This document shows, in pieces, positions 1 through 33,890 of a stretch of 33,890 bases of DNA. The translations under genes and the position numbers were made by a program. The stretch spans positions 1 through 33,890 of the forward strand of contig DVDV01000340.1 of the NCBI GenBank assembly GCA_015296075.1. Direction: 5' to 3'. Under the pieces are notes generated by a model. That model saw only the letters and a list, made by a program, of their open reading frames with translations. It did not search any database and had not been told where the DNA came from. How positions within the stretch are numbered: position 1 is the first letter of the stretch; each line of letters opens with the position of its first letter. Source of the DNA: Leptolyngbyaceae cyanobacterium M33_DOE_097 (GTDB taxonomy: Bacteria > Cyanobacteriota > Cyanobacteriia > Leptolyngbyales > Leptolyngbyaceae).

Positions 1-95
1 GAAACATTTGTACTGAAGTCAGAGCCTCTAAAGGCTTGTGCGCTCAATTTTATGAACGGCAGAATGGGTATTCCAGCCATTGATAGCTGTTCAAA

Positions 96-362
96 ATGAA
101 TATTTTTGTGAGAATTATTCTCATACTGAGAATTGCTGAGCGGGTGCAGCATGTTGTGCAGAGTGCCTTTAACGGTAGACGCATCGTGATTTTTTCCGGG
201 GGGCCAGCCCAAACAGACGATGAGGCGTTATTTGATGAGATTCGCGCCATTCAAGCAGGGGGCGGGTTTGGCTCCATCATTGGGCGTAACTCATTCCAGC
301 GACCTAAGGAGAAGGCGATCGCGTTGTTGCAGACCATCATGGGGATTTACAAACCAGGATGA
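96..362 (+). pseudogene. C-terminal remnant of a class I fructose-bisphosphate aldolase
   Basis: The last 65 or so codons resemble the C-terminus of DhnA/FbaB-type class I fructose-bisphosphate aldolases: a GRRIVIFSGG phosphate-binding strand, then an AGGGFGSIIGRNSFQRP segment and a final helix ending IMGIYKPG. The family is normally about 300 to 350 residues, and the catalytic lysine region is absent. Similarity begins only near codon 14. An in-frame TAG at 84-86 blocks upstream extension, and none of the three forward frames of bases 1-95 gives recognisable aldolase sequence. It is therefore most likely a decayed or truncated copy and not a working enzyme. The 3' half is well preserved, so the decay may be recent. 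A frameshifted gene whose upstream part lies left of the window is the alternative. Confidence 0.6.
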
Positions 363-439
363 TAGCTGAGAGAAGATAAGCAAGAGCCAACTCTTTTTTC
401 TATCTCACGTGTTGATCGAGTCGTTATTGGAACACCAAC

Positions 440-1147
440 ATGATTGATCTCTACTACTGGCCGACGCCAAACGGTCATAAGATTACGATTTTTTTAGAAG
501 AAGCCGAGTTAGAGTATCAAATCATTCCGGTCGATATTAGTGCCGGAGAGCAGTTTAAACCCGACTTTCTCAAGATTTCGCCCAATAACCGCATGCCTGC
601 GATCGTCGATCGCGCTCCGGCGGATGGGGGTGAGCCAATCTCAGTTTTTGAGTCAGGAGCCATTTTGTTGTACCTGGCAGAGAAAACGGGTAAGTTTTTG
701 CCGCCTGATGTGCGATCGCGCAAGCTTGTAACGGAATGGTTGTTTTGGCAAATGGGTGGCTTAGGGCCGATGGCAGGACAAAACCACCATTTTGCCCAGT
801 ATGCACCCGAAAAAATTCCTTACGCGATTGATCGCTACGTCAAAGAGACAAATCGGCTGTATGGAGTTCTCGATCGCCAGTTGCAGGGTCGAGACTACCT
901 GGCAGGTGACTATTCCATTGCGGATATGGCCTCTTACCCGTGGATTGTGCCTCACGAGCGGCAACACCAAAACCTGAATGATTTTCCCAACCTCAAGCGC
1001 TGGTTTGAGACGATGCAAGCCCGTCCGGCGGTGGTACGCGCCTACGAAAAGGGCCAACCCTGGTCAAGTCGCCCAACGGTGAATGAAGCCAGTCGAAAGA
1101 TTTTGTTTGGTCAAACGGCGGCAACCACGGGCGATCGCTCGGCTTGA
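440..1147 (+). CDS. yfcG: Nu-class glutathione S-transferase / disulfide-bond oxidoreductase (YfcG-like)
   Basis: This 235-residue protein closely follows E. coli YfcG across its length. It starts MIDLYYWPTPNGHKI and contains the ISPNNRMPAIVD segment, the glutathione-binding FESGAILLYLAEKTG stretch and the WLFWQMGGLGPMAGQNHHF motif of the C-terminal helical domain. Thr9 and Asn11, which contact glutathione or glutathione disulfide in YfcG, are present, and there is no N-terminal active-site cysteine, as usual in this class. Characterised members act in the cytoplasm as disulfide reductases using glutathione rather than as classical transferases. The C-terminus is about 20 residues longer than YfcG and ends in a low-complexity tail. 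It stands alone between the aldolase remnant and a convergent regulator, with its own terminator downstream. Confidence 0.92.
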   Translation: MIDLYYWPTPNGHKITIFLEEAELEYQIIPVDISAGEQFKPDFLKISPNNRMPAIVDRAPADGGEPISVFESGAILLYLAEKTGKFLPPDVRSRKLVTEWLFWQMGGLGPMAGQNHHFAQYAPEKIPYAIDRYVKETNRLYGVLDRQLQGRDYLAGDYSIADMASYPWIVPHERQHQNLNDFPNLKRWFETMQARPAVVRAYEKGQPWSSRPTVNEASRKILFGQTAATTGDRSA

Positions 1148-1166
1148 CCGGGTCGCTAAAATAACC

Positions 1167-1202
1167 AAATCCCCAGTTTCATAAAGAAGCCGGGGATTTT
1201 TT
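1167..1202 (+). terminator. Intrinsic terminator of the glutathione transferase gene
   Basis: A perfect 8-bp stem, AAATCCCC at 1167-1174 with GGGGATTT at 1192-1199, has a 17-nt loop and runs into a T tract (1197-1202). It begins 20 bases after the stop codon. The A-rich left flank could give weak termination for the convergent regulator as well. Confidence 0.8.
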
Positions 1203-1249
1203 AGCACCAACAACGTTTCTTAAACGGAAAGGTGTTGAAAGTCAGTTCG

Positions 1250-1888
1250 TCAGGCCCACTCTTCTTCAAAATCCAAGACCGACCGACGCTTGGCATGAAT
1301 ATTTTTCATGTGCTTCTTGACGGTATTGAGCGTGATGTAGAGCTTGTCAGCAATTTGGCGGTAGGTATGGTTTGCCTGAAATAGCAGCCACACCTCTAAC
1401 TCACGCGCGGTGAGATTGCATTTACGCGCTTCACATAAAGCTCGTTCACGCAAGGATTGCTTCACCTCTAAGAAAAGCAACACCACGTAGGGGTGATCGC
1501 CAGGAGCCACTAACCAACGCGCTTGTACCCGTAAGGCTAAAGCGGTAGATGCTGCAAACTTGAACTCAATTTGCCAGTTATGTTCTGGAAAAATGGCTCG
1601 GCTTTCAATCAGGGCTTGAGCAACACACCAAACTTCTTCAGGGATGCGTTCTGACTGGGCAGAGACGGTTTTGATTTGGTTAAAGATACGTTGCGCACCT
1701 AAGTCAATATCAACAACTTCTCTTGTTTCTGTTAAAACAACCATCCCTAAAATGCCTTCTTCTGCCATGAGAATTGACTGTAACTCATGCTGGTGTTCGG
1801 CTGACAAAATACAAGAAGAATTCGATGTAGGGGCGATTGGTTGATGTTTAAAGGAGCTATTGTCTGTTCCAGAGGCTTGGAAAGGCAT
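1250..1888 (-). CDS. LuxR-type helix-turn-helix transcriptional regulator
   Basis: This is a 212-residue protein with a GerE/LuxR DNA-binding domain at about residues 158-202: LTARELEVWLLF, then a turn, then YITLNTVKKHMKNIHAKRR, which is the usual recognition helix. The first 150 residues do not look like a phosphorylatable receiver domain; no DD/D/K pattern is apparent. A region around residues 35-145 with VVLTETREVVDID and PYVVLLFLEV strands could be a PAS-like sensor fold, but that is inference. The start ATG (1886-1888) has a GGAG ribosome site, read as CTCC at 1897-1900 on the plus strand. It is divergent from the 175-aa gene across a 672-bp spacer, so it may control that gene, itself or both. 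The ligand is unknown. The protein ends in an acidic tail, DFEEEWA. Confidence 0.85.
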   Translation of the reverse strand: MPFQASGTDNSSFKHQPIAPTSNSSCILSAEHQHELQSILMAEEGILGMVVLTETREVVDIDLGAQRIFNQIKTVSAQSERIPEEVWCVAQALIESRAIFPEHNWQIEFKFAASTALALRVQARWLVAPGDHPYVVLLFLEVKQSLRERALCEARKCNLTARELEVWLLFQANHTYRQIADKLYITLNTVKKHMKNIHAKRRSVLDFEEEWA

Positions 1889-2192
1889 ATAAGATTCTCC
1901 AAAGCATATTTCACTGAGTTGAGTACCAAAGGCAAAGGTGACTCATGCAACAGTGTTCAGATCACAAAATCAACCGCACAGTTTGATAATTAAATGGAAG
2001 CAGCCTTTGCATGTAGGTGTCTTCAGAACCCTCAAAAACCATTCCGGAAGAATTCACCCAAAAGGTTGACTGAGAAGTGCAACTTGGGCATTGGCTGTTT
2101 TAATTGATACACCTTTGCATTAAACGTCGCTGAGAAAGCTCTAGTTCATCACACTCATGCTATTTGAATATAGCGATTTTGGCTGTCAAATG

Positions 2193-2222
2193 TAATTCAG
2201 CAATGTTCAGCATAATTCAGCT
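2193..2222. repeat. Three TTCAGC repeats at exact 10-bp spacing
   Basis: TTCAGC occurs at 2196-2201, 2206-2211 and 2216-2221. Each is preceded by TAA or ATG, so the repeat unit is a decamer. The spacing is close to one helical turn, placing the three copies on the same face of the DNA, as in a cooperative protein-binding site. The site lies in the divergent spacer, about 310 bp from the regulator start and 340 bp from the rightward gene. Confidence 0.5.
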
Positions 2223-2348
2223 TTTCGTTATATAGAAAGTTCGACTTGCTAGTAAAAAAGGATTACTGCTTAGAAGAAGAAAATCACCTAATTGTGTGAC
2301 GACTCAATCAAAAAAATGATTATTTTGTTAGATCTAATTAAATAGAAT

Positions 2349-2368
2349 TAAGTCAAAATAAGTCAAAA
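2349..2368. repeat. Tandem decamer TAAGTCAAAA x2
   Basis: Two identical abutting copies of TAAGTCAAAA lie at 2349-2358 and 2359-2368, about 195 bp upstream of the 175-aa gene. They have the same 10-bp period as the TTCAGC set. They could be an activator site or a chance product of AT-rich sequence. Confidence 0.35.
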
Positions 2369-2416
2369 CCAGTAATAGATGGAACTGAAAAGATTGTTAG
2401 ATTAGCTAATAGGAAT

Positions 2417-2435
2417 AGTACCCAGGCTGGGTACT
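2417..2435. promoter_or_regulatory. 19-bp perfect palindrome, candidate operator
   Basis: The left arm AGTACCCAG (2417-2425) and right arm CTGGGTACT (2427-2435) are exact reverse complements around one central G. It lies 126 bp upstream of the 175-aa gene start. Its length and symmetry suit a dimeric LuxR-family or other HTH regulator. No T tract follows directly, and a one-base spacer makes a terminator hairpin unlikely. Binding by the divergent regulator is inferred from position only. Confidence 0.45.
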
Positions 2436-2560
2436 GCCAGAAACTTTTTTCGCGAGCATCATAGTAAACATAGCGAGCGAGACGAATCAATCAGAAATAT
2501 GATTGCACTTCAAATCTAACTCGCTGCCATTTAAGACAATGAACACGAGGATTATTTACT

Positions 2561-3088
2561 ATGTCTCCCGCAATTCCTGTTTCTGGACCACAAGCTTCTA
2601 CTCACCAAGGTGGTAGCGAACTGTACAGCAAAAACATCATTGGTCCAGCCTGGTTTACCATGTCTGACTTTCGAGTTGAAGGTTCAGCTGGTGATCCATT
2701 GCCCCCTGAGCAGGTCGGTCCGAATCAGTCGAAATACATTGTTGCCTCTAACGAGAGCGTAACCGCTAGCGTAAAACTAACCTTCAATAAGTCTCCTTTA
2801 ACTGCTTTGTTGATGTGTTTAGGTATCAAACTGAAAGTGAATTTCCACTTTGAAGGGTTTGGTAACATCGCTACTGAAATCGACTTGACGACCGAAAAAA
2901 CTAGCGAGAAAGATGTCTACGAATACGATCTAAAACTTGATTTAGTTCCCGGTATCGCAGGCTTGACTGCTGGTTTGTATGAAGTGGCTGCCACGGCTGA
3001 AATTGGCCCTGGTAAGAACGAATGTGCTCAGCATGTCTTCGGTTATGGCTATATTCAAGAGTTCTTGCTCCAAGTGTATGCCGCTTAA
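2561..3088 (+). CDS. Unassigned 175-aa beta-rich protein
   Basis: I do not recognise a named family. The protein has no signal peptide and no clear membrane segment; an LTALLMCLGIKLKV stretch near residue 82 is hydrophobic but reads better as buried strands. Alternating strand patterns (SVTASVKLTF, KLKVNFHFEGF, YEYDLKLDLVP, LYEVAATAEI) suggest a beta-sandwich. Residues from about 32 to the end align by eye, without a computed score, with the C-terminal domain of the 311-aa protein encoded downstream: compare SVTASVKLTF with FELVATVEFS, TAGLYEVAATAEI with QAGAYRLHLSFTV, and the endings LLQVYAA and LLSVYQA. Glycine codons are mostly GGT, unlike many neighbours, which hints at high expression. 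It is divergent from a LuxR-type regulator. A structural or carbohydrate-interacting role is possible but unsupported. Confidence 0.7.
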   Translation: MSPAIPVSGPQASTHQGGSELYSKNIIGPAWFTMSDFRVEGSAGDPLPPEQVGPNQSKYIVASNESVTASVKLTFNKSPLTALLMCLGIKLKVNFHFEGFGNIATEIDLTTEKTSEKDVYEYDLKLDLVPGIAGLTAGLYEVAATAEIGPGKNECAQHVFGYGYIQEFLLQVYAA

Positions 3089-3104
3089 TCGAAGCTAAGT
3101 GATT

Positions 3105-3132
3105 CGCACCTTTCTTAAAGAAGGGAGGTGCG
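3105..3132 (+). terminator. Strong hairpin after the 175-aa gene
   Basis: Twelve bases (3105-3116, CGCACCTTTCTT) pair with AAGGGAGGTGCG (3121-3132) with two G-T wobbles and an AAAG loop. It starts 16 bases after the stop codon. The following sequence (ATCGCTCCATTTAATATT) is not a strong T tract, so it may act as an mRNA-stabilising 3' end rather than an efficient terminator. A HIP1 octamer (3130-3137) overlaps the right arm. Confidence 0.5.
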
Positions 3133-3316
3133 ATCGCTCCATTTAATATTAGCTATCCTGCTTAAAGTTGAATCGGGTGTCAGGATCAAGCTTCTACTTA
3201 AAAGTATTGTTCCTGCACCTCTTTTTAGGACTTTCTAATTGATTGCAACAAAAGAAAGCGGCTGAAAAGAGAACTCATCTTTTTCAAAATTAGTAGGAAA
3301 TGCTGCCGCACAAAAC

Positions 3317-3343
3317 AAACTGGTAGGTTTTATCTGCCAGTTT
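3317..3343 (+). terminator. Hairpin with T tract, terminator or attenuator before the HhH gene
   Basis: AAACTGGTAG (3317-3326) pairs with CTGCCAGTTT (3334-3343) with one T-G wobble and a 7-nt loop, and runs into TTTTCT. It ends 48 bases before the 311-aa gene. It could be the true end of the 175-aa transcript or an attenuator controlling read-through into the next gene. Confidence 0.5.
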
Positions 3344-3391
3344 TCTACTTATTCAAAGGCACAACCTAGTAGCAATAACAGGAGAGAATGA

Positions 3392-4327
3392 ATGAACTCA
3401 AGTAAAGAACTGAGTCGAATTCGAGGAATTGGTACGGCGAAACAACGCTGGCTACAAGCAATTGGAATTACAACTATTCAAGCCTTAGCAACAACTCCAA
3501 CTGAGGCGATCGCACAACAGTTGGCAGAAAAAGGTTACAGTGCCTCGGCTGAAGAAATTGCTGCCTGGGTTGCCAAAGCGCAAGCATTACTAAGTGCCGT
3601 ATCGGTTCCTCCTGAGGTGGTTGAACCAGAGGTGGCACAGCAAAAGGCAGACAGTAAGAGCGATGGTTGGGCGGCGATCGCGTCCTTCAACGTAGAGTTT
3701 CAATCTCGCAAAGTGGCTGAAACGGTTGAACAACGGGTCATCATTCGCCACCACGAAACCAATACCACCGAGACGCTATCTGAACAAAATATTCATTACT
3801 TGCAACAAGGCTTGCTTGAGCGCGTGCAGATGAGCTTGATTGCCAGTAACCCTGCCGCGCAGGTGCCTCAACCTTTGACCGTGACTATCACGCAAGTTGA
3901 GTTAGTGCGATCGCGCTCTGCGGCAACCATGACCGCGACACCAGAGCATCGCTTATTTGCTGAACAAATTGTGGCTAACGAACCATTTGAATTGGTGGCA
4001 ACGGTTGAGTTTTCTGATTTACCTGCTGAAGGACTCAATCGACCGCTGATTTGTCAGTTAACCGCTCAAGCCCGCCATCTCTCAGGGGGTTCCACGATTG
4101 AGTTGGGCAGCGTTGTTAAGAGTCTGACTCTACATGATGCAATGAGCTATCGGTTCATGCTACCCGAAGCAAATCTACCTCAAGCGGGTGCCTATCGACT
4201 GCACTTATCGTTCACCGTACAAAATGCCCCTGCAACCGTGGCTTCTTTCAAGATTCCCCTTCTGTCGGTTTATCAAGCTTCTGAGCTAAGTTACTCAGCC
4301 AATGGAGCCTGCGCGATCGCGCTGTGA
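3392..4327 (+). CDS. 311-aa protein: N-terminal helix-hairpin-helix region plus C-terminal beta domain
   Basis: Residues 5-70 start LSRIRGIGTAKQRWLQAIGI and continue with a second helical pair (TTPTEAIAQQLAEKG, then AEEIAAWVAKAQALL). This resembles the helix-hairpin-helix domains found in DUF4332-like proteins. A linker of about 35 residues follows. The region from about 95 to 150 (IASFNVEFQSRKVAETVEQRV and following) is mixed alpha/beta. Residues from about 165 to 300 form a strand-rich domain resembling the 175-aa protein upstream, with matching FELVATVEF, QAGAYRLHLSF and LLSVYQA elements. There is no signal peptide. A GGAG ribosome site at 3381-3384 supports the ATG at 3392. The HhH suggests nucleic-acid or protein binding. 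The pairing of a lone beta domain and an HhH-beta fusion suggests partners that co-assemble, which is inference. Confidence 0.75.
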   Translation: MNSSKELSRIRGIGTAKQRWLQAIGITTIQALATTPTEAIAQQLAEKGYSASAEEIAAWVAKAQALLSAVSVPPEVVEPEVAQQKADSKSDGWAAIASFNVEFQSRKVAETVEQRVIIRHHETNTTETLSEQNIHYLQQGLLERVQMSLIASNPAAQVPQPLTVTITQVELVRSRSAATMTATPEHRLFAEQIVANEPFELVATVEFSDLPAEGLNRPLICQLTAQARHLSGGSTIELGSVVKSLTLHDAMSYRFMLPEANLPQAGAYRLHLSFTVQNAPATVASFKIPLLSVYQASELSYSANGACAIAL

Positions 4328-4413
4328 GTAGAGGGTATCGCTATAAGAATTGATTTATCTATGAGTGCAATGTCTTTACGCTTATACGAAGACAGCCGCA
4401 CACACAGTCAAAA

Positions 4414-4451
4414 CATCCTTGCAAAGAAGCTTAAAAGCTTTGACAAGGATG
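4414..4451. terminator. Long hairpin between convergent genes
   Basis: CATCCTTG (4414-4421) pairs exactly with CAAGGATG (4444-4451). Inside it, AAGCTT at 4427-4432 can pair with AAGCTT at 4435-4440. On the minus strand the stem is followed by TTTTG, so it could terminate the 106-aa gene; on the plus strand no T tract follows. It lies 86 bp beyond the plus-strand stop and 132 bp beyond the minus-strand stop. The rest of the 256-bp gap shows nothing else. Confidence 0.45.
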
Positions 4452-4583
4452 GTTGAGAAAATGCTTTAGCCGTTCAAATAAAGCTGAGAGAATTAACGTT
4501 TTACAGAACATAGAAAAAGATCAATGTACTGAGACAGACATCTTTCAAATTAAAAACTGGTTCGGATTTTTGTTGTCTGAAAA

Positions 4584-4904
4584 TTAGTCTGACAACAAAT
4601 CATTCAACTTTTGAATCATTGGATCAGTCGCATTCATCATGATTTGGCGATAGGTCATCAGTACCTCGGTCGCCATCTCGTTTGAGATTGTCTCAATTTC
4701 ATCCTGCGATCGCGCGTTGGAAAAACGTTGCAGATAATAACTAGAGCCAAACAGAGAATTGGTTAAATCCTTTAGCAGTGGCTCATCCACTGGCATACAC
4801 ATCTCTGTTACATCTACATCTGCCAGCATTTGCTGTTTGACCTTGCAGCGGATGATCGCTCGCATTGGCAGAGAAGGCATTGGTTTCATAATTCGATGGC
4901 TCAC
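4584..4904 (-). CDS. Unassigned methionine-rich 106-aa protein
   Basis: No family is recognised. The frame opens with GTG (4902-4904); ATG codons at residues 6 and 9 are alternative starts, and no ribosome site decides between them. The protein is notably Met-rich (MKPMPSLPM, EMCMP, MATEVLMTYRQIMM). It is mostly helical from residue 40 onward (EPLLKDLTNSLF, DEIETISNEMATEVLMTYRQIM). It has no signal peptide or membrane segment. It is convergent with the HhH/beta gene and separated from it by a hairpin. It contains one HIP1 site and reads without interruption, so a real gene is likely, but its role is unknown. Confidence 0.55.
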   Translation of the reverse strand: MSHRIMKPMPSLPMRAIIRCKVKQQMLADVDVTEMCMPVDEPLLKDLTNSLFGSSYYLQRFSNARSQDEIETISNEMATEVLMTYRQIMMNATDPMIQKLNDLLSD

Positions 4905-5225
4905 ATCAGAATGCCAAGAGTATACCCCAGGGCAGATACTTTATCTCTCCGTCTTTTGTAAGGAGGTGGCAGAGCTAAATGGCAGAAGGCGATCGCTGCT
5001 GCATCTCATGTCTGTCTCTCGATTTGCAGATCCATTTTGGTTGAGTTCTACATTCTCTTTTAGCTGTCTAGAAAATCCTTGTCTTTCCGTCGTCTTTCTT
5101 CCCGATTCCGTATTTTTCTCGCCTCCTATCTCCAACCAATAACTTAATAAAACCTAAAGCTTCTGGCAGACCAGAAGGCCAACATTAATGGCTACGATAA
5201 GGATGTTGCAAGAGACTTTAAAGCG
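4905..5225. other. Divergent spacer with pyrimidine tract and hairpin
   Basis: These 321 bases separate the Met-rich gene and the CxxC protein gene. From about 5050 to 5132 the plus strand is strongly pyrimidine-rich. A perfect 7-bp hairpin, CTTCTGG at 5160-5166 with CCAGAAG at 5171-5177 and a CAGA loop, lies in the likely leader of the rightward gene. No confident promoter is seen. Confidence 0.4.
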
Positions 5226-5648
5226 ATGGCATCTGAACAAATGGTTCGGCAATATCTTGCCTATTGGTTTCAGTTAGGCAAAGGTGTTGTAGTGAATGGC
5301 GGGCAAAAAGTACTCTTGCCTAAGCCAGTATTTCAGGGCAACCATTACAGCTCGGCTTTTGAGCAGTGCTGGCAGCAGGTTCAACCTGACCAAACTATAG
5401 ATGCTTATTTAGAAGGCACCAGTCAAACGATCGCTGAGCTGCTTTCGCCAGCGTGGGATATTGTCTCCTGTGCTCGTTGCACGATGCCCATTCCCATGAG
5501 AAACATTGGTGCTGAGAATTTAGAATGTCCCTGCTTTGACGTTGATGGTTGGCCTAACACTGAGTTGCCTCAGCCTCGCTCAGCCGTAAACAGTGCCGAT
5601 GTGTTGAGCGGCATTCGAACCAGGCTTAATCAAGCTAGAAACAACTAG
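5226..5648 (+). CDS. Conserved-looking 140-aa protein with CxxC...CxC cysteine motif
   Basis: No named family is recognised, though the style is of a cyanobacterial conserved hypothetical. Residues 1-75 are mixed helical with an LGKGVVVNGGQKVLLPKPVF stretch. Cys82 and Cys85 (SCARCTMP) and Cys101 and Cys103 (ECPCFD) form a CxxC-x15-CxC pattern that could bind zinc or an iron-sulfur cluster. It is followed by a conserved-looking DGWPNTELPQPR. The protein is soluble and has no signal peptide. It is convergent with cobU: the two stop codons overlap within the single tetranucleotide CTAG at 5645-5648. Confidence 0.7.
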   Translation: MASEQMVRQYLAYWFQLGKGVVVNGGQKVLLPKPVFQGNHYSSAFEQCWQQVQPDQTIDAYLEGTSQTIAELLSPAWDIVSCARCTMPIPMRNIGAENLECPCFDVDGWPNTELPQPRSAVNSADVLSGIRTRLNQARNN

Positions 5649-6202
5649 CTGTCAGGCGTTTGATCGATCGGCACACCGAGATAGCTCAGATCAAGCGCAT
5701 AACCTGCAATGACTAGGTAAACGGGCTTCGAGATCGCGGCGATTTGACGGGTCAATCTACCAAGGCGATCGCGAAATTGCCGTCCTAAAGGGTAAGCTGG
5801 CACAACTCCCCAGCCTGTCTCTTCGGCAACAATGATGATCGAGCAGGGGGCTTGCTGCAGGTTTGCTAATAACTCTTGGGTAATTGCCTGCCAGTCGCGA
5901 TCGTCCTGAGCTAAATGATTGGCAAGCCAGGTGCCGAGCGAGTCAATCAATAAACACTCAGAGGATGTTGCTGAGCGGATTATGGGGACTAATTCGAGGG
6001 GGGCGGCGATCGTCTCCCAGGTGGCTGGTCGGCGCTGACGGTGCTGCTCAATCCGAGCTTGCCACTCTGGGTCATCTGCCGATACGTCTGCTGTTGCCAC
6101 ATAAACAACCGATTGCCCTGATTCACTGGCTAGCTTTTCTGCCCATTCACTTTTACCTGAGCGACTTGCGCCTGTTACCAGCGTGAGTGATGTCTCATTC
6201 AT
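5645..6202 (-). CDS. cobU: Bifunctional adenosylcobinamide kinase / adenosylcobinamide-phosphate guanylyltransferase
   Basis: This 185-residue protein has the CobU pattern throughout. The P-loop GASRSGKS lies at residues 11-18, then YVATAD, then RIEQHRQRRPATWET with His54 aligning to the guanylylated histidine of Salmonella CobU. LLIDSLGTWLAN supplies the Walker B region, and VAEETGWGVVPAYPLGRQFRD the typical (E/N)E-G-G-VP motif. CobU phosphorylates adenosylcobinamide and transfers GMP to give AdoCbi-GDP before lower-ligand attachment, in the cytoplasm. The length is normal. No other cobalamin gene is adjacent, and no B12 riboswitch was recognised in the 177-bp upstream gap. Confidence 0.93.
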   Translation of the reverse strand: MNETSLTLVTGASRSGKSEWAEKLASESGQSVVYVATADVSADDPEWQARIEQHRQRRPATWETIAAPLELVPIIRSATSSECLLIDSLGTWLANHLAQDDRDWQAITQELLANLQQAPCSIIIVAEETGWGVVPAYPLGRQFRDRLGRLTRQIAAISKPVYLVIAGYALDLSYLGVPIDQTPDS

Positions 6203-6379
6203 AAATTAAGTGATGGGGCATGAGGAAACCGACGAAATATGCTTCATTAATTCTGTCGTAACTCACTTTTTTGCGAGTTTTTGTGTCAAAATCTCTATCT
6301 TTTGCTTGAATAAAGTACCACGCTGATTGGGTGTCAATGCAGAGGCTAACGAATTAGGCGTCAACTTTATGAGGTTGTT

Positions 6380-7219
6380 ATGAATAAAGAACTTCAGCGG
6401 ATTGAAGCCGCACTACGCAAACTGGATAAGCAGACTCCGGCTCAAGCTGACCGTCAAGTGATTGCTGCTGGCCCTGTCAGCCCGTTGAAATCAGCGGCTT
6501 CGCCGATCGCTACGCCAGAAGTGACACGAGCCAGCGCCTTAGCCATGCCTAATTTGCCGACGCTACCTGCGGTGACGATCGCTGCTCAAACGCCTACTAA
6601 ACCAACCATTCCGGCAAACCAACTCCCCCCCTTACTGGAGCAGCCCTACCCCAAAGCCACAGATGAAACGGCTGATGCAGCGCAAGTTCCAGCTTTGCCG
6701 AGCGTCAACAAGCCTCAATTTACAACGCACCGTAACGCCTCTAACCCTGCCCTCTCGATCAACCTGTTGAAAGAGCTACAGCGGATGGTCGCGGGTTGGC
6801 AACGCGAACTCTTGCAAGTTTCAAACCAAATTCAAGCCCTTTATCAAGAAGGCCCAATTGTCGATGGGTGGCTAGAGTCTCAACCACTGAATGGCTCAGC
6901 TCCTTTTGTGCGGCATGTTGATGCCAATAACTTGATGGAGTATCTCGAAACTGCCTTTTCTCAAACGAATGCTGGCCCAAACCAAGCCACTCCTTCTGTA
7001 CCAGGCGGGCCAACGACCTATCGTCTCTGTGGCTTAAACGAAGATGGTCAACTCTGGTTTCGCGAATGTCCGCCTGAGCAGATCGTGGCCGTGAGTTTGG
7101 CGATCGCGCGTTACCAAAAGCTGCAAATCTTGACACAACGACGACAGGTGCTAGAAGAACGGCTGAGTAAACTGGCTGAATCTTTGATCGAGTTACACGC
7201 TCAAGTGAAGGAAGTGTGA
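6380..7219 (+). CDS. Unassigned 279-aa protein with Pro/Ala-rich linker and coiled-coil ends
   Basis: No function is recognised. Residues 1-20 form a short amphipathic helix (MNKELQRIEAALRKLDKQ). Residues 25-130 are low complexity, rich in Pro, Ala and Thr, and probably disordered. Residues 130-165 (INLLKELQRMVAGWQRELLQVSNQIQALY) and 235-279 (KLQILTQRRQVLEERLSKLAESLIELH) look like coiled coils. They flank a compact segment, YRLCGLNEDGQLWFRECPPEQI, that appears conserved in style. There is no signal peptide or membrane span. The architecture suggests a cytoplasmic scaffold. It precedes anmK by 84 bp on the same strand and could be co-transcribed. Confidence 0.7.
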   Translation: MNKELQRIEAALRKLDKQTPAQADRQVIAAGPVSPLKSAASPIATPEVTRASALAMPNLPTLPAVTIAAQTPTKPTIPANQLPPLLEQPYPKATDETADAAQVPALPSVNKPQFTTHRNASNPALSINLLKELQRMVAGWQRELLQVSNQIQALYQEGPIVDGWLESQPLNGSAPFVRHVDANNLMEYLETAFSQTNAGPNQATPSVPGGPTTYRLCGLNEDGQLWFRECPPEQIVAVSLAIARYQKLQILTQRRQVLEERLSKLAESLIELHAQVKEV

Positions 7220-7303
7220 TGATTGTTCATCGGTATGGCGCTTTTTCTTGATTGAGATTCGGGTATTCTGGGGGGCGATGCCCTTCATCCTTTGCCCTTT
7301 CTT

Positions 7304-8527
7304 ATGACCTATGTGATTGGTTTAATCAGCGGCACTTCCGTTGATGGTATTGATGCGGCTTTGGTCGAAATTTCAGGAAGCGGATACGACCTTCAAGTCA
7401 ATTTGCTGGCTGGTGAAACGTATCCTTACCCGGCTCCGCTGCGGGAGCAAATTTTAGCGGTGTGTGGCGGAGCTGCTTTGTCGATCGCCGAGTTAGCCGA
7501 GTTAGATGACGCGATCGCCCAGGTTTTTGCTCAAGCAGTTGCTCAGATTCAGGTAGGGCAACCCGTTGCCAGGTTGATTGGCTCGCATGGGCAAACGGTC
7601 TTTCATCGCCCCCCTGCCGAACATTCCCCCACTGCTTCACCAGCACAGGAAAATACGGTGGACTTGGGCTATACCGTGCAGCTCGGACGAGGGGCTTTAA
7701 TTGCCTATCTCACAGGTATTACTACTGTCAGCAATTTTCGAGCTGCTGATATTGCAACGGGTGGACATGGAGCGCCCATGGTGCCACCCATTGATGTCGC
7801 TCTTCTGTCGCACCCCACAGAATATCGCTGTGTGCAGAATATTGGGGGGATTGGCAATGTCGCCTATTTGCTGCCAAAACAAAAAATTGAAGCGTTGATT
7901 GGCTCTGACTCCAGTAAGGCAGATCTACCCATCCTCGGCTGGGACACCGGGCCGGGAAATGTGCTGATTGACCTGGCTGTGCAGCATTTTTCGCAGGGAC
8001 AACAGACCTACGATCGCGATGGAGCCTGGGCAGCCAGCGGCACACCCAACGCTGAACTGGTGAACACCTGGCTCCAACAAGCGTTTTTTCATCTGCCGCC
8101 CCCTAAATCTACCGGACGGGAGCTGTTTGGCGTCGAGTATCTGGAGCAATGTCTGGCTGATGCGGAGCCTTACAACTTGAGCGAGGCCGATTTTCTCGCA
8201 ACCTTGACTGACTTGACCGCCGCATCGATCGCGCTGAACTACCGCGAGTTTTTGCCCCAGCTGCCGGCTGAAGTTTTGGTCGGGGGTGGGGGGAGTAAAA
8301 ACCCCTATCTGTTGCAACGCATACAGCACTTTTTACCAGAAACGCAGGTAATGACGACGGATGCAGTCGGGCTAAACGCCGATTTTAAGGAAGCGATCGC
8401 CTTTGCAGTCCTGGCATACTGGCGTTGGCAGGGTTTCCCTGGTAATCTGCCAAGGGTAACAGGCGCAAAAAGGCGGGTTTTGCTGGGAGAAATTTACGAC
8501 TCACCGACAAATCCCGTGATAGCATGA
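7304..8527 (+). CDS. anmK: Anhydro-N-acetylmuramic acid kinase
   Basis: AnmK phosphorylates and hydrolyses 1,6-anhydro-MurNAc to MurNAc-6-phosphate during peptidoglycan recycling. The 407-residue product has the family signature [15 protein letters not shown] at the N-terminus, then [47 protein letters not shown] with the catalytic aspartate, RELFG and [13 protein letters not shown]. This matches the ASKHA-type ATP-binding fold at normal length. ATG 7304 gives the conserved [12 protein letters not shown] start; the frame extends upstream to a TTG at 7292 that is unlikely to be used. It is plausibly co-transcribed with the small gene 58 bp downstream. There is an insertion-like segment ([14 protein letters not shown]) near residue 110. 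Confidence 0.95.
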
Positions 8528-8585
8528 ATTACCAAATCTTCTGACTGCCCCTGGTTTACGCCTCTTCAGCTTGAAGGATACCGTT

Positions 8586-9038
8586 GTGAGTCATACTTTT
8601 TTAATGGAAGCAGGGCGTTGGACACTTCAGGGCAACTGGCTTGAGCGCAATAGCTCGCCCGTTGTTGTGAAGGGAAAGACCCTTGTTGGCTGGAGCCGTG
8701 ATAACTGGTTTACGATGGTAACCAAGTTGATTTTTCCCGGTAGCGATCGCGAAGAGATGTCGTTTCAATATCGCGGCCGCTTAGCTTTGGGCGATCGACA
8801 GTATACCTTCGTGTTACAACACAGCCATCTGGGGCGCGTTGAAGGAGAGGGTTGGCTGGCTCAAGACTCAATCGTGCAGCGTTTTTGGGTGCTTGGCGAT
8901 CGGCAGCAGCGACGCAGCGGCTTTGAAACCCTCTATCGAGTCGATGGAAACACTTACCATCTCACAAGCGGAATGATGGCAGGGCATTTTTTGATCAGCA
9001 CGATGGAAGCCGTTTTAGAGCGACAACCTGAGTCTTAA
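8586..9038 (+). CDS. Unassigned 150-aa beta-rich protein
   Basis: No family could be named. The GTG at 8586 is preferred over the upstream TTG (8571) because AAGGA at 8574-8578 sits 7 bases before it. The product is rich in predicted strands and aromatic residues (GRWTLQGNWLER, MSFQYRGRLALGDRQYTFVLQHS, VQRFWVLGD, GFETLYRVDGNTYHLTSG), suggesting a small beta-barrel of lipocalin or avidin type. There is no signal peptide. It lies between anmK and the kinase gene. Its reading frame carries HIP1 sites like the neighbours, so it looks native. Confidence 0.65.
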   Translation: MSHTFLMEAGRWTLQGNWLERNSSPVVVKGKTLVGWSRDNWFTMVTKLIFPGSDREEMSFQYRGRLALGDRQYTFVLQHSHLGRVEGEGWLAQDSIVQRFWVLGDRQQRRSGFETLYRVDGNTYHLTSGMMAGHFLISTMEAVLERQPES

Positions 9039-9185
9039 ATCGTACAATCACCCACAAAAGAATGAAAATTGAGTCGTTAGAATAGCATTTGGGATGAATT
9101 AAATTAACAGGTGCATCAACTTGAGCTGTTTTTGCTACGAAGTCATCTCTGATGACTGTCATCAGGTTTGCCTCCTCAACACTTT

Positions 9186-10808
9186 ATGTCCATAACAGAG
9201 CCACGAGATCCAAATGTTGGGCGACTGCTTGCTAACCGCTACCAGTTGATTGAGCTAGTTGGTAAAGGCGCAATGGGTCGGGTTTATCAGGCAGAAGATA
9301 TTCTGCTAGGCGGCACCATTGCGGTGAAGTTTTTGGCGCAAACGCTGCTGAATTCAAAGATGCGCGATCGCTTCAAAGCCGAAGCTCGAACCTGCGCCCA
9401 ACTCGGACAAAAAAGCATTCACATCGTACGGGTGACCGACTACGGGGTCAACGACGATGACGTACCCTTCTACGTCATGGAGTATCTGGAAGGGTTGGGT
9501 TTAAGCGAAATCATTAGCGCCCAGCAACTCTTGTTGCCCCGCTTTCTCAGCCTGACCCGCCAAATTTGTCTGGGGCTGCAATGTGCCCACCAAGGCATCG
9601 TTGTTGACGGAGCGATGTGCCCCATCATTCACCGTGACATCAAACCAAGCAACATCCTGGTTTGCAAAGACACCAGTTTGGGCGAGTTGGTTAAGATTCT
9701 AGACTTTGGCATTTCTAAGCTGCTCCAGGCGGATGGCGGCCAAACAGGCTCCTATATGGGCACCTTGGCATATTCCTCACCTGAGCAGATGGAAGGGCGC
9801 GAGTTAGATGCTCGTTCAGACATCTACAGTCTGGGCGTCATGATGTATGAAATGCTGTCGGGCAAGATGCCTCTCCAGGCAGAAACCCACTCTTTTGGCA
9901 GCTGGTATAAAGCTCATCACTTTCATCCGCCCCGACCGTTGAGTGTTTCGGCTCCTGGTTTGAAAATGCCGAAGCCGCTCGAAGAGTTGGTAATGGGCTG
10001 TTTGGCGAAGTCACCGAGCGATCGCCCTCAATCGGTTGCAGAAGTTTTGAAAGCCCTTGAACCGCTGGATCAGCGTTATAGCGGCAACCGTGAAGTCAGC
10101 CATCGAATTGGCGAAGTTTTAGCCAAAAAGCCGCCCATTATTGATCCGGTTGTTGCGCCGCCAAAACCAGTCCAAGAGGCATCAACGGTTGATCGAAGCT
10201 GCCAGATGGCAACCTGGCCACGTAACAAACCGATCGCCCAAATTGTCTTTCCTCAGCCGTATACTACTGATAAGGGCACACTCGCGACGCTCTGGGTTAT
10301 GTTGGCGAGAGACGATATCCGTCATTTGCAAGTTCATCGGCTTTATAACCGCATCTACAAAAACTTTCTCTGCTCGATGTCGCCTCACCCGATGGTGCTT
10401 TGGGTAACAGCGATTCATAATAGCTACCGCAAAACCCAGGGTGATGAGTCCTTAAATGGAAGTGAAAAATCAACCCGCTGGTTGCGCTGCTACATCGACT
10501 TGAAGACTGCCCAAGGGCAAGAAATGACCCGTTTGCTGAGCGATCGCCAGGAATATCAGATCCTCATGTTTGCAGTGGAAGATCCGAGTAAGTGTGCCCA
10601 TGTCATTACGGTGCCGATTCATCCTTCCCAATGCAGCCAACTTCAACAGTGGGCGATCATCAGCCAAACCACCATGTCAGTTGACACACCTACCACCAGC
10701 AAAAATCTGCTGCAAGCCGAGTTCGACAAACTCAAACCGCGCATTGAGAACGAGATGCAGACTAGCAGCACCTCGTTCTCAGTCAAATTGAGCCAACCGG
10801 AGAGCTAA
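9186..10808 (+). CDS. Ser/Thr protein kinase (Hanks/PknB-type) with C-terminal cyanobacterial domain
   Basis: Numbered from the ATG at 9186 (540 aa), the kinase domain spans about residues 18-300. It has the glycine loop GKGAMGRV at 26-33, Lys48 in AVKF, HRDIKPSN at 149-156 with catalytic Asp151, DFG at 173-175, SSPEQ in the activation segment and RSDIYSLGVMMYEM. All catalytic residues are present. No membrane helix is seen, so the kinase should be cytoplasmic. After a Pro-rich linker, a C-terminal region of about 200 residues carries several Trp and Cys residues (TLATLWVMLARDD, RWLRCYIDLK, CAHVITVPIHPSQC). It has no recognised name and may be a regulatory or substrate-recruiting domain. A TTG 18 bases upstream is a less likely start. 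The adjacent genes do not reveal the substrate. Confidence 0.9.
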   Translation: MSITEPRDPNVGRLLANRYQLIELVGKGAMGRVYQAEDILLGGTIAVKFLAQTLLNSKMRDRFKAEARTCAQLGQKSIHIVRVTDYGVNDDDVPFYVMEYLEGLGLSEIISAQQLLLPRFLSLTRQICLGLQCAHQGIVVDGAMCPIIHRDIKPSNILVCKDTSLGELVKILDFGISKLLQADGGQTGSYMGTLAYSSPEQMEGRELDARSDIYSLGVMMYEMLSGKMPLQAETHSFGSWYKAHHFHPPRPLSVSAPGLKMPKPLEELVMGCLAKSPSDRPQSVAEVLKALEPLDQRYSGNREVSHRIGEVLAKKPPIIDPVVAPPKPVQEASTVDRSCQMATWPRNKPIAQIVFPQPYTTDKGTLATLWVMLARDDIRHLQVHRLYNRIYKNFLCSMSPHPMVLWVTAIHNSYRKTQGDESLNGSEKSTRWLRCYIDLKTAQGQEMTRLLSDRQEYQILMFAVEDPSKCAHVITVPIHPSQCSQLQQWAIISQTTMSVDTPTTSKNLLQAEFDKLKPRIENEMQTSSTSFSVKLSQPES

Positions 10809-10877
10809 AAGACTTAGGGACTTGCAGATGCTTTTGTCGAATGGACTGCAGGCCAGTGAGGGGGCGATCGCGGTTAA

Positions 10878-11942
10878 TCATCCCTGTGTCAGCAAGTGAG
10901 CCGCCGCTGCCAACCCTGACTGATAGGCATCATCAACCTTGCGACCCAGGCACCAGTCACCTGCAAACACCAGCGGTAAATGCGTTGAATCTGCCAAAAA
11001 TCCAGTTGAGTAAGGATTTTTTGAGAAAGCATAACGCCAGCGATGAATTTGAAACCAGGTAGGTTGGCTAAACCAGGGAAAAAAATGTTGACTGGCTACT
11101 TCTAGCAAGGTTTGAGCTGCAGGCTGCAGCTCAACGCTCTCCAGATGTTGCTGGGCAAAGGCAGCACTGCTTTGCAACACGAATACAGGCACCTTTGAAT
11201 CAACCCGCTTACTACTATCAAACCCAAGCCAACCTAAAACTGGGTTATCTGTAAACGTGACTGATTTCACACCGGGAAAATGGCTCACCCACTCTTTTTG
11301 CTGGTTGAAAGAGTAGCCTGCCATCACACTCAAGCAAGGGAAAAACACCGCGTCGTTGACTTGTTGCGCCAGGGATGCAGGAAGATAACGCTGAATCGGT
11401 TTAATCAGGTTGGCTGCCTGGGGAGCCGGAACTGCAATAACAAGCGCTTTCGCCAGCAACTCAGTCGTCAGTAGCGAGTCACCCTCGCGTACGGTTGCCG
11501 TCAGGTGCCAACCCTCATCGCGCAAAGCAATCTCTGTCACCTGGTGCGCCAGATAAATGTCTAAATCGGCTGCCAGTACCTTGGCGATCGCGGTCATACC
11601 TGCGGGTGCAACCCAGCGGGGGTAATGCTCTGCTCTGGGAACTGCAGCCAAGTTGCCATCCGCGTCTACCGTATGAATTTGCTCTGTCCACACGCGCAAA
11701 ACGCCGACTTCTGCCAAGTCATAGAGAAAACGTTGAAAGGACTCTGCTTTAGGAGACAGGTAACAGGTGCCATGATCGGCGCAGGTGCCATGCAAACGGC
11801 GAGTTGCGACCCGTCCACCCACACCCCGCGCCTTTTCCAAAACAATTACTTTTTTCCCTGCCTCTACTAAACTACGGGCACAGCGCAATCCGGCAATACC
11901 GGCCCCGATGACTGCGACATCAGCCGTTTTTGATAGGGTCAT
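10878..11942 (-). CDS. FAD-dependent amine-oxidase/renalase-like oxidoreductase
   Basis: The N-terminus has the Rossmann dinucleotide-binding motif GAGIAG at residues 13-18 of a 354-aa product, followed by VIVLEKARGVGGRVATRR, typical of flavin amine oxidases. A C-terminal FAD-contacting segment, LPLVFAGDWCLGRKVDDAYQSGLAAA, closes the fold. The overall length and DHGTCYLSPK segment suit the renalase-like NAD(P)/FAD-binding family. The substrate is unknown; no carotenoid or polyamine biosynthesis gene is adjacent. The ATG at 11942 is chosen because AAGGAG (plus-strand positions 11949-11954) lies 6 bases upstream; a TTG at 11990 opens the same frame. It is convergent with the kinase gene and has a good promoter upstream. 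Confidence 0.85.
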   Translation of the reverse strand: MTLSKTADVAVIGAGIAGLRCARSLVEAGKKVIVLEKARGVGGRVATRRLHGTCADHGTCYLSPKAESFQRFLYDLAEVGVLRVWTEQIHTVDADGNLAAVPRAEHYPRWVAPAGMTAIAKVLAADLDIYLAHQVTEIALRDEGWHLTATVREGDSLLTTELLAKALVIAVPAPQAANLIKPIQRYLPASLAQQVNDAVFFPCLSVMAGYSFNQQKEWVSHFPGVKSVTFTDNPVLGWLGFDSSKRVDSKVPVFVLQSSAAFAQQHLESVELQPAAQTLLEVASQHFFPWFSQPTWFQIHRWRYAFSKNPYSTGFLADSTHLPLVFAGDWCLGRKVDDAYQSGLAAAAHLLTQG

Positions 11943-12295
11943 ACCTGGCTCCTTCACGTCTTTTCCAAACGCCCCGCATTCGAGAATCAAGAATTTGGGT
12001 AAAGTTTATTAAATTCTTATAATAAAATCGTTACATTTTGTCACTATTTGAAGTGTTTTAATGCTTCATCTCAAGCGAGAAAAATAGACGGCTCAAATCA
12101 TTTAACCGTCGCCTCATAAAGATTAAACCCGCTATCAGGCGCAATTCCCCCTTCTTGCTTAGAGCAAATTTGGTACTTTCAAGCAACGGCGAGACGTAAC
12201 AGGCTGTTTAACTGGAATGTTTCTTTACCGCGTCGATAAAAGCATTGTGTAGAATAAGCGATGAACGCAGTCGTGTGACCGAATGGAGGTTTGCG
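11943..12295. other. Divergent spacer between the FAD oxidoreductase and YaaW genes
   Basis: These 353 bases contain the minus-strand promoter listed above and two short GC-capped hairpins (GACGG at 12087 with CCGTC at 12106; CGCCT near 12110 with AGGCG near 12138). A TAGAAT at 12250-12255 could be a -10 for the rightward operon, but no good -35 is seen. No reading frame is convincing. Confidence 0.4.
12016..12044 (-). promoter_or_regulatory. Sigma70-type promoter for the FAD oxidoreductase
   Basis: Read on the minus strand, GTGACA (12044-12039) and TATAAG (12021-12016) are separated by exactly 17 bases. The -10 lies 74 bases upstream of the chosen ATG. The surrounding 60 bases are very AT-rich. 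Confidence 0.55.
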
Positions 12296-13138
12296 GTGGA
12301 TGAACTACGGGCAGTTTTAGAGCTGGCAACCGATGACGAGTTGCGTGACCTTACAGAAATTCTCTTTCGCCGCAAATTTAATCCAATTGATTACGTTAGT
12401 ACGCCTGACCCGTTGGATGTGCAGAGCCTCGATCGCGATGATTGGATTGACGCGATCGAAGAGCGCTTTCGCTTTCTCGCTGCCGATGGCATGACCGTAC
12501 TCAGTCGTCGCACCGATCGCCTCACTTATCGGCAAGTTTTGATTCAAGTTTGCCGCTATTTGAAGCTGCCCTACAAAGCTTCGATGAGTGTAGATGATCT
12601 GGAGTCCGAGATTTTTCTCAATCTGTTGAGCCGTGCCTGGAAGCAATTACCAGCCAACGAGCAAAAGGCGTTGCAAGTCAATCTTAAACAGTCGCTCACG
12701 CGATCGCAGATTTTGCCTGAGTTACCTGCCCCCCTGCAGCACGACCCAATGGGGTTATTGGTCAAAGGTGGCGGTGCTTTAGCCGTTAGCTCTGTTGTGC
12801 GGCCGCTGTTGTTGCACACGATCGCCCGTCAATTTGCGCTGCATTTTGCAACCTATCAGGCGGCTCAACAAGCGGCTGCTGTCGGGGGTGCGATCGCAGT
12901 GCCCCAGTTGCAGAAATATGTCACGATGCAACTGGCTAAACGGGGGATGGCGTTGAGTGCAGCGCGATACACGGCAACACGCAGCTTTTTTGCAGTGCTG
13001 GGGCCAGCGTTATGGGCTTGTTTCTTTGCTGACTTAGGTTGGCGGGCAATTTCAACTAACTACGCTCGCATTATTCCAGCGATTTACGCACTGGCGCAGA
13101 TTCGCCTGACGCGGGCCGAATGTTATGAGATCGCTTGA
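12296..13138 (+). CDS. YaaW-family (UPF0174) protein
   Basis: The GTG at 12296 is chosen because GGAGG at 12285-12289 lies 6 bases before it; an upstream TTG at 12245 would be the longest frame. The 280-residue product has the YaaW layout: an N-terminal DELRAVLELATDDELRDLTEIL helix resembling the DUF3944-type start, a middle TYRQVLIQVCRYLKLPYKASMSVDDLE region, WKQLPANEQKALQ, and a C-terminal hydrophobic half. That half is rich in Ala and Gly (GGGALAVSSVVRPLLLH, AAAVGGAIAVPQL, SFFAVLGPALWACFFADLGWRAIST). It may associate with membranes through these segments. The molecular role of YaaW is not established. The stop overlaps the next gene by four bases, suggesting translational coupling with the O-antigen-ligase-like protein. 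Confidence 0.8.
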   Translation: MDELRAVLELATDDELRDLTEILFRRKFNPIDYVSTPDPLDVQSLDRDDWIDAIEERFRFLAADGMTVLSRRTDRLTYRQVLIQVCRYLKLPYKASMSVDDLESEIFLNLLSRAWKQLPANEQKALQVNLKQSLTRSQILPELPAPLQHDPMGLLVKGGGALAVSSVVRPLLLHTIARQFALHFATYQAAQQAAAVGGAIAVPQLQKYVTMQLAKRGMALSAARYTATRSFFAVLGPALWACFFADLGWRAISTNYARIIPAIYALAQIRLTRAECYEIA

Positions 13139-14496
13139 TTTTTGGGCAAACGGTGCAAGATTTACGAACGGATGATGTGCGCGATCGCCCCCTGCGACGC
13201 TGGTGGAACCTGATTGTGTGGGCTTATCTTTTGCTACCCCTATTCCCCGTCTTTGGGGTAGCGGGTTTGTTTATTGCGTTGGTCGGGGTCACGATTTGCT
13301 GCTGGCGACCAATGCTACAACGTCCGCTTAATCGGGGTTTTGCTCTTGTTGCTCTGCTGATGATTGTTAGTACTCTACTGGCTCATCGCCAGTTAGAGTC
13401 ATTACTGGGACTATTTAACTTTCTGCCATTTTTTTGGGTCTTTGCGGCGCTGGCAGAAGTAATTCGCACCCCCAAGCAGTTGCGCCAGTTAGCCTGGGTC
13501 TTGACCCTGACCTCTATTCCTGTCGTGCTGATTGGGCTGGCTCAGGAGTTTCTTGGGTTTGGCCTGCTGTGGAACTGTGGAGTCGTGAACTGGATGATTC
13601 AGGTGGGGGGCAATCCACCGGGGCGGATCTCCTCGGTCTTTGTGTATGCCAACGTGCTCGCCACTTATTTTTGCTTCACGTTTGCGATGAGTTTGGGGCT
13701 TTGGGTTGAAGCGATTAAAACTCAGCGTGTTGCAGTCCCGGGGTTAAACCCATGGCAACGGTATCAGCCCTGGTGGTTGGGCCTGGTTGTGTTGGGCAAT
13801 GCCGCCGCGCTAGTCTTGACCGATTCACGCAATGCTTGGGCGATCGCGCTGTTTACAATCGTTATCTTTGCTATTTATCTAAATTGGAACTGGCTGATAG
13901 CAGTTATTACAGCTATCAGCACCGCGATCTTAGTAGCGGCGTTTGCACCTGCCCCGATTCACTCGCCGTTTCGTCAGGTTGTGCCGGCTGCAGTCTGGAT
14001 GCGGCTGAATGACCAACTTTACCCCAACCGACCTGTGCAAGATTTGCGTATTACCCAGTGGCAGTTTGCCTGGGGGATGTTTCAACAACGCCCGATCTTT
14101 GGGTGGGGCTTACGCAACTTCACACCGCTCTATCAAGAACGCTATCAGGTTTATATTGGGCATCCCCACAATTTACCGCTGATGCTATTTAGTGAAACGG
14201 GTTTTTTATCAACTGTTTTGCTGCTAGGGCTGCTGGCCTGGGTCGGCTACCAGGGCACACGCCTCTTACAAACTGGGTCGAGTCTGTCGATCTATCACCA
14301 AAAGCCTCGCGATCGCCTGATCTTGTTTGTTTTCTTGGTCGCCTTTGGAGGCTACGCGCTATTTAATCTACTCGATGTCACCTTGTTTGATGTGCGAATT
14401 AATCTAATGGGCTGGCTACTTCCGGCTGCCATTATGGGTTTGGTATACCAAAGAAATGATCCACTTGGTCGAATTGAACCCGGCGAAGCTGGTTAA
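13135..14496 (+). CDS. O-antigen ligase / IctB-like polytopic membrane protein
   Basis: This 453-residue integral membrane protein has about ten to twelve hydrophobic segments. It matches the O-antigen ligase/polymerase (Wzy_C) superfamily and cyanobacterial IctB-like members: ISSVFVYANVLATYF resembles the PNLLAAYL segment, LTDSRNAWAIALF the SRGGW motif, and ITQWQFAWGMFQQRPIFGWGLRNF the RPWLGIGPGN periplasmic-loop motif, followed by HPHNLPLMLFSETGFLS. Family members join or polymerise lipid-linked glycans; the substrate here is unknown, and IctB itself has no settled function. TTG 13135 overlaps the YaaW stop; GTG 13153 is an alternative. There are no glycosyltransferases nearby, which argues against a dedicated polysaccharide locus. 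Confidence 0.8.
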   Translation: MIFGQTVQDLRTDDVRDRPLRRWWNLIVWAYLLLPLFPVFGVAGLFIALVGVTICCWRPMLQRPLNRGFALVALLMIVSTLLAHRQLESLLGLFNFLPFFWVFAALAEVIRTPKQLRQLAWVLTLTSIPVVLIGLAQEFLGFGLLWNCGVVNWMIQVGGNPPGRISSVFVYANVLATYFCFTFAMSLGLWVEAIKTQRVAVPGLNPWQRYQPWWLGLVVLGNAAALVLTDSRNAWAIALFTIVIFAIYLNWNWLIAVITAISTAILVAAFAPAPIHSPFRQVVPAAVWMRLNDQLYPNRPVQDLRITQWQFAWGMFQQRPIFGWGLRNFTPLYQERYQVYIGHPHNLPLMLFSETGFLSTVLLLGLLAWVGYQGTRLLQTGSSLSIYHQKPRDRLILFVFLVAFGGYALFNLLDVTLFDVRINLMGWLLPAAIMGLVYQRNDPLGRIEPGEAG

Positions 14497-14547
14497 AATA
14501 ATGCAAAGTGAGTTGACGCAATAGTAGGGCGATCGCAGGAATTTACC

Positions 14548-15171
14548 GTGACGCAGAACCAATCAGATTCAGGAGATCCATCCTCTCAGGCTCGTATTAA
14601 TCGCTTTGCCACAACCTATTATGGTTTGCTGGGTTTACACCCTTCTGCGTCGGTGCGAGACATTCGCCAGACCTATCGTGAGCTGAGCAAGCTTTACCAT
14701 CCTGATACCACTACGCTGCCGTCTGACGTTGCAACCGCAAAGTTTCAGCAGCTTAACGAAGCTTACGCGACTTTAAGTAACCCTGAACGGCGTCTCATTT
14801 ACGACCAAAAGATTGGTTACTCGCGCGTTGCTGTTGTGCAATCTTTACCTTCGCTCGCCAATGAGCCGCGATCGCGTTATCAATCTTCTTCGGCTTATCT
14901 AGACCCAACGGATCGACCGCTTTCGGCAGGTGAATTGTTTGCCCTGTTTATTTTGGGTGTCACGTTTTTGGCCTGTCTTGTTCTCGCAATCACGATTGGG
15001 TTTACTCGTGGCGAGCAAGTGCTACAAGCTGTTGTTTCAAATCGCCAGGTATCTCCTGCGCCTTTAGTTGAGCAAACCTGGGAGCACATTGCTCCGCCTG
15101 AGATGGAGATTTCTGGCGTTCCAAAAGTGGAGTTGCAAACAGCACCAGAGATACTCCGCGATCGCGGATAA
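14548..15171 (+). CDS. Membrane-anchored J-domain protein
   Basis: A GTG start at 14548 has AGGA at 14537-14540. The 207-aa product carries a J domain at about residues 23-88: YYGLLGLHPSASVRDIRQTYRELSKLYHPD with HPD at 51-53, then FQQLNEAYATLSNPERRLIYD. HPD stimulates Hsp70 ATPase, so it should act as a DnaK co-chaperone. After a Ser-rich linker, residues about 128-153 form one transmembrane helix (ELFALFILGVTFLACLVLAI), followed by a tail of about 50 residues. With the J domain first, it is probably cytoplasmic, tethered to the plasma or thylakoid membrane. It is followed 27 bp later by a DUF3143 gene, a pairing seen in cyanobacteria. Confidence 0.88.
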   Translation: MTQNQSDSGDPSSQARINRFATTYYGLLGLHPSASVRDIRQTYRELSKLYHPDTTTLPSDVATAKFQQLNEAYATLSNPERRLIYDQKIGYSRVAVVQSLPSLANEPRSRYQSSSAYLDPTDRPLSAGELFALFILGVTFLACLVLAITIGFTRGEQVLQAVVSNRQVSPAPLVEQTWEHIAPPEMEISGVPKVELQTAPEILRDRG

Positions 15172-15198
15172 TAAGAAAGATTACGAGTACGGTGAAGC

Positions 15199-15471
15199 AT
15201 GGCACTCCCTCCCGCAACAACCCCGTTATACAACCATCCACTGCCAGAAATCGAGCGTTGGCTCGATGAGCAGGGCTTTGAACGGAGTAAAGATGACATT
15301 CATTGCTGGCTGGTCAATCGTCCTGATTGGAAGGCTGAGCTGTGTCTCGACGTTGACCAAATTGTGATTCGCTATTTTGACTTTGACGGTAGTAGCAGCA
15401 CAATGCAACGTAGCTTCAAATATTCTCTTAGTCGGCAAGATATCGAGGACGCTATTTTTGCAGGCCCCTAA
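15199..15471 (+). CDS. DUF3143 domain protein
   Basis: This 90-residue soluble protein has the features of the cyanobacterial DUF3143 family: TPLYNHPLPEIERWLDEQGF near the start, DIHCWLV and PDWKAEL in the middle, an acidic strand (ELCLDVDQIVIRYFDFDG) and the ending RSFKYSLSRQDIEDAIFAGP. Function is unknown. The position directly behind the J protein suggests a shared operon and possibly a shared role in chaperone targeting, which is inference from context. A hairpin with nine Ts follows the stop. Confidence 0.85.
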   Translation: MALPPATTPLYNHPLPEIERWLDEQGFERSKDDIHCWLVNRPDWKAELCLDVDQIVIRYFDFDGSSSTMQRSFKYSLSRQDIEDAIFAGP

Positions 15472-15483
15472 TCCGCTATTTTA

Positions 15484-15511
15484 GACTGCCTGTGAGTCAG
15501 CCTTTTTTTTT
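15484..15511 (+). terminator. Intrinsic terminator of the YaaW-to-DUF3143 operon
   Basis: CTG-c-CT (15486-15491) pairs with AG-t-CAG (15495-15500) with one mismatch and a GTG loop. It is followed by CC and nine Ts (15503-15511). The stem is weak but the T run is the longest near a gene end in this stretch. Confidence 0.5.
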
Positions 15512-15528
15512 GAGTGAAGCGGAGATTT

Positions 15529-15574
15529 GGGGGCGGCGGAGCCGCCAGATCGGGGGTCTTCCCCCCGCGCCCCC
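15529..15574. repeat. GC-rich nested hairpin element
   Basis: GGCGGC (15532-15537) pairs with GCCGCC (15541-15546) around GGA. GGGGG (15552-15556) pairs with CCCCC (15561-15565) around TCTT. Alternatively GGGGGC (15529-15534) can pair with GCCCCC (15569-15574), enclosing both. This type of GC-rich multi-hairpin block resembles dispersed palindromic repeats in cyanobacterial intergenic regions. Confidence 0.6.
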
Positions 15575-15629
15575 GCTTTGTAGTCCTAACTCCCCTACAA
15601 CCCCCGCAAGGTGGTGCGTGTGGGTGTTG

Positions 15630-15651
15630 AATGGTTGGCTAGCCAACCATT
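15630..15651. repeat. Perfect 22-bp palindrome
   Basis: AATGGTTGGCT (15630-15640) is followed immediately by its exact reverse complement AGCCAACCATT (15641-15651). There is no spacer. It stands 160 bp after the nearest stop codon and far from any start, so a simple operator role is not obvious. Confidence 0.65.
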
Positions 15652-15879
15652 ACAGATGATAAGTTTGGCACCTCGATCGCTGGCAGACGGGGCAGGTGAC
15701 GTGAGGCGGAGGTTACAAGCGCGATCGGCCTGGTAGAAGCAGTCTAAGCTTGTGAACTGCTTTTGGTGTAGAAGGCAAAATGTTACTTAAGCCTGCGCAG
15801 CAGGGTTCTCCCTCAACCCTTAAACCCCTTTTGGCATGCACTGGAATTAGCAACACCTTCCGCAGGGGAGGCGGTTCGG

Positions 15880-15912
15880 CCCCTCGCGGGGGTTTGGGGG
15901 CGACGCCCCCAA
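15880..15912. repeat. Paired GC-rich hairpins
   Basis: CCCC (15880-15883) pairs with GGGG (15888-15891) around TCGC. Directly next to it, TTGGGGGCG (15894-15902) pairs exactly with CGCCCCCAA (15904-15912) around a single A. Similar 'GGGGGCGACGCCCCC' cores are known as dispersed intergenic palindromes in cyanobacteria. Confidence 0.6.
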
Positions 15913-16091
15913 GGGTTACTGGTTCGGAAAATTTGCTTTCAAAAGAAGGCTTTCTCGCTTATCCCCATTTCCCCAGCTTCTCAAAAGTTAGGAAGTTTGA
16001 GCGCATTTTGTATTATAGAGAGCTTTGCTAGAAAAGGGTTGCACGCCTCCTTTTTGAAGTGGATACCCCCTTTGCCCCTTAAACACAAGAT

Positions 16092-16832
16092 TTACTTTAA
16101 GTTGCTGGTAAATAGCTCTTTTACATGCTCCCAAGCGTCTGCCGCGGCAGACGCATTGTAGTCAGCCCGCTGGTCGCAAAAGAAGCCATGACTCGCATCG
16201 TAGCGAAAGACCCGATGAGGAACTCCATGCTTTTGTAAGGCTGTTTCTACCTGGTCGGTCTGCTCGTTGGGAATGAGCGGATCCTGATTGCCAAAGAAGG
16301 CATAAACGGTACCTTTAATTTCTCCCGTGCGGTTGATCGTAGGTTCACCGCCACCGGGGGTAAAAGTCGCAATGCCACCACCATAAAAAGAAGCAGTTGC
16401 CTTGACCGAGGGCAATGTTGCAGCTAGGTAAACAACGTGTCCGCCAAAGCAAAAGCCAATCGTGCCAAAGCGATCGCCAGTTACACTAGGCAGGGCGCTG
16501 AGGTAGTCGATCGCGGCTTGCACATCGCTGATCAGCTCACTCGCAACGGTCATATCTTTGTACTTGCGCCCCAATTCGGTGTCTTCAGGGGTGTAGCCCA
16601 CTTCAAAGCTAGGGGCTGTGCGTTGATAAATAGCAGGGGCGATCGCGACATAGCCTTCGAGCGCAATCCGTTCGGTGACCTCTCGAATATGGGAATTAAC
16701 CCCAAAAATTTCTTGAATGACGACAACTCCAGGAAAGGAACCCGTTTCACTTGGTTGTGCCAGATACGCGTCAATTTCCAAGTTGCCATTTGGGACTTTC
16801 ACCCAATTCGATTTAATTCGTGTTGCTGCCAT
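16092..16832 (-). CDS. Dienelactone hydrolase family protein
   Basis: This 246-residue alpha/beta hydrolase has the complete dienelactone hydrolase triad: Cys128 in GFCFGGH, Asp184 in GNQDPLIP and His215 in DASHGFFCD. Glu41 in QEIFGVN, which activates the cysteine in characterised members, is also present. The family opens lactones such as dienelactone in chloroaromatic breakdown, but many bacterial members act on unknown esters. The protein has no signal peptide and should be cytoplasmic. It lies downstream of mrdA on the same strand, but a HIP1-based terminator between them suggests separate transcription. Confidence 0.9.
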   Translation of the reverse strand: MAATRIKSNWVKVPNGNLEIDAYLAQPSETGSFPGVVVIQEIFGVNSHIREVTERIALEGYVAIAPAIYQRTAPSFEVGYTPEDTELGRKYKDMTVASELISDVQAAIDYLSALPSVTGDRFGTIGFCFGGHVVYLAATLPSVKATASFYGGGIATFTPGGGEPTINRTGEIKGTVYAFFGNQDPLIPNEQTDQVETALQKHGVPHRVFRYDASHGFFCDQRADYNASAAADAWEHVKELFTSNLK

Positions 16833-16905
16833 GCAGTTCTATCCGATTGAGCAAGCGCCAAAAACACGATAGCAGCCGATTGGCAAAATTGCAGGCAAAT
16901 CAGGT

Positions 16906-16944
16906 AATAAAAGAAAAGCGATCGCGCATGATAGGGCGATCGCC
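16906..16944 (-). terminator. Intrinsic terminator of mrdA built from two HIP1 sites
   Basis: Two GCGATCGC octamers at 16918-16925 and 16936-16943 are 10 bases apart. Being self-complementary, they can pair as a stem with a 10-nt loop. On the minus strand the stem is followed by TTTTCTTTTATT. It sits 92 bp beyond the mrdA stop. Confidence 0.65.
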
Positions 16945-17035
16945 AGTGCGTTTGTGATCTGAACTGCACAGTGTCTTATCAGTCCCGCGATCGGGTTTTA
17001 TGCAGGTTCAAAAAATAGCTTGTATTTAGCAGACG

Positions 17036-18886
17036 CTAGAAATTCGTTTGAGTGGAGTTGTTTCCAGATGTCGCTCCATCGAGTTGAAGCGGTTGATTTC
17101 TGGTTTGAAAATAGGCTTCGAGTACTTGGCGCACAATCGGAGCCATCACAGAACCGCCCCCACCGCCTGTTTTTTCGCCAAAAGCAACCACAATAATTTC
17201 AGGTTTGTCATTCGGGGCATAGGCACCAAACCAGGTATCAGAGCCACCCCCAACATCTTCTGAGGTGCCACTCTTGCCTGCAATTTCAGCTTTTTGAGAA
17301 GCCACTGCTTTTCCGGTGCCGTAGGTGACAACACCCCGTAGCCCCTTTTGGAGAATTTCGATGGTTTCAGGGCGCAGGTTTAAGCTGTCACGCCAGCTCT
17401 TTGAGACCTCGTTGTCTTTGAGCAGGTGTGGCTTCACCCGATATCCGCCATTTGCTGGCACAGCAAACATGACAGCCACTTGCAAGGGCGTAGTCAGCAA
17501 AAATCCTTGCCCAATTGACATGTTCACGGTGTCACCAACAAACCATTCCTGGCCAATTTCCTTTTGCTTCCAGGCGTCGTCTGGCACTAAACCAGGTGAC
17601 TCTTCAACATCTAGCTCAATCCCGGTTTTTGAGCCAAACCCAAAGCGGCGAGTCCAGTCAATCAGGGTTTCACCTCCGATACCCATACCAATTTGGTAGA
17701 AAAAGGTATCGCTGCTCATTGCCATCGCACCAGCAAAAGAAAGGGGACCGAACCCCGCGCGGTTCCAATCATTGAACTCACGCCCACCAATTCGCATGAA
17801 GGGGTAGGTTGGCAAGACCGTATCGGGCGAAAACTTACCAGACTCGATCGCCGCAACCGTTGTCACAATTTTGAACGTACTCGCAGGCTGAAACGCCTGA
17901 ATTGCCCGATTGACGAATGGGTGATCGGCTTCCTGTAAGCGTTTCCACTGGGCTTCAGTGATGCGGGTTGAGAACAAGTTGGGGTCAAAGGCGGGGCGAC
18001 TCACCATCGCTAACACCGCGCCATTATTAGGGTCGATCGCAACGACTGCGCCATTCCGATTACCTAGCGCTTTTTCTGCGGCTTTTTGCAAATCAATGTC
18101 GATGGTCAGAGTGACATCTCGACCCGCCTGTGTCTGTTTGCGACCCAACACCCGCACGACTTGGCCTGTGCCATCGACTTCAACTTGCTGCCCGCCCCAT
18201 TCGCCCCGCAACAGGCTTTCAAACGACATTTCAACACCCATCTGGCCAATGACATCACCCAGACGATAGCCATCCTTTTTACGGCGAGAAAGCTGCTCAT
18301 CACTCATTTCCCCGGTGTAACCAATCAGGTGCGCCGCTAAGTCGCCGTTGGGGTAATAGCGCACTGCTTCTGCATCGACCACCACCCCCGACATCTGACT
18401 GCCATACTCGGCTAATGCCGTGACTTGGGCAGGTGTAATGCCTCTGGCGATCCGCAGCAACTCAGGAGAACCATACCCAGCTTGCTCCAGCCGTTTTTGA
18501 ATATCTGCTTGAGGAATTTTGAGGATTTCAGAGAGGCGTTTGGTTGTCTCTTGCCAGTCTGTTTTTTTCCGGGCGAGCGGCCACAAAAAAACTGAGTGAG
18601 ACAGCCGATTGCCAGCCAAGATGCGACCATTGCGATCAAGAATTTTACCCCGCTCTGGCTGCTTGGGAATGAGGCGAATCCGATTACTGTCTGCCAGTTG
18701 GCGATTTGATTCGCCTTCAATGAGCTGTAGATAGGCCAGTCGAGTCCCAATTCCCCCCACTAGCAAGGCTGAAACAATTCCCATCAAAATGACCGCTTGA
18801 AACGAACGGCCGACCGATCGCGATGAATTGGGGAAATTGAAGCCTGAGCTTGACGATTTTGAGGAAGGAGGATGAGTCAGGGTCAT
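17036..18886 (-). CDS. mrdA: Penicillin-binding protein 2 (peptidoglycan transpeptidase)
   Basis: PBP2 crosslinks peptidoglycan during cell elongation with RodA and MreB. The protein has one N-terminal membrane anchor at about residues 30-52 (FQAVILMGIVSALLVGGIG), the pedestal-domain motif RGKILDRNGRILA, and a transpeptidase domain. The active-site SxxK is PASTFK near residue 340, SSD (the usual PBP2 form of SxN) is near 392, and KSGT is near 540. The length of about 616 residues is normal. ATG 18886 is used; an in-frame GTG at 18898 within a HIP1 site is an alternative, and neither has a clear ribosome site. It has a Ser-rich cytoplasmic N-terminus and a low-complexity C-terminus. No rodA or mre genes are adjacent. 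Confidence 0.92.
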   Translation of the reverse strand: MTLTHPPSSKSSSSGFNFPNSSRSVGRSFQAVILMGIVSALLVGGIGTRLAYLQLIEGESNRQLADSNRIRLIPKQPERGKILDRNGRILAGNRLSHSVFLWPLARKKTDWQETTKRLSEILKIPQADIQKRLEQAGYGSPELLRIARGITPAQVTALAEYGSQMSGVVVDAEAVRYYPNGDLAAHLIGYTGEMSDEQLSRRKKDGYRLGDVIGQMGVEMSFESLLRGEWGGQQVEVDGTGQVVRVLGRKQTQAGRDVTLTIDIDLQKAAEKALGNRNGAVVAIDPNNGAVLAMVSRPAFDPNLFSTRITEAQWKRLQEADHPFVNRAIQAFQPASTFKIVTTVAAIESGKFSPDTVLPTYPFMRIGGREFNDWNRAGFGPLSFAGAMAMSSDTFFYQIGMGIGGETLIDWTRRFGFGSKTGIELDVEESPGLVPDDAWKQKEIGQEWFVGDTVNMSIGQGFLLTTPLQVAVMFAVPANGGYRVKPHLLKDNEVSKSWRDSLNLRPETIEILQKGLRGVVTYGTGKAVASQKAEIAGKSGTSEDVGGGSDTWFGAYAPNDKPEIIVVAFGEKTGGGGGSVMAPIVRQVLEAYFQTRNQPLQLDGATSGNNSTQTNF

Positions 18887-19241
18887 AGGCGATCGCACAA
18901 AAATGTGCCAAAAGGTGACGAATAGAAACTAAAAAGATTGTAAAGAAATTGAGCGCAAGCAAATTGTTATTTTATCAGGCGACGACCGCAAAGCGGTTAC
19001 TTCTTAACCTGCCCAGATTTTGAACAGATAGAGTAGAAATCGCATCGACGAAGTGAATAAGATACGCTAACGTTTAGCACAAAGTGCTTATCACCCTTTT
19101 ATAAGAAAGTCAGCTTCCCTATGAATCACTTCTCGTTCGTTTAGGGAGTAAGCCAGATAAAATAAACCAAACTCAAACCTGTACCACCCAACAAGATGTT
19201 GCTAGGGACGATTCCCAAGAGTCTTAAAGGAACTGATTGAC
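18887..19241. promoter_or_regulatory. Divergent promoter region of mrdA and potA
   Basis: These 355 bases are AT-rich. On the minus strand, a TACAAT about 60 bases before the mrdA start could be a -10. On the plus strand, TAAAAT near 19160 could serve potA. A short inverted repeat AGCAC-AAA-GTGCT lies near 19076. None has a convincing -35 partner. Confidence 0.35.
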
Positions 19242-20378
19242 ATGTCTCAAACCGCTATGCAAAATCGTCGCACTACCGCTGACACAGGCTTTGATGTTGA
19301 ATTGCGGGAAGTCTTCAAGTTTTACGGTAGTGAACCAGCCGTTCGGGGAATCGACTTAAACATTCGTAAAGGTGAGTTTTTTAGCATCTTAGGGCCATCG
19401 GGCTGTGGTAAAACCACAACATTAAGAATGATTGCGGGTTTTGAGAGTCCTTCTGCGGGGGATCTGCTGATTCAAGGCGTTGGCATGAACCAGACACCGC
19501 CCTATCGTCGTCCAGTCAATACGGTTTTTCAAAGCTATGCGCTGTTTAACCATTTGACAGTCGCCGAAAATGTTGCTTTTGGGTTGCGCTTGAAAAAACG
19601 CAGTCGCAGAGAAATTGAGGAGCGTGTCGCTGAATCTCTCAAACTCGTCAAAATGGAGAAATTTAGCAACCGCTTGCCAGCTCAGCTTTCGGGTGGTCAA
19701 CAGCAGCGTGTCGCATTAGCGCGAGCTTTAGTGAATCGTCCGGCTGTGCTGCTGCTTGATGAACCTTTGGGCGCCCTTGACCTCAAATTACGTAAAGAAA
19801 TGCAGGTTGAGTTAGCCAGCCTCCACCGTGAGCTGGGGCTGACCTTTGTGATGGTGACTCACGACCAGGAAGAAGCCCTCAGTCTCTCCGATCGCATTGG
19901 CGTGATGAATCAGGGCAAACTTGAACAGGTAGATACGCCTGATTGCATTTACGAGCAACCGCTCACCCCCTTTGTGGCCGATTTTATTGGTGACACCAAC
20001 CTGTTTAACGGCAAGATTGAGGGCTACCACCCCAACATGCTGTGGGTGACGACCGATCGCGGTCTAAAAATGGCAGTGCGCCCCTGCGATCGCGGCAATG
20101 CTCCCACATCCGGGCGAGTTACAGTCTGCGTTCGACCTGAGAAAATTGGGTTTAGCGAAACGCAACCAACCAATAGTCAGGTGAATTGGTATGAAGGCAG
20201 ATTACGTAATGTCATGTATCTGGGCACCCACGTTCATTGTCAGGTTCAGCTACAATCGGGCGACTACATGACCGTGCGCCTGCCCAATAACCCTGCTGGC
20301 ATTCCTGCAATGGACAGCCTCGTTTACGTTTATTGGCCTTACCAAGACTGCCTCGCCCTCACCTCAGATCTTGCCTAA
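19242..20378 (+). CDS. potA: Spermidine/putrescine ABC transporter ATP-binding protein
   Basis: This 378-residue ATPase has Walker A GPSGCGKTT at 51-59, a Q-loop in FQSYALFNHLTVAENV, the signature LSGGQQQR at 149-156, Walker B LLLDEPLGALD at 170-180 and the switch histidine in VTHDQEEAL. A C-terminal TOBE domain follows, including VCVRPEKIGF. It energises uptake of polyamines through PotB and PotC at the plasma membrane. AAGGA (19227-19231) lies 10 bases before the ATG. It is the first gene of a potADBC cluster, 69 bp ahead of potD. Confidence 0.93.
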   Translation: MSQTAMQNRRTTADTGFDVELREVFKFYGSEPAVRGIDLNIRKGEFFSILGPSGCGKTTTLRMIAGFESPSAGDLLIQGVGMNQTPPYRRPVNTVFQSYALFNHLTVAENVAFGLRLKKRSRREIEERVAESLKLVKMEKFSNRLPAQLSGGQQQRVALARALVNRPAVLLLDEPLGALDLKLRKEMQVELASLHRELGLTFVMVTHDQEEALSLSDRIGVMNQGKLEQVDTPDCIYEQPLTPFVADFIGDTNLFNGKIEGYHPNMLWVTTDRGLKMAVRPCDRGNAPTSGRVTVCVRPEKIGFSETQPTNSQVNWYEGRLRNVMYLGTHVHCQVQLQSGDYMTVRLPNNPAGIPAMDSLVYVYWPYQDCLALTSDLA

Positions 20379-20447
20379 GCTGCACGGCTGACGGTTTTTC
20401 CCAAACCGGATCCGCTCTGATTTTTCTCTTGTGTTCCTCTAAAGCCT

Positions 20448-21560
20448 ATGTCGTCCCGCTTTGTATCACGTTACTCGCGTCGTCAGTTCCTCAAAACGTC
20501 GCTTGCTGCTTTGTCTAGTACATCGCTGGCGGGTTGCGGCTGGACTTTAGCAGAAGTTCGCAGCGATCGCCCCCAAACCAGCAATAGCAACGAGCTACGC
20601 ATTTATACGTGGTCAAATTATATTGACGAGACTTTACTCAAGGAGTTTACAGCGCAAACAGGGGTGCGGGTCATTGCGGATACCTATGACTCCAACGATG
20701 TCATGTTGGCCACTTTTCAAGCGGGTAAAGGGGTCGCCTACAGTGTCGTTTATCCGTCTGACTACGCGATCGCCAAAATGCTAGATCTAAAGCTGCTGGC
20801 TGCACTCGACAAGTCGCGCATTTCTGGGCTTGAGAATATTTTGGGCAAGTTTCAAAATTCAATTTACGACCCTGGTAACCGTCACCACGTCCCCGTAAGC
20901 TGGGGCACTACAGGGTTGATTTACAACAGCGAAAAGTTAAACCCTGCCCCCGAAGATTGGGACTATCTGTGGCAAAATCGCAACACGTTGTCCCGCAAAA
21001 TGACGCTCTTGAGTGAGCCGCGCGAAGTGTTAGGTGCGTCGCTGCGGGCGCAGGGCTTTTCTTACAACACTACCAACCCCGCTGAGCTGAGAAAAGCCTA
21101 CGAAAAGCTGGCAGATCTGAAACCGGCGATCGCCACCTTCACAACGGATGCTTGGCGTGATCAACTCCTGGCAGGCGATTTGCTTCTGGCGATGGGGTAC
21201 TCAATCGACGGGGTATTGGTTGCCCAAGAAAACCCCAACATGAAATATGTGGTGCCAAAGAGCGGCAGTTCTCTTTGGACGGATGCAATGGTGATTCCCA
21301 AAACGGCACCCAATCCAGAAGCGGCTTACGCGTGGATTAATTACATGCTGCAACCAGCGGTGGCGGCGCAAGTCACCGAGCGGCTCTTTTTTGCGACTCC
21401 CAATCAGGCTGCATTTGACCAGTTATCGACCGACCTGCGCGATAATCAGGCATTATTCCCGCCTGACTCGGTGGTGGAACGGTGCGAGAATTTAAAGCCA
21501 CTTCCTCAAAAATCAGAAGAGTTAATCGAAAAATACTGGACTAAATTAACCAGCAGCTAG
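20448..21560 (+). CDS. potD: Polyamine ABC transporter substrate-binding lipoprotein
   Basis: This 370-residue periplasmic-binding protein of the PotD/PotF type has RIYTWSNYIDETLLKEF, the typical start of the mature domain, then YDSNDVMLATFQAG, VVYPSDYAIAKML and PVSWGTTGLIYN. Its N-terminus combines a twin-arginine motif (SRRQFLK at 10-16) with a lipobox (LAGC at 27-30), so it is probably exported folded by Tat and then lipidated at Cys30. Ligand specificity, putrescine or spermidine, cannot be decided by eye. It is followed by potB after three bases. Confidence 0.9.
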   Translation: MSSRFVSRYSRRQFLKTSLAALSSTSLAGCGWTLAEVRSDRPQTSNSNELRIYTWSNYIDETLLKEFTAQTGVRVIADTYDSNDVMLATFQAGKGVAYSVVYPSDYAIAKMLDLKLLAALDKSRISGLENILGKFQNSIYDPGNRHHVPVSWGTTGLIYNSEKLNPAPEDWDYLWQNRNTLSRKMTLLSEPREVLGASLRAQGFSYNTTNPAELRKAYEKLADLKPAIATFTTDAWRDQLLAGDLLLAMGYSIDGVLVAQENPNMKYVVPKSGSSLWTDAMVIPKTAPNPEAAYAWINYMLQPAVAAQVTERLFFATPNQAAFDQLSTDLRDNQALFPPDSVVERCENLKPLPQKSEELIEKYWTKLTSS

Positions 21561-21563
21561 CCT

Positions 21564-22469
21564 ATGTCTTCCCCCGCTTCTACCTCTCCGAGTGAATCAA
21601 CTGTCTCAAAGGACTTAGCAACCCCACGCTGGCTCGAACCGTTTGCCCTCTTAGGTCCGGCGGGAATTTGGCTGGGGCTGATGCTGGTGATTCCCGCATT
21701 GTTGATTTTTGAGTTAAGCCTGGTACCGGGTATCCGACCGGGAGAGGTGGTCAACCCCTCTGGCCTTGAAAACTACTTCCAAATTTTTCGCGAAGACGTT
21801 TATCGTCAGGTCGTCTGGCGATCGCTCGGTTTTGCCTTGGGAACCACGGCGATTTGTTTGGCATTGGGCTTTCCGGTGGCGTATTTTATCGCCCAAATGG
21901 TGCCCAAAAAATGGCGCAATCTAGTGCTGGTTGGTTTTGTCTTGCCTTTGTGGACTTCTTCGTTGCTGCGCTCTTACGCATGGATCACGATCTTGCGGCC
22001 AACTGGAGTGCTTAACTCCTTCTTGACCAGTCTCGGCTTACCAGCTCTAGATATTTTGAATCGGCCACCCGCCGTTTTTATTGGTATGAGCTATAGCCTG
22101 CTGCCCTACATGGTGCTGATTCTCTACGCCTCCCTCGAAAAGCTTGACAGACGGTTGCTAGAAGCCGCGGCTGATTTAGGGGCAAACCCGCTCCAATCAT
22201 TTTGGAAAGTGACCGTGCCTCAGAGCTTACCGGGGATTGCCGCTGGCTGCTTGCTGGTGTTTATTACTGGGCTGGGTGACTTTATCGACCCAGAGCTGTT
22301 GGGCGGTGCATCTAGCATGACGATGGCGCGCCTGATCTACAACCAATTTTTGGGTGTGACCCGCAACTGGGGCTTTGGCTCAGCCCTCAGCATGATGATT
22401 GTTTTGGCGGTCAGTTTAGCGATCGCCCTGTTACTCAAGTATGGTGATCGCAGTAGTGCAAATCTATGA
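21564..22469 (+). CDS. potB: Polyamine ABC transporter permease PotB
   Basis: This 301-residue inner-membrane permease has about six hydrophobic segments. The EAA loop that docks on the ATPase reads EAAADLGANPLQSFWKVTVPQ, with the G spaced as in binding-protein-dependent permeases. The N-terminal segment LLGPAGIWLGLMLVIPALLIFELSL and the SYAWITILRPTGVLN loop are typical of the PotB/CysTW family. Its first 25 residues are Ser/Thr-rich. The potD stop lies three bases upstream and its own stop overlaps potC by four bases (ATGA), so the cluster is tightly coupled. Confidence 0.92.
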   Translation: MSSPASTSPSESTVSKDLATPRWLEPFALLGPAGIWLGLMLVIPALLIFELSLVPGIRPGEVVNPSGLENYFQIFREDVYRQVVWRSLGFALGTTAICLALGFPVAYFIAQMVPKKWRNLVLVGFVLPLWTSSLLRSYAWITILRPTGVLNSFLTSLGLPALDILNRPPAVFIGMSYSLLPYMVLILYASLEKLDRRLLEAAADLGANPLQSFWKVTVPQSLPGIAAGCLLVFITGLGDFIDPELLGGASSMTMARLIYNQFLGVTRNWGFGSALSMMIVLAVSLAIALLLKYGDRSSANL

Positions 22470-23299
22470 CCCCTTCTAAGTCTTCAAAATTTCCATTTAC
22501 CTGGCAAGCTGGTTTTACTGCTCTGATGTTTGGCTTTATGTATTTGCCAATCGTCGTGCTAGCTGTTTTCAGCTTTAACGAGTCACCCTATAGCGCGGGC
22601 TGGAAGGGCTTTACCTGGAAATGGTACGAGAAGTTTTTCTCTGACTCACGCATTTTGTCTGCCTTAGCCGATAGCTTGACGATCGCATTTCTGGCAGTGG
22701 CGATCGCGGCAGTGATTGGCACTTTGATGGCGGTGGGGCTGTCTCGCTACCGGTTTCCAGGCAAAAGCTTATATCAAGGGGTTGCCTTTTTGCCGCTGAT
22801 TATTCCCGATATTTCGATCGCCGTGGCTACGCTTGTGTTTCTGGCATCGATCGCGATTCCGCTCAGTGGTGGGCTGATTCAACTCAGTTTAGGTACCGTT
22901 GTTGCGGCCCATGTTGTCTTCTGCATTTCTTACATTGCACTCGTTGTCTCAACCCGACTGGGCAACATCAACCCCAACTTAGAAGAAGCTGCCCTCGATT
23001 TAGGCGCAACCCCGGTGCAAGCCTTCGTTAAGGTTCTCCTACCAGAACTGGCTCCAGCCATCATTTCGGGTTGCTTGTTGGCCTTTGTGCTGAGCATGGA
23101 TGACTTTCTCATCTCTAGCTTCACGGCTGGGGGCGGTACGAACACGTTGCCAATGGAGATTTTTAGCCGCATCCGAACGGGGGTCAAGCCGGATATTAAT
23201 GCTCTCAGTGTGGTCTTGATTTTGGCGTCAGGTCTGATCTTTGGGGCTGCTGAGTATATCCGTTACCGTAGTGAACAAAAACGCATGAGTAAACCGTAA
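22466..23299 (+). CDS. potC: Polyamine ABC transporter permease PotC
   Basis: This 277-residue permease has about six membrane segments. It has the PotC hallmarks YLPIVVLAVFSFNESPY near the start, the WKWYEKFF loop, LPLIIPDISIAVATL, and the EAA motif EEAALDLGATPVQAFVKVLLPE, followed by the conserved SMDDFLISSF. It forms the transmembrane pore with PotB. It is the last gene of the cluster; a weak hairpin lies about 55 bp downstream. Confidence 0.93.
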   Translation: MTPSKSSKFPFTWQAGFTALMFGFMYLPIVVLAVFSFNESPYSAGWKGFTWKWYEKFFSDSRILSALADSLTIAFLAVAIAAVIGTLMAVGLSRYRFPGKSLYQGVAFLPLIIPDISIAVATLVFLASIAIPLSGGLIQLSLGTVVAAHVVFCISYIALVVSTRLGNINPNLEEAALDLGATPVQAFVKVLLPELAPAIISGCLLAFVLSMDDFLISSFTAGGGTNTLPMEIFSRIRTGVKPDINALSVVLILASGLIFGAAEYIRYRSEQKRMSKP

Positions 23300-23354
23300 G
23301 CTGCGATCGCTAAATTCATCTAAAAAAGATTATTATCCCCAAACTATCTGCCCT

Positions 23355-23377
23355 AACGCACTTTTTTGTGTGTTTCC
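23355..23377 (+). terminator. Possible terminator of the pot operon
   Basis: AACGCAC (23355-23361) can pair with GTGTGTT (23368-23374), including one G-T wobble, around six Ts, with TTCC following. The stem is short and the following T run is broken, so support is modest. Confidence 0.35.
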
Positions 23378-23542
23378 TTCCACATTTCTTTTGGTATTCT
23401 GTATTCCTTCCCCAGTCAGCCCTTCAAGCAATTCCTTAGCCTCTAGCTAGCTCATCTATTCATCATTCCAGTTGAGAAAGCGTATACATCTGCTTCGAGC
23501 GATCGCGCTTTCCGATAAAATCAATAAATGCCTGAAAAGGGG

Positions 23543-23572
23543 TATACCTGCCAGCACGGCTAAACCTATAAT
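23543..23572 (+). promoter_or_regulatory. Promoter of acpP
   Basis: A consensus -10, TATAAT at 23567-23572, lies 70 bases before the acpP start. The -35 would be TATACC at 23543-23548 (18-base spacing), which overlaps the 8-bp palindrome GGTATACC at 23541-23548. A repressor or activator site there is possible. The rest of the 342-bp gap before acpP shows only the weak pot terminator and one HIP1 site near each end. Confidence 0.5.
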
Positions 23573-23641
23573 GGTTGACTTGTCCCTGGGGCGACTATCC
23601 GGGCAGTTTTAATTTTTTTCGTTGCATCCATGAGGGAGCTT

Positions 23642-23893
23642 ATGACCGAAACTGAGATTTTTGATAAGGTAAAGTCCATCGTTTCTGAGCAGCTTGGCGT
23701 CGATGCTGGTCAGGTTGTACCCGAAGCCAGCTTCGCCAATGATCTAGGCGCAGACTCGCTCGATACTGTTGAGCTAGTGATGGCACTTGAAGAGGAATTT
23801 AATGTTGAAATTCCTGATGAAGCTGCCGAAAGTATCGCAACCGTCCAGGCAGCGGTTGATTACATTAGCAATCAGGTTAAAGCTTCGGCATAG
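23642..23893 (+). CDS. acpP: Acyl carrier protein
   Basis: This 83-residue acidic helical protein carries growing acyl chains on a phosphopantetheine arm in type II fatty-acid synthesis. The attachment site is Ser39 in GADSLDTVE, and helix II continues [17 protein letters not shown] as in bacterial ACPs. ATG 23642 gives the usual length; an in-frame ATG at 23630 lies ahead of the GAGG ribosome site (23632-23635) and is rejected as the start. It is followed by fabF after 129 bp, the arrangement common in bacteria. An above-consensus -10 fits its expected high expression. Confidence 0.97.
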
Positions 23894-24022
23894 TACAGCC
23901 AGAGTGAAGCGGGTGTTGAGTTATGAGCATGGCAAGGATATGCGAAGCCCCTTTGCTAGACTCACGACTCAGCATCACTCCCTGGCTTCATATCAGGTAA
24001 TCCTTTGACGTTTAACAAAACC

Positions 24023-25276
24023 ATGGCACAGGCGGTTCTAAAGCGAGTAGTTGTTACTGGGTTGGGAGCAATCACTCCGATTGGCAATAATTTAAATGAC
24101 TATTGGCAGGGTTTGCTGAGTGGGCGCAATGGTATTGCCCCAATCACGTTCTTTGATGCTTCTCGGCACGAGTGTCGATTCGCTGGAGAAGTAAAGGGGT
24201 TTGATCCTCACGATTACATGGATCGCAAAGAAGCAAAACGGATGGATCGGTTTGCTCAGTTTGCGGTATCTGCCAGCAAGCAAGCACTTGCAGATGCTCA
24301 GCTCACCATTGATGAACTAAACGCAGAACAAATTGGTGTATTGATTGGCACTGGCATTGGCGGCTTAAAAGTATTAGAAGACCAGCAAGAAATTTACCTG
24401 ACTAAAGGGCCTGATCGCTGTAGCCCCTTCATGATTCCGATGATGATTGCCAACATGGCAGCGGGGTTAACCGCCATTCACACGGGGGCAAAAGGGCCAA
24501 ACTCTTGTTCTGTGACCGCATGTGCCGCCGGATCGAACGCGATCGGTGATGCGTTTCGCCTGGTTCAACGGGGGTATGCTCAGGCCATGATTTGTGGCGG
24601 TACTGAAGCGGCTGTCACCCCCCTGTCTTTTGCTGGATTTTGCGCTTGTAAAGCTCTTTCTACGCGCAATGATGACCCCACTCATGCGAGCCGACCCTTC
24701 GATATTGATCGTGACGGCTTTGTGATGGGCGAAGGCTGCGGCATCTTGATCTTAGAAGAGTTAGAACATGCTTTGAGCCGGGGTGCCAAGATTTATGGCG
24801 AAATTGTGGGTTATGGTATGACCTGCGATGCTTACCACATTACTTCCCCCGTACCGGGTGGGGCTGGCGCGGCTCAGGCGATCTCGCTAGCTATGAAAGA
24901 TGGCGACCTTACGCCTGATCAGGTCAGCTATATCAACGCGCATGGCACTAGCACGCAAGCCAATGACTCAACCGAGACGGCTGCGATTAAGACCGCTCTC
25001 GGTGAAGCGGCTCGCAAAGTTGCCATTAGCTCTACCAAGTCTATGACGGGGCACCTTTTAGGTGGTTCCGGTGGGATTGAGGCGGTTGCTACGGTGATGG
25101 CGATCGCCAATGATCACGTCCCCCCGACCATCAACCTGCAAAACCCTGACCCTGCCTGTGATTTAGACTATATTCCAAATCAGAGTCGGGCGATGCCAGT
25201 TGAAGTAGCGCTGTCTAACTCCTTTGGGTTTGGTGGTCATAACGTGACTTTGGCATTTCGCAAGTACCGGGGTTGA
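24023..25276 (+). CDS. fabF: Beta-ketoacyl-ACP synthase II
   Basis: This condensing enzyme elongates acyl-ACP with malonyl-ACP. The 417-residue product has the complete thiolase-fold triad: Cys167 in [12 protein letters not shown], His307 in NAHGTST and His344 in [11 protein letters not shown]. It opens [14 protein letters not shown] and ends SFGFGGHN, both FabF signatures. The ATG at 24023 is preferred over an upstream TTG at 24005. It shares direction with acpP and probably its transcript. Confidence 0.96.
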
Positions 25277-25336
25277 TAATGGGGGAAGCGGGTATGGCTT
25301 TGCGCCGGTGCCGCTCTCAACCTCAACCCAACCATC

Positions 25337-27037
25337 ATGGCTGACATCGTCGCTTTACCAGCCAGTGTTATCGATCTCATGGCCGCAGGGGAAGTAATTG
25401 ATTCTCCTGCGGCTGTTGTACGTGAATCGGCCGAAAACGCGATCGATGCTGGGGCAAGCCGCATTACAGTCGATATTTATCCCCAGCGGTGGCAGGTGCG
25501 ACTGGCCGACAATGGGGCTGGCATGTCTCTCGACGATTTGCAACAGGCCGCCACACCCCATAGCACCAGCAAAATTCAAACTCTCACAGATTTGCAGCAG
25601 GTCATGAGCCTAGGCTTCCGTGGCGAAGCGTTACACAGTCTGGCTCAACTGGCAGAATTGGCGATCGCCAGTCGTACTGGAGAGTCGCAGACAGGCTGGC
25701 AAGTCTGGTATAGCACCACGGGAACGGTGTTAGATCAAGAGCCAGTGGCGATCGCGCCCGGCACTATTGTCACTGTTAGTCACCTCTTCGCCAATTGGGA
25801 AACTCGACGACAAGCTCTACCCAGCTTGTCAGCCCAACTGAAATTGGTGCAGCTGACGATTTATCAGCTAGCGCTTTGCCATCCCCACATCACCTGGCAA
25901 GTGCAGCAAAATGACCAACCGTGGTTTACCCTCTACAGTGGCAAAAACGCTCGCTTCATCCTGCCGCAGATCCTCCGCGAAGTTCATAGCGAAGACCTGG
26001 TTGAGTGGCAGACAGAACTCAATTACAGTCCGGCTGATTCCGTAACTGAAACATCTGCCCCGGCTTCTCTCGCGATCGTTTTAGGCTTGCCGGATCGCTG
26101 TCATCGGCGTCGTCCCGACTGGGTCAAGATTGCCATCAACGGGCGCTGTATTCAGTTTCCTGAACTAGAACAACTCGTGATTCAAACTTTGCGTCGTACT
26201 CTACCCCGCGATCGCTTCCCGGTTTGCTTTGTGCATCTCCAGGCTGACCCCACCACAATCGACTGGAATCGACATCCAGCCAAGTCAGATGTTTATTTGA
26301 AGCATTTGGAACAATGGCGCGATCGCTTAGTTACTGCCATTCATGAAGCCTTGCAACTCAAACCCGAAGCCCTGCCCGAAAGCCTTTACGCTAGCCGCGT
26401 CGGTCAACTACTAAAAACAGCCGAAGCCGAGCAGGGGTACAACGTTAATCGGCAAATCACCGCCAATTCTGCTGCCCACCTGTCGTCAGAGTCGGTCACA
26501 CCCCTGCGGGCTGTCGCACAGCTCCATAACACTTACATCATCGTGGAGCATCCCGGTGGTATCTGGCTGGTGGAACAACACATCGCCCACGAGCGGGTGC
26601 TGTTTGAGCAGTTGTGCGATCGCTGGTCGATCCAACCTCTAGGAACCCCAATCCTGCTGGATCATTTGACCCCGCATCAAATTGAGCAACTGACCCGGTT
26701 GGAACTTGATATTGAGCCATTTGGCGAACAAATCTGGGCGATTCGCAGTGCGCCTGCACCGCTGATTGAACGAGATGATTGCCCCGATGCCTTACGCGAG
26801 ATCAGCCTGGGGGGCGACATGCAAACAGCACAGGTGGCGATCGCTTGTCGCACAGCCATTCGGAACGGCACCCCGCTAACGTTGAGCGAGATGCAACAAC
26901 TGATTCAGCAATGGCAACAGACCCGCAATCCCCGCACCTGTCCACACGGGCGACCGATCTGTCTCAATTTAGAAGAATCGTCACTTTCCCGCTTTTTCCG
27001 TCGCCATTGGGTGATTGGTAAAAGCCACGGTATCTAG
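25337..27037 (+). CDS. mutL: DNA mismatch repair protein MutL
   Basis: MutL links mismatch recognition by MutS to strand incision. The N-terminal GHKL ATPase has LMAAGEVIDSPAAVVRE with the catalytic Glu30, AENAIDAGA with Asn34, ADNGAGM and TSKI plus LGFRGEAL. NRHPAKSDV (normally NVHPAK) closes the ATPase region near 311-319. The C-terminal dimerisation and nuclease domain has EQHIAHERVLFE at 413-424, a variant of the DQHA(X)2E(X)4E endonuclease motif, plus ACRTAIRNG at 503-511 and CPHGRPI at 535-541, both metal-site motifs. Several motifs deviate mildly (ATPHSTSK for ATRHATSK). The length, 566, is typical. It is convergent with the RND gene, 38 bp apart. Confidence 0.93.
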   Translation: MADIVALPASVIDLMAAGEVIDSPAAVVRESAENAIDAGASRITVDIYPQRWQVRLADNGAGMSLDDLQQAATPHSTSKIQTLTDLQQVMSLGFRGEALHSLAQLAELAIASRTGESQTGWQVWYSTTGTVLDQEPVAIAPGTIVTVSHLFANWETRRQALPSLSAQLKLVQLTIYQLALCHPHITWQVQQNDQPWFTLYSGKNARFILPQILREVHSEDLVEWQTELNYSPADSVTETSAPASLAIVLGLPDRCHRRRPDWVKIAINGRCIQFPELEQLVIQTLRRTLPRDRFPVCFVHLQADPTTIDWNRHPAKSDVYLKHLEQWRDRLVTAIHEALQLKPEALPESLYASRVGQLLKTAEAEQGYNVNRQITANSAAHLSSESVTPLRAVAQLHNTYIIVEHPGGIWLVEQHIAHERVLFEQLCDRWSIQPLGTPILLDHLTPHQIEQLTRLELDIEPFGEQIWAIRSAPAPLIERDDCPDALREISLGGDMQTAQVAIACRTAIRNGTPLTLSEMQQLIQQWQQTRNPRTCPHGRPICLNLEESSLSRFFRRHWVIGKSHGI

Positions 27038-27075
27038 AGCTTGCACGCGCAATTCTTCACGCTTTGAGAACGGAG

Positions 27076-29805
27076 CTAAGCTTTTGCCTTGCGGTTGCGC
27101 CAACGGGTCTGCCAGTCATCCAGCAAGTCGTAAAGCACTGGAACTACCAGCAAACTCAACAGAGAAGACGTGACCAATCCGCCCATAATCGAAATGGCCA
27201 TTGGGGCGCGTAATTCTGCACCCGCTCCTAACGCTAACGCCAGGGGCAACATCCCAAAAATAGTTGAGAAGGTTGTCATGAGAATTGGGCGCAGACGGGT
27301 CGGCACCGCCTCTAAAATAGCGGCTCGTCGCGTTGGTGTTTGCTGGCGCATCTGCTTGATGTAATCGACGATGAGAATTGCATTTTTGCTGGTCAACCCA
27401 AGCAGAAAAATGATGCCCAGCAGCGAAATCATGCCAAAGTCACTCCGGGCAATTAACAGCCCGACCATTGCCCCCACAATCGAAAGTGGCAGGGAAAGAA
27501 AAATGACGAGGGTATCAATCCAGTTGCGGAACAGGGCTAAAAGCACCAGAAAGATGCAAACAACCGACAATGCCAACGTGCTACCAAAACTCCGCAGAAT
27601 GTCGTTTACCCGCGCAGAGTCACCCCCCAACTTGAGCGAAACCCCTGCTGGCAGGACGGCTTGTGCTTCTGCTGTAGCGCGATCGCTCGCTTCTCCAATC
27701 GTCAAACCTTGACCCAGGTTGGCACTGATCGTGGCAATTCGCTCGCCATCATCGCGCTGAATCTCAGTGACCGTCGCGCCCGCTTGACTCGGCACCGAAG
27801 CCGCCACATCGACTAAACCCGGAATTGTTTTGAGCCGAGTTGCGATCGCATTGGCCGCTTTGTTTAACTGCTGCAAGTCTTCACCTGCAATCTTCACCTG
27901 CACTGGCTTTTCGCCACCCGTGTCAACAAATTGAATGTCTTCCACGCTGGTTGTGACACCCGCGATCGCAGGCATTCCGGCGCGTATCCTGTCTTGAATC
28001 GCAGCCGTTGTAGCACTGCGGTCTTGCTTCAACTGCACATAGCTGATGCCCCGATTGGGTTCCCCCTGTCGTGCCCCAATCACTGTGAAAACGTTGGCTA
28101 CATCGGGTTGGTCGAGTAAATAGTTATCAATGTCTTGAGCAGCCTTCAGTGCAGAACTCAACGGGTTAAACGGCGGAATTGGTGGAGCAGAAAGGCGATC
28201 TCCCGGATTAGGTGGCTCCCCTTGCACCTGACGTGCGCCCCCCTGTTGAGCTGCAGCTTGAGCCGCCAAAAACTCGCGCGGAATTTGCGGTGCCGGAGCC
28301 ACGTATGTCACATTAAACTCACCCCGGTCTAACTTTGGAATAAAACCCTTGGGAATTAGAGGGATCAGAGCCAAACCTGCTGCAAAAGTCAGGAGTGATA
28401 GCCCAATCACCAGCCAGCGATGATTTAATGACCAATTCAGCAAGTTGTAATACGCCTGATTTAACCGATCCATCCAGTTTTGGGTGGGTGGTTGCTGAGT
28501 TGTCGCTCTGTTATTTGCGCGTAGCCAGTAAACCGACAAAACGGGTGAAAGTGTGCGGGCAACCAGCATTGATGCAATCATCGCTGCTGAAATCGTAATG
28601 CCAAAGGGCTTAAAGAACTGCCCTAAAACCCCGCCCATTAGCCCTACGGGCAAAAAAACAGCGACAACTGTGAGTGAAGTCGCGATCACCGTCAACCCAA
28701 TTTCATCCGTCGCCGTTGTCACCGCTTGCTTGGGAGGCTCACCCTGGTCTAAGTGGCGCATGATGTTTTCAACATCGACGATCGCATCATCTACCAGGCT
28801 CCCGACAATCATCCCCAATGCTAGCAGCGTAATAGTTTCGAGGTTGAACCCGGAGAACGCCATTACAATAAAGGTCGCCAGCAAACAGGTTGGAATCGCC
28901 AACGCCGAGATTGCCGTCGCCTTCCAGTTCCACAAAAAGGGAAAGATCACAATCACTGCGATCGCGATCGCCTCGATCAAGGCTTTCACCGTTTCATTGG
29001 TCGCCGCTTCAATGTAAGTGGCCTGAGTTACGGCCTGAGTCATCTGCAAGTCAGGGAAGCGAGTTCGCAGTTCTTCGACTTTTTTTTCGACCTGGCGCAC
29101 CACCTCCAGGGTATTGGCACTGCCCTGCTTTACAACCTGAATCGCCAGCGCATCTTTTCCATCAAACCGAACGGCACTTCCAGCCTGGGCAATCGCCTCG
29201 CGCGGATTTTTGAGTTTGGTCAAATCAATCGCTTCGTTGTCGCCTAGCAGATTGACCTTATAAACGCCTGGAACCTCTGCAATCTCAGGGATTACCTCTT
29301 GCCTAACCGTTGGCGTAATTTGCGGCAGCAACAGATTTTTACTCTCAACTGCGTAGCTGACAACCGCTGCCTCGTTGAGGTTAACTGGCACAATTTTGGT
29401 GGTTGTGTTGGTGGGCAACTTTAATGGCTTGAGTGACGCCTCAACCTGCTCAACCGCTGTCTCAAGGTTGGTGCCGACTTCAAACCGAGCGTTAATTACA
29501 GATTGGCCGGGGTACGTAGTCGAACTCACCCCTGTAACTGGCTCAAGCCCATTTAATGCTTGTTCCAGTGGAATGGTGACTTGCTTCTCTGTATCCACGG
29601 CTGTCTTAAGCGGTGTAGAAGCGGTAACAACCACGACTGGAAATGTGATATCAGGAAAGAGCGCAAACTTCAGCGAACTCAATGCCAGTAACCCTGCAAT
29701 TGAAATCGCAATCCAGGTGGCGATCGTGAAGCGCGGAAACTGAATTGCGAGTCGCGAAATATTCAGCCGCTCTCGCATGGAGGGCTTAGGGCGGGATGGT
29801 TCCAT
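27076..29805 (-). CDS. RND-family efflux transporter (HAE1/AcrB-like), shorter than usual
   Basis: This 909-residue inner-membrane pump has the RND pattern of one helix, a large periplasmic loop, then a helix bundle, repeated. TM1 starts FPRFTIATWIAIS, followed by FPDITFPVVVVTASTP. The TM4 proton-relay acidic pair is in LVDDAIVDVENI. Pore motifs PVGLMGGVLGQFF and the C-terminal LLGIIFLLGLTSKNAILIVD are present. Family members export drugs or lipophilic compounds using proton flux and are usually 1,020 to 1,050 residues. The first periplasmic loop looks short, and the second contains a Gln/Ala/Pro-rich insert (AAQAAAQQGGARQVQ, then GEPPNPGDRL). No adaptor or outer-membrane channel gene lies nearby. 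Confidence 0.87.
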   Translation of the reverse strand: MEPSRPKPSMRERLNISRLAIQFPRFTIATWIAISIAGLLALSSLKFALFPDITFPVVVVTASTPLKTAVDTEKQVTIPLEQALNGLEPVTGVSSTTYPGQSVINARFEVGTNLETAVEQVEASLKPLKLPTNTTTKIVPVNLNEAAVVSYAVESKNLLLPQITPTVRQEVIPEIAEVPGVYKVNLLGDNEAIDLTKLKNPREAIAQAGSAVRFDGKDALAIQVVKQGSANTLEVVRQVEKKVEELRTRFPDLQMTQAVTQATYIEAATNETVKALIEAIAIAVIVIFPFLWNWKATAISALAIPTCLLATFIVMAFSGFNLETITLLALGMIVGSLVDDAIVDVENIMRHLDQGEPPKQAVTTATDEIGLTVIATSLTVVAVFLPVGLMGGVLGQFFKPFGITISAAMIASMLVARTLSPVLSVYWLRANNRATTQQPPTQNWMDRLNQAYYNLLNWSLNHRWLVIGLSLLTFAAGLALIPLIPKGFIPKLDRGEFNVTYVAPAPQIPREFLAAQAAAQQGGARQVQGEPPNPGDRLSAPPIPPFNPLSSALKAAQDIDNYLLDQPDVANVFTVIGARQGEPNRGISYVQLKQDRSATTAAIQDRIRAGMPAIAGVTTSVEDIQFVDTGGEKPVQVKIAGEDLQQLNKAANAIATRLKTIPGLVDVAASVPSQAGATVTEIQRDDGERIATISANLGQGLTIGEASDRATAEAQAVLPAGVSLKLGGDSARVNDILRSFGSTLALSVVCIFLVLLALFRNWIDTLVIFLSLPLSIVGAMVGLLIARSDFGMISLLGIIFLLGLTSKNAILIVDYIKQMRQQTPTRRAAILEAVPTRLRPILMTTFSTIFGMLPLALALGAGAELRAPMAISIMGGLVTSSLLSLLVVPVLYDLLDDWQTRWRNRKAKA

Positions 29806-29875
29806 TCAATTCCACACACTGTAGACACAACACTGCTGCTTGACATCCTAGCGTGATCAGCCAAATGCTTAGAGG

Positions 29876-30574
29876 ATGAGTCAAGCAAGCATATCAACAA
29901 TCTTAGTGCCCCAAGGCGCAGAGTTTAACGCCGTTAAACGCGGACTTAGCCAGCTCAACTTAGCCTGCCCTGAAGTAATTTCACTTCCGATTGGACAACA
30001 AGCGGTGCAGCAGCGTTTAGCCAGTTTGCCAATATCTACCTTTCGACAGAGTGTTTTGGTGATGGGTCTATGTGGCGGACTAGCCCCAACCCTAACGGCT
30101 GGTGATGGGGTGCTTTATCAACACTGCAAACGACAGGATGAAACCACAACCCATGTTTTGGACTGTGATGCAACTCTGATTACAGGGTTAAAGCAGCGGT
30201 TAGGCGAAAAAGTGGCATTGGTGAAGGCTGTCACTAGCGATCGCGTAATTTGTGCTGCCGCCGAAAAACAAATCCTTGCCATGCAAACGCAAGCGGATGT
30301 GGTGGATATGGAAGGTTGGGCCGTGCTGAATTTCTTTCAGGCACATCAAATTCCAGTAGCGACAGTGCGCGTGGTCAGTGATGCGGTAACGACTACCATT
30401 CCTGACCTGTCAACCGCCATTGATGCCTCCGGGCAACTCCAATCAGGCAAGCTGGCGATCGCGCTCTTGCGTCAACCCGTTGCTGCCATTCATCTAATTC
30501 GAGGTTCCTTAAGAGGACTCCAACAACTCGAACAGGTGACGCGGCAGATTTTTCAGCCAGGGAATTTTATCTGA
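29876..30574 (+). CDS. Nucleoside phosphorylase-fold protein (PNP/UDP family, possibly HpnG-like)
   Basis: This 232-residue protein has the nucleoside-phosphorylase layout: an N-terminal ILVPQGAEFNAVKRGL with an acidic residue, a glycine-rich VLVMGLCGGLAPTLTAGDGVLY strand-turn, and the C-terminal ribose-site motif VVDMEGWAVLNFF (the family DMEs/a motif), followed by VATVRVVSDAV. Enzymes of this fold split purine nucleosides, MTA/SAH, or adenosylhopane in hopanoid synthesis. Overall it resembles the hopanoid-associated phosphorylase type, but no hpn gene is nearby, so the substrate is left open. It is divergent from the RND gene with a 70-bp gap. Confidence 0.75.
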   Translation: MSQASISTILVPQGAEFNAVKRGLSQLNLACPEVISLPIGQQAVQQRLASLPISTFRQSVLVMGLCGGLAPTLTAGDGVLYQHCKRQDETTTHVLDCDATLITGLKQRLGEKVALVKAVTSDRVICAAAEKQILAMQTQADVVDMEGWAVLNFFQAHQIPVATVRVVSDAVTTTIPDLSTAIDASGQLQSGKLAIALLRQPVAAIHLIRGSLRGLQQLEQVTRQIFQPGNFI

Positions 30575-30577
30575 TTT

Positions 30578-30601
30578 TTGTACTAAATCTTGTACTATAA
30601 A
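30578..30601 (+). promoter_or_regulatory. Possible promoter with duplicated TTGTACTA
   Basis: TTGTACTA occurs at 30578-30585 and again at 30590-30597, overlapping TATAAA at 30596-30601, which could be a -10. It lies 84 bases before the Uma2 gene. The spacing from the first TTGTAC to TATAAA is only 12 bases, so it is not a standard -35/-10 pair. Confidence 0.3.
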
Positions 30602-30684
30602 AGTGGGCGATCGCGAAATCTTTTCGTTGCTTCAGTCCTCTGAAACATCGGCTAAACTGAGGAAACCGCTACCCATCTACTTCT

Positions 30685-31389
30685 ATGTCGGTTACAGACG
30701 ACCTGGAAATTTTTAACATTCAACCGGAGGAGGTGCAATTTCCTCCGGGCGATCTGGATAGCAACGAACCTGCTTTGGAATCTGAACTCCACCTCCGCCA
30801 AATTCTGTTGTTGATTCAGTCGCTTGAATGGCTCTGGCGTAGCGAAAACTCTGAGTACCGCCAGGATTTTTACGCCTTTGGCAACCTCACCATTTACTAC
30901 AGTCCCCGTCAATTGAAGTCAGAAGACTTTCGTGGCCCTGATTTCTTTGTCGTTTTAGGCACTGAGCCAAAACCCCGTAAAAGTTGGGTGGTTTGGGAGG
31001 AAGACGGTAAATATCCCAACGTGATTATCGAGTTGCTGTCAGACTCTACGGCTCAGGTGGATCGGGGTCTCAAAAAACAGATCTATCAAGACACCTTTCG
31101 CACGCCTGATTACTTCTGGTTTGACCCCAATACTCTGGAGTTTTGCGGCTTTCATCTAATTGATGGGCGCTATCAGGAGCTACACCCCGATGCTCGTGGT
31201 TGGTTGTGGAGCGAGCAACTGCAACTATTTTTGGGAATTCAAGAACGGAAATTACGCTTTTTCACACCGGATGGTGCCTTAGTGCTGGTGCCTCAAGAGG
31301 CGGTTGTGATCGAACGACAACGAGCCGAAACCGCAGAAGCTTTGTTAGCGCGTTACCGAGAGCAGTTTGGGGAGTTGCCAAGCGAGTAG
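30685..31389 (+). CDS. Uma2-family (DUF820) restriction-endonuclease-fold protein
   Basis: This 234-residue protein is of the Uma2 type, which is greatly expanded in cyanobacteria. The PD-(D/E)xK-like core reads GPDFFVVLG, then NVIIELLSDSTAQVDRGLKKQIYQDTFRTPDYFWFDP. Asp in GPDFF, Glu in IIELLS and Lys in the KKQIY helix are the candidate catalytic set. A final helix (ERQRAETAEALLARYREQFG) is the usual Uma2 coiled-coil end. Nuclease activity is predicted from fold; biological roles are not established. It lies 39 bp upstream of the helicase gene, on the same strand. Confidence 0.87.
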   Translation: MSVTDDLEIFNIQPEEVQFPPGDLDSNEPALESELHLRQILLLIQSLEWLWRSENSEYRQDFYAFGNLTIYYSPRQLKSEDFRGPDFFVVLGTEPKPRKSWVVWEEDGKYPNVIIELLSDSTAQVDRGLKKQIYQDTFRTPDYFWFDPNTLEFCGFHLIDGRYQELHPDARGWLWSEQLQLFLGIQERKLRFFTPDGALVLVPQEAVVIERQRAETAEALLARYREQFGELPSE

Positions 31390-31428
31390 AAAAGCACCGT
31401 TCCCCATCATTCTTTTTCTGGAGTATTT

Positions 31429-33672
31429 ATGCCACTCACAACGGCTCTGGAATCGAAACTGCAAGAACTGCGCGATCGCCTCCGACCGGGACAACGAGAA
31501 CTGGCGGACTGGCGCGGGGGAACGTTGGCGGTTTCAGCCGTGCCAGGTGCCGGAAAATCTACCGGCATGGCGATCGCCGCAGCAATGGCGATCGCTCGTA
31601 ATCAGTTAAATGCCCGTTGCTATTTGGTGATTGTGACCTTCACGCGATCGGCGGCGGCAAACATCAAGGGTAAGATTCGGGCGACGCTGCGAGAGCTGGG
31701 GCTACCGGCGACAGGCTTTATGGTGAACACGCTGCACGGTTTAGCCTGGGCGATCGCGCGGGCACATCCTGACCAGTTTGGGGTGAACCCAGATGCCACG
31801 TTGATTACACCCAGTCGCAGCCATCGCTTGATTCGTACAGCCGTTGAACAATGGATTGCCGCCAACCCCAAGCACTATCAGCGCTTATTAGAGGGGCAGC
31901 AGTTTGATGGGGAGGAAACAGAGCGACTGCGGCGACAATCGGTTTTGCGGACGGAGGTTTTGCCCGAATTAGCCATGACCATTATCCGTGAGGCCAAAAG
32001 TTCAGGTTTGCAGCCCGATGACTTACGCCAGATCAGTAACCAAATTCCTGATGACTATGGCGCGTTGGAGATCGCAGCCGGATTGTATGAGTTCTATCAG
32101 GCGCAACTGGCTCAGCGTAACCTGATCGACTACGACGAGATGATTTTGGCGGCCTTGCGAGTCCTCGAAGACCCGGCGATTCGACAGCACTGGCAAAACC
32201 AGGTGTTTGCTGTGTTTGAAGATGAGGCGCAAGACTCCAGCCCGTTGCAAACACGACTACTCGAAATTTTAGCGGCCAACCCCAACCAGCCAAACGATCT
32301 GCGACAGATGAATTTAGTTCGGGTGGGCGACCCCAACCAGGCGATCAACTCGACGTTTACCCCGGCTGACCCGATTTATTTTCGTGAGTTTTGTCAGCAG
32401 TGCGAGCAGCAGGATCGTCTGGCAACCATGACCCAGGCCGGACGCAGTAGCGATCGCATTATTGCGGCGGCCAATTTCACCCTGGAGCTGATCAATCAAC
32501 GCTGGGGTAAACAACAGGGCGATCGCCCGTTTCGGCGGCAACTGATTGAGCCAGTCGCCATTACAGATCCCCAACCCAATGCCAATCCGCTTGCGCTTGG
32601 CAAAGGCGTAGAACTGTACACCCCTGACGATATTTATCAAACTGTGGAATCGATTGGGCAACGGGCGATTGAGCTGTTTCAGCAGCACCCAGAGAGCAAT
32701 GCAGCCGTCTTAGTGCGGGAAAACAAACAGGGTGAGTTTGTCGCGCGGGAGTTGCGTCGCCTTTACCCAGATCAGTTGCGGGTCTATGAGGTGGGGCAGC
32801 GAGATCGCCAGTCCCATGTGCCTGCTGACATGCTGACTCTACTCAACTTTGTCGATCGCCCCCATTCGCCCGATTATCTAAAAGCGGCCCTTACCACTTT
32901 GGCTGAACGGCACCGCATCCCCACCCAAGACCTCAACGCCCTCGTGCCTTTTCCAGAGCAGTTTCTCTATCCCGGTTTGCTCGACCCACCCCAATCAGAA
33001 GCTGTTGCTCAGGCTCGCCGCTTTTGCACCAGTTTGCTGCGTGCCCGATTGGAACTACCGTCTACCCAACTCATTCCCTTCTTGGCGCTGGCCTTAAACT
33101 ACGACCAAAATGAATTGGCAACGGCTGACAAGCTGAGCGATCGCATTGCTCAACAAGCTCAGGGAGATCAGGCATTGCCAACGACGCTGAGGATTTTGAG
33201 TGAAATTGTCGCAACGGAGCAGTTTGACCCAATTGATACAGATAACCCTGAAGAGCGCTATACCCGGTCTGGGCAACTCACTATTATCACGATGCATAAG
33301 GCGAAAGGCTTAGATTGGGATGCGGTGTTTATTCCCTTTTTGATCGAGAACTCGATCCCCGGTAGTCAGTGGATTCCGCCGCAGTGGCAGTTTCTCGGCA
33401 CGTTTACGCTAGCTGAAATCGCCCGTGCCCAGGTTCGCAGCCATCTGCACCAGAAGTTACCACCAGCTACCGCCGCGATCGCCTGGGAAGCTGCCAAAAA
33501 TCTCAAAACCGCGGAGGAGTTTCGCCTGCTTTACGTCGCCATGACCCGCGCCAAACGCCTGTTGTGGATGGCTGCAGAACAACAAGCCCCTTTCACCTGG
33601 AATAAACCCAACAACCTGGAAGCGCGATCGCCCTGTCCCGTTTTTCCACCGTTGCAACAAGCTTTTGTGTAG
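31429..33672 (+). CDS. UvrD/Rep-type superfamily 1A DNA helicase
   Basis: This 747-residue protein has SF1A helicase motifs in order: Q-motif region GQRELADW, Walker A VPGAGKST with Lys43, motif Ia VTFTRSAAANIK, motif Ib NTLHGLA, Walker B VFEDEAQDSSP at 263-272, motif III LVRVGDPNQAI, motif IV/V TIITMHKAKGLDWDAVFIP and motif VI RLLYVAMTRAKRLL. All catalytic residues are present. It is more divergent than housekeeping UvrD or PcrA, and no nuclease or Cas4-like domain is seen at the C-terminus. GGAG (31420-31423) precedes the ATG by five bases. It follows the Uma2 gene and ends at a strong HIP1 terminator. Confidence 0.9.
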   Translation: MPLTTALESKLQELRDRLRPGQRELADWRGGTLAVSAVPGAGKSTGMAIAAAMAIARNQLNARCYLVIVTFTRSAAANIKGKIRATLRELGLPATGFMVNTLHGLAWAIARAHPDQFGVNPDATLITPSRSHRLIRTAVEQWIAANPKHYQRLLEGQQFDGEETERLRRQSVLRTEVLPELAMTIIREAKSSGLQPDDLRQISNQIPDDYGALEIAAGLYEFYQAQLAQRNLIDYDEMILAALRVLEDPAIRQHWQNQVFAVFEDEAQDSSPLQTRLLEILAANPNQPNDLRQMNLVRVGDPNQAINSTFTPADPIYFREFCQQCEQQDRLATMTQAGRSSDRIIAAANFTLELINQRWGKQQGDRPFRRQLIEPVAITDPQPNANPLALGKGVELYTPDDIYQTVESIGQRAIELFQQHPESNAAVLVRENKQGEFVARELRRLYPDQLRVYEVGQRDRQSHVPADMLTLLNFVDRPHSPDYLKAALTTLAERHRIPTQDLNALVPFPEQFLYPGLLDPPQSEAVAQARRFCTSLLRARLELPSTQLIPFLALALNYDQNELATADKLSDRIAQQAQGDQALPTTLRILSEIVATEQFDPIDTDNPEERYTRSGQLTIITMHKAKGLDWDAVFIPFLIENSIPGSQWIPPQWQFLGTFTLAEIARAQVRSHLHQKLPPATAAIAWEAAKNLKTAEEFRLLYVAMTRAKRLLWMAAEQQAPFTWNKPNNLEARSPCPVFPPLQQAFV

Positions 33673-33676
33673 CAAT

Positions 33677-33724
33677 AAAGATGCGATCGCCTATCCCGAT
33701 TAAGTCAGTGCGATCGCATCTTTT
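33677..33724. terminator. Strong bidirectional terminator containing two HIP1 sites
   Basis: The 14 bases AAAGATGCGATCGC (33677-33690) pair perfectly with GCGATCGCATCTTT (33710-33723) around a 19-nt loop, followed by Ts to 33724. The opposite strand also shows a T-rich exit (CTTTATT). It starts 4 bases after the helicase stop and serves the convergent gene at the right edge as well. Confidence 0.8.
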
Positions 33725-33780
33725 CTGTTTGACTAATTCAGTCAGCAGTATCAACGGAATCTTAACGGGTGACAACATGG

Positions 33781-33890
33781 CTAGAGAGCTTGCTGGAAGA
33801 GGGATAGGGCACGAAACCCACGCTGAAAATAAAGCCGTTTATGAGGTTTGAGGGCAATCAAGCGGAGCACCCAATCAGCCCATACGCTCA
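33781..33890 (-). CDS. C-terminal end of a protein running off the right edge
   Basis: Reading leftward from the edge, 35 codons stay open and end at a TAG (33781-33783 on the plus strand). The translation includes WADWVLRLIALKPHKRLYFQ and ends ALSLFQQAL. The composition looks like a basic amphipathic C-terminus. The two other minus-strand frames close within a few codons. Its position beyond a bidirectional terminator supports a real convergent gene. The family is not recognised. Confidence 0.5.
   Translation of the reverse strand, partial: SVWADWVLRLIALKPHKRLYFQRGFRALSLFQQAL

Follow-up and report, generated by a model that had tools for sequence, protein, structure and literature searches.

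Two adjacent genes in a cyanobacterium, one encoding a lone beta domain and the other a beta domain behind a helix-hairpin-helix (HhH), raise the question of whether the two domains are copies of one another and whether their products work together. The genes lie in a 33,890-nucleotide stretch of DNA from Leptolyngbyaceae cyanobacterium M33_DOE_097 (contig DVDV01000340.1), which we refer to as the window. A sequence-only reading had proposed that they carry a duplicated domain, with one copy fused to the HhH, and that they form two parts of one assembly. Both open reading frames (ORFs) were confirmed. The first, C1 (positions 2561 to 3088, forward strand), encodes 175 amino acids with GGT-rich codons, and the second, C0 (3392 to 4327, forward strand), encodes 311. 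For C1, a Pfam scan returned no family at E ≤ 1, the sole NCBIfam listing (PA0050_fam, E 0.44) scored 10.7 bits, far under its cut-off of 45, and the solved structures gave no sequence match to the C1 profile at E ≤ 1.

The AlphaFold2 models gave a clearer view of the domains. C1 was predicted to be a sandwich (mean pLDDT 84.6, pTM 0.76) that folds over residues ~30 to 175, following about 25 N-terminal residues of low confidence. C0 (mean pLDDT 81.5, pTM 0.50) was divided into three parts. Specifically, a DUF4332-like HhH head (positions 3398 to 3601, forward strand; residues 3 to 70), helical in the model, passes the curated cut-off of PF14229 (24.6 bits vs 23.2, residues 6 to 66); a middle beta-beta-beta-alpha domain (3680 to 3841, forward strand; residues ~97 to 150), which the sequence-only reading had not described, is common to paralogues with a SUKH head; and a C-terminal beta-sandwich (3875 to 4279, forward strand; residues ~162 to 296) corresponds to residues 26 to 175 of C1, with which it appears homologous (see below). 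Separately, in a C0-type profile termed A4, in whose alignment the SUKH-headed proteins were trimmed to their tails, the HhH part has two matches among solved structures, at E 0.0014 to 8yy9_O, a photosynthetic “Reaction center protein O chain”, and at E 0.031 to 9wqv_a, which is a subunit of complex I.

Both predicted sandwiches look E-set/Ig-like. That of C0 matches RhoGDI2 (5h1d; Z 11.5, rmsd 3.1, 125 aligned residues; Foldseek E 1.3e-6), a member of a family with a lipid-binding pocket that regulates Rho GTPases. Since a bacterial adhesin domain (9blp, Z 11.2) ties with RhoGDI, the structural match is one of fold, not of function. The best match of C1 was the Wzt sugar-binding domain (6o14_B; Z 9.6, rmsd 2.7, 113 aligned); Foldseek found nothing for C1 at E ≤ 0.001 (best E 3.7e-3) and reached RhoGDI only at E 0.026 to 0.031. 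Residues 220 to 330 of 2vjx_A were fitted by both C1 (31 to 172) and C0 (163 to 293). Sequence identity in the structural matches listed was 6–19%.

A direct BLASTP comparison of C1 with C0 gave nothing of significance (E 4.4). Comparing profiles built from 14 C1 and 12 C0 sequences, we obtained a colinear alignment of 136 columns with a probability of 73.6 (E 2.9e-5). Adding sequences left this direct link no stronger (42 by 20 sequences: probability 26.2, E 7.1e-4), and profiles trimmed to the domains gave a probability of 5.7–8.4, with E 0.0066 or 0.004 depending on direction. The trimmed score of 22.4 was reached by none of 200 column-shuffled profiles (mean 12.4, sd 2.3, maximum 21.0). 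As controls, the C1 profile was compared with seven other local profiles (best E 0.028, for emfourin) and the C0 tail profile with seven others (best E 0.12; reversed tail 0.12). At the level of profiles, the direct link between C1 and the C0 tail is thus real but weak.

A much stronger connection runs through a third family of lone domains, D3, found via an ORF (L050:118-591, reverse strand) that matched the C1 and tail models at E ~2e-4 and subsequently extended by six further ORFs to seven. The D3 profile (n = 7) matches that of C1 with a probability of 98.8 (E 1.4e-16) and that of C0 with 95.9 (E 5.9e-9), and the D3 model retrieves the window's C1 at E 9e-10 and its C0 at 4e-4. Because this intermediate links strongly to both, it firms up the homology of C1 and C0, and on the evidence of profiles and predicted folds C1 and residues ~162 to 296 of C0 are distant homologues. 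Profile similarity therefore places C1 and the C0 tail in one domain family, weakly in direct comparison and strongly through D3. One D3-like ORF (L089:10313-10867, E 8e-7) occupies the place expected for C1 and has a cysteine-rich, zinc-ribbon-like N-terminus (Pfam E 0.036, below the cut-off).

The structural side of the comparison points the same way. When the sequence-only alignment was overlaid on the separately predicted models, all seven long strands of C1 fell on strands of C0, with the short C1 strand 60–62 unpaired; a one-residue slide still left a strand agreement of 0.80, compared with 0.83, which makes this a coarse test of the register. The motif pairs that had first suggested paralogy (SVTASVKLTF/FELVATVEF, AGLYEVAAT/AGAYRLHLS, and the C-terminal LLxVYxA) were aligned together in the 14-by-12 profile alignment. 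The last of these pairs did align, but its VYxA identity is partly a chance feature of the window's C0, as LQVV or LQVI is the ending in most of the other C0 rows. Altogether, similarity was found both between the profiles and between the predicted strands, and these results, together with the D3 link, bear out the proposal that the domain was duplicated and that an HhH is attached to one of the copies.

A tree of 52 rows (14 hand-picked C1, 7 D3, and 31 tails, with loci L029, L031, L032, L034, L035, and L037–L041 omitted) recovered C1 as one group (100/100), with D3 beside it and the tails across a 100/100 branch. C1 also carries its own signature: patterns for Cys86 and Cys155 both matched in 55 of 56 C1 ORFs, redundant rows included, and in the remaining one (L058) both cysteines are present by eye. 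None of the seven D3 sequences has a cysteine at the equivalent alignment positions. This conservation suggests that Cys86 and Cys155 have a paired role in C1, in a disulfide or in metal binding.

If the two proteins are parts of one assembly, their homologues should be found together. Among 42 genomes of the same family, C1 was present in 13, C0-type proteins in 13, and both in 10 (Fisher p 4.2e-5, a value that overstates the association, since the test takes genomes as independent and ignores relatedness). Genome G025 was dropped from both counts (14 to 13) because its matches were D3 ORFs; a separate C1 search arrived at 13 without this correction. Co-occurrence is thus supported in part, and neither outcome that was to refute the sequence-only reading (homologues never found together, or domains lacking structural similarity) was observed, but the partnership is not obligate: 22 of the 38 C1 loci described below show no tail gene. 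C1 occurs without a C0-type protein in G002 (same genus), G013, and G041. Conversely, C0-type proteins occur without C1 in G003, G015, and G039, and in all three a D3-type ORF lies beside the C0-type ORF; in G003, on a 3.3-kb contig, the two overlap on opposite strands. D3 is found without a recognized nearby tail in G025 and G032. A ~157-aa protein, 59% identical between L112:9985-10464 and L087:767-1237, is common to the two D3 clusters that lack a recognized tail.

An even sample of 386 genomes of the phylum, containing few of the window's family and with at most eight (C1), nine (D3), or five (C0) candidates scored per genome, yielded C1 in 2 genomes, D3 in 1, and the C0 model in 41. In the window's own genome the C0 match runs over the tail; in the other 40 it falls within positions 9–107 of 328, the head end only. 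A phylum-wide family is therefore unsupported. An origin in mobile elements was likewise rejected, no C1 relative having been found in viral contigs, plasmids, or phages and no C0 relative in plasmids.

A scan of named genomes located C1 at 38 loci, whose titles are all cyanobacterial, and revealed a recurring cluster in Leptolyngbya-type cyanobacteria that comprises a LuxR-type regulator, C1, HhH- or SUKH-headed tails, an M4 protease, emfourin, and a protein of ~100 residues that we call C2. Nodosilinea nodulosa PCC 7104 and Leptolyngbya sp. PCC 7375 are among the carriers of C1, and Stenomitos frigidus ULC18 has the complete set. Because several of the genomes that supplied the local models (HhH, tail, SUKH, M4, emfourin, C2, and regulator) are also among the 38, the resulting E-values are partly by construction. 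A tail gene was seen at 16 loci, and at all 16 it is the next recognized gene downstream of C1, on the same strand and 27–308 bases past the C1 stop. Several of the 22 loci where no tail gene was seen are on short contigs, and L068 breaks off within a SUKH gene. The tail is HhH-headed at 13 loci; a SUKH gene is present at 12, fused to the tail in 8 of these (split by a frame break at L064); and at L049 the tail has no recognized head. A regulator lies less than 3 kb from C1 at 13 loci, and C2 lies within 4.4 kb at 18, with one more at 6.1 kb. The protease is encoded at 10 loci and emfourin at 8 of those 10; the contig of L071 ends inside the M4 gene, and L078 has C1 and M4 without a tail gene or emfourin. 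By sequence comparison, the predicted E-set domain occurs alone (C1 and D3) as well as at the C-terminus of HhH and SUKH fusions, in adjoining genes. The heads appear to have been swapped on one tail, the 52-row tree needing four label changes for HhH and three for SUKH, which one gain followed by losses might also explain.

This arrangement bears on one alternative, which is that an old duplication has been kept side by side through common descent while C1 and C0 serve separate functions. C1 does without a C0-type protein in 3 of its 13 genomes, as well as at the 22 loci noted above, as such a history would allow. However, the gene order recurs even though the tail proteins are only 24–33% identical to the window's C0, and D3-type ORFs replace C1 in all three genomes that have only C0-type proteins. 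We regard separate functions as unlikely.

On representative loci, Pfam identified M4 (E 1.4e-49), emfourin (E 5.5e-27), and SUKH (E 3.7e-11); the PF09346 (SUKH) and PF00082 (subtilase) assignments are single-locus checks and not counts. The HExxH motif was present in 14 of 15 M4 ORFs, the remaining one being interrupted at a contig end, and no signal peptide was evident in the M4 ORFs upon inspection by eye. In one genome (G025, L087), D3 genes instead flank a subtilase (PF00082, E 7.9e-42). The C1/C0 system is probably cytosolic.

Several further features of these neighborhoods were observed. The subtilase ORF, L087:2923-4572, has no evident signal peptide. Three emfourin ORFs (L066:12673-13086, L072:12671-13114, and L076:6145-6594) are extended at the N-terminus, where a stretch resembling a twin-arginine motif and a hydrophobic run occur, and the M4 protein beside each starts without an evident signal peptide, the starts being those of the longest ORF only. 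A DUF4870 protein and an apparently membrane-spanning protein recur near C1 or D3 (L066:8081-8434 and 9048-9587; L072, L074, L087, L033, and L034). In addition, L044, L046, L051, L052, and L057 share a chromosomal context that holds C1 with C2 downstream, and in four of these five an 86-aa ORF resembling ribosomal protein L27 by eye adjoins C1.

The company of a protease, an inhibitor, and SUKH could also point to conflict between bacteria, with the protealysin-like protease as effector, emfourin and SUKH as immunity proteins, and the beta proteins carrying or shielding the effector. One source proposes protealysin and emfourin as an interbacterial effector-immunity pair (PMC9505478), another counts SUKH among the immunity families of polymorphic toxin systems (PMC3482391), and all three of SUKH, M4, and emfourin are present at 5 of the 38 loci (L069, L070, L073, L076, and L077). 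Nevertheless, most SUKH loci (8 of 12, counting the one with the frame break) have SUKH as part of a tail fusion and not as a separate protein, the window locus has no effector, and toxin, trafficking, or secretion genes were not recognized among the proteins scanned with Pfam, a minority of the neighbors. The layout of a polymorphic toxin system, with a toxin and a trafficking or secretion region by an immunity gene, was likewise not recognized among the window proteins scanned. A PADLOC search with seven proteins gave nothing better than E 1e-5 (none for C1, one match at E 0.011 for C0, and one at E 2.2e-5 for the C-terminal end of the regulator), and the absence of C1 relatives from the plasmid, phage, and viral collections and of C0 from plasmids also speaks against this reading, which we find doubtful.

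Within the window, a LuxR-type regulator (GerE HTH; positions 1250 to 1888, reverse strand; PF00196, E 9.4e-7) points away from C1, with 672 bases between the two divergent genes, and C2 (4584 to 4904, E 8e-26 to its model) is here on the opposite, reverse strand. The cluster contains neither an M4 protease nor an emfourin gene; the M4-emfourin pair of this genome is unlinked, on another contig (L084, G000:C1:716-2207). A second locus in the genome, L028, encodes C1, a tail without a recognized head, SUKH, and a regulator. Just 3′ of the C1 stop lies a strong hairpin (3098 to 3137, forward strand) with no T run after it; the best 40-mer folds at −22.9 kcal/mol, compared with −7.7 ± 1.8 for 30 mononucleotide shuffles. 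Of 44 rows examined, 9, the window included, have a hairpin beyond 3 sd after C1. The hairpin in the window may separate C1 from C0 expression.

The sequence-only reading had taken the GGT-rich codons of C1 as a sign of abundance. The codon bias itself was confirmed (12 of 17 glycine codons are GGT), and at 0.69 C1 is better adapted to ribosomal genes than any other of the 27 window genes compared (range of the rest 0.55–0.66; C0 0.62), on a scale set by 22 ribosomal-region genes, which range from 0.63 to 0.74. With 0.65 for the second C1 of the genome (L028) and 0.69 for its neighboring regulator, the index has little power to separate genes and does not single out C1. Codon use suggests, but falls short of showing, that C1 is abundant.

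Such abundance would also fit a storage or structural role, in which C1 is a self-assembling sandwich, the fused paralogues serve as less abundant caps or anchors, and the protease, where present, turns C1 over. The ribosomal-level codon use of the window's C1 and the hairpin that separates it from C0, the tandem C1 copies at L044, L050, and L062, and the loci with C1 alone are all consistent with it. Yet codon use is no proof of abundance, the second C1 has a lower score, the hairpin is seen in a minority of rows, and C1 consists of a single small domain plus a tail predicted with low confidence; we think this role unlikely.

We tentatively favor, with a probability of roughly 0.35, the view that the cluster encodes an intracellular assembly under regulation. 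Lone sandwiches would pair with their paralogues, exchangeable heads would recruit partners, and in some strains the whole would be tied to a protease. Once the regulator is active, C1 would be made in quantity. It would then join C0 and the SUKH fusions by way of their paralogous sandwiches, or share a ligand with them, while HhH and SUKH heads would bring different partner macromolecules. Where a protease is encoded, the assembly might present its partners or itself to it, with emfourin holding the protease in check. For the window's genome, where M4 and emfourin are on another contig, a link to proteolysis is possible and is not indicated by the locus.

In favor of such an assembly are the homology of the domains, the position of the tail gene after C1 wherever both were seen, the D3 ORFs beside C0-type ORFs in G003, G015, and G039, the exchange of heads, the loci with M4 and emfourin, the L087 subtilase, the ribosomal-level codon use of C1, and the divergent regulator. 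Against it are the 22 of 38 C1 loci without a tail gene, the 28 without M4, the lack of protease and inhibitor at the window locus, the lack of tail and emfourin at L078, the presence of C1 without C0 in G002, the restriction of the subtilase case to a single genome, and the codon index that does not set C1 genes apart. Altogether, the original proposal that C1 and C0 belong to one assembly is plausible. A more specific version, in which the E-set tail, the beta-beta-beta-alpha neck, the swapped HhH and SUKH heads, the lone E-set partners (C1 with its conserved Cys pair, or D3), the different intracellular proteases (M4 with emfourin or, in one genome, a subtilase), and the LuxR-type regulator constitute an undescribed modular adaptor system, a device for client-selecting proteolysis, is speculative and unlikely.

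Placing C1 and C0 in one domain family with defined neighbors means that function can be tested for the set and not gene by gene. If the link to proteolysis is true, protealysin-type M4 proteases and their inhibitors would belong to a module under regulation, next to proteins that are candidate client adaptors. The recognized parts are all of known fold types, and their arrangement appears to be undescribed: no family in Pfam or among solved structures covers C1 or the C0 tail, and a literature search by title, with subscription journals sparsely covered, found no published description of the cluster.

The components nevertheless resemble known systems in part. The C0 head is like the DUF4332/HhH proteins (PF14229), whereas the C0 tail domains lie outside Pfam coverage. 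The predicted sandwiches of C1 and C0 resemble E-set/Ig-like structures such as RhoGDI, the Wzt carbohydrate-binding domain, and the GH2 and transglutaminase sandwiches, but differ from them in their low sequence identity and in the lack of any sequence match to the C1 profile. The SUKH/SMI1-KNR4 family (PF09346) provides the head of the sister fusion; there, it is joined to the middle beta domain and tail, and it is absent from the window locus. Finally, M4 and emfourin genes are adjacent in a minority of relatives, as in the protealysin-emfourin operon. The relatives additionally have a regulator, C2, and beta proteins in both lone and fused form, and the window locus is without both the protease and the inhibitor gene.
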